A stretch of 50,585 nt of DNA from positions 1 to 50,585 of the forward strand of contig SVSJ01000019.1 in the NCBI GenBank assembly GCA_015064355.1, in the 5' to 3' direction. The notes beneath the pieces are model-generated. The model did no database searches. It had not been told where the DNA came from and worked only from the letters and a program-made list of their open reading frames with translations. The DNA is from Oscillospiraceae bacterium. GTDB taxonomy: Bacteria > Bacillota > Clostridia > Oscillospirales > CAG-272. Of this stretch, positions 1-50,585 are shown piece after piece. Numbering within the stretch: position 1 is the stretch's first letter; every line of letters begins with the position of its first letter. Made by a program: the position numbers and the translations under genes.

Positions 1-331
1 TGATATCACTTTCAGAGTGATTCTGTACTCTATTACTATATTAAAAGAGTTTATTTTAAAAATTCAAAAGAATTTTCGGAGTCTTTTAGTACATTTCGTT
101 GTTGTTCAATTTTCAATGAGCAATCGCCACCCACGCAGTCCCCTGCGCGACAGCTTTATTATTATATCATCACCTCTTTATTTTGTCAATACCTTTTTCG
201 AAAAAAATGCAATTTGTCGAAAATCACAATTACCCTGAGCTTTTATCTCCGCTATAGTATACAATAGACACAAAACGCCGTGATCCTTTTGCACTTCGCA
301 TAATTTTGAGCTCCACAGCCATACTAAACAT
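1..331. other. AT-rich non-coding left edge
   Basis: No convincing gene is seen here. Short AT-rich blocks alternate with GC-richer ones such as a GCAGTCCCCTGC palindrome near 136. The stretch around 145-200 (a CGACAGC followed by TTATTATTATATCA and a TTTGTCAA box) resembles degenerate spacer modules that I associate with DNA flanking rRNA operons in Clostridia. That resemblance is from memory and no rRNA is visible. An open frame at 17-238 has no ribosome binding site and no protein-like composition. Confidence 0.4.
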
Positions 332-1006
332 ATGTTAAAGATAATACTACACACCGTCATTATTTACTACGCCATGGTTTTATCCATGCGGATCATGGGA
401 AAGCGGCAACTTGGGGAGCTTCAGGCATCGGACATAATTATCACAATGATGCTGTCCGAAATCGCCACCGCTCCTATCACTAACCCCCAAATACCCATAC
501 ACCACGCTTTGGTGCCAATCGGGATCCTCATTGCCATTGAGGTTGCTATGTCATTTCTTCTGCTGAAAAGCCACAAACTGAAGCGACTTTTCTACGGTTC
601 TCCCACAATAATTATCAACCGCGGAAAGTTGATGCAAAAGGAAATGAAGAAAAACCGGTTGGAAATCGACGAGCTTATATCGGAGCTGCGGCAAAAGGGC
701 TATTCGGACATATCTGACATCAACTACGCCATCCTTGAAGAAAACGGCAAGCTGTCCGTGTTCCCTTATGCAGACAAAGCTCCCTCTACCCCGGCCGATA
801 TTGGGATTACGCCCTTGGAGCGCGGAGTAGCACATGTTTGCGTTATCGACGGCAAGGTCATCGTTCACAACCTCGCTCTGGCCGGATGGAATGACAAGCG
901 GTTATCAAATGAACTTAAGAAGCGAAAGTTATCCCTTTCCGACGTATTTCTCCTAACCGTGGACGACAAAGAAAGCGTCACGATAATAAAAAAGGAAGAA
1001 AAATAG
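332..1006 (+). CDS. DUF421 family membrane protein (YetF/YcaP-like)
   Basis: A 224-residue protein with hydrophobic helices at about 1-18, 30-50 and 58-78, followed by a cytoplasmic domain. The early MGKRQLGELQ motif and the later LRQKGYSDISDINYAILEENGKL-type block are hallmarks of DUF421 (YetF family). The C-terminal half of this family forms a small mixed fold. The biochemical role is not established; in Bacillus, relatives are membrane proteins linked to sporulation or stress. The chosen ATG is the first in frame, but there is no clear Shine-Dalgarno. It converges on the radical SAM gene, and a shared terminator lies between them. Confidence 0.88.
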   Translation: MLKIILHTVIIYYAMVLSMRIMGKRQLGELQASDIIITMMLSEIATAPITNPQIPIHHALVPIGILIAIEVAMSFLLLKSHKLKRLFYGSPTIIINRGKLMQKEMKKNRLEIDELISELRQKGYSDISDINYAILEENGKLSVFPYADKAPSTPADIGITPLERGVAHVCVIDGKVIVHNLALAGWNDKRLSNELKKRKLSLSDVFLLTVDDKESVTIIKKEEK

Positions 1007-1038
1007 GCTGCACCCATTGGCACAGCCTGTTTTGTTTT
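1005..1038. terminator. Bidirectional terminator between convergent genes
   Basis: The arms AGGCTG (1005-1010) and CAGCCT (1023-1028) form a hairpin. It is followed on the plus strand by TGTTTTGTTTTTA, and on the minus strand by ATTTTTCTTCCTTTTTT. It overlaps the stop codon of the DUF421 gene and can end both transcripts. Confidence 0.75.
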
Positions 1039-3647
1039 TATTGGAATTCGGTTTCGCCGTCTGCAAGATACTGCTTGGTTCTTGTTATGACGTGGCTGCC
1101 GTTTTCGCCGGAGATAGCAAGTTTTTCTTCTATCGCCTTTGCGATGTACTCGGGATTGAGATACTTTTCACTGTCAGCAGATGTAACAGCGGTCACTTTC
1201 AGATTTCCGTCGATCACCTCTGCGCGAACGGACTTCACCAGAGTTGTGATATCCGTTTCCTTCTCCCCGCTCTTTGATCTCTTCATCATAATAACAGGGC
1301 GAGTGAACATATCTTCAATCTTTGCACAAAGCTCACAGTCCGCTGAAATGCCGCGGTAGTCGATAACATTTTCCGCCCACTTGATGTCAGACAGCTTGCC
1401 TTTCTGCTCGTATACCCTAAGAATCTCGATACCGTTAGGCATTACAGCCGCCAGCTTTTCGAATATTTCTGCGTTAGGCAGGGATTTCATCATACGCAGG
1501 TCGAGGATTTCCTCTTCCCCACCGCATCCTACTGACAAGGGAGTACCGAACACAAGCTTGGGAATGGGGTTGAAGCCCTCGGTATAGTAAACCGGCAAGC
1601 CGGAGCGAACAACCGCCCGCATCATTGTCTTTGCCAGATCCAGGTGAGAGATATACAGCATGGCACCAAACTTGCGGAATCGAACTCTGATGTGGCGTGC
1701 CGCTTTCACGCTTCCCTTTGGAGGCTTGGGCGGTTTGGGCTTAAGCTCCTTGTCGGAGGTTATTCTTCCTGCGCTGTCAGAGCTGTCGGGATGGCCGGGG
1801 CACCAACGGCAGAATTCTTTGTCAACCAGTTTATTTACGCCGCAGCCGGAGCACTTTTCCTTGCAAGACGGAGTTGCAATAGCCTCCTGCGCCTTGTGTC
1901 TCTCGGAAAGGAGGAAGGTTTTTGTGATACCGGCGGAGATCATATCCCAAGGGAGGATCTCATCGTCGGGAATAGTGCGGTTTGCGTAGAAGGACGGGTC
2001 GATTCCAACTGCTTCGAAAATTTCCATCCACTTGTCGTAGTCGAACCACTCTTCCCAAGCATCAAAGCGAACTCTACGGTGAGCGGCTTCTTCAAGGGCA
2101 AGAGCAAGTCTGCGATCCCCTCGGGCAAAAATTGCCTCAAGGCGCGAAACCTTGGCGTCGTGGTAATTGTATCTGACCTTTCGGTCTCTGATTTTTGAAG
2201 AAAGGAAATCCTGCTTTTCGCAAAGCTCCTCAATGGTGTTCTGTCTTTCCCATTGGAAGGGTGTGTGCGGCTTCGGAATAAAGCACGCCACGGACAATGT
2301 CACTTGAGGCTGACGGGCTTTGTTTCTGTTGGGAGTGCGGTAATACTCGTCGATAACGTGGGTTGCGAGGGTGGAGATTCCCTCGATATCCTCGTAGGTC
2401 TCCCCGGGCAAGCCGTTCATAAAGTAAAGCTTGACCTGGTTCTTTCCTGCAGCATATGCAACGCCTGCCGCGCGAAGGATCTCTTCTTCGGTGATATTTT
2501 TGTTGATTATATCGCGGAGTCTGGGGGTGCCTGCCTCCGGGGCAAAGGTCAGGGTGCTTGAGCGAACCGTAGATATTTTATCCATAAGCTCCTTTGTAAA
2601 GCTGTCCGCGCGCATTGACGGCAGAGACAGGTTTACCATCTTGTCGTCGGTCCAGTCAAGGAGTTTATCTGTCAGCTCGCTGATCTTCGAGTAGTCGCTG
2701 ATAGACAAAGATGACAAGGAGATCTCGCTGTAGCCCGTGTTGTCGATAAGGGATCTTGCGATGCAGTCAAGAGTTTCTGGGGACTTTTCACGAACAGGGC
2801 GGCAAACCATACCTGCCTGGCAGAATCTGCAGCCTCTGATGCATCCGCGGAATACCTCAACAGTTACTCTGTCGTGTACCGTTTCGATATTGGGCATTAC
2901 AGGATTCATAGGAACATAGCACTTGTCGAAATCTTCAACGATTCTCTTCTCAACGATTTTGGGAACACGCTCGTCGGTGGTTTCGATAGCGGCAATAGTA
3001 CCGTCTTCTTTATATATTATATTGTAGAAAGCGGGAACATAGAATCCCTTAAGCTCCGTTGCGACGCGGTAAAGGAACGCGCTCTTTGAATAAGTACCGT
3101 TTTCCTTCATTTCTATATACAGGCGGGCAAATTCGGGCAGTGCTTCCTCACCCTCACCAATGGAGAATACGTCAACAAATTCAGCCATAGGCTCGGGGTT
3201 GTAAGCACAGGGACCGCCTGCAAGAATAACGGGGGAGTCCTCCCCTCTCTGGTCTCGTCTCAGGGGCAGGCCCGCCAAGTCGATCATATTAAGCATAGTG
3301 GAATAGCACAGCTCGTACTGCATGGTGAAAGCGATAACATCAAATTCACCAACTCCGTCTCCACTTTCGTGAGTGAACAAAGGAATGTTTCTCTTGCGCA
3401 TCTCCTCTTCCATATCTACCCACGGAGCGTAAACTCTTTCGCACCAGCAACCGTCAACGCTGTTAAAGCAGTCGCAAAGAATACGCATACCAAGATTGGA
3501 CATACCTATCTCGTACACGTCGGGGAAGCAGAAAGCCACACGCATCTTGACGTCGGCGAGATCCTTGTATACGCTTCCCGTCTCTCCTCCCGTATATCGG
3601 CCGGGCTTCTGAACGCTTGAAATAAAGCTACGAATATCTTCTCTCAT
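1038..3647 (-). CDS. TIGR03960-type radical SAM protein fused to DUF2344 domain
   Basis: An 869-residue protein. The N-terminal part (about 1-230) resembles a B12-binding-like domain. A radical SAM core follows with the cluster motif CxxxCxxC at C269/C273/C276, then a Cys-rich linker near 600. The C-terminal portion (about 650-869, with YISHLDLAKTMMRAVVRSGLPV) is the TIGR03936/DUF2344 domain. In many bacteria the two parts are separate adjacent genes; the fused form is common in Clostridia. The family probably acts in RNA modification or ribosome-related chemistry, but the substrate is unknown. The start is fixed by the conserved VQKPGRYTGGE segment right after it. No Shine-Dalgarno lies at the normal distance: a terminator-like hairpin ends ten bases before the ATG. 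Confidence 0.9.
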   Translation of the reverse strand: MREDIRSFISSVQKPGRYTGGETGSVYKDLADVKMRVAFCFPDVYEIGMSNLGMRILCDCFNSVDGCWCERVYAPWVDMEEEMRKRNIPLFTHESGDGVGEFDVIAFTMQYELCYSTMLNMIDLAGLPLRRDQRGEDSPVILAGGPCAYNPEPMAEFVDVFSIGEGEEALPEFARLYIEMKENGTYSKSAFLYRVATELKGFYVPAFYNIIYKEDGTIAAIETTDERVPKIVEKRIVEDFDKCYVPMNPVMPNIETVHDRVTVEVFRGCIRGCRFCQAGMVCRPVREKSPETLDCIARSLIDNTGYSEISLSSLSISDYSKISELTDKLLDWTDDKMVNLSLPSMRADSFTKELMDKISTVRSSTLTFAPEAGTPRLRDIINKNITEEEILRAAGVAYAAGKNQVKLYFMNGLPGETYEDIEGISTLATHVIDEYYRTPNRNKARQPQVTLSVACFIPKPHTPFQWERQNTIEELCEKQDFLSSKIRDRKVRYNYHDAKVSRLEAIFARGDRRLALALEEAAHRRVRFDAWEEWFDYDKWMEIFEAVGIDPSFYANRTIPDDEILPWDMISAGITKTFLLSERHKAQEAIATPSCKEKCSGCGVNKLVDKEFCRWCPGHPDSSDSAGRITSDKELKPKPPKPPKGSVKAARHIRVRFRKFGAMLYISHLDLAKTMMRAVVRSGLPVYYTEGFNPIPKLVFGTPLSVGCGGEEEILDLRMMKSLPNAEIFEKLAAVMPNGIEILRVYEQKGKLSDIKWAENVIDYRGISADCELCAKIEDMFTRPVIMMKRSKSGEKETDITTLVKSVRAEVIDGNLKVTAVTSADSEKYLNPEYIAKAIEEKLAISGENGSHVITRTKQYLADGETEFQ

Positions 3648-3690
3648 AATAAAATTACGGGAGAATATTTAAGTATCCTCCCGTAGCTCC
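3646..3690 (-). terminator. Terminator hairpin of the acidic membrane protein gene
   Basis: On the minus strand ACGGGAG (3678-3684) pairs with CTCCCGT (3657-3663), followed by AATTTTATTAT, which runs into the ATG of the radical SAM gene. On the plus strand the same hairpin is followed by CTCCTTTTGTTTTTG. It probably ends the upstream gene (3715-6783). Because it abuts the next start codon, it could also act as an attenuator. Confidence 0.65.
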
Positions 3691-3714
3691 TTTTGTTTTT
3701 GTGATTTGCCCGAT

Positions 3715-6700
3715 TTATCTGACGAACATTCTGGCTGAGATCGCCATAGGAATGATCCAGATAAGCTGATAAAGGGCGATGAACAGTGAGTTTACGATTC
3801 CTGTCGCATTCGTAATGAGAAGGAGAGCAAGGATCGCAACGCCGATCATAATTGAAAGTGTACTCATGGCAATATTGGTCTTCTTTGTATGAAGAACCTT
3901 ACCGCAGTAGGAAATAACCTGAAGAAGTGACTTGGGAGACGCGCAGGTAACAAGTCCGCTGTCTACCTTTTCTTCATAGCTGCCCACCTCATCCGCATCA
4001 GCGTAACGAATGATCTTAAGAGGTATACGTCTCAGATTAAGCTTACGGGCGATCATTCTTTCGTTGATATTGGGGTCGAATGTGCGAACACAAACATACA
4101 GGCCGCTGCCGGAATACTGCTTAAGAATAAGGTCAATATCCGCATCCATAACGTACTGGATATACATCTTTGCAACCAACTTGCTTTCGCGGAACATATA
4201 CATAATGGAAAGCTCGTCAGAAAGGTCAACGTCATCTTCAGCCGCGCTCTGGGGGATCTCAAGTCCGCGCTCGGTAAGAGCTTCGCAGCTACCGAAGATA
4301 ATGTTTACACCATCAACCTGAGTTGCAAGGAATCCGTCCTCAACGTCGAAGATCTGAACGTTCTGGGAGTTGCCCATTTCCTTTGTGGCAACCTCGAACA
4401 CATCCTGGAGAGGGCCGCCTGCGTATGCAAATACAGAGGATGCATAGTAGAGCACTCTGTCGATTCTCGCATTGTTGTAGATCCTGATGTTCTGAACCTT
4501 TACGGAATATGAGGGGAACACGTTTTTATCGTCAAAGCTGATGATAGAAGCGTTGGAATATTCTTCAAGAGAGGTCTCACCGATGATCGCGCTGTCATGC
4601 TCTTTTGCGGAGAGATTTGCGCGATAGAAGGGGTAAGAGAATGTAAGGAACACAGACATAGGGATGAGGATCAGCATAGATGAGAAGATCACTTCGCCAA
4701 CCTCGGCGGCACTTGAGCCCTTGAATGCGGCAAAAATACCGATAAGCGCTGCAAGAGCGGCTGTTATGCTAACAAGGAATGTGATAAATGTGTTTGTTGT
4801 AGCATCAGGCTTGGACAGTCTTGCGAAGAAGCCGTCAATAAAGTCGGTCTTTTCTATCTTCATTACATCGCAAATGTCGTCAGCATCAGCAAATGCCTTT
4901 GTTTCGCATTCGGATTCCTCTGCACCAAGACGTCTTACAATATGCTTGGGTCTCTTGTTTGCAATAATGCGGAAGTTCATCATTTCGCGCTTGTGGTTAA
5001 ACATTGCATAAACAAGGGCGAGGAATGCGGAAAGAGCAACTACAAAGTTGAACATCGCAGGCTCTTCGGGGGAAACAACAAGTCTGGGGACGATGGCAGA
5101 ATACAGAATTCCGCAAACGGTAAGAAGTGAAGTAATGGTTTCGGGCTTGGGTGTTCCGTTGAAGAGGCACTTGAAACCGTCAACTATCTGCTCGAGTGCA
5201 CAGAGGCAAGCAAGGAGCATGAGCTGGAGGCTCACCATTGCGTAAACGATGGGATAAACCTGGGGGTCAAATGCACCTGCAAACTGCTGCTCTGTTCCTG
5301 TGAACAGCTTGGTTATTGTTGCCATATTTTCAAAGATCAAAAGCAGGAAGGAAAGTACGCCGCAAGCGCCGAGTCTGATCCAGAGAGAAGTTGTCTTCTT
5401 CTTGTATTCAGCGCGGATCTGGGGGATCTGGGTTTTATCCACAAACTCCGGTCTGTCGAGCTTGAACTTCTTTGATTCACGGTTCTTCTGCTTTTCAACC
5501 AGCTTGTCGCCAAATGCCTTTGCACGGTCAGCCTTATCGTCGTCACCGTTGTCAAGGCCGAAGGCAACCATTAGGTTAATATCTGTGGGGTCGAACTCTT
5601 CGTCAAGAATCTGCTCGATAGCCTTCTGATCTTCTTCGTCGATTTCGTTTTCAGCCACTTCGCTGTCTGTAATTTCTTCGGTTGTATCTTCAGCTACGTC
5701 TTCGCTGAATCCGAAGGTGTCGTCTCCGAACAGCTCTGCATATTCATCAATGGGATTTTCTTCAGCAGATTCTACTGTTTCTACAGCTTCGGTAGCAGCC
5801 GGAGCCTCAGCAGGTTCGTTATCAGCCGCAAAATTCACAAGCTCTACAACATCTGCAAACTCATCAAGCTCATCAAATGTTTCTGCTTCTTCAGCAAATT
5901 CTTCTGTGGTTTCTGCTGTTTCTTCAGCAATTTCTTCGGCGTAAGCCTCGGTGTACTCCTCAGCATACTGTTCGTCGAACTGCTCAGCATTTTCTTCTGC
6001 GAATTCCTCAGCATACTGTTCGTCGAACTGCTCGGCATATTCCCCGACAAGTTCTTCGCCAAACTGTTCAGCGTATTCTTCAGCAAACTCTTCAGCGTAC
6101 TGCTCGTCGTACTCTTCTTCATACTCTTCGCCGTATTCTTCGGAATAATCGTCAGTATATTCCTCTTCGGCTTCGTACAAGTCACGCTCAGCCTGCTTCT
6201 GCTCCTTTTTAGCCTGTTTTGCGGCCTTATTAGCAGCAAGTTTTTCCTTCAGCTTTGCGAAGAATCCCTTTTTCTTGGGTTCGTCCTCAGCAAAAGGATC
6301 TTCGAATATGTCGTTCTCGTTATATTCATAAGAATCATCATACTCGTCTTCGTATTCATCATACGCTTCATCATAAGACTCGTCGTAGGACTGATCGTCC
6401 AACTCTTCGTCGAATGTCTCTTCAGCCGCATCATCCGCCGGATATTCTTCGGCATAAGTTTCCTCAGTTTCCTGGTCCCCCGGGAAAGAGAACACTGAAT
6501 CAAGGGCATCCATCAGCTTTTCGTCATCATCACGATCTTCAGCAGCAGACTCCTTAATGCGCGACAAAACACCGCCGGTAGTAGCTTTCTTTTCTTCTTC
6601 CGGTTCTGTATATTCGGGCATATACTTCTTGAGAAGCTCATTGATGTCAAGCTCACTGTCAGAACTGTCAGCGCTGTTTGTCAGATCAATTTCATCAAAG

Positions 6701-6783
6701 CTCTCGTCAACAAAGTTCTTCTCACCTGTTACGTTAGCTTCTTTTGAAATTTCTTGATTGTTACTATTCATATTGTTAGCCAT
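3715..6783 (-). CDS. Acidic-repeat membrane protein with degenerate P-type ATPase (P1B-like) core
   Basis: A 1022-residue protein if started at the ATG at 6783; a second ATG at 6771 is possible, and longer frames run into rlmB. Residues 1 to about 380 are low complexity, rich in Glu, Asp and Tyr, with a 16-residue tandem repeat around EQFDEQYAEEFAEENA and a basic Lys/Ala patch near 170-200. Hydrophobic segments follow at about 466-487, 510-531, 548-569, 576-596, 664-688, 697-721, 970-991 and 994-1018. This eight-helix spacing, with a big loop between helices 6 and 7, is that of P1B metal ATPases. The loop aligns by eye with their P and N domains. However, the DKTGT site is replaced by FDDKNVF (about 749-755), the CPC motif by IPM, the SEHPL motif by AGGPL, and TGD by TFD. 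The actuator loop is only about 65 residues. It is therefore probably not an ion pump; a structural or regulatory role is a guess. Confidence 0.7.
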   Translation of the reverse strand: MANNMNSNNQEISKEANVTGEKNFVDESFDEIDLTNSADSSDSELDINELLKKYMPEYTEPEEEKKATTGGVLSRIKESAAEDRDDDEKLMDALDSVFSFPGDQETEETYAEEYPADDAAEETFDEELDDQSYDESYDEAYDEYEDEYDDSYEYNENDIFEDPFAEDEPKKKGFFAKLKEKLAANKAAKQAKKEQKQAERDLYEAEEEYTDDYSEEYGEEYEEEYDEQYAEEFAEEYAEQFGEELVGEYAEQFDEQYAEEFAEENAEQFDEQYAEEYTEAYAEEIAEETAETTEEFAEEAETFDELDEFADVVELVNFAADNEPAEAPAATEAVETVESAEENPIDEYAELFGDDTFGFSEDVAEDTTEEITDSEVAENEIDEEDQKAIEQILDEEFDPTDINLMVAFGLDNGDDDKADRAKAFGDKLVEKQKNRESKKFKLDRPEFVDKTQIPQIRAEYKKKTTSLWIRLGACGVLSFLLLIFENMATITKLFTGTEQQFAGAFDPQVYPIVYAMVSLQLMLLACLCALEQIVDGFKCLFNGTPKPETITSLLTVCGILYSAIVPRLVVSPEEPAMFNFVVALSAFLALVYAMFNHKREMMNFRIIANKRPKHIVRRLGAEESECETKAFADADDICDVMKIEKTDFIDGFFARLSKPDATTNTFITFLVSITAALAALIGIFAAFKGSSAAEVGEVIFSSMLILIPMSVFLTFSYPFYRANLSAKEHDSAIIGETSLEEYSNASIISFDDKNVFPSYSVKVQNIRIYNNARIDRVLYYASSVFAYAGGPLQDVFEVATKEMGNSQNVQIFDVEDGFLATQVDGVNIIFGSCEALTERGLEIPQSAAEDDVDLSDELSIMYMFRESKLVAKMYIQYVMDADIDLILKQYSGSGLYVCVRTFDPNINERMIARKLNLRRIPLKIIRYADADEVGSYEEKVDSGLVTCASPKSLLQVISYCGKVLHTKKTNIAMSTLSIMIGVAILALLLITNATGIVNSLFIALYQLIWIIPMAISARMFVR
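5953..6055 (-). repeat. 48-bp tandem repeat encoding the acidic 16-residue unit
   Basis: The block starting at TCCTCAGCATACTG (5957) recurs 48 bases later at 6005, nearly identical for about 35 bases. More diverged units lie on either side (5940-6130). Each unit encodes an EQFDEQYAEE-type peptide. It is an in-frame coding repeat inside the acidic membrane protein gene. Confidence 0.8.
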
Positions 6784-6840
6784 AATAAGTACATTGACCC
6801 CGGAGCCTTTGTCCGCGGCTTTCCTTTCATACGCTTTATT

Positions 6841-6868
6841 TTTATATGTTAAACTTGCTTTTGACCAA
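6841..6868 (-). promoter_or_regulatory. Possible sigma-A promoter for the acidic membrane protein gene
   Basis: On the minus strand TTGGTC (6863-6868), a 16-base spacer and TATAAA (6841-6846) lie in the 95-base gap downstream of rlmB. This would give a leader of about 50 bases containing CCGGGGTC before the ATG. Confidence 0.45.
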
Positions 6869-6878
6869 ATTGATGGGC

Positions 6879-7703
6879 TTAACCCAGCTTCTGCTTTCTT
6901 GCGGCGTGGCACAAGAGAACTGATGCCGCAGTTGATACGTTCAGAGAATTCACTCGTCCGAACATAGGAATTGATACGGTAAAGTCGCATCTTTCCCTAA
7001 CCAGTCGGCTCACACCGCTGTCTTCTCCACCGAGAACGATGGCACAGGGGATATTCCAGTCAGCTTCGTAGAAGTCTACACCGTCAGCCTCGGCTGCAAA
7101 TGTCCAGACTCCGTTTTCCTTCAGCTTTTCAATAGTTTGAGCAATATTTCCAACTTTCGCAACAGCCATATGAAGAATAGCTCCGGCAGAAGCCTTTGAC
7201 ACGGCCGGAGTAAGTCCGCAAGCGCGTCTTTCGGGAATGATCACACCGTGAGCTCCGGCACATTCTGCGCAACGGATCACCGCACCAAGATTGTGGGGAT
7301 CTTCGATTCCGTCGCAAACCACAATGAGAGGTTTCTCTCCACGGTCGCGGGCAATCTCCAAAATCTCTTCAACTGTGGAGTAGTGCTTTTCAGCCACCAT
7401 TGCAGCGACGCCCTGGTGATTCTCACCTCTTGCCAGTCTGTCAAGAGACTCGTTAGTGGAGCTGACTATGGGAACACCGGCCTTTTTCGCTTCAGCGATA
7501 ATGACCTGCACGGATCCTTCCTTGCCTGACACAAGGATCTTGTCAACGGGAGCGCCCGATCTGACAAGCTCAAGAACAGCGTTTCTTCCTACAACAATAT
7601 TGGAAGGAAGCTCCTCGCCTGATCTTCTGGGAGGTCTGTCTCCCCTGCTCTTGCCGCCGCGGCCACCGTCACCGCCATATTTTCTATTATATTTCTTTTC
7701 CAT
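6879..7703 (-). CDS. rlmB: 23S rRNA 2'-O-ribose methyltransferase RlmB (TrmH/SpoU family)
   Basis: A 274-residue SPOUT methyltransferase. After a basic Gly/Arg-rich tail (1-33) there is a substrate-binding domain (about 34-110) beginning VVGRNAVLELVRSG. The trefoil-knot catalytic domain follows with the family motifs DPHNLGAVIRCAECAG (motif 1), VLGGEDSGVSRLV (motif 2) and SLNVSTAASVLL (motif 3). The family methylates the ribose of G2251 (E. coli numbering) in 23S rRNA using S-adenosylmethionine. Other TrmH-family targets cannot be excluded from sequence. The start is at MEKKYNRK. It has its own promoter upstream. Confidence 0.9.
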   Translation of the reverse strand: MEKKYNRKYGGDGGRGGKSRGDRPPRRSGEELPSNIVVGRNAVLELVRSGAPVDKILVSGKEGSVQVIIAEAKKAGVPIVSSTNESLDRLARGENHQGVAAMVAEKHYSTVEEILEIARDRGEKPLIVVCDGIEDPHNLGAVIRCAECAGAHGVIIPERRACGLTPAVSKASAGAILHMAVAKVGNIAQTIEKLKENGVWTFAAEADGVDFYEADWNIPCAIVLGGEDSGVSRLVRERCDFTVSIPMFGRVNSLNVSTAASVLLCHAARKQKLG

Positions 7704-7756
7704 TATTTCTCCGTCCGGTGTAAAACGAGCATAGTTCTACACAATAATACATTTTG

Positions 7757-7785
7757 ATTATACCACATTTTTTTCGTTTTGTATA
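7757..7785 (-). promoter_or_regulatory. Sigma-A promoter of rlmB
   Basis: On the minus strand a -35-like TATACA (7780-7785), a 17-base spacer and a perfect TATAAT (7757-7762), about 55 bases upstream of the rlmB start. Confidence 0.65.
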
Positions 7786-7827
7786 TACTCATTTTAAACA
7801 AATAGTGAGGAAAATTACAATTTTTTC

Positions 7828-7867
7828 GAAAAAATAAAGAAATACGGCTATTTTGTAACCGTATTTC
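7828..7867 (-). terminator. Terminator after the zinc ribbon gene
   Basis: GAAATACGG (7839-7847) and CCGTATTTC (7859-7867) form a 9-bp stem with an 11-base loop. On the minus strand a T-rich run (7828-7838) follows. It ends the 7945-8220 transcript. Confidence 0.8.
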
Positions 7868-7944
7868 AATACTTTTTAGTAATTAAGCTCTGCGCTGCAC
7901 ATCAAGGAGTGAAGCATAGTAGGCCTGTTTTTGACCTATTGTAA

Positions 7945-8220
7945 TTACTGCTGTTTCATTGCAGCAAAGCATTCGCTGCAATATACGGGTCTGTCGTTGC
8001 TGGGCTGGAAAGGAACCTTAGCTTCCTTACCACAGTTAGCGCAAGTAGTTGTGAACATTTCTCTCTGTTCGCGAGTAGCGTTCTTTCTCTTGTCACGGCA
8101 TTCCTTGCATCTCTGGGGTTCGTTCTGGAAGCCCTTTTCTGCATAGAATTCCTGTTCGCCTGCTGTGAATACGAAATCATTGCCGCATTCCTTGCACTTT
8201 AAGGTCTTGTCCTCGTACAT
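7945..8220 (-). CDS. Small zinc-ribbon protein (CxxC-x17-CxxC type)
   Basis: A 91-residue protein with two zinc-ribbon units. The first pairs CKEC near residue 9 with CKEC near 38; the second pairs CANC near 60 with CSEC near 80. The N-terminus MYEDKTLKCKECGNDFVFT and the block FYAEKGFQNEPQRCKECR are characteristic of the bacterial probable zinc-binding domain family (zf-trcl type). Such proteins are common in Clostridia and Chloroflexi and have no assigned role; binding nucleic acid is an inference from the fold. GAGGAAAAAAAG precedes the ATG. Confidence 0.88.
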   Translation of the reverse strand: MYEDKTLKCKECGNDFVFTAGEQEFYAEKGFQNEPQRCKECRDKRKNATREQREMFTTTCANCGKEAKVPFQPSNDRPVYCSECFAAMKQQ

Positions 8221-8355
8221 CTTTTTTTCCTCGCTTTAATTAAATTGGTTGAAGTTTTTGCCCGTCATGGACTCTTCGTTTCCTTGATACAACGCTTTTG
8301 AGTAAATTTTTGGGCTATTTATTTCAATCTAACCTTTCGGAAAGAATAAAATACA

Positions 8356-8961
8356 TTACTGATTCTTAAGTAGTCCTCTGATCTTAACCTTCACTCGATA
8401 TAAAGCATTACTCACCGACTTTTCTTCTTTTCCAAGCTGATGAGCGATTTCGTTTGTGGACTTACCTATAACGTAGCAATCGAATATTTTGTTTTCGTAT
8501 TCTGACAAACTACTTTTTATTCGACTTACAAGCTCTCCTGCGCTTTCAGAGGACACCAGCATAAACAGTGGATCCCCCTCCGACGTGCGGGTCGTGCTTG
8601 CAGATTTCACTTTATTGTTGGCTGCGTCGCGTTTTCTCTTTTCACTCCGATATTTTCTCAGGGCAGATATCAGCGCGTTGTTGATGCAGATTTTTGCATA
8701 CAAGCCAAAGCTGACGTCCTTTCCCTTGCCGGACTCATCCGGGGAGTAGGTAGTTGCCGCACGGTACAGCGCCAAGGCTGCGTATTGCTCCAGATCCTCC
8801 GGAGAACACAGACCATTCCAGTCGCCGTCTGCCATATCAAATGATCCCGAGAAGCGTCTCACCGCTCCGTCAACAACCCCTTTATATTGCAAAAGCAACT
8901 GCGCGAATGCTCCCTCGTCGCCCTGCTTAATTGATTCAATCAGATGTAGTAAATCGTTCAC
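8356..8961 (-). CDS. Sigma-70 family RNA polymerase sigma factor (SigH-like)
   Basis: A sigma factor of 201 residues from a GTG at 8961; an earlier in-frame GTG at 8973 overlaps the GGAG ribosome binding site and is less likely. Region 2 lies in roughly the first 110 residues (QYKGVVDGAVRRFSG, EDLEQYAALALYRAATTY, FGLYAKICINNALISALRKYRSEKR). Region 4 lies at the C-terminus (LSEYENKIFDCYVIGKSTNEIAHQLGKEEKSVSNALYRVKVKIRGLL). The pattern resembles Bacillus SigH, which directs early sporulation and competence genes. Whether it is the true SigH here is uncertain. It is transcribed from its own consensus promoter. Confidence 0.82.
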   Translation of the reverse strand: MNDLLHLIESIKQGDEGAFAQLLLQYKGVVDGAVRRFSGSFDMADGDWNGLCSPEDLEQYAALALYRAATTYSPDESGKGKDVSFGLYAKICINNALISALRKYRSEKRKRDAANNKVKSASTTRTSEGDPLFMLVSSESAGELVSRIKSSLSEYENKIFDCYVIGKSTNEIAHQLGKEEKSVSNALYRVKVKIRGLLKNQ

Positions 8962-9002
8962 AGGTCGCAGCACTCCAAAATAATTATATTACGCTAAATA
9001 AT

Positions 9003-9031
9003 ATTGTACACTTAATTTTCATTTTTGTCAA
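9003..9031 (-). promoter_or_regulatory. Sigma-A promoter of the SigH-like gene
   Basis: On the minus strand TTGACA (9026-9031), a 17-base spacer and TACAAT (9003-9008), about 35 bases upstream of the likely GTG start. Eleven of twelve hexamer bases match consensus. Confidence 0.85.
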
Positions 9032-9091
9032 TAGGTTTAACAAATTATTCTATCAATTATGAGCATTTTTTGTTAAGTTGTTCACTGAAAT

Positions 9092-9171
9092 GAAAAAAAT
9101 GGGTAGTCCGTTGGGATTTAAGTTAACAATTCTTTGGTTTGTTTGTTAATAATTCCCTGCGAATACCCATT
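9092..9171 (-). terminator. Long terminator hairpin after the DUF4364 gene
   Basis: On the minus strand AATGGGTA (9164-9171) pairs with TACCCATT (9098-9105), followed by a T run (9093-9099). Inside, GGGAATT and AATCCC can extend the structure. Confidence 0.6.
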
Positions 9172-9177
9172 CAAATT

Positions 9178-9762
9178 TTATTTTTCGAGCAAATAATTCA
9201 CATTTCCTGTAACAAGTGCAACGATTCCGCGGTAAACCACATCGGGTTTATCTTCAAAATTCATTCTCATTCTGGACACCTGCATATAGGAATCTGCACG
9301 AATTGCAAGATTAAATGCGAGACCGTCGCAATCGTTAATGGAACAGTGGAAAATGTAGCTTCCGTCTCCCACCTGCTCTATATCGTGCTTCACCACAGCC
9401 CCCCTCTTTTCGAGGGAAAGATGCCGCATTGCACTGATATAACTCTTTTCTCTGACAGTTGCCAAAAGCAAATCATCTGACAAACCCTTGGCTATCATTC
9501 TACCTGTATCCGTTACAAGATATGAATCACGGTCAACGGGAACCTCTCGGCCGCCCTCCTCTTCCTCGTCTCTTGCAACGCGGCTGATATGCCCCGCCTC
9601 AAGAAGCTCGTGGAAATAGGTGACAAAGTCGAAATAGTCAACATAACCGTCTCGGATAACGATAGTAGCCAGGTCGTTGTAATCAAGTGGGTAGCCGATC
9701 TTTTCCAGAAGGTACAGAATAAACACCTTAACTTGTTGTGGTGAATGGAATGTTTCCGGCAT
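9178..9762 (-). CDS. DUF4364 family protein
   Basis: A 194-residue protein starting at the ATG at 9762; GGAG sits eight bases upstream and overlaps an upstream in-frame TTG, which is therefore not the start. The N-terminal 80 residues (QVKVFILYLLEKIGYPLDYNDL, then a helix-turn-helix-like DYFDFVTYFHELLEAGHI and a Tyr-Leu-Val-Thr-Asp-Thr-Gly-Arg strand) look like a winged-helix domain. The rest is a conserved beta-rich domain. DUF4364 is widespread in Clostridia and annotated as a possible transcriptional regulator; no target is known. A perfect palindrome lies just upstream. Confidence 0.85.
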   Translation of the reverse strand: MPETFHSPQQVKVFILYLLEKIGYPLDYNDLATIVIRDGYVDYFDFVTYFHELLEAGHISRVARDEEEEGGREVPVDRDSYLVTDTGRMIAKGLSDDLLLATVREKSYISAMRHLSLEKRGAVVKHDIEQVGDGSYIFHCSINDCDGLAFNLAIRADSYMQVSRMRMNFEDKPDVVYRGIVALVTGNVNYLLEK

Positions 9763-9779
9763 AATTTTCTCCAATCCTA

Positions 9780-9794
9780 CGGTAAATTTTACCG
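9780..9794. promoter_or_regulatory. Perfect 15-base palindrome upstream of the DUF4364 gene
   Basis: CGGTAAA-T-TTTACCG, centred 25 bases upstream of the DUF4364 start. On the minus strand it contains TAAAAT, which could be a -10 box. It is a possible operator for the winged-helix-like protein; that is inference only. Confidence 0.4.
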
Positions 9795-9811
9795 CATTGC
9801 TATATTAGGGA

Positions 9812-9845
9812 ACGAAAACGGGAAGTTATAAAACCTCCCGTTTTA
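9812..9845 (-). terminator. Terminator of the OppA-like gene
   Basis: AAAACGGGA (9815-9823) and TCCCGTTTT (9836-9844) form a 9-bp stem. On the minus strand the hairpin ends in a CGTTTTCGTT tail. It lies 35 bases downstream of the OppA-like stop codon. Confidence 0.7.
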
Positions 9846-9878
9846 TTTGTGACAATATTGTGGAATCCGAACCGGTTA

Positions 9879-11630
9879 TCAGTCCTCAGCCACAACCTCA
9901 GTCTGTGCTGTAGCTGCCTTATAATCCATGTAGTTCTTCAGCTTTGTATCCTTGAAGTCGCGAGTACCGTAGTATGTGTTCTTCATACCGGAGATATCAT
10001 CGTGAACGAGATATGCATCCTGGAGGAATACAAGAGGAATTACAGGCATATCGTCGAGAAGCATCTGTTCAGCTTCGTGAAGGATAGCTGCTCTCTTTGC
10101 TCTATCCTTTTCAGCGAATGCCTGCTCGATGATTGCATCATAAGCTTCGCTTGCGTAACCTGTTACGTGTGTGTAGAGGTCATATGTCTCGGAGTACATA
10201 TCAACGCCGCCGCCGGAGAAAGGAACTGCGAACTGTGACAGAGCGGAGAACGCATCTGTGGAGAGCATGTTCATATCAATAGCGATTACGTCGAACTCAC
10301 CTGCGTCATATGCAAGCTGGAACTGGTCAACATAAATTTCTTCGTCGTTCTGGCTTCTCTTTGCGCCGAGAGCGTCAACAGTAACATCGAAGCCGAGGTC
10401 TTCCCAAACATCTGCAACATATTCAGCGATAGCAACATCAACTTCGTTGTCCTTTACTGTGAGAGTGAAGGAACCGCCCTTAACACCTGCATCAGCAAGA
10501 AGCTTCTTTGCGCCTTCAACGTCAGCAGTTGTGCTGAGAATGTCGCCGCCAACTTCTCTGAAGGAAGTACCGGTCTTGGAATCGAATACCTTATAGGGGA
10601 TATATCCTGTTGCAGCCTTTGCAAATGTTACGATGGAAACGATCTCATTTCTGTCGATTGCCATAGAGAGAGCCTTTCTTACGTTTGCATCAGCAAAAAG
10701 CTCGTTAGCTGTGTTGAAGAAATATGTATGAGTGGTCATCATATCAGTAACAGTCGCTTCGTCCTTGTAATCAGCACGAGCGGAAAGAGGAAGCTCGTCG
10801 ATGTAGAAGAGTTTGCCTTCTTCGAATGCCTTGAGCTGGTCTTCAGCGTCACCGATAGTGTAGTCAATAAGGAGTCTGTACGGAATTACGTACTTATCCA
10901 GAGGCTCATTCTTTTCTTTGTCAAGGTAGTAATAACCGGAACGCTCAATTCTGAGAATCTTGTGAGCTGTCATTCCCTTAGGAGCGAAAGGTCCGTTAGT
11001 TACGATGTAAGTGGACTTTGCTGCCCATTCATCTTCACCGTATCTGGAAATAACGTCTTCACGAAGGGGAACAAGAGCGATGGAAGAGCAGTTTTCGAAG
11101 AACTGGTCAAGGTCTACCTTTGTTTCAAATTCGATCTGAAGTGTGTATGTATCAACTGCCGCTACACCGAGGTCATCAATGCTGGCGTCACCCATTTTGA
11201 TATCATACGCATTTTTGATCTCATAAAGGAGAGAAGCCGCTTCGTTCTTGTTGTTTGCGTCAAGCAGTCTCTTCCAGGAGTAAACAAAGTCCGCTGCCTG
11301 AACAGTACGGCCGTCACTCCAGCAAGTGCTGTTGAGATAAACAAGGATGGAGAACTCTCCGTTCTTATCCTTTTCTATTTCATAATCCTTCATCAGAGCT
11401 TTTTCCCACTTGCCCTTCTGGTTGATAGTGGTAAGACCTTCGTAGATCAAGCTGTTGATCTTAAGCATAGCGTCGTCAGTTACGCTTGCCTGAGGGTCAA
11501 AATTAAAGAGCTCTGTAGTAATATACATGTCAATGATTGCACCCTTATCTTCGCCTTTAAGGGTTGTGCATCCGGTTATGACAGAAGCAATCATAATCAT
11601 AACAAGGACAAGGGATAGTGCTTTTTTCAT
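9879..11630 (-). CDS. Peptide ABC transporter substrate-binding lipoprotein (OppA-like, SBP_bac_5)
   Basis: A 583-residue exported lipoprotein. The signal peptide ends in a lipobox-like VITGC (Cys about 21). The mature part follows the SBP_bac_5 pattern: FDPQASVTDDAMLKINSLIYEGL near the start, WSDGRTVQAADFVYSWKRLLD near 110-130, and a C-terminal lobe with NVRKALSMAIDRNEIV and EAEQMLLDDMPVIPLVFLQDAYLV. The family binds oligopeptides outside the cell and delivers them to an Opp/Dpp permease. No permease or ATPase gene lies within the window on either side, so this is an orphan binding protein that must share or signal through a distant system. AAGGAGGAA precedes the ATG by about 12 bases. Confidence 0.92.
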   Translation of the reverse strand: MKKALSLVLVMIMIASVITGCTTLKGEDKGAIIDMYITTELFNFDPQASVTDDAMLKINSLIYEGLTTINQKGKWEKALMKDYEIEKDKNGEFSILVYLNSTCWSDGRTVQAADFVYSWKRLLDANNKNEAASLLYEIKNAYDIKMGDASIDDLGVAAVDTYTLQIEFETKVDLDQFFENCSSIALVPLREDVISRYGEDEWAAKSTYIVTNGPFAPKGMTAHKILRIERSGYYYLDKEKNEPLDKYVIPYRLLIDYTIGDAEDQLKAFEEGKLFYIDELPLSARADYKDEATVTDMMTTHTYFFNTANELFADANVRKALSMAIDRNEIVSIVTFAKAATGYIPYKVFDSKTGTSFREVGGDILSTTADVEGAKKLLADAGVKGGSFTLTVKDNEVDVAIAEYVADVWEDLGFDVTVDALGAKRSQNDEEIYVDQFQLAYDAGEFDVIAIDMNMLSTDAFSALSQFAVPFSGGGVDMYSETYDLYTHVTGYASEAYDAIIEQAFAEKDRAKRAAILHEAEQMLLDDMPVIPLVFLQDAYLVHDDISGMKNTYYGTRDFKDTKLKNYMDYKAATAQTEVVAED

Positions 11631-11929
11631 GGTTTGGTAATTCCTCCTTGTGCTGCCTAAAACGAATAAATCGTTCCATGATAGGTTAACTCAACATATT
11701 ATATCACCTTTTTTCTTCATAATCAACACAATATTTCAAACTCTCTTGCAGTTTCAGCCACATGCACAATTAGCACCGCATTTTTTGTGCATTTTTTACA
11801 CTAAAAACACCCACAAAATGTGTATACGCATTAAACTCAAAGCGAAAAATATTTTTGTAGCTACGTCAAATCTATTTGCGGCGATAATTTGCCCCAAAAA
11901 CGCAATATTTCCTATAGCGGAGAGATAAT
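11631..11929. other. Divergent intergenic region oppA-like / gpr
   Basis: About 300 AT-rich bases between divergent genes. It holds the promoter of the OppA-like gene. I looked for a forespore-type promoter for gpr and found no clear -35/-10 pair. An open frame spanning 11650-11928 has no ribosome binding site and an unlikely composition, so it is not called. Confidence 0.6.
11698..11726 (-). promoter_or_regulatory. Sigma-A promoter of the OppA-like gene
   Basis: On the minus strand TTGATT (11721-11726), a 17-base spacer and TATAAT (11698-11703), about 65 bases upstream of the start codon. Confidence 0.82.
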
Positions 11930-12727
11930 ATGGAACAGCGAATGAGCGATCTTATCACAGAGTTTAGAACAGCGGACGGATCTCTGCCTACCCACTCACC
12001 AGCGCATTATGAAACAGAAAAACACGGATTCAAAATCACAAACTCCACCTACGAAGACAAGGCTTACTCAACAGTCACGGTTGGAAACATTATTGACCTG
12101 TCACCGAATTCACGAAGAAAGCTGATACAGTGCCTCTCGGAATTGTTGAACAACCACTCCGAGGAATCCCCCAAGGGGGCTGTTCTGGTGGTAGGACTCG
12201 GGAATTCCGCAATCACCGCCGACTCCCTTGGTCCGATCACAGCCTCCCGTATTGCGGTCACCGATCGAGTGCTTTTTGAAATGGGATTTCCGAAAATCTG
12301 TGCAATTATCCCCGGAGTTCCTGCGCGGACGGGTCTCGATACTGCGCAAACTGTCCTGCATATCGCAAAACAAATGTCGGCAGATCTGATTATTGCCGTG
12401 GATTCCCTTTGCGCTGTGTCACCCGAAAGGCTGGGAAATGTAATTCAGATCAGCGAAGCGGGAATATCCCCGGGCTCTGCATTTTCCCACACATCGGGAG
12501 AAATAAGTAAGATGACCATGCCCTGCCCCGTCATCTCCCTTGGGGTTCCTACTGTGATCCGCGCCTCCTCTCTGTCGCCGTCGGTTCCAGACACGTCTCT
12601 TTTGGTCTCTCCAGCAGATCTTGATATTGTCGCAGACTGCTATGCGTCAATTATTGCAGGAGGGATCAACTCCGCTCTTTTGGGAAATAGAAGCGTATCC
12701 GGAATAATCGCGTCCTATGACGCATAA
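11930..12727 (+). CDS. gpr: GPR endopeptidase (germination protease)
   Basis: A 265-residue member of the A25 spore protease family. It degrades small acid-soluble spore proteins in the spore core during germination. Conserved blocks include VLVVGLGNSAITADSLGP (about 86-102), IIPGVPARTGLDTA (126-139), IAVDSL (155-160) and VISLGVPTVIRA (201-212). D98 and D158 match the two conserved acidic positions of Bacillus GPR. It is much shorter than the roughly 370-residue Bacillus enzyme and lacks the C-terminal extension, as is common in Clostridia. GGAGAG precedes the ATG. spoIIP follows 38 bases downstream, a frequent pair. Expression in the forespore is expected from family knowledge; the promoter was not identified. 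Confidence 0.92.
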   Translation: MEQRMSDLITEFRTADGSLPTHSPAHYETEKHGFKITNSTYEDKAYSTVTVGNIIDLSPNSRRKLIQCLSELLNNHSEESPKGAVLVVGLGNSAITADSLGPITASRIAVTDRVLFEMGFPKICAIIPGVPARTGLDTAQTVLHIAKQMSADLIIAVDSLCAVSPERLGNVIQISEAGISPGSAFSHTSGEISKMTMPCPVISLGVPTVIRASSLSPSVPDTSLLVSPADLDIVADCYASIIAGGINSALLGNRSVSGIIASYDA

Positions 12728-12765
12728 GATTAATCAAATAGGAAAGAAGCCGGAGGAATGCAAAA

Positions 12766-13875
12766 ATGAACGAGCAGGACGTACAAATCATATTGCGTGA
12801 GAAGACTCGGGAAAACGAGCCCATCAAGGACCCGCCAGTGGTCAAGCGAAAAAAAGTCACCCGAATCATTTGCCAAGCTCTGCCAATTCTGCTCACTGCA
12901 GTTTCGGTGACATTTTTCGCGTATACAGCTATTTCAATTCTCGGTGCGGTTCAACTTGATAAGATCTTCGTCACAAGAACAGCTCTCGGCAGAATAGTTG
13001 GGGGTACGCCAAAGGTGCAGTATATAAAAGCATCCGAAAACCTCACCACAGACAAATCACAGCTCCCCGGTATCCAGTTTGCGGATGTAATAATACCGGG
13101 CAGCAGCGCCCTTCCATCACCAAATTCCCCGGCAGTAGAGGACTACACAATTTCCCTGAACAACGAAACTCCCTACTCACCTGATATGTCAGAGATCTTG
13201 AACAGTCACCGCGCCATCTCGCCCCTTGATGAGCTTTTGTCGGAATACGGCTCCGACGCACCTATCGTGCTGATAATCCACACACACGGCAGCGAGGGAT
13301 ATTCTGACTCCGCGGATTCTTCGTACCGCACGGAAGACAAAAGCAAAAATGTTGTAGCTATTGGCAAAATTATAGCGGACAAGCTGAACGCGGCGGGCAT
13401 CTCCACCATTCACTGCGACACCCTGTTTGATGCGGAGGACTTCAACATGGCATATTATAATGCTTCACTTGAAATACGCAGGGTTCTCAAAGAATATCCC
13501 TCAGTCTCTTACATAATTGATGTACACAGAGATTCGGTTGAACTGTCAGACGGAACACATTATCCCCTCAAAGCTGAAGCTGACGGGCATATCGCCGCCC
13601 AGCTTATGTTCGTTGTGGGAACAGATCACGGAGGATCGGGGCACACAGGCTGGCGAGATAACCTTTCCCTTGCCGCCCGTATTCAGTATTCAATCGGCAC
13701 TGGCTATCCTGCTCTTATGCGGAACGTCAATCTGCGGAGTGCGTCCTTCAACCAGCAGTACACCAAGGGGTCCCTTATTCTTGAGGTAGGCTCCTCCGGC
13801 AATACCCTTGACGAAGCAAAAATCAGCGCCGACATATTTGCCAATGCGCTGATTCGTGAAATCAAAGGATATTAA
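12766..13875 (+). CDS. spoIIP: Stage II sporulation protein P
   Basis: A 369-residue peptidoglycan amidase/endopeptidase. The N-terminal 32 residues are charged and cytoplasmic, a membrane helix spans about 33-62, and the rest is extracytoplasmic. The catalytic domain shows IIHTHGSEGYS (H172, H174, E177), IIDVHRDS (H254) and LILEVGS (E340), the SpoIIP zinc-site pattern. With SpoIID and SpoIIM it drives peptidoglycan remodelling during forespore engulfment. GGAGGA lies ten bases before the ATG. It forms a bicistron with gpr. Its stop codon is only four bases from the stop of the convergent HAD gene, with no terminator between them. Confidence 0.94.
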   Translation: MNEQDVQIILREKTRENEPIKDPPVVKRKKVTRIICQALPILLTAVSVTFFAYTAISILGAVQLDKIFVTRTALGRIVGGTPKVQYIKASENLTTDKSQLPGIQFADVIIPGSSALPSPNSPAVEDYTISLNNETPYSPDMSEILNSHRAISPLDELLSEYGSDAPIVLIIHTHGSEGYSDSADSSYRTEDKSKNVVAIGKIIADKLNAAGISTIHCDTLFDAEDFNMAYYNASLEIRRVLKEYPSVSYIIDVHRDSVELSDGTHYPLKAEADGHIAAQLMFVVGTDHGGSGHTGWRDNLSLAARIQYSIGTGYPALMRNVNLRSASFNQQYTKGSLILEVGSSGNTLDEAKISADIFANALIREIKGY

Positions 13876-13879
13876 ATTA

Positions 13880-14725
13880 TTATCCGAACATCATTCTGCC
13901 AGCAGTTTCAAGGGACTCAATCATTATATCCGGTTTTTCTTCTTCGAGGGCGGTTTCCACGTCCTCGATTTTTGTTTCTCCCGTTAAAACGAGGGCTGCG
14001 GTGATCCCGTGTCTCTTGCCTGTGGCAATATCTGTGTAAAGGCGGTCGCCGAAGATTATTATGTCTTCTTTTTCCGCACCTGTGATCTCGGAGATCATCT
14101 CCACAGTTTCCGGGTAAGGCTTACCGAAATAGGTGGGAGTCACACCGGTGGAGGCTGTTACACAAGCGGCAATAGCTCCACTGTCGGGGATAAATCCCGT
14201 TTCTGTAGGGCAGTTGAAGTCGGGGTGAGTGCAAAGGTATTCCGCTCCACCGCGAATGAAATCGCAGGCCAGGGTGAGCTTTTCATATGTAAGGGTCGTG
14301 TCAAAGCTGGTGACGGTTATGTCGGCCACTCTGCCGTCCCATTTACCACAGCGGTCATTCACCATATCTATGCCATAGTCGCAAAACTGATCGTAAAGCT
14401 CCGAAGTACCCAGGAGATACACGCGTTTTCCTGTCCGTTTTCTCTGGAGATAAGCCGCTGTAACATTGCCGGAAGTGCAGATCTCATCCATTGTGGGAGA
14501 GAAGCCAAGGCGGGTAAGCTTATCAAAGTAAAACTCGGGGCTGTGGGATGCGTTGTTAGTGAAAAACAAAATCCGTCTGCCACTTTCGCGAAGCTTATTT
14601 ATAAACTTCACCGCAAAGTCAAAGGGGATCCCCCCAAGGTATATGGTTCCGTCCATATCGAACACGAACAGTTTTTTCGAGTCTAATATTTCAGCCGCAA
14701 AAGCAAAATCTTTTTCTGTAAGCAT
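13880..14725 (-). CDS. HAD-IIA family sugar phosphatase (NagD-like)
   Basis: A 281-residue haloacid dehalogenase-type hydrolase of subfamily IIA. The nucleophile motif FVFDMDGTIYLGG is at residues 20-32, motif II is FFTNNASHSPE (about 55-65), and the C-terminal motif is IIFGDRLYTDIATGKRHGI (about 223-241). The inserted C2 cap lies between. Relatives dephosphorylate nucleotides, sugar phosphates or 2-phosphoglycolate; the substrate is not readable here. GAGG precedes the ATG. It is transcribed divergently from coaW. Confidence 0.9.
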   Translation of the reverse strand: MLTEKDFAFAAEILDSKKLFVFDMDGTIYLGGIPFDFAVKFINKLRESGRRILFFTNNASHSPEFYFDKLTRLGFSPTMDEICTSGNVTAAYLQRKRTGKRVYLLGTSELYDQFCDYGIDMVNDRCGKWDGRVADITVTSFDTTLTYEKLTLACDFIRGGAEYLCTHPDFNCPTETGFIPDSGAIAACVTASTGVTPTYFGKPYPETVEMISEITGAEKEDIIIFGDRLYTDIATGKRHGITAALVLTGETKIEDVETALEEEKPDIMIESLETAGRMMFG

Positions 14726-14755
14726 GTTAACCTCACATATTTATTTCATACAAGG

Positions 14756-14784
14756 TTGATTTTTGTTTTTCTTTATGATATTAT
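14756..14784 (+). promoter_or_regulatory. Sigma-A promoter of coaW
   Basis: TTGATT (14756-14761), a 17-base spacer and TATTAT (14779-14784), followed by CGGGAG and the ATG at 14818. Confidence 0.72.
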
Positions 14785-14817
14785 ATTATACAACAATTAT
14801 CTCACGGGAGCAATACT

Positions 14818-15666
14818 ATGCGGGAAAATATTATCATCGGAATAGATATAGGCGGCAGCACCACAAAGATCGTGGGCTTTGACACAGCCGACGGAGGATT
14901 CAAGCTTATTGATCCTATTTTTGTCCGCGCCACAGACCCGATCACTTCAGTTTACGGCGCATTCGGAAGATTTCTTGACGAGAATAACTACTCCCTCGAG
15001 GATATTAAGAAAGTAATGGTCACAGGTGCGGGAAGCTCGTATATCTCAAAGCCCATCTACGGCCTCAAGTGCGAGAAGATCGAGGAATTCAAAGCCATAG
15101 GTCTGGGTGGACTCTATCTCTCAAAGCTTGAAAATGCCATTATCACAAGTTGCGGCACAGGTACTGCCCTCGTTTATGCAAAGAGAGGGGAGAATCCCCT
15201 GTATCTCGGCGGTACAGGTGTTGGTGGCGGCACACTTGTTGGACTATCCAAGAAATTGCTCTCCATGGACACGGTCTCCCACATCTCCGAGCTTGCAAAA
15301 GAAGGCTCACTTGACAAGGTGGATCTGAAGATCAACGATATTACAAAAGCGGACATTGTTCCCGGATTCTCCGATATTATGACCGCATCAAACTTCGGAA
15401 GCATCAGCGACCTTGCAACAAAGGCTGACATTGCCCTCGGTATCATCAATATGGTGTTTGAGACCATCGGTATGATGTCCATCTTCGCCGCAAGAAACTA
15501 CGGAATTCGCGACGTTGTACTCACAGGTAATCTCTCTGACGTAGCACAGGCGAAGGATATTTTCGGCACGCTGAACAGAATGTTCGACATGAATTTCATC
15601 ATTCCGAAAAACTCCGCATTCGGCACAGTTATCGGTGCGGCTCTCGCAGGATGCGTTGATAAATAA
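14818..15666 (+). CDS. coaW: Type II pantothenate kinase
   Basis: A 282-residue ASKHA-fold kinase. The N-terminal phosphate loop is IIGIDIGGSTTKIVGFD (about 5-21). SCGTGTALVYA (about 110-120) and GGTGVGGGTLVGLSKKLL (about 131-148) are typical of the fumble/type II family, as is the C-terminal VVLTGNLSD and FGTVIGAAL. It phosphorylates pantothenate with ATP, the first step of coenzyme A synthesis, in the cytoplasm. Type II enzymes escape CoA feedback inhibition in staphylococci. It is a single gene with its own promoter and terminator. In some Clostridia close relatives are called BadF-like ATPases, so the substrate is likely rather than certain. Confidence 0.85.
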   Translation: MRENIIIGIDIGGSTTKIVGFDTADGGFKLIDPIFVRATDPITSVYGAFGRFLDENNYSLEDIKKVMVTGAGSSYISKPIYGLKCEKIEEFKAIGLGGLYLSKLENAIITSCGTGTALVYAKRGENPLYLGGTGVGGGTLVGLSKKLLSMDTVSHISELAKEGSLDKVDLKINDITKADIVPGFSDIMTASNFGSISDLATKADIALGIINMVFETIGMMSIFAARNYGIRDVVLTGNLSDVAQAKDIFGTLNRMFDMNFIIPKNSAFGTVIGAALAGCVDK

Positions 15667-15678
15667 AAATAATCATAG

Positions 15679-15706
15679 AGTTCCGTGATCCTGGCGGAAC
15701 TTTTTG
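15679..15706 (+). terminator. Terminator of coaW
   Basis: AGTTCCG (15679-15685) and CGGAACT (15695-15701) form a stem followed by TTTTTGCTTTT. Confidence 0.85.
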
Positions 15707-15776
15707 CTTTTGCCAAGCGTCAATATAAACAACCACCATCCGTAAATATTATCAAAAAACGAAAGGAGTGCACGCA

Positions 15777-16496
15777 ATGAAGCAGGCTATAGAAATGACG
15801 AAAGTTCAGCGGCGAACTGTTGCTGTTTGTATTACCCTTGCCTATATTATCTTATGCGCACTCCTGTTCATCTATATTGGAAAACCATTTGTTGCAATGC
15901 TTGACGAGCCCGGAAAGTTCAAGGAATGGGTCGCATCTCACGGCTTGTGGGCTCACGCTATATTCTTCTTTATGACGGTGCTTCAGGTGTTCGTAGCTCT
16001 TATCCCCGGCGAACCCTTTGAGATAGCTGCCGGATACGCCTTCGGCGCTGTTTGGGGAACGGTCCTCTGTATGGCAGGGATCATCGTTGGCCAAACTATC
16101 GTGTTCCTATTAATACGGAAGTTCGGTATTAGATTCATTGATATGTTCTTCCCCGAGGCAAAGGCGTTTACTGAAAAGCTTGCAAAAAAGGCCAATCACT
16201 CCGAAAAGCTCCTTTTCATTCTGTTTTTCATCCCCGGCACTCCCAAGGACGTCCTCTGCTACGCCGCAGGTCTCACCGGTATTCCCTATTCACAGTTCAT
16301 TACGATAACCGCATTTGCAAGACTTGCAACGGTTGTCTCATCTACGGTTGGGGGTAACGCATTCAGCGAAGGACGGTATCTTTTCGGTATTCTTGTGTTT
16401 GCCGTCACCGGGGTTGTAAGTATCGCAGGCTTGATGATCTACTCAAAGATCAAAGAAAAGATCGAAGAACGCAAAACCGCTAAAAAACATCTATGA
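15777..16496 (+). CDS. TVP38/TMEM64 family membrane protein (DedA-like)
   Basis: A 239-residue polytopic membrane protein. AAAGGAG (15762-15768) sets the start at the ATG at 15777; an in-frame GTG at 15768 overlaps that ribosome binding site and is rejected. Hydrophobic helices occur at about 16-40, 57-77, 86-112, 145-165, 176-195 and 204-225. The central FIPGEPFEIAAGYAFGAVWGTVLCMAG-like block and FFIPGTPKDVLCYAAGLT are the SNARE-associated/VTT domain signature. Members are membrane proteins, some linked to lipid scrambling or undecaprenyl-phosphate handling; the role here is unknown. It ends at a bidirectional terminator. Confidence 0.88.
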   Translation: MKQAIEMTKVQRRTVAVCITLAYIILCALLFIYIGKPFVAMLDEPGKFKEWVASHGLWAHAIFFFMTVLQVFVALIPGEPFEIAAGYAFGAVWGTVLCMAGIIVGQTIVFLLIRKFGIRFIDMFFPEAKAFTEKLAKKANHSEKLLFILFFIPGTPKDVLCYAAGLTGIPYSQFITITAFARLATVVSSTVGGNAFSEGRYLFGILVFAVTGVVSIAGLMIYSKIKEKIEERKTAKKHL

Positions 16497-16503
16497 CCCA
16501 AAC

Positions 16504-16530
16504 AAAAAAGAGGCTCGCGCCTCTTTTTTT
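16504..16530. terminator. Bidirectional terminator
   Basis: AAAAAAGAGGC and GCCTCTTTTTT surround a four-base loop. It sits between the convergent TVP38-like gene and the four-repeat lipoprotein gene and can act in both directions. Confidence 0.92.
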
Positions 16531-18529
16531 ATTTTACTGTAATTGATTCAAATACCAAGTCAACAAGTCCCTCTGTGGGTGTAGTCTCCGACACAGTTAT
16601 GGTGCAGGTCTTGTCTCCGCTGTGCACAATAAGCTGTGTCATTCTCATGTTTATGCCGGATATTTCGGCAGTAAAGCCGATCTTCACTATTTTGACGCCC
16701 TTTGCATTTTCAACGTGATCAACGGTAACGTCCTTGATGCTCATACCCGCCGCGTCGTAGATAGGCTTTGTTCCGGAAATGTACGCCTCTGCGTCTATCG
16801 TATCGTAAAATACGTTTTTGGGCTCGTATACCACATTGACATTATTGCCAGTTGTCCGGTCAATAGCCTGCGCTTCGCTAATCATTTCCCAGCCTGCGGG
16901 ATACGCAACTGTGAGCCCGTCAGCGGAAATAACGTTTTCAACTGTTTCGCCGGTTACGTCGGTGGCGGGAGCCTCGGTCTCAGGTACTTCCGGAACGTAG
17001 GAATCCGAAACGGCAATGCTGTCAAACACCAAAGCGATCAGAGGAGAATCCGGCGACATTTCGGTGATCTGAATGGAGTAGGATTCATTTCCCGTGTTGA
17101 CCACAAATTCGGTCAAGTACATTTTCATCATTAAAAAGTCCATTTCAAAGCTTATCTTAATGATGTCAACGCCCTTACCGTTTTTAACGTTTTCGGTCTG
17201 GAGGTTTTCCATTACTATTCCTATAGCGTCGAAAGCGTCGCGTGTTTCCTGGATATAGCCCTCAACGTCAAATTCACCGTTTTCAAGCTGACTGCTGAAC
17301 ACCTCAATGCTAACAAGTGATTCATCGCTTTCGCTCAAGATAATGCCTTCATCAATGTCATCATAGGGTTCTGATGTCCAATGATCTGGATAGTCAAAAG
17401 AGATCGCACCGAAAGTCAGAGACTTTGTTCCCGTCCATTCTGTGACATTTTCTGAGTCTTCGCCTACAACAGAAATAGTATCAAACACCAAATCCACAAC
17501 TTCGCTGTCCTTTGTTATGGAGGATATAGCTATAAGATATGTGTGGTCAGCAGATGATACGAACAGCTCCGTAATCTCCATGTCCACGCCCATAGACGTA
17601 GCCCAGACAGTAATCTTTGCGATATTTTCACCGTTGCCGTTCTCGAGATGCTCAGCCTCAATTTCGTGAACCGTCATTCCATTTGCTTCAATACTCGGAA
17701 CAACAAGTTCTTTGCAGGCTTCTGTATCAAGTATATGGAAAAGGGGATTTAGTTCAAGAGCCTGAACAGCAATGGCACCGATTCTGTCATTTCCGACTAT
17801 CTGAGTTCCAAGCTCTGTCCAGTTGCCGGGATACTCGAAAGTAAGATCCTCAATAGTATAGGTTTTCGTATTCTCAAGATCCGGCTGATCGGACTCAACT
17901 GCACCGGTATCAACTGCACTCTCGTCAATGTAAATGGAGTCAAACACCATAGCCACAAGAGCGTCGTCCTGGTTGATTTCAGTAACGGCAACAGAATATG
18001 TCTTGTTACCTGCAGTAATGACATACTGGGTCTGCTCAATTTTTGTTCCTGCGGAAGCACCGTTTACTACGATTCTGGTAATCAGAACGCCGTTTCCGTT
18101 TTCAACACGGTCAAGGGAAAGATCATCAATCGTAATGCCCATAGCCTCATAGGTGGGAACCAAAATCTGCCTGTAGGACTCCTCATCAACTGTTTCAAAG
18201 TAATCGTTTCTCGGTTCACTTGTCACAGTAATGTTGTTTCCGGGAATTCTGGGGTTTGTGATTATTGTGTAACCACCCTCCTCCATTACTTCCCAGCTCT
18301 TCGGATACTCAAAGGAAAGCGCGTCAATAGTGTATACGCTGCCCTCTTCCTTTGCAGGAGCTTCAGTTGCAGGTGCTTCGGTAGCAGGTGCTTCGGTCAC
18401 CGGTGCGTTTGTCTCGGGTGCCTCGGTTGCCTGGGGCAGAGTTTCATCCGGCACCTCGGGTGTGCCTTTGCATGCGCTGAAACTAAAAATGCACACACAT
18501 GCAAGAATTATCAGTAAAAAGCGTTTCAT
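16529..18529 (-). CDS. Lipoprotein with four PsbP/DUF1795-like repeats
   Basis: A 666-residue exported protein. The signal peptide ends in a lipobox-like FSAC (C20). A Thr-Glu-Ala-Pro-rich linker follows to about residue 60. Four homologous domains of about 135 residues lie at roughly 66-201, 224-354, 369-508 and 531-666. Each opens with a Phe/Tyr-Pro-x-x-Trp motif (FEYPKSW, FEYPGNW, FDYPDHW, VAYPAGW) and closes with a V-F-(D/E)-(S/T)-I strand. The FxYPxxW pattern recalls the PsbP/Mog1/DUF1795 fold. No enzymatic role is evident. It lies 36 bases after the stomatin-like gene and is probably cotranscribed with it. GTGGAGATATT precedes the ATG. Confidence 0.75.
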   Translation of the reverse strand: MKRFLLIILACVCIFSFSACKGTPEVPDETLPQATEAPETNAPVTEAPATEAPATEAPAKEEGSVYTIDALSFEYPKSWEVMEEGGYTIITNPRIPGNNITVTSEPRNDYFETVDEESYRQILVPTYEAMGITIDDLSLDRVENGNGVLITRIVVNGASAGTKIEQTQYVITAGNKTYSVAVTEINQDDALVAMVFDSIYIDESAVDTGAVESDQPDLENTKTYTIEDLTFEYPGNWTELGTQIVGNDRIGAIAVQALELNPLFHILDTEACKELVVPSIEANGMTVHEIEAEHLENGNGENIAKITVWATSMGVDMEITELFVSSADHTYLIAISSITKDSEVVDLVFDTISVVGEDSENVTEWTGTKSLTFGAISFDYPDHWTSEPYDDIDEGIILSESDESLVSIEVFSSQLENGEFDVEGYIQETRDAFDAIGIVMENLQTENVKNGKGVDIIKISFEMDFLMMKMYLTEFVVNTGNESYSIQITEMSPDSPLIALVFDSIAVSDSYVPEVPETEAPATDVTGETVENVISADGLTVAYPAGWEMISEAQAIDRTTGNNVNVVYEPKNVFYDTIDAEAYISGTKPIYDAAGMSIKDVTVDHVENAKGVKIVKIGFTAEISGINMRMTQLIVHSGDKTCTITVSETTPTEGLVDLVFESITVK

Positions 18530-18565
18530 AATATCTCCACTAATGTTTCGGGATATAGTCTGAGG

Positions 18566-19516
18566 TTATTCGCAGCAGGGATCAGCCTTTGCGGGTTCTT
18601 CAACCTTTGCAGCAGGGCTTGTTACGTCGCCAAGTCCGGCGGTTTCAGAGAAGATAACGTTTGCCTTTGTCATTTCAACTGCATCTGTGGGAATGATGAT
18701 CTTGGATGCAGTGCCGTTTGACATAGCAACAAGAGCCTCGAACTTCTTAAGCTCAAGAACAGCAGCGTCAGCACCTGCCTCACGAAGTGCAGCGAGACCG
18801 TCAGCCTCAGCCTTCTTTGCAAGATAGATGGCCTTTGCTTCACCTTCAGCTCTTGCAATGCGGGCATCACGTTCACCTTCAGCTGCAAGGATCATAGCCT
18901 GCTTGTCACCTTCCGCACGGGTAATAACAGCAGCTCTGTGACCTTCAGCCTCAAGAAGAGTCTCACGACGATCACGTTCAGCCTTCATCTGCTTTTCCAT
19001 TGCGTTCTGGATCTCTGTGGGAGGAATGATATTCTTCAGCTCAACGCGGTTAACCTTGATACCCCACTGGTCAGTAGCAGAGTCAAGAATGTCAGTCATC
19101 TTGCCGTTGATGGTATCGCGGGATGTAAGTGTATCGTCCAGCTCAAGCTCACCAACGATGTTACGGAGTGTGGTTGCAGCAAGGTTTTCAAGTGCGCTGA
19201 TAGGGTTAACAGCACCGTATGTAAAGAGCTTTGCGTCAAACACCTTGAAATATACAACGGTGTCGATTCTCATGGTTACGTTATCCTTTGTGATAACAGG
19301 CTGCGGGGGTGAGTCGAGAACCTGCTCTTTGAGAGTAACCTTCTTTGCGATTCTGTCAATTATGGGGATCAGGAAATGAAGTCCTGCGCCCCAGGTTTTG
19401 TTATACTTACCCAGTCTTTCAATAACGTATTCTGTTGCCTGAGGAACGATCTTCAGGTAAGAAATAATAATTACAAGAAGAGCAACAATAACGATCGGAA
19501 TAATGTATTCTGTCAT
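18566..19516 (-). CDS. SPFH/Band 7 family protein (stomatin/QmcA-like)
   Basis: A 316-residue membrane scaffold protein. AAAGGCGG seven bases upstream sets the start at the ATG at 19516, not the TTG at 19534 inside the leader. An N-terminal helix (about 3-22) anchors it. The SPFH domain follows (ERLGKYNKTWGAGLHFLIPIIDRI to about 190), then an Ala/Glu-rich coiled coil (about 175-250, AEGDKQAMILAAEGERDARIARAEGEAKA) and a short Cys-containing tail. Bacterial relatives organise membrane microdomains or modulate membrane proteases such as FtsH. No NfeD partner gene is adjacent. Confidence 0.92.
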   Translation of the reverse strand: MTEYIIPIVIVALLVIIISYLKIVPQATEYVIERLGKYNKTWGAGLHFLIPIIDRIAKKVTLKEQVLDSPPQPVITKDNVTMRIDTVVYFKVFDAKLFTYGAVNPISALENLAATTLRNIVGELELDDTLTSRDTINGKMTDILDSATDQWGIKVNRVELKNIIPPTEIQNAMEKQMKAERDRRETLLEAEGHRAAVITRAEGDKQAMILAAEGERDARIARAEGEAKAIYLAKKAEADGLAALREAGADAAVLELKKFEALVAMSNGTASKIIIPTDAVEMTKANVIFSETAGLGDVTSPAAKVEEPAKADPCCE

Positions 19517-19567
19517 AGGGGTACCGCCTTTCAATATTTTTTTGACATACTTTTTATGTCTATATAT

Positions 19568-19596
19568 ATTATACTATTGTTTGGCCTGTTTGTCAA
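19568..19596 (-). promoter_or_regulatory. Consensus sigma-A promoter of the stomatin-like operon
   Basis: On the minus strand a perfect TTGACA (19591-19596), a 17-base spacer and a perfect TATAAT (19568-19573), about 50 bases upstream of the start codon. Confidence 0.92.
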
Positions 19597-19610
19597 TAAA
19601 CCAGAGGTTG

Positions 19611-19645
19611 ACAAAAAAGGACCCCGGGGTTTTCGGGATCCTTGT
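19611..19645 (-). terminator. Terminator of the M24 peptidase operon
   Basis: On the minus strand AAGGATCCC (19635-19643) pairs with GGGGTCCTT (19617-19625), followed by TTTTTTGT. It lies immediately upstream of the stomatin-like promoter. Confidence 0.85.
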
Positions 19646-19652
19646 TTTTTTA

Positions 19653-20729
19653 TTAAAGTTCGATCATTTCCTTGGGGCAGTTTGTGAGATTACGCTTGCC
19701 GGTTTCGGTTACGAGCACCATATCCTCAATTCTACAACCGTAGATGCCCTCAATGTAGATGCCGGGCTCAACTGTAACGATCTGACCGGGAGCGAGGAAA
19801 AGCTCCGTTGCTCTGGGGTTGAGGTTGGGGGATTCGTGGATCTCAAGACCAACACCGTGGCCGAGGCCGTGGCCGAATTTGCCCTCGTATCCTGCGTCGT
19901 AGATAATATCGCGGGCAACCTTGTCGATCTCTGCGTTGTTCTTGCCAACGTCGATCGCGTCAATAGCCGCAATCTGTGCCTCAAGAACTGTGTTATAAAG
20001 CTTCTTCATATCAGCGTCAGCCTTGCCGATCACCACAGTACGGGTCATATCGGAGTGGTATCCGTTTACCATTGCGCCGTAGTCCATTGTGAGGAATCCC
20101 CTCTCCAGCTTTACTCTGCGAGGAACACCGTGAGGCCGGGAGGACGCGCTGCCGGATACGCAGATCGTATCGAATGACGGCTTTTCGCTGCCGTGCTTCT
20201 TCATATAATATTCAAGCTCTGCCGCAACTTCAACTTCAGTCATATCGTAGGTCAGCACCTTGCAGATGTGCTCGAATGCGCCCTCGGCAATTCTCTGTGC
20301 GAGAACGATATTTTCAACCTCATCCTCAGTCTTGTAGCAGCGAAGATCGGTAAAAAGTCCGCCAACGGGAGCAAATTCAATTCCCATACCGTCGAAATTG
20401 CGCTTCAATCCCTCAAGAGCCGCACAGGTCATACGTCTGTCCTCGTATCCGATAACTTTAACTCCGTTATCACGTGCTACCTCCTGAAGTGTAGGCTGTC
20501 CGGGCAAACATACTGTGCAAAGCTCGGTAGCCTCTGCACGTGCCGCTTCGATATAACGTGAGTCAGCGTAAAGATGCGCGTTTTCCTTTGTTATGAATAT
20601 CCATCCGTCGGGATTGTCGAAATCGGACATATAGAGATGGTTTTCTGCAGAGTTAACGTAAATTGCGTCAAGTCCAAGCTCCGCCATTTTAGCGCGAAGC
20701 TTATTAAATCTGTTCTGCATTTTCGTCAT
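19653..20729 (-). CDS. M24 family Xaa-Pro aminopeptidase
   Basis: A 358-residue creatinase/aminopeptidase-fold enzyme. Residues 1 to about 130 form the creatinase N-terminal domain (NRFNKLRAKMAELGLDAIYVNSAENHLYMSDF). The pita-bread domain carries the metal ligands in TMDYGAMVNGYHSDMTRTV (two Asp), GHGLGHGVGLEIHESP (His), VTVEPGIYIEG (Glu) and CRIEDMV (Glu). It removes N-terminal residues preceding proline, using two metal ions, in the cytoplasm. GAGG sits nine bases before the ATG. It is the last gene of the operon with the M48 protease and yqeG. Confidence 0.92.
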   Translation of the reverse strand: MTKMQNRFNKLRAKMAELGLDAIYVNSAENHLYMSDFDNPDGWIFITKENAHLYADSRYIEAARAEATELCTVCLPGQPTLQEVARDNGVKVIGYEDRRMTCAALEGLKRNFDGMGIEFAPVGGLFTDLRCYKTEDEVENIVLAQRIAEGAFEHICKVLTYDMTEVEVAAELEYYMKKHGSEKPSFDTICVSGSASSRPHGVPRRVKLERGFLTMDYGAMVNGYHSDMTRTVVIGKADADMKKLYNTVLEAQIAAIDAIDVGKNNAEIDKVARDIIYDAGYEGKFGHGLGHGVGLEIHESPNLNPRATELFLAPGQIVTVEPGIYIEGIYGCRIEDMVLVTETGKRNLTNCPKEMIEL

Positions 20730-20739
20730 TGATCTATCC

Positions 20740-21249
20740 TCACTTACTGTTCATTTTGTTGTACTTTTTTACATACGGCTTCTCGAGCCATCTTTTGAAG
20801 CGGAAAAACAGGCTTGTTTTGTCCTTGATTGGCGGAACGATTATCACGTACATTCCTGCGCGGTTTCCTGCCGCCGCGTCTGTGAGAAGCTGGTCTCCGA
20901 GAAGCACGGAATTCTCCGGCGTCGCACCCAAGTCTGCCATTGCACGGGAGAGTTTGCCTGTGAGAGGCTTTCCTGCCTTAGGGTACGCGACGTAGCCGAA
21001 GTCGCGGTTGAAAAGCTCTACACGCTCACGGTTATTGTTTGACACAAAGGCGATCTTGATTCCCGCTTCATTAATTTTTTCGCACCACTCTACCACATTC
21101 TCCGGGGGCGTGGGGTCATCATATGTGGCGAGGGTATTATCAATATCTGAGAAGATGTACTTTATCCCAAGGCTTGCAAGATGCTCGGGTGTCACACACT
21201 CGAAATTGGGATACATCTCGTCCGGCAATAGTGTTTTTTCAAAAATCAT
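20740..21249 (-). CDS. YqeG family HAD IIIA-type phosphatase
   Basis: A 169-residue HAD superfamily protein. The nucleophile loop is IFSDIDNTLATYDDP (about 33-47), motif II is IAFVSNNNRERVE, and motif III/IV is VLLGDQLLTDAAAGNRAG. This matches YqeG, which in Bacillus lies in an operon with the ribosome GTPase yqeH; a dephosphorylating role is known only from the fold. The start codon overlaps the stop of the M48 gene (ATGA), which indicates translational coupling. Confidence 0.9.
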   Translation of the reverse strand: MIFEKTLLPDEMYPNFECVTPEHLASLGIKYIFSDIDNTLATYDDPTPPENVVEWCEKINEAGIKIAFVSNNNRERVELFNRDFGYVAYPKAGKPLTGKLSRAMADLGATPENSVLLGDQLLTDAAAGNRAGMYVIIVPPIKDKTSLFFRFKRWLEKPYVKKYNKMNSK

Positions 21250-22475
21250 TTTTCACCCTGCAGTTTCTCTTCAACCAGCGCGATTCTCTGGCTGAGCGTG
21301 GGGTGGTTGTGGCTCATTGCAACGATAAACGGGTGTGGGTTCAAGTCAACCAAGTTATCCTTAGACAGCTTTTTCAGAGCGGAGATCATATCACAGCCGT
21401 ATCCTTTAGTCACAGCAAAAGTGTCTGCACGTCTCTCGAAATATCTGCTCATTATGTTGATGGGGAGGCCGATAAGGGTCATAATGGGGGACATTACCGC
21501 GCTCATAAGTGCGATCAGCGCAAAGGCCATATTAGCACCCTCAAAGCCGTAATCCATTGATATCTCCGGAACAAGAGCAAACAAAGAGATGAGGGAGATC
21601 ATTACGGTTACGTTAAAGATAGAGAACGCTGTCAACTTTGCGGTGTCGCGATTCTTGAAGTGTGCAAGCTCGTGAGCAAATACCGCCGCGATCTCACCGG
21701 GAGTGTAGTTGTTCACAAGGTTATCGTAAAGAACGATTCTCTTTGTCTTGCCGATGCCGCCGCAGTATGCATTCACCTTGGTTGTACGGCGGGATGCGTC
21801 CATAACGTAAATGTCTTCAAGCTGGTATCCTTCAGCGGAGAACATTTCCGTAAGCGCGTCGCGGAGCTCGCCCTCGGGCAAAGATGTGAACTTGTTGAAT
21901 ATCTTTTGCACAAATGTTGCAAGCATATTTATCGCAATAACAAACACGCAGCCGATTGCAACAAAGATAAGGTAGCGGATCCATGTCATATTTCTGCAAA
22001 GGAGATATGCCGCCGCAAGAAGAAGGCAGTTTACCACGGTGCCGATGATGAAATTCTTGATCTCGTCGGAAACGAAGGTCTTTACGGTGGATTTGTTGAA
22101 GCCGTACTTTTCTTCGATCTTGAAGGTTCTTATGTAACCGAATGGGAGGGACAAGACTGTGAGCACAAGTGAGTATACCACCATAAGCAGAATGGACTTA
22201 ATAAACTCACCGCCGGGCATAGCGTTGTATGTCATGGAGAAAATGTTGGTAGCAAAAAGGGCAACCATAACAACAAAGCTGAATATTCCCTCGATCATGG
22301 ACAGCTTTGAGCCCTCGGCTGAATACTCTCTCCAGCGCTTGTACTGTGCTTCGTCGTAAACGTCGCGTACGTTCTCGGGCAGAGGCTTATCCTTTCTTGC
22401 CCTGGAAAGCAGCGCGCATACCACGTCATATATAAAGTTAATAACAAGTATTGCAAGTATGATATATTTGAACAT
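21246..22475 (-). CDS. M48 family metallopeptidase (Ste24/CAAX protease-like)
   Basis: A 409-residue integral membrane zinc protease. Transmembrane helices lie at about 1-18, 60-85, 88-112, 150-170 and 172-195, with further helices after the catalytic site. The zinc site is HELAHFKNRDT (HExxH near residue 272), with the third ligand in FERRADTFAV. The order TM-rich N-terminus, then catalytic domain, is like CAAX prenyl protease 1 (Ste24) rather than the shorter HtpX. In bacteria such enzymes probably act in membrane protein quality control. TAGGAGGCATT precedes the ATG. It is first in the operon with yqeG and the M24 peptidase. Confidence 0.9.
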   Translation of the reverse strand: MFKYIILAILVINFIYDVVCALLSRARKDKPLPENVRDVYDEAQYKRWREYSAEGSKLSMIEGIFSFVVMVALFATNIFSMTYNAMPGGEFIKSILLMVVYSLVLTVLSLPFGYIRTFKIEEKYGFNKSTVKTFVSDEIKNFIIGTVVNCLLLAAAYLLCRNMTWIRYLIFVAIGCVFVIAINMLATFVQKIFNKFTSLPEGELRDALTEMFSAEGYQLEDIYVMDASRRTTKVNAYCGGIGKTKRIVLYDNLVNNYTPGEIAAVFAHELAHFKNRDTAKLTAFSIFNVTVMISLISLFALVPEISMDYGFEGANMAFALIALMSAVMSPIMTLIGLPINIMSRYFERRADTFAVTKGYGCDMISALKKLSKDNLVDLNPHPFIVAMSHNHPTLSQRIALVEEKLQGEK

Positions 22476-22504
22476 AATGCCTCCTATGTGTATGTAATAA
22501 AACT

Positions 22505-22533
22505 ATTATACTCCAATGTCCCCCATAATGCAA
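22505..22533 (-). promoter_or_regulatory. Sigma-A promoter of the M48 operon
   Basis: On the minus strand TTGCAT (22528-22533), a 17-base spacer and a perfect TATAAT (22505-22510), about 30 bases before the start codon. Confidence 0.8.
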
Positions 22534-22609
22534 GCGGGAAATAACACAGATTAATAATGTTTTTTAGTTAACTCAACTGACAGTTGCATTTATTTCAAAA
22601 AACTAGTTA

Positions 22610-22638
22610 TTGTATACTTTTGCTTTTTTTGATATTAT
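22610..22638 (+). promoter_or_regulatory. Sigma-A promoter of the XRE regulator gene
   Basis: TTGTAT (22610-22615), a 17-base spacer and TATTAT (22633-22638). The ribosome binding site TTGGAGGAAAA follows at about 22666. Confidence 0.65.
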
Positions 22639-22680
22639 AATAACAGAATCCGGATTCAGTATTTATTGGAGGAAAAATCA

Positions 22681-23751
22681 ATGACTATAGGAGAACGCAT
22701 TAAAATATTAAGAAAAAAGAATGATCTCACCCAGGAAAAGTTAGCGGATTTTCTTTGCATTTCTTATCAAGCAGTTTCAAAATGGGAAACGGGACTGTCA
22801 AGCCCCGATCTTTCTATGATAATTCCGCTTGCAAAGCTTTTGAATGTTACTACCGACGAACTTCTCGGCGCCGGATCCAAGGATTCTGATAATTACTATC
22901 ACGAGCTTGAAGAAAGGTACAATGAAACTTTCAAAACCGGAGATATGGAGATGCGTATGAAAATAACAGAAGACGCAGTCAAGACATACCCCGGAGATAT
23001 GGATTGGCTGAATCGATATGCGTGGGATATCTGGTGCTATGCAGTTGACCATTTTGATGATGAATTTGAAAATAATCGCAATAAAGCCATTCGTCTGTTT
23101 GATGTTGTGATCACGAATACCGATAATTCTGAAACGAAAGTCCATGCCATCACAGGTATCGTTCAATGTCTTTGCGGCAAAGGATTAAAAGCAGAAGCAA
23201 GAAAATACGTTGATCTTTTCCCTGATACAAAAGTAATACCGTCAGAAAAGGATAGATTGCTTGGGAAGTGTCTGGAGGGTGAAGAACAGCTCCGCCATAA
23301 GCAAAATTATTTAGACGGTTGCTTCAATACACTCTTGCAAACACTTTTGTGGGAGGGTATTGCCGAAAATAAACACACCTGCGATGCCGCTGAGGGCATA
23401 ATTAAAGCTATGATTCCGGACGGCAACTATTGCTGCTACAATTTTGAAATGAGCCATATTAAATTCCGCAAGGCTGAAATAGAAGCAAAGGCACAAAATC
23501 CGGACACTGCATTACAGTTGTTAAAGGAAGCGGTACACTACGCAGAGGAATATGACGTGCTCTTAAACAAATCACCCGGCGAATACGCCTTCACTGCACC
23601 CGTTATTTGCGGACTAACATATAACTCCCGCGATTGGTGCCGCACCGGAGAGGGCTCACTCTTTGACGATATCAGGGAAATGAGCAAACGGCAAAGCTTC
23701 AGTGAACTACATGACCGCGAAGATTATAAAAAGCTTTTCTGTGAGAAATGA
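22681..23751 (+). CDS. XRE family helix-turn-helix regulator with alpha-helical C-terminal domain
   Basis: A 356-residue protein from the ATG at 22681; GGAGG nine bases upstream shows that the in-frame TTG at 22666 is not the start. Residues 1-62 are a Cro/CI-type helix-turn-helix (MTIGERIKILRKKNDLTQEKLADFLCISYQAVSKWETGLSSPDLSMIIPLAK class). The remaining 290 residues are predicted helical with Trp/Tyr-rich, TPR-like spacing and no enzyme motif. This layout is common in Clostridia, where the C-terminal part is presumed to sense a signal. The base composition is slightly more AT-rich than its neighbours. Targets are unknown. Confidence 0.85.
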   Translation: MTIGERIKILRKKNDLTQEKLADFLCISYQAVSKWETGLSSPDLSMIIPLAKLLNVTTDELLGAGSKDSDNYYHELEERYNETFKTGDMEMRMKITEDAVKTYPGDMDWLNRYAWDIWCYAVDHFDDEFENNRNKAIRLFDVVITNTDNSETKVHAITGIVQCLCGKGLKAEARKYVDLFPDTKVIPSEKDRLLGKCLEGEEQLRHKQNYLDGCFNTLLQTLLWEGIAENKHTCDAAEGIIKAMIPDGNYCCYNFEMSHIKFRKAEIEAKAQNPDTALQLLKEAVHYAEEYDVLLNKSPGEYAFTAPVICGLTYNSRDWCRTGEGSLFDDIREMSKRQSFSELHDREDYKKLFCEK

Positions 23752-23791
23752 GAAAGCCACCTCCCTCTTCCACCTTGCCTTTTGTCTAAAC

Positions 23792-23817
23792 AAAAAAGAC
23801 CCCGCGGGGTCTTTTTT
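23792..23817. terminator. Bidirectional terminator
   Basis: AAAAAAGACCCC and GGGGTCTTTTTT form a perfect hairpin between the convergent XRE gene and the oxidoreductase gene. Confidence 0.93.
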
Positions 23818-23823
23818 ACTTGC

Positions 23824-24810
23824 TTACTTGATATCAACGATCTTTCCGGAATCGTTTGCTATATAGGAGTTTTCCAGAAGCTCGGTGAGTGCGATTGCAT
23901 CGTCGATTCCCAAACCTTCGGGAGAGCCCTTTCCTTCGCTTACTGCCCAAATAAACTGATCAAGCGGCGAAGGCTTTGCTCCGGGAAGCTCCGGTGTAAC
24001 GTACCAACCGAACACGCCCTCAAGCATATCGCTACGGAACTGAACGTCCTCGCCTCTTGCAAGCATTGCACCCTTTGTACCGAGAATTTCAACAGTCTGT
24101 GGCGCGCCGGTGGAAATAAATCCGGTTTCAGCAACACCGATAGCACCGCCGTTAAATTCAGCGATAGCAACTGCGTTTTCATCAACGGGAGTACCGTAAG
24201 GAGAGGTGAACAAGCCTGTCACTCTCTTGGGCTTGCCGAGGATATATGCGAGAAGATACATGGGGTGGCAACCCAGGTCCATCATAGCGCCGCCTGCTGC
24301 ATCGGCCTTTTCGAACCAGTAAGCAGGAAGCCACTTGTCAGAAACACCGCTGTGTGCATCACGGACACGCATGAAGGTAATGTCACCAAATGCACCCTTT
24401 TCGATCATTTTCTTTGCAAACTGAATACAGGGTCTGCCGCGCTGGGGGAAGCTGATAACAAATGTTACGCCTGCTTCAAGAACAGCCTTCTTAACCTCGA
24501 GACATTCTTCAACTGTGGGGCAAAGTGCCTTTTCTGTGAAAATGTGCTTACCTGCCTTTGCAGCCTTAATGAGAATATCTTTGTGCGCAGTTGTAGGTGC
24601 GTCGCAAACTACAGCGTCGATGTCGTCCCGTGCAAGGAGCTCGTCAAGATCGGCGTAGAAGGTGCAACCCAGCTCTTCAGCCCAGCTTTGGCCTCTTTCG
24701 GTGTTGTCATCCCACACCGCAACTACTTCAGCCTTGTCGCTGTTTTTGATGTGATATGCGTATCCGCCTGCGTGAACGTGCCACTTGGAAAGCATTGCTA
24801 TTCTTACCAT
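23824..24810 (-). CDS. Gfo/Idh/MocA family oxidoreductase
   Basis: A 328-residue NAD(P)-dependent dehydrogenase. The Rossmann part occupies about 1-120 (VRIAMLSKWHVHAGGYAYHI, AEVVAVWDDN). The conserved EKP-type motif appears as EKALCPT near 93-99, so the proline is replaced by alanine. The C-terminal alpha/beta domain contains GGAMMDLGCHPMYLLAYILGKPKRV. The family oxidises or reduces sugars, inositols and related compounds; the substrate is not readable. It is monocistronic, with a strong promoter and a GGAGGAAG ribosome binding site. Confidence 0.9.
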   Translation of the reverse strand: MVRIAMLSKWHVHAGGYAYHIKNSDKAEVVAVWDDNTERGQSWAEELGCTFYADLDELLARDDIDAVVCDAPTTAHKDILIKAAKAGKHIFTEKALCPTVEECLEVKKAVLEAGVTFVISFPQRGRPCIQFAKKMIEKGAFGDITFMRVRDAHSGVSDKWLPAYWFEKADAAGGAMMDLGCHPMYLLAYILGKPKRVTGLFTSPYGTPVDENAVAIAEFNGGAIGVAETGFISTGAPQTVEILGTKGAMLARGEDVQFRSDMLEGVFGWYVTPELPGAKPSPLDQFIWAVSEGKGSPEGLGIDDAIALTELLENSYIANDSGKIVDIK

Positions 24811-24839
24811 ATTATCTTCCTCCGATAATAAAATTAATC

Positions 24840-24876
24840 TGGTTTACCGTCCGCTTATTCCGCCGGACCTTACGTT
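24840..24876 (-). promoter_or_regulatory. 5' UTR hairpin of the oxidoreductase gene
   Basis: On the minus strand GTCCG (24865-24869) pairs with CGGAC (24848-24852), with a purine-rich loop between. It lies between the promoter and the ribosome binding site. The function is unknown; it may only stabilise the mRNA. Confidence 0.35.
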
Positions 24877-24877
24877 T

Positions 24878-24906
24878 AGTATATCAGCAAAAGCGAAATA
24901 TGTCAA
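24878..24906 (-). promoter_or_regulatory. Sigma-A promoter of the oxidoreductase gene
   Basis: On the minus strand TTGACA (24901-24906), a 17-base spacer and TATACT (24878-24883), about 65 bases before the start codon. Confidence 0.85.
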
Positions 24907-24924
24907 TAAATCCCTGCCGATAAA

Positions 24925-24961
24925 ATAAAAAAAAGAGATGCCCGAGTGGACATCTCTTTTG
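24925..24961 (-). terminator. Terminator of the foldase gene
   Basis: On the minus strand AAAAGAGATG (24951-24960) pairs with CATCTCTTTT (24931-24940), followed by a TTTTATTTTA tail. Confidence 0.9.
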
Positions 24962-24971
24962 ATTATTCAGT

Positions 24972-26462
24972 TTACGCGTCGATTGTGTTAAGAGCCTTCT
25001 CGTTGAACTTAACACCTTCGCTGTGCTTTTCAATAACATCTTCATATACGCCTGTCTTGAGACCTGCATCAGCGTCAGCCTCCCAAAGAACCTGTTCGCC
25101 TACGCCTGCGTAATAAATGATGTGCCAGCCTGTATCAGCAGCCTTGATAACTTCGCAGTCACCGGCCTTGCGATCTGCATCGAAGAGCCATGCGTCAAAT
25201 TCAGGAACCATGTCACCTTCGAATACGTTTTCGTAAAGACCGCCATTATCCTTGGAGCCCGGGTCTTCGCTGTATTCAGCAGCATACTTCACGAATGCGT
25301 CTTCTGTGAATCCTTCAGCTTCAAGCTTTGCGAATACTTCCTGAGCCTTTGCATCGTCCTTGTGATTGTCGTTAGCAAAGAGGATGTGGCGAACATCGCG
25401 AGATTCGGAATCATCGAAATATTCATCCTTAACGAGCATATATACAGTGCACTTTGTAGCGCTGCTTTCGCTGTCAACGTATGTTTCGTAGAGATTAGCG
25501 TCAAATGCCCACTTAGCAACCTTTTCTGTAAGGCTTGCCTTTACAACGTGCTTCTGGAGATAGGACTCGAGAAGGTCAGCCTTTCTCTGTTCGAATTCTT
25601 CAATTGTTTCGTCTTTACCTGCTGTTGTATTCTCTTCGATCAGAGCCTTGATAGCAGCCTTGAAATCATCAAGGGTCTTGTTGTTTGCAAGAGCTTCAGC
25701 ATCCTTCTTGGCGATATCCATAAGAGTTGCAGCGTCGCTGTCATCGTTGAAGGAATAGTCGCTTGTGTTGAAGGAGTAAGAATAAAGGTCAACACCAAGG
25801 AAAGCATCGGGATTAGCATCGCGATAAGCTGCGAGCTCGTCTGCTGTATATGTGAGAGATGTGATGCACTCTGTTGTGTACTTGCTTGCGAGAGCGCTGA
25901 GCTCAAGGCAACGCTTTACAGCGTCGATCTTAACAGGGTTGCCTGTCATAGCCATAAGATAGCTGTCGATGCTTTCGTAGCCGTAGGTAGCAGCCTCGGA
26001 CTTGATGGTCTCGATATTGTTGTCGATCAGTTCAAGGTCTTCATCGCTGAGTGTAATGCCTGCTTCGTGTGCAGCTTCGCAAAGAGCAAGGATCTCTGTA
26101 GCCTGAGACTTGGATGTGGAAATGAAGTAATCGAACCAAGACTGGCCTTCAGCAAAGGGACATTCCTGTCTCTTGAGAGAAACGTTGGGGTCTACTCCAA
26201 GCATGGAAAGATATGAAGAGTAGTTCATATAAGCGGAGCTGTAAACATAAGCCATCATAGCGCCGTCAAACTCGAAGTTTTCTGTTTCAAGAACAGTGCT
26301 GCTTCTGAGGAAAACACCTGCATTGTCAAGTGCGTTATATACTGCAAGTCCGATTACGAGAACTGCAACAACGATAACCACCGCGGTGATGATTATGCTG
26401 TTTCTTTTTTCTTTACGCTTAGCTTCCATAGCCGCAGCGTTCATCTTTGTGTTTTTACCCAT
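24972..26462 (-). CDS. PrsA/SurA-like foldase with parvulin domain
   Basis: A 496-residue membrane-anchored protein. A basic N-terminus and a single helix (about 26-48, IIITAVVIVVAVLVIGLAVY) have no lipobox, so this is a signal anchor rather than the PrsA-type lipoprotein. Acidic helical chaperone-like regions cover about 60-340. A parvulin (PpiC) domain lies at about 355-465, beginning DVRHILFANDN and containing AAEYSEDPGSKDNGGLYENV and a closing GWHIIYYAG. It probably assists folding of exported proteins outside the membrane. AAAGGAG precedes the ATG. It is monocistronic. Confidence 0.88.
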   Translation of the reverse strand: MGKNTKMNAAAMEAKRKEKRNSIIITAVVIVVAVLVIGLAVYNALDNAGVFLRSSTVLETENFEFDGAMMAYVYSSAYMNYSSYLSMLGVDPNVSLKRQECPFAEGQSWFDYFISTSKSQATEILALCEAAHEAGITLSDEDLELIDNNIETIKSEAATYGYESIDSYLMAMTGNPVKIDAVKRCLELSALASKYTTECITSLTYTADELAAYRDANPDAFLGVDLYSYSFNTSDYSFNDDSDAATLMDIAKKDAEALANNKTLDDFKAAIKALIEENTTAGKDETIEEFEQRKADLLESYLQKHVVKASLTEKVAKWAFDANLYETYVDSESSATKCTVYMLVKDEYFDDSESRDVRHILFANDNHKDDAKAQEVFAKLEAEGFTEDAFVKYAAEYSEDPGSKDNGGLYENVFEGDMVPEFDAWLFDADRKAGDCEVIKAADTGWHIIYYAGVGEQVLWEADADAGLKTGVYEDVIEKHSEGVKFNEKALNTIDA

Positions 26463-26533
26463 TGTAGGAAAAACTCCTTTCAGAATTTTATCATTTTAAT
26501 TTATGCTTGAATAAAATCAAATCATTAAGTGTT

Positions 26534-26562
26534 ATTATATCACAATATTTTAGAGATTTCAA
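26534..26562 (-). promoter_or_regulatory. Sigma-A promoter of the foldase gene
   Basis: On the minus strand TTGAAA (26557-26562), a 17-base spacer and TATAAT (26534-26539), about 70 bases before the start codon. Confidence 0.82.
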
Positions 26563-26648
26563 TTACATTTTTTACTTTTCAAGAAAAACAATGCAAATAT
26601 TCAGTAATTTATCACATTTTTGGGTGATTTTTCCTTTGCAAGGGTGGA

Positions 26649-27416
26649 TCAGATAACATTATACGGGCAAGAATTGTAGATTTCGCACTCTGCACCCGTC
26701 AATTTTTCCACCAATTTCTCGAGCTTGGGGCAAACCACAGCCTCTGAATGATAGTGTCCAACCTCGATTGTTACAAGTCCGTCCTCTGCCGCATCCTCTG
26801 CCATATTGTATCCGGCGTCCCCGGTAACGTATGCATCGCAGCCTGCTGCAAGTGCCGGAAAAACGAAATCCTTTCCGTCTCCTCCGCAGAAGCCAACCCG
26901 TGTTATTTTCTTATTGAGATCCCCTGTAATGCGCACTGCGCCACAGCCAAGCTTGTCCTTAATAAGGAGCGCAAGCTCACGGGCAGTAGTCGCCGGCACA
27001 TTCGCTATTCTGCCAAGCTCCGGAGCATCGTCGTCGCCGAATTTTTCCGCAGGTTCAAAGCCAACGGCACGGCAAAGGCAGTCATTTACTCCGCCCTCCC
27101 CTGCGTCCAGTCTGGTATGCAAGGAGATGACCGACACGCCGCTTGTGGCAGCATCGAGTATCTTTCTTCCCACAAGTGCATCAGGTGTTACTGATTTTGC
27201 GCCTCGGAACAGCATTGGGTGGTGGGTTACTACAGTATCAAAGCCACCCTCTGCGGCATATTTCAAAACATCGCCTGTTGCGTCAAGTGCCACGAGAACC
27301 CGTTTCACCTCTGTTCCCGTATCCTTCGACACCATAATTCCGTCGTTATCCCAAGAGCAGGACAAGGTTTTCGGATAAAGCTCTGACAGCTTATTGTGAA
27401 GCTCACGTACAGTCAT
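26649..27416 (-). CDS. Nif3-like dinuclear metal centre protein
   Basis: A 255-residue Nif3/YqfO family protein of the short type, without the central PII-like insert. Metal-binding motifs are VVTHHPMLFRGAKSV (HH near 65), SLHTRLDAGEGGVNDCL (His/Asp near 100) and the C-terminal EVGHYHSEAVVCPKL. The family forms hexameric toroids. A GTP cyclohydrolase-like or regulatory role has been proposed, but the function is unsettled. Its start overlaps the trmK stop by one base (TAATG). This trmK-nif3 pair is conserved across Firmicutes and supports both calls. Confidence 0.92.
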   Translation of the reverse strand: MTVRELHNKLSELYPKTLSCSWDNDGIMVSKDTGTEVKRVLVALDATGDVLKYAAEGGFDTVVTHHPMLFRGAKSVTPDALVGRKILDAATSGVSVISLHTRLDAGEGGVNDCLCRAVGFEPAEKFGDDDAPELGRIANVPATTARELALLIKDKLGCGAVRITGDLNKKITRVGFCGGDGKDFVFPALAAGCDAYVTGDAGYNMAEDAAEDGLVTIEVGHYHSEAVVCPKLEKLVEKLTGAECEIYNSCPYNVI

Positions 27417-28126
27417 TATTCCACCTCCAGGATCTTATCAATATCATCGGTCAGCTTTCTTTCAAAAGTGCAGTCTAGCCCCCCAAGGCTCATTCCCGCG
27501 ATCTTCTTTTCAAGCTGGACCTTATGCCTCATAGCGAAATCGTCAAACAGTCTTTCGCGTTTTTCTATATTTGCTTTACCGAGCAGAAGCTCAACATCAG
27601 AGAATGATCTCTTCTCACCGTCGTACTCCGCAAGAATACAGGTGTATATCTTCCCGGCCGCACGTGAAAGCTTCTCTTCAAGCACCCTAAATCCCGCGCC
27701 TGCCAAGTATTCTCTGAGCTCATATGCGCTTGACATAGGCTGAAGAATAAGCCGAACACCCTGCCGCCGTGTGTACTCCGACTCGTCGATTATTCTTGCA
27801 ATAAGCTCGCCGCCCATACCGCAAATGACAATATCGGTAACTCCGTCAGCCTCGGGTTCCACCCCTGCCAGTCCGTCAGACAAAGCAAAGCGTATATTAT
27901 CTGTCACGCCGTACTTTTCTGCGCTGTGTCTTGCTCTTTCAAGTGGACCTTTGTTAATATCAGAGGCAATAACGAATTTCGTTCTTCCCTTCTGCAAAAG
28001 ATACACGGGAATATACGCGTGATCAGTTCCGATATCGGCAACAACGGCGCCCTGCCTGACCATCTCTGCCACAGAAAGCAAACGGGGATCAAGATTTATT
28101 ACGTTGTTTTCGTTTTCTGTTATCAT
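27416..28126 (-). CDS. trmK: tRNA (adenine-N1-)-methyltransferase TrmK
   Basis: A 236-residue class I methyltransferase. The SAM-binding motif I is VADIGTDHAYIPVYL (about 29-43), with FVIASDINKGPLERA next and DIVICGMGGELIARII carrying motif IV. Homologues (Bacillus YqfN) methylate N1 of A22 in tRNA, in the cytoplasm. No strong Shine-Dalgarno precedes the ATG, but the conserved N-terminal spacing fits this start. It is the first gene of the trmK-nif3 pair. Confidence 0.92.
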   Translation of the reverse strand: MITENENNVINLDPRLLSVAEMVRQGAVVADIGTDHAYIPVYLLQKGRTKFVIASDINKGPLERARHSAEKYGVTDNIRFALSDGLAGVEPEADGVTDIVICGMGGELIARIIDESEYTRRQGVRLILQPMSSAYELREYLAGAGFRVLEEKLSRAAGKIYTCILAEYDGEKRSFSDVELLLGKANIEKRERLFDDFAMRHKVQLEKKIAGMSLGGLDCTFERKLTDDIDKILEVE

Positions 28127-28139
28127 ATCTTATCAATGC

Positions 28140-28166
28140 AAAAAGACGGATGAAACTCCGCCTTTT
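28140..28166 (-). terminator. Terminator after the DUF1858 gene
   Basis: On the minus strand GGCGGA (28157-28162) pairs with TCCGTC (28145-28150), with one G-T pair, followed by TTTTTGC. Confidence 0.75.
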
Positions 28167-28173
28167 CATGTGA

Positions 28174-28377
28174 TTATTTCTTGGATTCGAAGTAAGCGTT
28201 AAGCTTGGAAACCAGCTCTTCAGCGTCTACACCGTGTACGATGCAAGCCTCTTCAACATTTTCCATACGGGATACGGGGCAGCCGAAGCAATGCATTCCG
28301 CATTCCAGAAAAATATCCGCTGTGTCAGGATCGGTATCAATGATATCACCGATTATTGTTTCAAGTGTTACCTTCAT
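28174..28377 (-). CDS. DUF1858 domain protein (hybrid-cluster-associated redox disulfide type)
   Basis: A 67-residue protein. It begins with the DUF1858 pattern LETIIGDIIDTDPDTADIFLECGMHCFGCP (shown in part) and carries Cys near 27, 30 and 33 in CGMHCFGC, with a further Cys near 45. The family is often encoded with hybrid cluster proteins or iron-sulfur enzymes in anaerobes, and the cysteines may be redox active or bind metal. No such partner is adjacent here. GGAGAAAT precedes the ATG. It follows murA by 28 bases and is probably cotranscribed with it. Confidence 0.9.
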   Translation of the reverse strand: MKVTLETIIGDIIDTDPDTADIFLECGMHCFGCPVSRMENVEEACIVHGVDAEELVSKLNAYFESKK

Positions 28378-28405
28378 TTTTATTTCTCCTGTGTTTTATT
28401 AACTG

Positions 28406-29695
28406 TTAATTTGCCTGTTCCAGATCGTCAGCATCCGGCACAACGATCTTCTTTACGTCAGCTCCAAGTGCCTGCATTTTTGCAACAATATTATCATATC
28501 CGCGCTCGATAAGCTTGATCTCGGAAATTTCTGTTCTTCCCTTTGCGGTAAGCGCAGCGATCATCACAGCAATACCGCCGCGAAGGTCTGTTGCGATAAC
28601 AGGTGCAGGGGTCAGAGGTGTGCCGCCTTCGATATATACGATCCGGCCGTCAACCTTGATCTTTGCTCCCATTCTCTTCAGCTCCTCAACGTAACGGAAG
28701 CGATTCTCGAAAATGCTCTCGTTAACGTAGCTTGTTCCCTCAGCCGTGCAAAGAAGCGCGGACATCTGGGGATGCATATCCGTGGGGAAGCCGGGATAAG
28801 GAAGGGTCTTCACATTGGTCTTCTTTATAGTACCGCTTGCAGTAACGTGAACTGCGTCGTCAAATTCCTCAATCGTCGCACCCATTTCCTCCAGCTTTGC
28901 GGATATGGACTCAAGGTGCTTCGGAATAACGTTTGTGATCTTAACAGATCCTCTTGTTGCAACAGCGGCAACCATAAACGAGCCTGCTTCGATCATATCG
29001 GGAATAATAGCGTAGGTGCAGCCGTAAAGCTCACGAACACCCTTGATCTTGATTACGTTTGAACCTGCGCCGCTGATACGGGCACCGCAGGAGTTAAGGA
29101 AGTTGGCACAGTCAACAATGTGGGGTTCTCTTGCTGCGTTTTCAATAACGGTAGTACCCTCTGCAAGAGTTGCCGCGATCATTATGTTAAGGGTTGCGCC
29201 AACGCTGGACACGTCGAAGAAGATATTAGCTCCCACAGGGCCGTTTTCAGAATTGATCTCAACGTATCCCCCTTCTGTGGAAGTCGTTCCGCCAAGTGCC
29301 TCAAATCCCTTGATATGCTGGTCGATGGGACGAACACCGAAATTACAGCCACCGGGAAGTCCGACCTTCGCCTTACCGAATCTACCGAATTCCGCACCGA
29401 GGAGGTAATAGGAACCGCGGATCCTGCGAACCATATCGTAATCGGATGAGCAGGGCTGAATGTCTGTGCAGTCAACCTCATAAGTAGTCTTGTCAAGCAT
29501 TTTGATCTTTGCGCCGATACCCTTGAGGATCTCAAAGGAATATGTGATGTCGGAAATGGCTGGGATGTTTTCAAGAACACACTTGCCCTTTACCAGCGCA
29601 CACGCATATATAATAGGAAGAGCCGCATTTTTCGAGCCTGATATCTCTACCTGTCCAAAAAGCGGGGTGCCTCCGTTTATAACTATTTTTTCCAT
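28406..29695 (-). CDS. murA: UDP-N-acetylglucosamine 1-carboxyvinyltransferase
   Basis: A 429-residue EPSP synthase-fold enzyme. It transfers enolpyruvate from phosphoenolpyruvate to UDP-GlcNAc, the first committed step of peptidoglycan synthesis. Visible motifs are SGSKNAALP (K22), the active-site loop GLPGGCNFGVRPIDQHI with the catalytic cysteine C117 (fosfomycin target), and the C-terminal DLRGGIAVMIAALTAKGRTEI with conserved Arg. The cysteine is present, so the enzyme is of the fosfomycin-sensitive kind. It lies downstream of the WalRK-YycHI-like genes, 210 bases after the last of them. AAAGG is the only Shine-Dalgarno-like sequence and is 14 bases from the ATG. Confidence 0.95.
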   Translation of the reverse strand: MEKIVINGGTPLFGQVEISGSKNAALPIIYACALVKGKCVLENIPAISDITYSFEILKGIGAKIKMLDKTTYEVDCTDIQPCSSDYDMVRRIRGSYYLLGAEFGRFGKAKVGLPGGCNFGVRPIDQHIKGFEALGGTTSTEGGYVEINSENGPVGANIFFDVSSVGATLNIMIAATLAEGTTVIENAAREPHIVDCANFLNSCGARISGAGSNVIKIKGVRELYGCTYAIIPDMIEAGSFMVAAVATRGSVKITNVIPKHLESISAKLEEMGATIEEFDDAVHVTASGTIKKTNVKTLPYPGFPTDMHPQMSALLCTAEGTSYVNESIFENRFRYVEELKRMGAKIKVDGRIVYIEGGTPLTPAPVIATDLRGGIAVMIAALTAKGRTEISEIKLIERGYDNIVAKMQALGADVKKIVVPDADDLEQAN

Positions 29696-29905
29696 ATATT
29701 ATACCGAGCCTTTCTTAGTTCGGGTCATTTTCATTATTGATTATCGGACTCTTTGCACGGCTGATTACACACAGCAGTCGCAATTATACATTATGAGCCT
29801 TATATATTATAGCAGTTTGTAGTGGGAAAAGAAATAGGATTTTAAAGTATTTTCACATTTTTAATAAATAATGGCAATTTCACACATCATTTTTTACCAA
29901 TTATC
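29696..29905. other. Gap between yycI-like gene and murA
   Basis: About 210 AT-rich bases. On the minus strand it contains two TATAAT-like boxes (about 29805-29812 and 29782-29788), but no good -35 at 17 bases, so a murA promoter is possible but not assigned. No terminator hairpin was recognised after the yycI-like stop. Confidence 0.4.
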
Positions 29906-30826
29906 CTATGTTTTTGTGTATAATGTACCATCAATACGGTTGTAAATGTATTCTCCCATAGAATCCGTCACGATCTTGCAGCAAGGAATAAGGCAGAATT
30001 CGTCCGTTTCACCGAAGAAATACAGGGCATAGCATTTCTCAATGGCAGTAACTGTAACCGCCTGATCCTTTTCCTTTGTGGCGGATATCTCTTTTTTTAC
30101 ATTAAACAGTATATTTAATATGTCCGAAAGTTGTGCGGAATATGCTTCGCCAAGGGTAAGAAAGCTCCATGAGCCAAAGGCCTCGGTCACTTTCCCATTC
30201 TCAACAGTACAGAGAACCGTGTTTTCCGTGATCTCCATTCCGTCAATTGATCGTGTGCAGAACACGTAATATTTTCCGTCTTTTTCGCTGATTCTGTCAG
30301 CTTTTGTGAGAACACTCATCTTTTCGTCGCTCTTGAACCCGCGGCTTCCTTTATCAAGAAACTGGGTTGCAACAGAGGCGATCTCGTTATATTTTGTTTC
30401 GTTAAGGTGGCCGCTGAAATATGTGCCATCAAGCAAATTGGGCACTTCACCGCGCTCCCCATCCCTGTGATACTCAAAGGAGAAATTGTCACCAAAGCGG
30501 AAGACGGAGCCGTCCTTCATCAGAATTATCTGCCCACCGGGAATCACGTAGACTGCATCGGTTGAGGATCCGCTCAAGAGGCCGGCGATGGTTTCCTGAT
30601 AATTTTCCGAAGCGCACAGATACACAGTGCTGTTTTCGATTTTTGTCGGGATCACTTCGCGGGAAATAATTATATTCTCCTTCGCCATGATCTCTACCAG
30701 AGAATCAACGGACGATTCGGGAAGATAATTGATCCTGTGATTCAGAAGGAGGAAAATAGTGGTAAGAATAATGCAAGATAAAAGAAGAATCGCGGCGATA
30801 ACCGGAAGTATTCGTTTGTGTTCCAT
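29906..30826 (-). CDS. YycI-like two-component regulatory protein
   Basis: A 306-residue protein with one N-terminal membrane helix (about 8-28) and an extracytoplasmic domain. The pattern YLPESSVDSLVEIMAKENIIISREVIPTKI (in part), GSVFRFGDNFSFEY and the C-terminal LIPCCKIVTDSMGEYIYNRIDGTLY matches the YycI fold. In Bacillus, YycI forms a membrane complex with YycH that restrains the kinase WalK. It is the last of the WalRK-type genes. GGAGGACATA precedes the ATG, 26 bases after the yycH-like gene. Confidence 0.75.
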   Translation of the reverse strand: MEHKRILPVIAAILLLSCIILTTIFLLLNHRINYLPESSVDSLVEIMAKENIIISREVIPTKIENSTVYLCASENYQETIAGLLSGSSTDAVYVIPGGQIILMKDGSVFRFGDNFSFEYHRDGERGEVPNLLDGTYFSGHLNETKYNEIASVATQFLDKGSRGFKSDEKMSVLTKADRISEKDGKYYVFCTRSIDGMEITENTVLCTVENGKVTEAFGSWSFLTLGEAYSAQLSDILNILFNVKKEISATKEKDQAVTVTAIEKCYALYFFGETDEFCLIPCCKIVTDSMGEYIYNRIDGTLYTKT

Positions 30827-30852
30827 TATGTCCTCCTTATTGTTGATAATTT

Positions 30853-32256
30853 TTATCTGTAACGGTAGTGGCTTGATGCGCTGTTATTGACTGTTCCTGA
30901 CCATTCTGCCGAAACCTTTTCAGAAATGAAATCACTTCTGTAAACCAAGCCAACGTTTACAACTTCGTGCTCGTTTCCAAGGTAATCATAGAACCACCAT
31001 TCCGACCGGGGTATGCTCCTGGTGCTTACGTTTCTTACAGCCAGAGTGTAGACTCTCGCCCCCATGAGCTTACCATCCTTGAATGTTGCGGTAAACGCAG
31101 GCTCGATTTCAACTATTCGGATGTTGTCGTATGCGTAGGTAAACACAAGGTCTACTGTTTCGCCGTCTGACTTCACCGATGTGAGAATTATGTCAGCCTC
31201 AGCACCTGTGTAATTAGCGTTGATCTTTCCCACCTCGTCAAACAAGGTTTTCGCGGCACTTATGTATTCCACAAGGCCGGTCTTGTCTGAGTAACCGATT
31301 ATTTCACTGATATCAACGCCGCCGTCTTCGGTAGCCTTGTATTCAAATGCAGATTCGTAATGATAGAAGACTCCGCTTCTGTCAGTATAGCTGGCAGTTC
31401 CGTCTTCACCTGTATGCGTATTAAGAAGCTTGTCCGGGTTTACTCCAAACACGCGCATTACGGTTTTGACAGTGTTGCCGTAGGTCATTGACGCCACGTT
31501 GTTTGTCATAAATATATTTTTTATGCTTATTGATTCAACAAACACGGGATCTGTTGAGGAGTCGCCATAGAGAAGATTCTTGGCAAACTCAAACTTTTTG
31601 AACTGTGTGCTGTAGGTGTGAAGAAGCTTTGAAAGCTGTGCGGTTGATACGTAGTCGTCGGAGTGAGGTTTTTTATAGATAAACACGTCTCCGAAGATAC
31701 TTTTCACAGCGATGGTTTCGCCGTTATCTTCGCTGTTTTCCGGAACAATAAACATCTCGTATACATATGCCGAAACCAGACTCCTGTTTTCTGCTTCCCC
31801 AGCAGAAATATCTGCAAACATGGCAACCACCGCATCGGGAAGCTGGCTGTGGAACCTTACGTATACAAAGTCTTTTCCGTTTGCAATGCTGCTCCAGGTC
31901 GCCTCTGTACCACGGGAGCAAAACTCTGCCCGCATAGTTGAAGAGATCACCGGTGCAAAGGTGGAATAGGCATCTGTCATAACGTCAACAGAGCCTGAAA
32001 CACCCCTCTGCTCCTCACCTAATTTGATTCCGATAAATTCAGGAAGAAGTAGATTTTCAAAATCCGCCGGAATAACGTCTCCGCTGTTCAAGGTGATACT
32101 ATCAAGGTCAAATGGAATATTCTTATTGCCCTGTGAAGTATTACGGTTGAACAAAAGCACAAGTAATCCTGTTATCACAATAAGCGCAGCAAAAAGAACC
32201 GCCACCAGGATAAAGACGATTGCGTCTATTCTCTTTTGCAGGGTTCTTTTTTTCAT
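30853..32256 (-). CDS. YycH-like two-component regulatory protein
   Basis: A 467-residue protein with one N-terminal membrane helix (about 12-33) and a large extracytoplasmic part containing two YycH/YycI-like modules. It is placed exactly where YycH sits in Firmicutes, between the kinase and the yycI-like gene. Sequence similarity is weak by eye, so the name depends on context and overall layout (single helix, length, repeat of the yycI-type domain near the C-terminus). GGAGAACAGT precedes the ATG. It starts 17 bases after walK. Confidence 0.7.
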   Translation of the reverse strand: MKKRTLQKRIDAIVFILVAVLFAALIVITGLLVLLFNRNTSQGNKNIPFDLDSITLNSGDVIPADFENLLLPEFIGIKLGEEQRGVSGSVDVMTDAYSTFAPVISSTMRAEFCSRGTEATWSSIANGKDFVYVRFHSQLPDAVVAMFADISAGEAENRSLVSAYVYEMFIVPENSEDNGETIAVKSIFGDVFIYKKPHSDDYVSTAQLSKLLHTYSTQFKKFEFAKNLLYGDSSTDPVFVESISIKNIFMTNNVASMTYGNTVKTVMRVFGVNPDKLLNTHTGEDGTASYTDRSGVFYHYESAFEYKATEDGGVDISEIIGYSDKTGLVEYISAAKTLFDEVGKINANYTGAEADIILTSVKSDGETVDLVFTYAYDNIRIVEIEPAFTATFKDGKLMGARVYTLAVRNVSTRSIPRSEWWFYDYLGNEHEVVNVGLVYRSDFISEKVSAEWSGTVNNSASSHYRYR

Positions 32257-32273
32257 ACTGTTCTCCGTGTAAA

Positions 32274-34133
32274 TTATACCTTTGCTTTGTTGTCTTCTGT
32301 TTTGAGCTTACATTCAACGGGAAGCTCAAGGCGCACCTTTGTTCCCTCTCCGACCTTACTGCTTACGGATATGTTACCTCCGTGAGCCTCTGCAAGTTCC
32401 TTGGCGATGGCAAGGCCCAGACCGGTACCACCTGCGTCCTGGTTTCTGGATTTCTCAACTCTGTAGAATCGCTCGAACAGGTGAGCTATATCCTCTTCCG
32501 GGATACCGATACCGTTGTCTGACACGTGGAGAACCACAGTGTTCTGGGGGGTATATACCATTTTCAGATCAATATGCCCGCCCTCGGGAGTGTATTTGAT
32601 AGCGTTGGACATAATGTTTATCACAACCTGCTCAATGCGCTGACGGTCCGCTGTGATCTCGGGAATAACCTCGTCAGCTTCAAAGTATACAGTGTGACGG
32701 TGTGCATCCAGATCAGGCTTCATTACGTCGCAAAGACGGCGCACAGACTGCTTGAAATCGAAGGTCTCAATGTTCCATTTTGTCCGCTGGTTGTCAAGTC
32801 TTGACAGAACAAGAAGGTCGGACACGATTCTGGTCATTCGGTCACTTTCCGTCAGAACCATATCAAGGAAGTATCCCCTTGTTTCGTTATCCATTTCGGG
32901 GTCCATCATAACAGTTTCGGTAGCACCCTTGATAGACGTAAGAGGTGTGCGGAGCTCGTGGGAAACATTCGCCACAAACTCACGTCTTGACTCATCCAGC
33001 TCGTATCTGCTCGTTACATCGTGAATGATGAACACGCAGCCTGATGCTATATGTCTGTTTGATTCAATATACTTGATTACCGCAAAGCTAACGTCGTAAA
33101 CTCTGGAGCCGCAGATTCTGTCGCGGAACACAAATCCGTCCTTGGTTTTTTCCACCAGAACGTCAGGAGACGAAAGGATTATACCGTTGCCCAGCTTTGC
33201 AAGGGGGAGATCAAGAAGCTCAAAACATCTTTCGATAGTGAGAGTGCCCTTTTCCAGCTCTTCACCGAAAAGCTCAGCAGCGCTGCTGTTAGAGTGAAGC
33301 ACATCCCCCTCAACGGTGAAAGCAACCACCGCGTCGCGCATACAGGAAAGAACCGTGTCAAGCTTTTCCTTTTCCCCTTCAACCTCTTCGATGGTATCGC
33401 GAAGACGCTCTCTCATGAAATTGAAGTTGTCTGCCAGAACACCGATCTCGTCAGCGGAATTAACCTCGATCTCGCTGGTGAACTCACCCTGGGCAACAAG
33501 CTGTGTACCGTAAGTAAGGCTCTGCAGGGGAGATGAAATGGATTTGGCAAGGAAAAATGACAAAAGCACAGCTATAAAAATACCGATAAGCATAGCCTGG
33601 AGAATAATGGAGAAAAGTATACTGTTAAGCTGTCTCATCTCCTCAAGGGTGTCCTTGATGTAAACGATACAGCCCTCATTTTCCGCGCCTCCAAGGCTAA
33701 TATTTATAGCCCAGTCAGCATACTCCATACTTCCTGAGGAGGAATTAAGCCCCTCGCCGTTGATGGCAGCCAAAAGATTAGGTGTTATCTCAAGAGATTC
33801 GCCCAACGCGCTATCAGAGCCGACGATCATTTCCCCGTCCATGTCAAGGATATAATAATTTCGGTACTGGTCTATTCCAAGGACGCTTCCGTATGACGCG
33901 AGAACCGCTTTCATTTCCGAAGCGTAATATGTGTTATCCGTTGCCAATATCAAGTCAGCCATCAAAAGCCCGTTTTCGTCGAAGCAATCATCCATCTGTC
34001 GGGCGAACTCACCTGTATAGAAGGAGGTGACACCGTTCATAAGAATAGCTCCGACAGCGCACATAACGGCTATGATAAATATCAGCAGGATAAGAACTAT
34101 TTTAAAATACAGACTTTTTAACATATTCGTCAA
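32274..34133 (-). CDS. walK: Sensor histidine kinase WalK-like
   Basis: A 619-residue membrane kinase. TM1 is at about 9-33, an extracytoplasmic sensor at 34-170, TM2 at about 172-196, HAMP at about 197-250 and a PAS-like domain at about 257-372. HisKA carries FVANVSHELRTPLTSIKG with H392 as the phosphorylated residue. The ATP-binding domain shows INIMSNAIKYTPEGG, VSDNGIGIPEEDI and GGTGLGLAIAKEL. The domain order is that of WalK, which controls cell-wall metabolism. The start is either a TTG at 34133 with AGGA seven bases upstream or an ATG at 34124 without one. It follows walR by 24 bases. Confidence 0.88.
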   Translation of the reverse strand: MTNMLKSLYFKIVLILLIFIIAVMCAVGAILMNGVTSFYTGEFARQMDDCFDENGLLMADLILATDNTYYASEMKAVLASYGSVLGIDQYRNYYILDMDGEMIVGSDSALGESLEITPNLLAAINGEGLNSSSGSMEYADWAINISLGGAENEGCIVYIKDTLEEMRQLNSILFSIILQAMLIGIFIAVLLSFFLAKSISSPLQSLTYGTQLVAQGEFTSEIEVNSADEIGVLADNFNFMRERLRDTIEEVEGEKEKLDTVLSCMRDAVVAFTVEGDVLHSNSSAAELFGEELEKGTLTIERCFELLDLPLAKLGNGIILSSPDVLVEKTKDGFVFRDRICGSRVYDVSFAVIKYIESNRHIASGCVFIIHDVTSRYELDESRREFVANVSHELRTPLTSIKGATETVMMDPEMDNETRGYFLDMVLTESDRMTRIVSDLLVLSRLDNQRTKWNIETFDFKQSVRRLCDVMKPDLDAHRHTVYFEADEVIPEITADRQRIEQVVINIMSNAIKYTPEGGHIDLKMVYTPQNTVVLHVSDNGIGIPEEDIAHLFERFYRVEKSRNQDAGGTGLGLAIAKELAEAHGGNISVSSKVGEGTKVRLELPVECKLKTEDNKAKV

Positions 34134-34157
34134 TAAGTTCCTATCAATTAATATTCT

Positions 34158-34865
34158 TTATCTTTTGCAAAGGAAGTATCCTATGCCACGCTTTGTGAGA
34201 AGATACTCGGGGCGGGCCGGATCGTTTTCGATCTTTTTTCTGATACGGCTAACTGTAACATCCACAGTTCTAATATCTCCGTAATAATCATCGTATCCCC
34301 AGATCTTTTCAAGCAGATCCTCTCTGGAGTAAGCCACACCAAGGTTCTCTGCAAGGAACAGAATGAAATCGTAGTCCTTCTTTGAAAGCTCTACAGGCTC
34401 TCCGTTTTTGGTTACGGAGTAGTGTTCCCTGTCGATCACAAGCTCACCCACCGCGATAGGCGCGTCGTGACTTTCCACGACTCTTGCCACTTCTCCCGAA
34501 GAACGGCGGATATTTGCTCTGATACGGGCCATAAGCTCCTTAAATGAGAAAGGCTTTGTTACGTAATCGTCAGCGCCTGTTTCAAGGCCAAGGATCCTGT
34601 CCTTTTCTTCTTCCCTTGCTGTAACAAAAATGATCGGCACCTGGCTCTTGTATCTGATGCGCTCGCAAACCTCAAATCCCGTCATTTTCGGGAGCATTAT
34701 GTCAAGAAGAATAAGGTCATAGCCTCCTGTGAGGGCCATATTCAGTCCGGTTTCACCGTCGTGGGCCATATCACAGTCGTATCCTTCTTTCTTGATGTTA
34801 TACGCAAGTACAACAGCTATATTTTTCTCGTCCTCAACAACGAGGATCTTCTTCTTTGAGTCCAT
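34158..34865 (-). CDS. walR: OmpR/PhoB-family response regulator WalR-like
   Basis: A 235-residue regulator from the ATG at 34865, chosen for GGAGGAAAT just upstream; the frame is open further but overlaps the preceding gene. The receiver domain (1-118) has the acidic pair E11/D12, the phosphoacceptor D55 in LILLDIMLPKMTGFEV, and the TKPF lysine. The C-terminal winged-helix domain ends in DIRTVDVTVSRIRKKIENDPARPEYLLTKRGIGYF-type sequence (given in part). It pairs with the kinase 24 bases downstream. As WalR it would control autolysins and envelope genes. Confidence 0.9.
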   Translation of the reverse strand: MDSKKKILVVEDEKNIAVVLAYNIKKEGYDCDMAHDGETGLNMALTGGYDLILLDIMLPKMTGFEVCERIRYKSQVPIIFVTAREEEKDRILGLETGADDYVTKPFSFKELMARIRANIRRSSGEVARVVESHDAPIAVGELVIDREHYSVTKNGEPVELSKKDYDFILFLAENLGVAYSREDLLEKIWGYDDYYGDIRTVDVTVSRIRKKIENDPARPEYLLTKRGIGYFLCKR

Positions 34866-34878
34866 ATTTCCTCCGAAA

Positions 34879-35958
34879 TCAATTTGATTTTGCAAGATTT
34901 GATGTGGTGTAATAGGGATAGTCTATTTCGCTTATAAGCTCTGCAAGCCTTCCGCTGTTCCAACAGTCCTCAAGAAGGATCGTGCAAGCTCCGTATTTGG
35001 TAACGTGTGCGATCATTTCTGTAAATACAGCCTCCGCGTCAGAGCTGCCGTTCACCGTAAAGTCAGGCTTTATGGGTATGTACCCAAGGCTCTCAAGGAT
35101 ACGGTCCTCTTCAGCGTTGCCCGTTGCAAGGGTGAGCCTTGCGTGCCTCTTGGTGTATGGCATAAACAACTCGTTTGTTCCGTCAAGCTCTGCGGCTATG
35201 TCGACCCCGTCGATCCGCCGATTTCTGGGGATCACTCCGTAAACACCCATCGCCGATGCTTCAAGAACGTCATCGATCTCGACCTGTGAGGTGAGAAGCA
35301 TAGTATAATTCAGCCCGTACTCGTCAAGCCTGTATTTTGCAACGTATTCAGGCGAAATGTTCGAGGGAGATTTCACGAGAATGTATATTCTCTTCAGCAC
35401 GTTTATAGTACCGGTAGTGCCCTCACTGTGGTCTTCCTCTTCAATCGTATAGTTCTTTATAAGAGTACCCAAGGACAGCTTTCTTCCGGAGTCAAAGAGC
35501 CTTAGGGTGGTCTTCCCGTTTTCGGCAACAAAATATTCTCTTTTGATTCCTACAGCGTTGCCCACGGTTTCCGCGTTAACGTAAAACGCACCGGAATCCT
35601 TTAATACTCCCACTCCCCGGACGATCTCTCCGTTTACCGCCGCCGATTGAGAGGAGAACAGTATGGAAATGTACTCACCGGTTTCGGTGTTACAGATAAG
35701 GAGGTTATCACTTGTGGGAGTCGTAACGCTGATCGCATCGAACATTTTGAATATTTCGGCCGGCACGTAATATTCTCCCTCTCTTACAACCAAGGGAGAT
35801 GAGGAATCCTTGTACCAGGCTTCGTCATTGTAGAACAGAGTGGGAACATTCCCCTCATCTGGATAAACCCCATCAGCGTAAACGGACGCGGGAACGAGAG
35901 CAAGTATAAATAATATCATAAGCATGGAAATAAGCTTGACCGATGAGCCTTTTCTCAT
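34879..35958 (-). CDS. Exported stalk-domain protein with polysaccharide deacetylase-like C-terminus
   Basis: A 359-residue secreted protein. The signal peptide (about 1-28) ends in ASVYADG. Residues 30-180 form a copper amine oxidase N-terminal/stalk-type domain (ISVTTPTSDNLLICN, SQSAAVNGEIVRGVGVLKDSGAFYVN). The C-terminal 170 residues have alternating strands and helices like a polysaccharide deacetylase or NodB fold, but I do not see the His-His-Asp metal site, so activity is doubtful. It lies 13 bases upstream of walR and 25 bases after the DUF3810 gene, which suggests an envelope role. AAAGGAGG precedes the ATG. Confidence 0.65.
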   Translation of the reverse strand: MRKGSSVKLISMLMILFILALVPASVYADGVYPDEGNVPTLFYNDEAWYKDSSSPLVVREGEYYVPAEIFKMFDAISVTTPTSDNLLICNTETGEYISILFSSQSAAVNGEIVRGVGVLKDSGAFYVNAETVGNAVGIKREYFVAENGKTTLRLFDSGRKLSLGTLIKNYTIEEEDHSEGTTGTINVLKRIYILVKSPSNISPEYVAKYRLDEYGLNYTMLLTSQVEIDDVLEASAMGVYGVIPRNRRIDGVDIAAELDGTNELFMPYTKRHARLTLATGNAEEDRILESLGYIPIKPDFTVNGSSDAEAVFTEMIAHVTKYGACTILLEDCWNSGRLAELISEIDYPYYTTSNLAKSN

Positions 35959-35983
35959 AGCCGCATCCTCCTTTTGTTAGTAA

Positions 35984-37093
35984 TTATTCTGTGGGAAATT
36001 GGTCTTTGTAATATGCAACAGCCAGATCAACTACCATACCGTAGCTTACTGAGCCCTCAGTTCCCTGAACCTTGAGATAAGTGTCATTTACCGTGTCACT
36101 TACCTCTGCAGCAACGTTATCACGGTATTTGTCGAAAAACTCGCTGTAGCATTTTTCGTCGTATTTTGCACCGTCGCACAGATTCCTTACAGACTTGCTG
36201 TAAAGTGCCGGCGAAGCCTTGTAAAGCGGCATTGCCAGATAATCGTACATACTGAGATAACCGGCATACTGAATGTACGGGTCACTTGAATTTATGCACA
36301 CAAGATATGCAATAAAGTTCGCCTCGTTTTCCCGTGCGATTCCCCGCTGGTGAGCCATTTCGTGGGCGGTGGTGAATACGTTAACGTAATAAGGATAATT
36401 GGTGTTGAGATTTGCCTCACCTGTAAAGAAGGAGTACACACCGGAGATATGAGTGTATGTCATTATTTCCGAAATGACGATCTGCTTTACCGGAGCTTTT
36501 ACAATACCGATGAAATCGTGTTCGAGAGACAAAAGGGCATAGGATTCGTGAAGCTTTTTCACAGTTTCTCTATGAGAATACGGGCGCACGGATCCAATCT
36601 CATCCGCATATGTGATCTGGCTTTCAAGCTCGTTCAGCTTTTCAACCACAATGTTCATCGTGTGATGAAGTTCCTCCGCAGATACGGGAGCCGCTTCAAG
36701 CCCCAGCTTCTCATCAACAGTAGAGCCTCTGTATCCTGCTGCAAAGTTGAACACAAAGATCACATAGATCGCAAGGGCAGCGGACAGAATCCCAACGATC
36801 ACACGGACAAAATGTCTGTCACTGCGTGACGCACTCTTTATTGCACCAACGATTACCCAAAGGATAATAAACGGGCTGCCGAGAATAATAAACTCAGCCA
36901 GAGAAAATGGGATCCAAGCGGTAAGCATCGCCAAAAATCCGCGGAAGAAATTTGAAATTCCCTCGTTGAACCAGTCGGCAAATGCCGGACTTGCAATAAA
37001 CGCCACGTTAAGCCCTGCCGCGATTATGGCGAGAACTATTATCACCATTGATACAACCGGAATGTATTTTGTTATCTTTTTAAGTAAAGTCAT
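35984..37093 (-). CDS. DUF3810 membrane protein with HExxH motif
   Basis: A 369-residue protein. Three hydrophobic helices lie at about 13-35, 54-84 and 96-118. The extracytoplasmic or cytoplasmic domain after them contains HEMAH (244-248) followed by GIARENEANF, a HExxH-plus-Glu zincin arrangement (third ligand possibly E257). This fits the DUF3810 family, whose members are predicted metallopeptidases without assigned substrates. Its place in the WalRK-type operon suggests envelope protein processing; that is inference. AAGGAAAACAAAC precedes the ATG. Confidence 0.82.
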   Translation of the reverse strand: MTLLKKITKYIPVVSMVIIVLAIIAAGLNVAFIASPAFADWFNEGISNFFRGFLAMLTAWIPFSLAEFIILGSPFIILWVIVGAIKSASRSDRHFVRVIVGILSAALAIYVIFVFNFAAGYRGSTVDEKLGLEAAPVSAEELHHTMNIVVEKLNELESQITYADEIGSVRPYSHRETVKKLHESYALLSLEHDFIGIVKAPVKQIVISEIMTYTHISGVYSFFTGEANLNTNYPYYVNVFTTAHEMAHQRGIARENEANFIAYLVCINSSDPYIQYAGYLSMYDYLAMPLYKASPALYSKSVRNLCDGAKYDEKCYSEFFDKYRDNVAAEVSDTVNDTYLKVQGTEGSVSYGMVVDLAVAYYKDQFPTE

Positions 37094-37111
37094 GTTTGTT
37101 TTCCTTAAAGT

Positions 37112-38023
37112 TTATTCTTCAAAACGGAGGCCGAGAGCCTTCATTAGCTCCCCGATATCCTTGGGCACAGGGGCTCTGACCACCACGTCCTCCTCTGTGT
37201 ACGGATGTGGGAACACGGTCTCGTATGAGTGCAGTGCGTGTCGCGGAATAAGGGGAGACTCTGTGCCGTAAAGAGTGTCGCCAACCAGAGGACAGCCGAT
37301 TCCCGCAAAATGCACACGTATCTGATGTGTTCGACCGGTTATGGGGGATGCCCACACAACAGCCTGCTTTCCGTTGTCGCACAGCACACGGTATTCAGTC
37401 ACCGCAGGCTTTGCGTCGGGAGCCGTTTCGTCGCATTCCTCACGCTCAATAATGCTCTCTGCCCTTCTGTGCATAAAGGAACGTAGCACGCCCTCTCGCA
37501 CAGCGGGAACACCGTCGGTCACTGCTATATATGATTTTCTGATCTTCCCGTTCATCATTGACTTCATCATTTTATATGATGCGTCTCTGGTGTTTGCGGT
37601 AAGCATACAACCGCTTGTATCACGGTCAAGTCGGTTAACCGGGCGAAAAACGTAAGTTGTACCCTCGTATCTGTGGGCAAGGGCGTTTGCCACCGTGTCA
37701 AGCTTGTGGCCAAGGGAGGGATGGGATGGCATATTGTACGGCTTGTTCACCACAGTCACAGCCTCGTCCTCGTATACCACCTCGATGGGCAAGTCCACGG
37801 GGATGATATACGGACTTACGTCCTCAGGCTTGTCTTCAACTGCAAGCGAAAGCACGTCTCCCCTCTTCAGTTCGTATCTGACAGTTACCCACTGGCCGTT
37901 TACGTTGATTCCGTCGGGGGAAAACTTCAATTTCTTGATAAGGTTTACCGAAAACCCGAGATCGTTTTTTAAAACCTCACGGATTAGTTTGCCCTCGTAA
38001 TTGTTTTCTATTAAAATATCCAT
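37112..38023 (-). CDS. RluA-family 23S rRNA pseudouridine synthase (RluD-like)
   Basis: A 303-residue enzyme from the ATG at 38023, supported by AAGG seven bases upstream; the longer frame overlaps the preceding gene. An S4-like N-terminal segment (1-60) precedes the catalytic domain. Motif II is RLDRDTSGCMLTANT, containing the catalytic Asp of the HRLDRxTSG consensus (here NRLDRDTSG). The C-terminal motif is SPITGRTHQIRVHFAGIGCPLVGDTLYG. It isomerises uridine in rRNA or tRNA; the exact site cannot be read. It is the second gene of the long minus-strand operon. Confidence 0.92.
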   Translation of the reverse strand: MDILIENNYEGKLIREVLKNDLGFSVNLIKKLKFSPDGINVNGQWVTVRYELKRGDVLSLAVEDKPEDVSPYIIPVDLPIEVVYEDEAVTVVNKPYNMPSHPSLGHKLDTVANALAHRYEGTTYVFRPVNRLDRDTSGCMLTANTRDASYKMMKSMMNGKIRKSYIAVTDGVPAVREGVLRSFMHRRAESIIEREECDETAPDAKPAVTEYRVLCDNGKQAVVWASPITGRTHQIRVHFAGIGCPLVGDTLYGTESPLIPRHALHSYETVFPHPYTEEDVVVRAPVPKDIGELMKALGLRFEE

Positions 38024-38028
38024 TTGCC

Positions 38029-38376
38029 TTAATTCTCGATCTGCCGCCAATAGCTGTAAAAAGCAATTACAGTCCGCTCTTCACCGCCGTGCTCAATGTC
38101 AGGTGCAGTGATTACCACGCCGTCCAGAGACATAAGCTCCCAAGCGTACAGCCATTCGATCTTGGTGCGCATGAGTACGTCCTGGCTTGAGTAGATAAGC
38201 AGCTCGTCGTCTTTTTTGATAATTGCGCCGCTTTTGCCAACTACCTCTTCGATTCCGTTTATGCGCTCTGTTACGCACTTCAGCGCACGGCCGTCAAGAT
38301 AATTCGCCAGGTCTCTCTTGTATCTCTTGCTGTTTATGTTTTTGCTCCTTGTCCAATGTCTGGTGGGTTTCGGCAT
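38029..38376 (-). CDS. Small hypothetical protein upstream of the pseudouridine synthase
   Basis: A 115-residue protein starting at MPKPTRHW, preceded by GAGGAAATT; the longer frame to 38436 lacks a ribosome binding site. The N-terminus is very basic (RHWTRSKNINSKRYKRDLANYL). The rest looks like a small mixed fold with two Trp-rich strands (IEWLYAWELMSLDGVVITAPD). No family is recognised. It ends six bases before the rluA-type start, so translation is probably coupled. A basic RNA-binding role would fit but is only a guess. Confidence 0.7.
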   Translation of the reverse strand: MPKPTRHWTRSKNINSKRYKRDLANYLDGRALKCVTERINGIEEVVGKSGAIIKKDDELLIYSSQDVLMRTKIEWLYAWELMSLDGVVITAPDIEHGGEERTVIAFYSYWRQIEN

Positions 38377-38680
38377 AATTTCCTCGATTTTTATCGTATT
38401 TTTATTAATAATCGGCAGAAACACATACTGCCCCATGTAATTATAGCATAAAAAATTATGAAAATGTATAGAAAATTATGAATTTTTGTCTCCTGCTTCC
38501 TTTTTGTTGCGATTTTGCGACATTTTTCTCTTTTTTGCCCAGCCTGACAGCTCCAATGCGCCGCTTATTGATGGATTTCACTCCCTGCAACAAACAAAAA
38601 AAAGCCACTCCGAAAATGGGTGGGTTCTAAAGGATAGTTTTTTGTAACGACATAGCGCAAAGGCAAACAGCTACAACCGG

Positions 38681-38806
38681 AGGCTCCTTTGTGTAAAGGG
38701 AGCTGTCAACGAAGTTGACTGAGGGATTGTTTTGGTATAATTCTTGCTTTAACAATCCCTCCGTCACGTCTTACGCCGTGCCACCTCCCTTTGCACAAGG
38801 GCGGCT
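38681..38806. mobile_element. MITE-like palindromic repeat element
   Basis: About 126 bases made of two imperfect inverted arms. The left end reads AGGCTCCTTTGTGTAAAGGG and continues to GAGGGATTGTT (38721-38731). The right end, read on the other strand, is AGCCGCCCTTGTGCAAAGGG and continues to GAGGGATTGTT (38753-38763 on the plus strand as AACAATCCCTC). There is no coding capacity. Elements of this form (an AGGCTCCC-like end and a TTGACTGAGGGATTG core) are, from memory, widespread in gut Clostridia. No clear target duplication is visible. Confidence 0.65.
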
Positions 38807-38863
38807 TTTTGTCTGTAAGTGCGCACTTATTCACAACCAAAAGTGACAGTGCGAATATAAAAG

Positions 38864-38898
38864 AGCCGATACGGAAACAAACCCATATCGGCTTTTTT
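38864..38898 (-). terminator. Terminator after the NTF2-like gene
   Basis: AGCCGATACGG (38864-38874) and CCCATATCGGCT (38882-38893) form an 11-pair stem with one mismatch. On the minus strand it is followed by CTTTTATA and on the plus strand by TTTTTTG. It would end the transcript of the 38996-39421 gene. Confidence 0.75.
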
Positions 38899-38995
38899 GA
38901 CTGTTCTTTAATACACGAAGCTAAATGGAATGGCTTTTTGTTATCACGCATCAGCCTCAATGGTGTTTATTCGCCTATTATGAATTAAGCTATAC

Positions 38996-39421
38996 TTATT
39001 TCAACCAACTGCCCATTACTTCTCCGTTCGATTGAATGATTGCTATTGGGAAACGGCCCAATACGAATTCAACCTGATCTTCAGATGAATAAGGTTCAAG
39101 GTGCCTATCATAGACTATCCAGCACATCGCCTCCGGAACATATGAGGCTTTAATTGAAGAAGGCTCATATTCAGAATTATACTGCTCTTTCCACAAGATT
39201 ATTGCCTTATTTACTGCATCATCTTTATCTGATACAGGACCTATGTTAATGCCCTCGATGAAATATGACTTGCTTTTAGAATTATACATATCAAACAGGC
39301 AATTGGCTATTGTAAATTGTGTCACGTCATTCTTCGGTGTGTTTTTTTGGCTGATCTGATTCGCCAGTATTATTGCTGATATAAAAATCAAAACCGCGCA
39401 AACAATTATTACTTTTTTCAT
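38996..39421 (-). CDS. Membrane-anchored protein resembling NTF2-fold immunity proteins
   Basis: A 141-residue protein. A hydrophobic helix (2-20) anchors it or serves as a signal. The rest has the order DDAVNKAIILWKEQY (helix), then IKASYVPEAMCWIVYDR and GRFPIAIIQSNGEVMGSW (strands). That matches by eye the NTF2-fold immunity family found beside polymorphic toxins. The call is tentative: no toxin gene lies within the window. It has an AT-rich composition unlike the housekeeping neighbours, consistent with transfer. GGAGAAAAG precedes the ATG. Confidence 0.5.
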   Translation of the reverse strand: MKKVIIVCAVLIFISAIILANQISQKNTPKNDVTQFTIANCLFDMYNSKSKSYFIEGINIGPVSDKDDAVNKAIILWKEQYNSEYEPSSIKASYVPEAMCWIVYDRHLEPYSSEDQVEFVLGRFPIAIIQSNGEVMGSWLK

Positions 39422-39505
39422 TTTTTCTTTTCTCCTGCAATAATAATTTCATAACACTCAACGGTCATTTTTGCGTAGTTGTCGATAAAAAATAGCGCCG
39501 GGTAT

Positions 39506-39784
39506 TTACTTTTGTTGCTCCTTTTCGATTTTCTTCATTTCATCAACTGTGAAATTGATATTACAGTTTTCACAATGAAGCTCTGACCAAATGAACTTTA
39601 CGTTGCCTATCATATAAGAGTCAAATGTGAAAAAATCAAAGTCTTTTGCTTCGGGAGAATAGGAATTAACGATTCTTGAAACTTTGACTTTCTTTAAAAG
39701 TCCATTGCAATGGGGGCAATAGTGCTTGACAAAGTTAACGTAAATCGGATCCTTTGATATCCATTGAATATGTTGGTATTCCAT
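39506..39784 (-). CDS. Small zinc-ribbon-like hypothetical protein
   Basis: A 92-residue protein with CPHC (about 23-26) and CENC (about 71-74), a likely single zinc ribbon, separated by a strand-rich region with aromatic residues. No family is recognised. GAGGTGAATT precedes the ATG. This leader is part of an imperfect direct repeat that also occurs after pepT at 41141-41223. It probably forms a unit with the NTF2-like gene 84 bases downstream. Confidence 0.65.
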   Translation of the reverse strand: MEYQHIQWISKDPIYVNFVKHYCPHCNGLLKKVKVSRIVNSYSPEAKDFDFFTFDSYMIGNVKFIWSELHCENCNINFTVDEMKKIEKEQQK

Positions 39785-39865
39785 AATTCACCTCATTATG
39801 TATTTTCGGGGTTGTTTGATTCTCCCCTCCTTGATAAACAAATCAATTCTCGCCGTAAAGCTTGA
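39782..39865. repeat. Direct repeat copy A (duplicate of the pepT tail and leader)
   Basis: 84 bases matching 41141-41223 at about 80 percent by eye. The last 25 bases (39841-39865) are identical to the copy at 41199-41223, which covers the final pepT codons and stop. At the other end the copy includes the ribosome binding site and ATG of the 92-residue protein. Confidence 0.85.
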
Positions 39866-39904
39866 AAAGGGCTAATCCTACCCCATAAATTTTAAGTTTT
39901 ACCA

Positions 39905-40222
39905 TCAAGAGGGAGGAAGATTGTCTTGCTCGGGATCTTTTTCTTCGTTAAGGACTTCTTCGATATATGGGATCAGTGGAAGTGTTCTGTACGAGGATTT
40001 TGTTTTCAAAACATCCATTCCTCTAGTACCTTTACCATTTGGTGTGTTTACTTCTATGATTTTGTGACGAATGACAATCTTTTTTCGCTGTAATCAATTG
40101 CATCCCACTTTAATCCGAGTACTTCAATTCTTCTTAAGCCGTAATAAGCGGTTAAAATCACAGGCAGTCTCATTGGATCTCCGTCAAACTTTTCTACGAA
40201 AAACGCAAGAAATACAAAGAAT
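39905..40222 (-). pseudogene. Fragment of a tyrosine recombinase (phage-type integrase)
   Basis: On the minus strand, from about 40205, the frame reads FVEKFDGDPMRLPVILTAYY and continues GLRRIEVLGLKWDAIDYSEKR. This is the start of the integrase catalytic domain with its conserved Arg (GLRR.E..GL.W). A stop codon in this frame near 40060 is bypassed if one base is restored in the AAAA run at about 40063-40066. The next frame then reads EVNTPNGKGTRGMDVLKTKS and SYRTLPLIPYIEEVL, which fits the integrase consensus. It ends at a TGA at 39905. The N-terminal SAM-like domain and the HxxR/Tyr end are missing, so the gene is dead. Confidence 0.8.
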
Positions 40223-40336
40223 AATAGGTGTGCCTAAGATTACGATTATGGTTTAGATCACTTTTCTTTTGATATGTTGGGTTACACAAATTTTTAATTC
40301 GGTTACTATGTCTACTCTTGACTTTTGTTTTTGCTA

Positions 40337-41065
40337 TCAAATACCAGGCGAAGTGGTGTTGCCGTCTTCATCACAAGTTATTTTATATTTTTTGCAATAA
40401 AAATACTGAACAAAATTTATATGACCAGGCGCAGGAATAAAAAACAAAAGAACAAGACTAATAGTCGCAACCAAGTTTTGTGTACTAACACTGGTATGTG
40501 ATCTAAGTACTCTACTTGTAACCATACCTGCTGCACTGGCCAACGGAACCAAGGATGCCAAAAGAGCATCTATTGCCAAAGCTACAGGTGATTGCCATTT
40601 TTTTCTGATCTTCTTAAAAACTCCTTTATGCACGCCTAGCACTATTAAAGCAATGTAGCTAACCGAGAAAAGTACATATAAAGGCAGTAACCATAAGCAA
40701 AAAGAGATATCTGCAAGTCCATTATCTCCCACTGGGTCAAATAAACACACGCAGGCAAATAAAAGCCAGACGAGAAGAGAAAGCAATAATCCTGAAATAC
40801 CCTTTACAAGAAATCTCAACTCAAAGGTATTTTTTGCATTTTGAATGCAAAAGATAAATATCCAAAATAGCAAGCTCCAGATAATGACAGAAAAAATCGG
40901 AAATAACGTTTCCCAACTAGCCCCCATCGTCTTAATTCCACCGAAACCCATCACCAACATAATTAACTGAAAGATAAAAAGAGCCCAATATATTTTTTTC
41001 AAATCAGCAAGTGTCGAATATTTTTTTGTGTTAAGGTATACCAAATCAAGTACTTTTTCTCTCAT
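40337..41065 (-). CDS. Polytopic membrane protein of unknown function
   Basis: A 242-residue protein with about six hydrophobic helices (roughly 27-45, 55-76, 88-110, 122-146, 158-180, 193-212). A short cytoplasmic tail follows with FVQYFYCKKYKITCDEDGNTTSP. The helices and the YCKKY...C-(D/E)-E-(D/N)-G tail recall membrane immunity-like proteins of Firmicutes, but I cannot name a family. AAAGGAGAG lies seven bases before the ATG. The gene is flanked by the two copies of the pepT-tail repeat, together with the integrase fragment. Confidence 0.6.
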   Translation of the reverse strand: MREKVLDLVYLNTKKYSTLADLKKIYWALFIFQLIMLVMGFGGIKTMGASWETLFPIFSVIIWSLLFWIFIFCIQNAKNTFELRFLVKGISGLLLSLLVWLLFACVCLFDPVGDNGLADISFCLWLLPLYVLFSVSYIALIVLGVHKGVFKKIRKKWQSPVALAIDALLASLVPLASAAGMVTSRVLRSHTSVSTQNLVATISLVLLFFIPAPGHINFVQYFYCKKYKITCDEDGNTTSPGI

Positions 41066-41086
41066 GTGAAAGCTCTCCTTTATTAG

Positions 41087-41143
41087 TTAATATCCAAGCA
41101 TAATTAACGCGAAAAATATTAAATAATAATTTTTAATGCGCAT
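41087..41143 (-). CDS. Possible 18-residue hydrophobic peptide
   Basis: An ATG preceded by GAGGTGAATC encodes MRIKNYYLIFFALIMLGY. It ends 21 bases before the membrane protein gene. Its leader is the second copy of the sequence that starts the 92-residue gene at 39784. It may be a relic of gene duplication or a short membrane peptide coupled to the next gene. Confidence 0.35.
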   Translation of the reverse strand: MRIKNYYLIFFALIMLGY

Positions 41144-41223
41144 GATTCACCTCGTTATGTAATTTGGGGGCGGCTTGATTCTCCTCTTTGGATATATTAA
41201 TCAATTCTCGCCGTAAAGCTTGA
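41141..41223. repeat. Direct repeat copy B (pepT tail and downstream leader)
   Basis: 83 bases that include the last codons and stop of pepT (41201-41223) and the following GATTCTCC...GAGGTGAATCATG leader. It matches 39782-39865. The two copies lie 1.36 kb apart in the same orientation. Confidence 0.85.
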
Positions 41224-42421
41224 CGATATTTACGATGATCTCTGCGGCTTTTTCCATGCCCTCGACCGTGATATGCTCGTAGGGACCGTGGAATGCGCAT
41301 CCGCCTGTGCCGAGGTTGGGGGTGGGCAGTCCCATAAATGACAGACGCGCACCGTCAGTACCGCCGCGAATGGGTGTGTTTGAAACTGTAACACCAGCCA
41401 TGCGGGTCGCTTCCTCTGCGATCTCAACCACGTGGAATACGGGGCGTATCCTCTCTTCCATATTGCGGTAGGATTCGTTGATAGTCAGCTTTGCCGTGCC
41501 CTCGCCGTACTTTGCGTTGATCAGCTTTTCGATGTGGCGGAGGGTGTCCTGTCTTGCAGCGTAGTTTGCTGCACGGTGATCGCGGACGATATAGTAGAGG
41601 TTTGCCTTCTCAACATTGCCCTCCATGTCACAAAGGTGGAAGAAGCCCTCGTATCCCTCTGTGTCGCGGGGTGTTTCACCTGTGGGTAGCATAGAATTGA
41701 TCTCCATAGCTACGAGAGAGGCATTTATCATTGTATCCTTTGCAGAACCCGGGTGAATGTTGAAGCCGTTGACCTCAAATGCAGCGGAGCAAGCGTTGAA
41801 GTTTTCGTAAACTACCTCACCCTCTTCACCGCCGTCAACTGTGTAAGCAAGCTCTGCATCGAATGCCTCAAGATTGAAGTTGTCAGCAGAAACACCGCAC
41901 TCCTCGTCGGGAGTAAAGCCGATTGAAATAGGGCCGTGGGGCACGCCGCTTTTGATGATCTGTTCCATAGCATAAAGGATCTCCGCAACCCCTGCCTTGT
42001 CATCAGCTCCGAGGAGTGTGTGACCGTCGGTGGTGATAAGAGTTCTGCCCTTGAGCCCGGTAAGGTGTGGGAAGTTCTTTGTTGTCAGCACTCTGCCGGA
42101 ATCGGACAGGATAACGTCCTCACCGTTGTAGTTTTCGATAATGCAGGGCTTGATGGGGGAGTCGGCGAAATCAGGGGACGTATCAACGTGAGCGATAAAG
42201 CCGATCTTTGTTTTGTTCTCATATCCGGGAGTTGCGGGAATGTGACCGTACACATAGCACATCTCGTCAATGTATGCGTCAGCAATGCCGATCTCTTTCA
42301 TATCCTCCACAAGTCTACGCGCAAGATCGAACTCTTTTTTCGCTGTGGGAACGGTGGTAGAGTCGGCATCGCTTGAGGTGGGGATCTTTACATATTCGAG
42401 GAATCTTTCAGTCAAGGTCAT
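41201..42421 (-). CDS. pepT: Peptidase T (tripeptide aminopeptidase)
   Basis: A 406-residue M20B zinc exopeptidase that removes N-terminal residues from tripeptides in the cytoplasm. Metal and catalytic residues are visible: HVDTSPD (H78, D80), LLGADDKAG (D140), DEECG (E173/E174), the YTVDGGEEG segment, and C-terminal RGGTDGARLSFMGLPTPNLGTGG with a conserved His soon after. The length is typical. AAAGGA lies before the ATG. The last codons are duplicated at 39.85 kb. Confidence 0.95.
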   Translation of the reverse strand: MTLTERFLEYVKIPTSSDADSTTVPTAKKEFDLARRLVEDMKEIGIADAYIDEMCYVYGHIPATPGYENKTKIGFIAHVDTSPDFADSPIKPCIIENYNGEDVILSDSGRVLTTKNFPHLTGLKGRTLITTDGHTLLGADDKAGVAEILYAMEQIIKSGVPHGPISIGFTPDEECGVSADNFNLEAFDAELAYTVDGGEEGEVVYENFNACSAAFEVNGFNIHPGSAKDTMINASLVAMEINSMLPTGETPRDTEGYEGFFHLCDMEGNVEKANLYYIVRDHRAANYAARQDTLRHIEKLINAKYGEGTAKLTINESYRNMEERIRPVFHVVEIAEEATRMAGVTVSNTPIRGGTDGARLSFMGLPTPNLGTGGCAFHGPYEHITVEGMEKAAEIIVNIVKLYGEN

Positions 42422-42470
42422 GGTGTGTGTCCTTTCGTTTTTTACCTAATTATTTACTTACTATATCTTA

Positions 42471-42499
42471 ATAATATATCATTCGGCGTTTTTTGTCAA
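42471..42499 (-). promoter_or_regulatory. Sigma-A promoter of pepT
   Basis: On the minus strand TTGACA (42494-42499), a 17-base spacer and TATTAT (42471-42476), about 50 bases before the start codon. Confidence 0.8.
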
Positions 42500-42555
42500 T
42501 CGAAAAATCCGATACTTTTCAGGGCAAAAATATTCCCCATATTTTGCCGTAATTA

Positions 42556-42584
42556 TTGATAATTTCAATATTATGTGATATAAT
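42556..42584 (+). promoter_or_regulatory. Sigma-A promoter of the sugar transporter operon
   Basis: TTGATA (42556-42561), a 17-base spacer and TATAAT (42579-42584), 40 bases before the first permease start. The divergent pepT promoter lies about 60 bases away. No obvious operator repeat is seen. Confidence 0.82.
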
Positions 42585-42623
42585 GCGAAGTGATAGTACA
42601 GTAAAGTGAAAGAGAGGAAGCTT

Positions 42624-43517
42624 ATGGAAAACAGAAGTAAAAAGGCGTGGCTGTATCTTTTGCCTGCCATACTGTTTTTGGGAGCATTTATGGTGTATCC
42701 CCTCATTGACGTTTTTATCTACTCCTTTGAGGAAGGATATAACTCCGCATCCCAGACGTTTTTCGGCGTGGGCTCGTATAACTATTCCTATGTTCTCAGG
42801 GACCCCTATTTTCTGCAGGCAGTTAAGAACACCTTTATTCTTGTAATGATAACTGTGCCCCTGTCAACGGGAATCGCACTCCTTATTTCCGTGGGACTCT
42901 CATCAATCAAGCCTCTCAGAAATCTTTTCCAGACAGTATATTTCCTGCCTTACGTTACAAACACTCTGGCGGTGGGACTTGTGTTTATGATACTGTTCAA
43001 AAAGACCGCTTACTCCGACGGACTTATCAATCTTCTTATAAATATGTTCGGTGGCCAGTCCGTTGACTTTATCGACGGTCCATACTGGGCGAAGATGCTT
43101 GTTCTGTGCATCTACACCATCTGGATCGTAATGCCCTTTAAGATCCTTATTCTTACAAGTTCCCTGGCGTCCGTTAAGCAGGACTACTACAACGCCGCAA
43201 TGATCGACGGCACACCGAAATGGAGAATGTTCACAAGGATCACCCTGCCCATGATCTCGCCTATGATATTCTACCTTGTAATTACCGGTTTCATCGGTGC
43301 ATTCAAGGCCTACAGCGATGCGGTCGCCCTCTTTGGCACAGACCTGAACGCTGCGGAGATGAACACCATCGTTGGCTATATCTACGATATGCTCTACGGT
43401 GACAGCGGCGGATACCCATCTTATGCGTCGGCGGCAGCCATAATTCTGTTCGTGATAGTGCTTACCATAACGTGCATTAACCTGCTTGTCAGCAAAAAGC
43501 ACGTTCATTATTCATAA
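42624..43517 (+). CDS. Sugar ABC transporter permease (MalF/UgpA-like)
   Basis: A 297-residue inner membrane permease of the CUT1 class. GAGGAAG sets the ATG at 42624; the longer frame to 42606 overlaps this site. Six hydrophobic helices are spread over the length, starting WLYLLPAILFLGAFMVYPLIDVF. The EAA loop that contacts the ATPase is YYNAAMIDGTPKWRMFTRITLP near 190-211. It pairs with the MalG-like permease 14 bases downstream. The substrate is not readable from the permease. Confidence 0.93.
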   Translation: MENRSKKAWLYLLPAILFLGAFMVYPLIDVFIYSFEEGYNSASQTFFGVGSYNYSYVLRDPYFLQAVKNTFILVMITVPLSTGIALLISVGLSSIKPLRNLFQTVYFLPYVTNTLAVGLVFMILFKKTAYSDGLINLLINMFGGQSVDFIDGPYWAKMLVLCIYTIWIVMPFKILILTSSLASVKQDYYNAAMIDGTPKWRMFTRITLPMISPMIFYLVITGFIGAFKAYSDAVALFGTDLNAAEMNTIVGYIYDMLYGDSGGYPSYASAAAIILFVIVLTITCINLLVSKKHVHYS

Positions 43518-43531
43518 GTGAGGTGAGACGT

Positions 43532-44407
43532 ATGAATAAGAACACAAATTACGAAGTAATTGAAAAGAGAGCAAACGCGAAAAAGACCGTCCTTAAGGCT
43601 GTCACATACACCTTGCTCGCTTTCTGGGGACTCATCGTTCTGTTCCCCTTCTACTGGATGCTTCTCACATCGCTGAAAAGCTATGCCTCCTACAACGGAG
43701 AGCACATCCCCCAGTTTATCACCCTCAACCCCACTCTTGATAACTACATCAAGGCGTTTAGTGCAGTTCCCCTGGCGGACTATTTCGTAAACACCCTGAT
43801 TTTCACCCTTGTTACAACTGCTGTTATGATGATCGTCATTATCCCGGCGGCCTTTGCCTTTGCAAGACTGGACTTCAAGGGAAAGAACCTCCTCTTCACC
43901 CTGTTCCTTGCCCTTATGATGATTCCAAACGAGCTGGTTGTTATCACTAACTTCACAACAATCACCAATCTGGACTTGCGTAATACCTTTGCAGGACTTA
44001 TCCTGCCGTCAGTTATGTCCGTGTTCTATCTGTACCTACTCAAGGAGAACTTCTCACAGATTCCCGACGAGCTGTATTACGCCGCGAAAGTGGACGGAAC
44101 ACGGGATCTGAAGTACCTTTTCAAGGTGGTCGTTCCTATGTGCAAGCCCACCATCGTGACCGTAATTATTCTGAAGGTCATCGAATGCTGGAACTCTTAC
44201 GTTTGGCCCAGACTTATTACCGACGATCCTGCATACTATCTTGTTTCAAACGGTATCCAGGAGATCCGTGAAAACGGCTTCGGTCGCGAGAATATTCCCG
44301 CAATGATGGCAGCGGTGGTGGTTATCTCCGTTCCGCTTATCGTTCTGTTCCTTATCTTCCGTAATAAGATCATGGAAGGTGTTGCGAGAGGAGGTACAAA
44401 GGGATGA
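43532..44407 (+). CDS. Carbohydrate ABC transporter permease (MalG/UgpE-like)
   Basis: A 291-residue CUT1 permease. GAGGTGAG sets the ATG at 43532, three codons into the open frame. It starts with a charged tail, then six helices (LLAFWGLIVLFPFYWMLLTSL first). The EAA loop is LYYAAKVDGTRDLKYLFKVVVP near 184-205. Its last codons overlap the binding-protein start (ATGA), so the three genes are translationally coupled. Confidence 0.93.
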   Translation: MNKNTNYEVIEKRANAKKTVLKAVTYTLLAFWGLIVLFPFYWMLLTSLKSYASYNGEHIPQFITLNPTLDNYIKAFSAVPLADYFVNTLIFTLVTTAVMMIVIIPAAFAFARLDFKGKNLLFTLFLALMMIPNELVVITNFTTITNLDLRNTFAGLILPSVMSVFYLYLLKENFSQIPDELYYAAKVDGTRDLKYLFKVVVPMCKPTIVTVIILKVIECWNSYVWPRLITDDPAYYLVSNGIQEIRENGFGRENIPAMMAAVVVISVPLIVLFLIFRNKIMEGVARGGTKG

Positions 44408-46008
44408 GAAAAGTATTATCTGTCATTCTTCTCCTTCTTACGGTGCTTCTGCCCCTTACGTCCTGTCACGGCTCCCTGGGGCTTGACCCCTTCGTTATTC
44501 CAGAAGAGTTTGACGAGAGTCGCAACTATGAGATCACCTTCTGGACCAAGAACGACACAAACCTTACACAGGTTGAAATATACCACAAGGCGATTGCTGA
44601 TTTTGAGGCACTCTACCCCAATATCAAGGTAAATATGCGCCTCTACACCGACTACGGCAGAATCTACAACGACGTTATCACAAACATCTCAACAAACACC
44701 ACACCTAATGTGTGTGTCACCTACCCCGACCACATTGCAACCTATATGACCGGTGCCAATACTGTGGTGTCTCTGGACGAGCTGATCTCTCACGAGAAAT
44801 ACGGACTTGGGGGAAGCGAGGTCAGATTCGATGCCCCCACCAAAGAGGAGATCGTTCCGAAATTCCTTGAGGAGTGCATTATCGACGGTCAGTATTACGC
44901 GATCCCCTATATGCGCTCAACCGAGGCCTGCTATGTTAACAAAACCTACGTTGAAAAGCTCGGTTACACCCTTCCTGATGTGCTGACATGGGACTTCGTT
45001 TGGGAAGTATCCGAGGCGGCAATGGCTAAGGATGAAGAAGGAAACTTCGCAGTCAACGGTCAGCAGGTTATGATCCCCTTTATCTACAAATCCACAGACA
45101 ATATGATGATCTCAATGCTCAAGCAGCTTGACGCCGGATACTCCAACGATGAAGGCGAGATCCTCATTTTCAATGATACCACAAAAGAGATTCTTTACGA
45201 GATCTCCAAGCACGCGGGCACAAGATCGTTCTCAACATTTAAGATATCAAGCTACCCGGGTAACTTCCTCAATGCAGGTCAGTGCATTTTTGCTATTGAC
45301 TCAACAGCAGGTGCGACCTGGATGGGCTCCGATGCACCCAACAATGATATTCACGAGAATTCCATTGTTCAGTTTGAGACTGTGGTAATGACGATCCCCC
45401 AGTTTGACACAGAGAATCAGCAGATGATTTCACAAGGACCGTCAATGTGCGTGTTCAACAAGGGAGACCCTCAGGAGGTTCTGGCATCCTGGCTGTTCGC
45501 TCAGTTTATGATCACAAACGATGTTCAGCTCGCTTATTCCGGCACAGAGGGATATATCCCCGTAACAAACAAGGCACTCGAGTCCGATGAATTCACCGAC
45601 TATATGTCGAAAAAAGGTGAAGATACAAGGGATCACTATTACGTTAAGCTTGATGCGAAGCAGCTGATGATAGATAATCTGGACAGCACTTTCGTTACTC
45701 CCGTGTTCAACGGTTCCGCTTCCCTACGCGACGCCGCAGGACAGCTTGTTGAAAACGTGACAAAGTCAATGCGCCGAAAGGAAACCGTAGACGAGGCTTA
45801 TATGACCAAGCTTTATGAGGATGTGAACGCTCTGTACAGACTTGATCAGCTTGGAGCAAGTACAACAGGAGCAAAGGCGGAGCTTGGCGAGATGCCAACT
45901 TCTTCCGTGATCCTTTTGTCAGCTATAGGCGCAGCCTGGGCAATAATTGTTGTTTATGTTATAGTTGTTTCACTAAAAAAGCGCAAAAATAGTGCTAATA
46001 CACATTGA
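44404..46008 (+). CDS. Extracellular sugar-binding lipoprotein with C-terminal membrane helix
   Basis: A 534-residue type 1 binding protein (SBP_bac_1). The signal peptide ends in a lipobox-like PLTSC (Cys about 21). The mature part begins YEITFWTKNDTNLTQVEIYHKAI and contains typical CUT1 binding-protein motifs (YYAIPYMRSTEACYVNK, GPSMCVFNKGDPQEVLASWLFAQFM). Unusually, residues about 501-523 form a hydrophobic helix (SVILLSAIGAAWAIIVVYVIVVSL) followed by KKRK, so the protein may be anchored at both ends. The operon has no ATPase gene; a shared MsmK-type ATPase elsewhere is expected for this class. Confidence 0.9.
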   Translation: MRKVLSVILLLLTVLLPLTSCHGSLGLDPFVIPEEFDESRNYEITFWTKNDTNLTQVEIYHKAIADFEALYPNIKVNMRLYTDYGRIYNDVITNISTNTTPNVCVTYPDHIATYMTGANTVVSLDELISHEKYGLGGSEVRFDAPTKEEIVPKFLEECIIDGQYYAIPYMRSTEACYVNKTYVEKLGYTLPDVLTWDFVWEVSEAAMAKDEEGNFAVNGQQVMIPFIYKSTDNMMISMLKQLDAGYSNDEGEILIFNDTTKEILYEISKHAGTRSFSTFKISSYPGNFLNAGQCIFAIDSTAGATWMGSDAPNNDIHENSIVQFETVVMTIPQFDTENQQMISQGPSMCVFNKGDPQEVLASWLFAQFMITNDVQLAYSGTEGYIPVTNKALESDEFTDYMSKKGEDTRDHYYVKLDAKQLMIDNLDSTFVTPVFNGSASLRDAAGQLVENVTKSMRRKETVDEAYMTKLYEDVNALYRLDQLGASTTGAKAELGEMPTSSVILLSAIGAAWAIIVVYVIVVSLKKRKNSANTH

Positions 46009-46032
46009 CTTATCTCAAAATTTGAGTATAAT
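46005..46032 (+). promoter_or_regulatory. Promoter of the small lipoprotein gene, with palindrome in the spacer
   Basis: TTGACT (46005-46010, overlapping the stop of the binding-protein gene), a 16-base spacer and TATAAT (46027-46032). The spacer contains CTCAAA-A-TTTGAG (46014-46026), a perfect palindrome. TTAAC-AC-GTTAA (46038-46049) is a second palindrome just downstream. Both are possible operators. Confidence 0.7.
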
Positions 46033-46087
46033 TATTGTTAACACGTTAAAACATTAAACCCAAACAAAAACCAAAGGAGAAAACAAA

Positions 46088-46804
46088 ATGAAGAAGATTA
46101 TTTCCCTGATTCTCGTTCTCGTTATGGCTCTTTCCGCAGTTGCACTCGTTGCTTGCGACAAGGATCCCGCAGACGAACCCGATGTTAAGAGCGAAGGCGT
46201 TATGACCTACGCTGAATACGCTGCAGCTGAGCTTGACACACAGGTTGTAGTTGAAACTTACGTTCAGGCTACACAGTCCTGGTGGGACAACAAGATCGTT
46301 GCTTACACACAGGATAAGGACGGCGCATACTTTGCATACAACATGGCTTGCTCTGAAGAAGACGCAGCTAAGCTTGTTCCCGGCACAAAGATCAAGATCA
46401 CCGGTTACAAGGGCGAATACAATGGCGAAATTGAAATTCTCGACGCTACATTCGAATTCTGCACAGACGGCAAGACTTACATCGCAGAACCCGTTGACGC
46501 TACAGCATGGCTTGGCACAGACGAGCTCATCAAGCACCAGAACGAGCTTGCTATCTTCAAGGGCATGACCGTTAAGGCTATCGAATTCAAGAACGGCGAA
46601 CCCGGCGACGACATTTACGTTACAGTTTCCAAGGACGGCGCTGACTACGGCTTCTGCGTAGAACGCTACCTCACAGGTCCCGAAACAGACGTATACAAGG
46701 CAGTTTCCGTTCTCAAGGAAGGCGACGTTGTTGACGTAACAGGCTTCATTTACTGGTACATCGACGTTAACACCCACATCACCGGTGTTTCTGCTGCTAA
46801 ATAA
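46088..46804 (+). CDS. Small lipoprotein with OB-fold-like domain
   Basis: A 238-residue exported protein. The signal peptide ends in a lipobox-like ALVAC (Cys about 22). An acidic linker is followed by a beta-rich region: VMTYAEYAAAELDTQVVVETYVQA, then AYFAYNMACSEEDAAKLVPGTKIKITGYKGEYNGEIEI and a repeat of this pattern (KDGADYGFCVERYLT, VLKEGDVVDVTGFIYWY). The strand order and GTKIKITG/GDVVDVTG turns suggest two OB-type barrels. Codon use is strongly biased (many AAG, CTC/CTT, GTT, TAC), which points to high expression. AAAGGAG precedes the ATG. The function is unknown. Confidence 0.75.
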   Translation: MKKIISLILVLVMALSAVALVACDKDPADEPDVKSEGVMTYAEYAAAELDTQVVVETYVQATQSWWDNKIVAYTQDKDGAYFAYNMACSEEDAAKLVPGTKIKITGYKGEYNGEIEILDATFEFCTDGKTYIAEPVDATAWLGTDELIKHQNELAIFKGMTVKAIEFKNGEPGDDIYVTVSKDGADYGFCVERYLTGPETDVYKAVSVLKEGDVVDVTGFIYWYIDVNTHITGVSAAK

Positions 46805-46824
46805 TTGAATTAAAGCAAAAATTA

Positions 46825-46855
46825 AAGAGCCACCCGCAGGGGTGGTTCTTTTTTC
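46825..46855 (+). terminator. Terminator of the small lipoprotein gene
   Basis: AGCCACCC and GGGTGGTT form the stem, with AAG/CTT extending it, followed by TTCTTTTTT. Confidence 0.9.
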
Positions 46856-46857
46856 GC

Positions 46858-46886
46858 TTGTGCATGACGGGAATTTGTGGTATAAT
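46858..46886 (+). promoter_or_regulatory. Promoter upstream of the 115-residue protein gene
   Basis: A weak -35 TTGTGC (46858-46863), a 17-base spacer and a perfect TATAAT (46881-46886), about 27 bases before the start codon. Confidence 0.6.
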
Positions 46887-46913
46887 TAGGAAAACAGCAT
46901 TTGGAGGGAAATA

Positions 46914-47261
46914 ATGAAGAAAAAGATACCGAAAAACAGTTGCAGAATCATAAAGATCAGCCAGGATGCTATGTTTGAGTGGATATATGAAAATATGATC
47001 GATAATATGGAGACACAGTTTAATGTTCACAGAAGTGAAGTGACAAAATTGGTGTTGAATTTTGATATTGATTGGGAGACAAAAGAATTTATTTGTGTTG
47101 CACACAATCATGGTTTTAATAACATATATGATACTGAGTGTTTGCTGTCGAAGTTAAAAGATACAACAAACACACTTTATCGTAGAAATCGCTATATTGA
47201 GTTGACAGACGAAGAAGTTCTGGCAATACAAAACGGCGAAGAAAACGAGCATACGAGATAA
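46914..47261 (+). CDS. Hypothetical 115-residue protein
   Basis: A small, mostly polar protein beginning MKKKIPKNSCRIIKISQDAMFEWIYENM, with no recognised domain. TTGGAGGGAAATA gives a strong start. Its base composition is clearly more AT-rich than the NUDIX genes that follow 12 bases later, so the pairing may be recent. Helices near 15-30 and 95-110 flank a strand-rich middle (VTKLVLNFDIDWETKEFICVAHNH). The function is unknown. Confidence 0.65.
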   Translation: MKKKIPKNSCRIIKISQDAMFEWIYENMIDNMETQFNVHRSEVTKLVLNFDIDWETKEFICVAHNHGFNNIYDTECLLSKLKDTTNTLYRRNRYIELTDEEVLAIQNGEENEHTR

Positions 47262-47273
47262 GAGGCAACATTA

Positions 47274-48212
47274 ATGATAAAAGTAATATTCAAACTGCCC
47301 TGTGAGGTGGAGGACTCGCTCCTCAAATACGCAGTCATCGTGCCGAGGTGCGGCAGCAGTTTCGTCTTCGCACGAAAGCGGGGATTTGACACTTGGGAAA
47401 TTCCCGGTGGTCATCGCGAGGCAGGGGAAGACATAAACGACACCGCCCGTCGCGAGCTTTATGAGGAAACGGGAATAACCGACGCCACACTCACCCAGGT
47501 CAACGTGTACGGAGTTGTCCGCGGAGACGAGGTCACCTACGGTATGCTGTATTTCGCAGAAGTAAATGAACTTGCCGCGCCGCCGGAGGAGTGGGAAATG
47601 GAGGAGACACGTCTCTTTGATTCCCTGCCGAAGGACTTGACGTATCCCGACATACAGACCGATATGTTCTGGCGTGTGCAGGGGCATCTTTGTACTACCA
47701 CCTCCGCTGACGAAATTTGGGACGTGTACGACGAGCACCGTCAAAAGACCGGCAGACTCCACCGCCGCGGTGATCCAATGCCGAAAGGCGACTATCACCT
47801 GGTTGTGCATATCTGGCTTTTGAACAGTCGCGGAGAATTTCTCCTGACCAAGCGTGCGCCCACCAAGGGATTTCCGGGAATGTGGGAATGCACCGGTGGT
47901 TCTGCCCTTGCGGGAGACGACAGTCTGACAGCCGCTCTTCGCGAAATGGAGGAGGAGACAGGGCTTTCCCTTGACCCCACCTGCGGCAAGTGTGTGCTGA
48001 ACCACGGTTGCGCCGACAATTTCTGCGATATATGGGTGTTCCGACAGGATTTTGACCTGTCAGAGGTAATCCTTCAACCCGGCGAGACAGTAGACGCAAA
48101 ATACGCCACAAAGGCCGAAATCTACCGAATGCATCGGGATGGCGAGCTTGTCCCCTTTGATTATTTGGATCGGCTGTTTGCCGATATTGACAATAGAGAG
48201 GAGCGAATATGA
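47274..48212 (+). CDS. Double NUDIX hydrolase
   Basis: A 312-residue protein made of two NUDIX domains. The first (about 1-140) has the full box GGHREAGEDINDTARRELYE and continues ETGI (45-68), with a MutT/8-oxo-dGTP-like surrounding. The second (about 142-312) opens DVYDEHRQKTGRLHRRGDPMPKGDYHLVVHIW, typical of YfcD/isopentenyl-diphosphate isomerase-like proteins. Its box (GGSALAGDDSLTAALREMEE then ETGL, 208-231) has Asp in place of the first Glu. Substrates are presumably nucleotide or diphosphate compounds. The start is preceded by AGAGG about 10 bases upstream. The stop overlaps the next NUDIX start (ATGA). Confidence 0.88.
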   Translation: MIKVIFKLPCEVEDSLLKYAVIVPRCGSSFVFARKRGFDTWEIPGGHREAGEDINDTARRELYEETGITDATLTQVNVYGVVRGDEVTYGMLYFAEVNELAAPPEEWEMEETRLFDSLPKDLTYPDIQTDMFWRVQGHLCTTTSADEIWDVYDEHRQKTGRLHRRGDPMPKGDYHLVVHIWLLNSRGEFLLTKRAPTKGFPGMWECTGGSALAGDDSLTAALREMEEETGLSLDPTCGKCVLNHGCADNFCDIWVFRQDFDLSEVILQPGETVDAKYATKAEIYRMHRDGELVPFDYLDRLFADIDNREERI

Positions 48213-48640
48213 AGAAAGAAAAATCCTGCGGTGCCATTATCTTCACAAGAGACGGCGACCGGCTAAAATATGTGATAATCCACCAGACCAACGGTATCTA
48301 CTGTTTCCCCAAGGGACATATGGAGAACGGAGAAACAGAAGAAGAAACCGCCCTTCGTGAGATTCGCGAGGAGGTGGGTCTTGACGTCACCTTGATTGAC
48401 GGATTCAGACAGCCTGATGAGTACAAGTTCTCCTTGAACGGAGATCTTGTTATCCAGAAAGAGGTCGTGTATTTTCTTGCAGAATTTGAGGACCAAACAC
48501 CCCACCCTCAAGAATCAGAGCTGTTTGACGTATATTTGATGACCCTTGAGGAAGCCCTCGATACCCTCTCATTCGACGGAATGAAGCAATTTCTCAGAGA
48601 GGCAGACGGATATATCCGAAAAAATTATAAATTTTATTGA
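48209..48640 (+). CDS. NUDIX hydrolase (Ap4A hydrolase-like)
   Basis: A 143-residue NUDIX enzyme. The box GHMENGETEEETALREIREE followed by VGL (36-58) is complete, with the three catalytic Glu. The N-terminus SCGAIIFTRDGDRLKYVIIH and FPKGHME resemble bis(5'-nucleosyl)-tetraphosphatases. Its ATG overlaps the end of the double-NUDIX gene, so it is coupled to it. Together they give three NUDIX domains in one transcript. Confidence 0.92.
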   Translation: MKKEKSCGAIIFTRDGDRLKYVIIHQTNGIYCFPKGHMENGETEEETALREIREEVGLDVTLIDGFRQPDEYKFSLNGDLVIQKEVVYFLAEFEDQTPHPQESELFDVYLMTLEEALDTLSFDGMKQFLREADGYIRKNYKFY

Positions 48641-48648
48641 CTTTTCCT

Positions 48649-48680
48649 CCAACCTTTTCGTTTTTGCCGACACTATATAG
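48649..48680 (+). promoter_or_regulatory. Possible ECF-type promoter of the sigma factor gene
   Basis: CCAACCTTTT (48649-48658) resembles an ECF -35 (AAC core), and GACACTATATAG follows about 11 bases later, in the -10 position. There is no sigma-A pair with normal spacing. This would fit autoregulation by the sigma factor it precedes. The call rests on the AAC core and position alone. Confidence 0.4.
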
Positions 48681-48704
48681 TCAAACGGCGCCGGAGTAAT
48701 TAAA

Positions 48705-50321
48705 ATGGATAAACAAATTGCAGATCAGATCATAACCGAATATTTCAAAAAGATCTACGGATTTGCCATGAAGAAAGCTTTTTCTTACGATGAAGCTGAG
48801 GAGTTGTGTGCGGATATACTTCATGAAGTGTACGTATCACTGCTGAAGGCAGAAGATGTATACAATATTGAAGGATATATCTGGCGAATCAGCGAGCACG
48901 CATATTCAAAATTTGTTTCCTCAAAGAAAAAGCACGAGGGCATCTCCATAGATGGAATGGAAATACCGTATTATGAGGATTTTCTGATTGATGATGCAGA
49001 AGAAGAAATCATACGTCTCAGACGAGAGGTTGCATTCCTTACCGAAAAACGCCGCAGAATAGTTTATCTGTTTTATTACGAGGACAAACCCATTTCATAT
49101 ATCTCAAAGAAAATGGGAATGCCCGAAGGCACTGTCAAATGGCACCTGAATAAAGCAAGAAACGAATTGAAGGAGGGCTTTTCTATGGAAAGAAAGATTG
49201 GAAAATTAGGACTTGATCCTATCACGGCAGTTGGCTACGGACACTCGGGCCATACCGGAGAAAACAGCGGACCGGAATATTATCTCGGTGACAAGCTGAA
49301 TCTGAACATCGTATACAGCGTGTATTTCGAGCCGAAGACAGCGGAGGAGATCGCAGAGGAGCTTGGTGTTACACTTGTGTTTATTGAAGACCGGATAGCA
49401 CTTCTCGAAGGAAACGGTTTCCTTGTGAAAACAAAGGGAGACAAATTCACAACTTACGTTAGTTTTGAACCCGGAACGTTCTCGCTGGAGAGAGAGGATG
49501 TGATCCTCAAGAAAAAGCAGGAAATCGCGCAGATGCTTGTGGAGGAATACGTCCCCCTTGTGAGAAAAGCGGTGGCGGAGATCGACGACGTGTATATCCC
49601 CGGCGGAAATCGAGAGCTTCTTGAGGCACTGGCAGTCTCTTATGGAGTCACTTGCACAGGAGGCATCAAGACCGGAAAGAACTTATCAAAATATGAGATA
49701 AAGACAACGGCCGGTGGTAAGTTTATTGCATATATCGAGCTTCCCACTACACAGTCTGACCCGGATTACAAGGCAACCCTTGCGAATAATAACTACCGAG
49801 CTTGCGGATGGATGATCAGAGGCTCTGACAAGTATCCCGTTGAGTCAATAAGCATTGACACAAAATACTGCTCACGCGAAGGTGCATGGGAGAACAACGA
49901 GGTTGCTGACTACGAATATCTCTACGAGCTGATAAGCGGAACCCTTGATGACAACGCAGCAAACGCCGAAAAATTCGCGAGACTCCGCGAGAAGAGATTT
50001 ATAACCGACGATAACCGCGCAAATATTATGATCGCCCGCGGAGGAATGGAAGAGTTCTTGGGTAAGATCCCCTCTGTAAGCGAAGAATTAAAGAAAAAAT
50101 TTGCTGATTATGCCCTTGAGTATGCAATGCTTGAGGCAAAGGATTATCCGCTTCAGATGCAGGACTTGGTGATCGCTAACTATTGCGGCGGCTTCATCGG
50201 CACTGTCGTTGCAGTTATGGTATTGGATATCCTTTACGGCAACGGCACTTGGAAAACCTTGACAGAAAACGAAAAGGTAACCTCCCTGCTCGTTATGTTC
50301 AGCGATATTCTTCCGCAGTAA
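48705..50321 (+). CDS. ECF-like sigma factor fused to winged-helix and large C-terminal domain
   Basis: A 538-residue protein. Region 2 (about 5-75, YGFAMKKAFSYDEAEELCADILHEVYVSL) and region 4 (about 112-160, LTEKRRRIVYLFYYEDKPISYISKKMGMPEGTVKWHLNKARNEL, given as landmarks) make a compact sigma factor. A Gly/His linker (about 165-190) leads to a winged-helix-like segment (about 200-255, TAEEIAEELGVTLVFIEDRIALLEGNGFLV). The last 280 residues are a mixed alpha/beta region with aromatic residues and no recognised motif. No anti-sigma gene is adjacent, so the C-terminal part may itself sense the signal. GGAG precedes the ATG. Confidence 0.82.
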   Translation: MDKQIADQIITEYFKKIYGFAMKKAFSYDEAEELCADILHEVYVSLLKAEDVYNIEGYIWRISEHAYSKFVSSKKKHEGISIDGMEIPYYEDFLIDDAEEEIIRLRREVAFLTEKRRRIVYLFYYEDKPISYISKKMGMPEGTVKWHLNKARNELKEGFSMERKIGKLGLDPITAVGYGHSGHTGENSGPEYYLGDKLNLNIVYSVYFEPKTAEEIAEELGVTLVFIEDRIALLEGNGFLVKTKGDKFTTYVSFEPGTFSLEREDVILKKKQEIAQMLVEEYVPLVRKAVAEIDDVYIPGGNRELLEALAVSYGVTCTGGIKTGKNLSKYEIKTTAGGKFIAYIELPTTQSDPDYKATLANNNYRACGWMIRGSDKYPVESISIDTKYCSREGAWENNEVADYEYLYELISGTLDDNAANAEKFARLREKRFITDDNRANIMIARGGMEEFLGKIPSVSEELKKKFADYALEYAMLEAKDYPLQMQDLVIANYCGGFIGTVVAVMVLDILYGNGTWKTLTENEKVTSLLVMFSDILPQ

Positions 50322-50344
50322 TGACAAAAACAAAAGACACGCTT

Positions 50345-50392
50345 ATGGCGTACCTGCGATAAAGCAGGTGCACCAAGCTTTTCTTATAACAA
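50345..50392 (+). terminator. Terminator of the sigma fusion gene
   Basis: ACCTGC (50354-50359) and GCAGGT (50366-50371) form a stem with a six-base loop, extended outward by TGGCG/CACCA-type pairing, followed by CTTTTCTT. Confidence 0.6.
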
Positions 50393-50414
50393 CTAATAGT
50401 TGACATATTAGATG

Positions 50415-50443
50415 TTGACTTATGGAAAATATTGTGCTACAAT
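50415..50443 (+). promoter_or_regulatory. Sigma-A promoter of the leader-peptide transcript
   Basis: TTGACT (50415-50420), a 17-base spacer and TACAAT (50438-50443). A second TTGACA lies 15 bases further upstream (50400-50405). Transcription would start near 50450. Confidence 0.85.
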
Positions 50444-50480
50444 AAAAGTACAAAATTTATACTTAAAGGAGGTGGACAAA

Positions 50481-50531
50481 ATGACAAACTTAACACTGAT
50501 AAAATCAATTGCCGTTTTGTCCGCAAACTAA
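50481..50531 (+). CDS. 16-residue leader peptide
   Basis: AAAGGAGGTGGACAAA gives a near-perfect Shine-Dalgarno before an ATG encoding MTNLTLIKSIAVLSAN and a TAA. The peptide is hydrophobic and is followed after 23 bases by a terminator-like hairpin. A strong ribosome binding site on such a short ORF, ahead of a hairpin, is the usual arrangement of translated leaders that control antibiotic-resistance or amino-acid genes. There is no run of a single amino acid, which favours drug-type stalling. The regulated gene lies beyond the window. Confidence 0.65.
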   Translation: MTNLTLIKSIAVLSAN

Positions 50532-50554
50532 CTTATATTGTTACGTCTTGACTT

Positions 50555-50585
50555 AATGCTCTTGATTTTATCGAGAGCATTTTAT
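50555..50585 (+). terminator. Attenuator-type terminator hairpin at the right edge
   Basis: AATGCTCTTGAT (50555-50566) and ATCGAGAGCATT (50570-50581) pair over 12 positions (one G-T) around a TTT loop, followed by TTTAT at the window end. Bases 50562-50572 are also complementary to 50498-50508 inside the leader ORF, giving a possible antiterminator. Confidence 0.7.

Follow-up and report, generated by a model that had tools for sequence, protein, structure and literature searches.

A pseudo-P1B-ATPase lacking P-type catalytic motifs is retained behind rlmB across an order of Clostridia

Introduction

Few membrane machines have been studied as thoroughly as the P-type ATPases. In the stretch of DNA analysed here (50,585 nucleotides of an Oscillospiraceae bacterium, hereafter the window), one long gene encodes a protein with the outline of a P1B metal pump, and a sequence-only reading had proposed that it is a catalytically dead one behind a long acidic tail. 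The locus therefore raises the question of whether this is an ordinary pump misread, a pump in decay or a former pump kept for some other purpose. Inactive copies of a membrane enzyme can be kept under selection as a binding scaffold, as the iRhoms are, although their fold is unrelated to that of the protein studied here. The titles and abstract openings of the top-ranked literature results, and the part of the review PMC10654040 that was consulted, name no inactive P-type ATPase family.

Identity and fold of the protein

The reading frame runs on the minus strand from an ATG at 6783 to a stop at 3715 and stays open throughout, as had been read (Table 1). The longest ATG frame begins at 6990; the start at 6783 agrees with the close relative L031, whose N-terminus is, by eye, similar from that point. 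Family libraries hardly see this gene (hereafter the pseudo-pump), which is an uncharacterised core gene. The window protein had no Pfam match at E<=10 and reached the P1B subfamily model TIGR01525 of NCBIfam at E 6.9e-5 (21.9 bits, cut-off 346). The NCBIfam pump models as a whole match weakly (24.4 bits for the window protein against a cut-off of 346; best family member E 4.6e-17), and the Pfam matches among 82 family members are scattered and weak. When residues 460-1022 were compared with solved structures by phmmer, the copper ATPase 3rfu (E 3.8e-4) was the one distinct match at E<=10. Sequence and fold together show homology to the P-type ATPase superfamily across the membrane, P and N domains, and a profile search that matches P1B-ATPases upheld the proposed P1B-type origin.

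The structure model predicts eight long helices, with a short loop after helix 4 and the long P/N loop after helix 6, which is the P1B topology that had been claimed. Moreover, the predicted fold contains both P and N domains and matches CopA, and hhalign put IIGETSLEEY, AGGPL and VDGVNIIFG where they had been placed by eye. KdpB, ZntA, MgtA and Na,K-ATPase, which are active pumps, have the general fold in common with the pseudo-pump and score lower than CopA. Five viral relatives were found by fold at E<=0.001, every one annotated as a P-type or magnesium ATPase of large viruses. The alignments ruled out an ordinary P1B pump misread by eye. An extra fused domain was also rejected, Pfam being blank for the window protein and four long tails of other members having been judged by eye only.

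Table 1. Positions of the pseudo-pump gene, its parts and flanking elements in the window
Feature	Position	Strand	Basis
Pseudo-P1B-ATPase gene, 1022 aa	3715..6783	-	ORF; homology to P1B-ATPases; structure model of residues 440-1022
Acidic N-terminal tail, residues 1-445, ahead of first long helix	5449..6783	-	Translation; family tail lengths and composition
Tail motif, window form LDINELLKKY (residues 45-54)	6622..6651	-	Pattern [FYLVI]x[LIVM][DENS][DESANT][ILM][ILM]x[DEQK][FYVLA]
Imperfect 12/24/36/48-base tandem repeats encoding Glu/Tyr/Phe/Ala-rich stretch	5955..6141	-	TRF
Tail motif 2, DPTDINLMVAF (residues 398-408), chiefly among close relatives	5560..5592	-	16/80 tails
Remnant actuator domain without TGE loop (residues 609-659)	4807..4959	-	Model and hhalign; length in 83 rows
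Lost CPC metal site, IPM in the window (residues 707-709), Pro alone kept	4657..4665	-	P708 72/83
Lost DKTGT motif, FDDKNVFP in the window (residues 750-757), xDx[DE]hFP across the family	4513..4536	-	Placed by hhalign; counts in 83 rows
N domain of nucleotide-binding type (residues 757-878); SEHPL replaced by GGPL, two glycines retained	4150..4515	-	
Lost TGDN motif, TFDPN in the window (residues 901-905), with an invariant Asp	4069..4083	-	D903 83/83, N905 74/83
Missing GDGxND segment of active pumps (residues 934-942)	3958..3984	-	hhalign gap
rlmB-like SpoU-family rRNA 2'-O-methyltransferase, directly upstream, conserved neighbour	6879..7703	-	Pfam PF00588/PF08032
Sigma-70-like candidate promoter, TATACA-17-TATAAT, TG before second hexamer, ahead of rlmB	7757..7785	-	Consensus scan only
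Terminator-like hairpin, 12 pairs, T-rich tail, just after pseudo-pump gene	3656..3685	-	Consensus scan only

Loss and retention of motifs

Residues 460-1022 were searched against 147 genomes of the same order (probably Oscillospirales in the GTDB sense), of which 134 matched at E<=0.001, the weaker matches including genuine pumps. Sixty regions of these genomes were combined with 13 close relatives, whose metagenome-assembled genomes are entered as Oscillospiraceae bacterium, Clostridia bacterium or uncultured Ruminococcus. Conservation was counted in the resulting 83 rows: the window protein, the 13 close relatives and 69 more distant sequences. Unlike CopA-like P1B copper ATPases (LpCopA, PDB 3rfu/4bbj), the pseudo-pump lacks DKTGT, TGE, GDGxND, HP and CPC, its actuator has shrunk and most members carry a long acidic N-terminal tail. 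The loop in the actuator position, rightly called far too short, has a median of 51 residues (range 38-68) in the 83 rows. The TGE segment of pumps aligns by hhalign to a gapped stretch, and the only TGES string in the 83 rows lies near residue 495, outside the actuator.

The pattern D[KT][TS]G[TS] occurs in 0/83 family rows and DKTGT in 19/19 ordinary-pump loci. KTGT is indeed gone from the window protein, but the first Asp of FDDKNVF, which had been counted among the losses, is still in place: the phospho-Asp strand ends at residue 751 in the model, and D751 occupies the phospho-Asp column. The window protein thus retains an Asp in this slot. The family does not conserve it, with Asp at 751 in 32/83 rows, at 752 in 69/83 and at one or the other in 80/83. 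Members L080, L082 and L085 have Asp at neither position, which suggests that the site is drifting in some lineages. Similarly, TGD[NS] is found in 0/83 rows and the Gly of TGD has been replaced as described, but Thr (60/83) and Asp (83/83) remain. GDGxND, a loss that the sequence-only reading does not mention, is absent from all 83 rows, its segment being an alignment gap (hhalign). The change of CPC to IPM was correctly read; a ligand motif [CST]P[CHS] (CPC/SPC/CPH/TPC-type) occurs at the former metal site in 0/83 rows. Where pumps have the HP of SEHPL the window has GGPL, and in column 790 of the 83 rows His falls outside the six most frequent letters.

Other positions are strongly kept, namely [DE]754 (62/83), F/Y756 (82/83), P757 (72/83), G831 (83/83), Y877 (79/83) and W1009 (78/83). 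Column 818 is Gly in 68/83, and in the window's own group the Gly is, by eye, apparently shifted by one residue. Pro 718 is found in 54 of the 69 more distant rows. Cys 960 (3904-3906, minus strand), at the start of helix 7, is Cys in 34 of these 69 rows and is the only place in them where Cys or His makes up at least 40% of a column.

TGE and GDGxND are required for the P-type cycle. A still active, highly divergent ATP-driven pump would account for the kept fold, for Asp at 751 or 752 and for the N-domain glycines, but TGE, GDGxND, the His of SEHP and CPC have been lost together, and we regard such a pump as extremely improbable. From the lost motifs we infer that the pseudo-pump does not run the P-type cycle of ATP hydrolysis and does not pump.

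Transport without ATP is another reading, in which the bundle carries a metal, lipid or other substrate as a passive or secondary transporter and the P/N head serves as a regulatory gate. The model keeps the eight-helix P1B bundle, the conserved Pro 708 and Pro 718 correspond to the unwound region of real pumps, and with Cys 960 a Cys-based site is conceivable. However, the metal site holds no ligand motif and Cys 960 has no second Cys or His column beside it, so this reading is unlikely.

A further reading is that the xDx[DE]hFP motif and invariant D903 give the P domain a new active site, that of a phosphatase or phosphotransferase, which would make the protein a re-purposed HAD enzyme. The D752/[DE]754 pattern is reminiscent of the DxD of HAD phosphatases, and weak matches to the Pfam HAD model occur in 3/82 members (best E 6.6e-5). 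Against this, the phospho-Asp column is 751, with its minority of Asp, whereas D752 stands opposite the Lys of DKTGT. After residue 906 there is no column with more than 40% Lys, leaving the HAD motif III Lys unmatched, and the segment corresponding to the acidic residues of motif IV is missing. We judge such an enzyme to be distinctly unlikely; given an Asp at or beside the phosphorylation slot in nearly all rows and the mostly kept Thr and Asp of TGD, a changed phosphate or nucleotide chemistry is still conceivable.

Distribution and selection

A profile built from alignment A1 (82 rows, the split row L067 left out) matched 275/295 order genomes at E<=1e-45, including 219/225 good genomes and 144/149 genera. 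Assembly gaps aside, 20 of the 295 (6 of the 225 good ones) were unmatched and the pseudo-pump is therefore not strictly indispensable. There was one match per matching genome except in G084 and G858, an approximate figure with up to four candidates scored per genome. In a class-wide sample (n=291) the best matches of 12 order genomes scored 307-678 bits, and the best elsewhere 138 bits over profile positions 214-498. In a phylum sample 3/299 genomes matched at E<=1e-45, all of them in the order, and 0/296 outside it. The 18 non-order matches that were retrieved and the genuine pump of the window's own genome all carry both DKTGT and GDGxND.

The sequence-only reading had left it to homologues to tell a protein type from a lone case. 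DKTGT is missing from close and distant homologues alike, so this is not a single decaying copy, a candidate ruled out by the distribution, the open frames and dN/dS. The latter was 0.06-0.13 in close pairs (dN and dS, respectively: window-L031 0.116/1.41; L042-L041 0.066/0.51; L038-L040 0.078/0.65; L035-L039 0.047/0.82; L035-L037 0.069/0.99); of three further pairs, two had dS >2 and one was not computable. Purifying selection and retention despite the loss of catalytic motifs make the pseudo-pump a conserved pseudoenzyme. A tree was built from the 82 family members and 15 of the 19 genuine sequences. In it the family groups together on a branch 1.31 substitutions per site long, with support of only 0.593; the genuine pumps do not form one group under its rooting, a weak result. 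A TGA interrupts one family gene, L067:3665-6061 in genome G022, and a profile search of genomes showed a single TGA in frame within the profile range of the G077 member and of the G844 member.

Nearly all order genomes also carry an ordinary pump, with a TIGR01525 match at E<=1e-60 in 147/148 of those sampled, as would be expected if the pseudo-pump were the regulatory partner of a genuine P1B pump in a mixed complex. Yet genome G726 (97% complete) has a pseudo-pump (E 1.1e-109) and no TIGR01525 match at that threshold, which argues against an obligate partnership. Moreover, ordinary pumps are common outside the order without a pseudo-pump, and the fixed neighbour of the latter is rlmB. A partner of this kind is thus quite improbable.

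The N-terminal tail

Tails were measured up to residue 465 (window numbering) from longest-frame starts. Asp and Glu make up a median 24% of these acidic tails, and tail lengths span 17-917 residues, with L067 counted as 0. Of the Glu/Asp/Tyr-rich repeat tail that had been described, the repeat is real and an acidic N-terminal tail is a common feature; the richness in Tyr is local. Among tails >20 residues, a Tyr/Phe share of 0.11 is found in the window and L031 only, followed by L024 at 0.09, and the Glu/Tyr repeat is a local rather than a family-wide feature. The analysis lends no support to metal binding by the tail, which had been raised as a possibility, or to a role for the Glu/Tyr repeat itself.

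A motif of the FSLDDILAEF type occurs in 37/80 tails of >=60 aa, whereas 200 shuffles averaged 0.2 and gave 2 at most, a test that overstates independence because the tail sequences are related. The second motif, DPTDINLMVAF, is present in 16/80 tails against 0 in 200 shuffles, and 38/80 tails have neither. The first motif was also considered as a signal common to other proteins and rejected: across the locus sets, a stricter pattern matched 1/2749 other six-frame ORFs >=100 aa, and this sole match is the N-terminal portion of the interrupted gene L067. Two members, L089 and L095 (genomes G109 and G009, family f10), have tails of 20 and 17 residues; the tail is dispensable there.

A possible role

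Almost every sampled genome of the order keeps a pump-like protein without its power and loading parts, so a former pump has apparently been repurposed. Our preferred reading, to which we give a probability of roughly 0.6, is that the pseudo-pump is a former CopA-like P1B-ATPase that lost its motifs and was kept as a core membrane protein, with a proposed role as scaffold or receptor. A CopA-like P1B-ATPase would have settled behind rlmB in the ancestor of the order and been retained as a core membrane protein although its actuator loop, phosphorylation chemistry, Mg-binding GDGxND loop and metal site were lost. It may now act as a membrane scaffold or receptor, a role that we propose by analogy, since it is the default for pseudoenzymes. 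Its non-cycling P/N head would keep a modified ligand site made of D752/x/[DE]754, the invariant D903 and the glycines G818/G831. The flexible acidic tail, with its short, putatively helix-like motif, would dock a cytosolic partner in those members that have the motif; given the motif-less and almost tail-less members, not every member can dock a partner by its tail. Rather than power transport, binding at the head would send a signal across the junction between the P domain and the membrane helices.

The presence of a dead pump in nearly every sampled order genome indicates that the scaffold is separable from transport, and the family offers a natural comparison for the role of each P-type motif.

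Genomic context

The upstream neighbour is a SpoU-family methyltransferase that we take to be RlmB. In 73/74 loci a same-strand rlmB-like frame is found no more than 400 bases upstream; in the exception, the split gene L067, rlmB lies 1106 bases before the C-terminal piece. Among 57 loci, L067 was set aside because its upstream frame is its own front half; in the other 56, where that frame is rlmB, the spacing is mostly 3-133 bases, with one gap of 182; four pairs overlap by 4 bases and five by 62-115, the latter owing to longest frames. A promoter-like site before rlmB and a strong hairpin after the pseudo-pump gene suggest a two-gene unit, in a region with about twice the shuffled number of such sites (15 promoter-like sites against 7.7 expected and 11 terminator-like hairpins against 5.5). 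The pseudo-pump probably shares a transcription unit with rlmB.

The rlmB locus of other Clostridia has the same anchor and apparently other downstream genes. Among 28 rlmB loci of other orders, 26 had a downstream frame, which by eye was YacP/NYN-like in 6, sigma-factor-like in 9 and other or doubtful in 11. The pseudo-pump family was seen by eye in 0/26, a soft count, as the same procedure overlooks the window's own pseudo-pump because its longest frame overlaps rlmB; the restriction to the order rests instead on the class-wide and phylum samples. We lean slightly towards a non-pumping P-type ATPase branch in which a P1B pump was domesticated once behind rlmB and became an order-wide core membrane protein with its own ligand site and, in many members, a docking motif, and which may couple the membrane to RlmB or to the maturation of ribosomes.

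Lastly, the next gene downstream of the pseudo-pump in the window encodes a radical SAM protein fused to DUF2344 (1038-3647, minus strand). Its cluster occurs in 16/69 loci, with 15 members at the +1 place, and it is a less stable neighbour than rlmB. Upstream of rlmB, also on the minus strand, lie genes for a two-zinc-finger protein (zf_Tbcl, 7945-8220) and for a protein with weak sigma-70 region 2 and GerE matches (8356-8973). Some other Clostridia, judged by eye, have a sigma-factor-like gene after rlmB instead.
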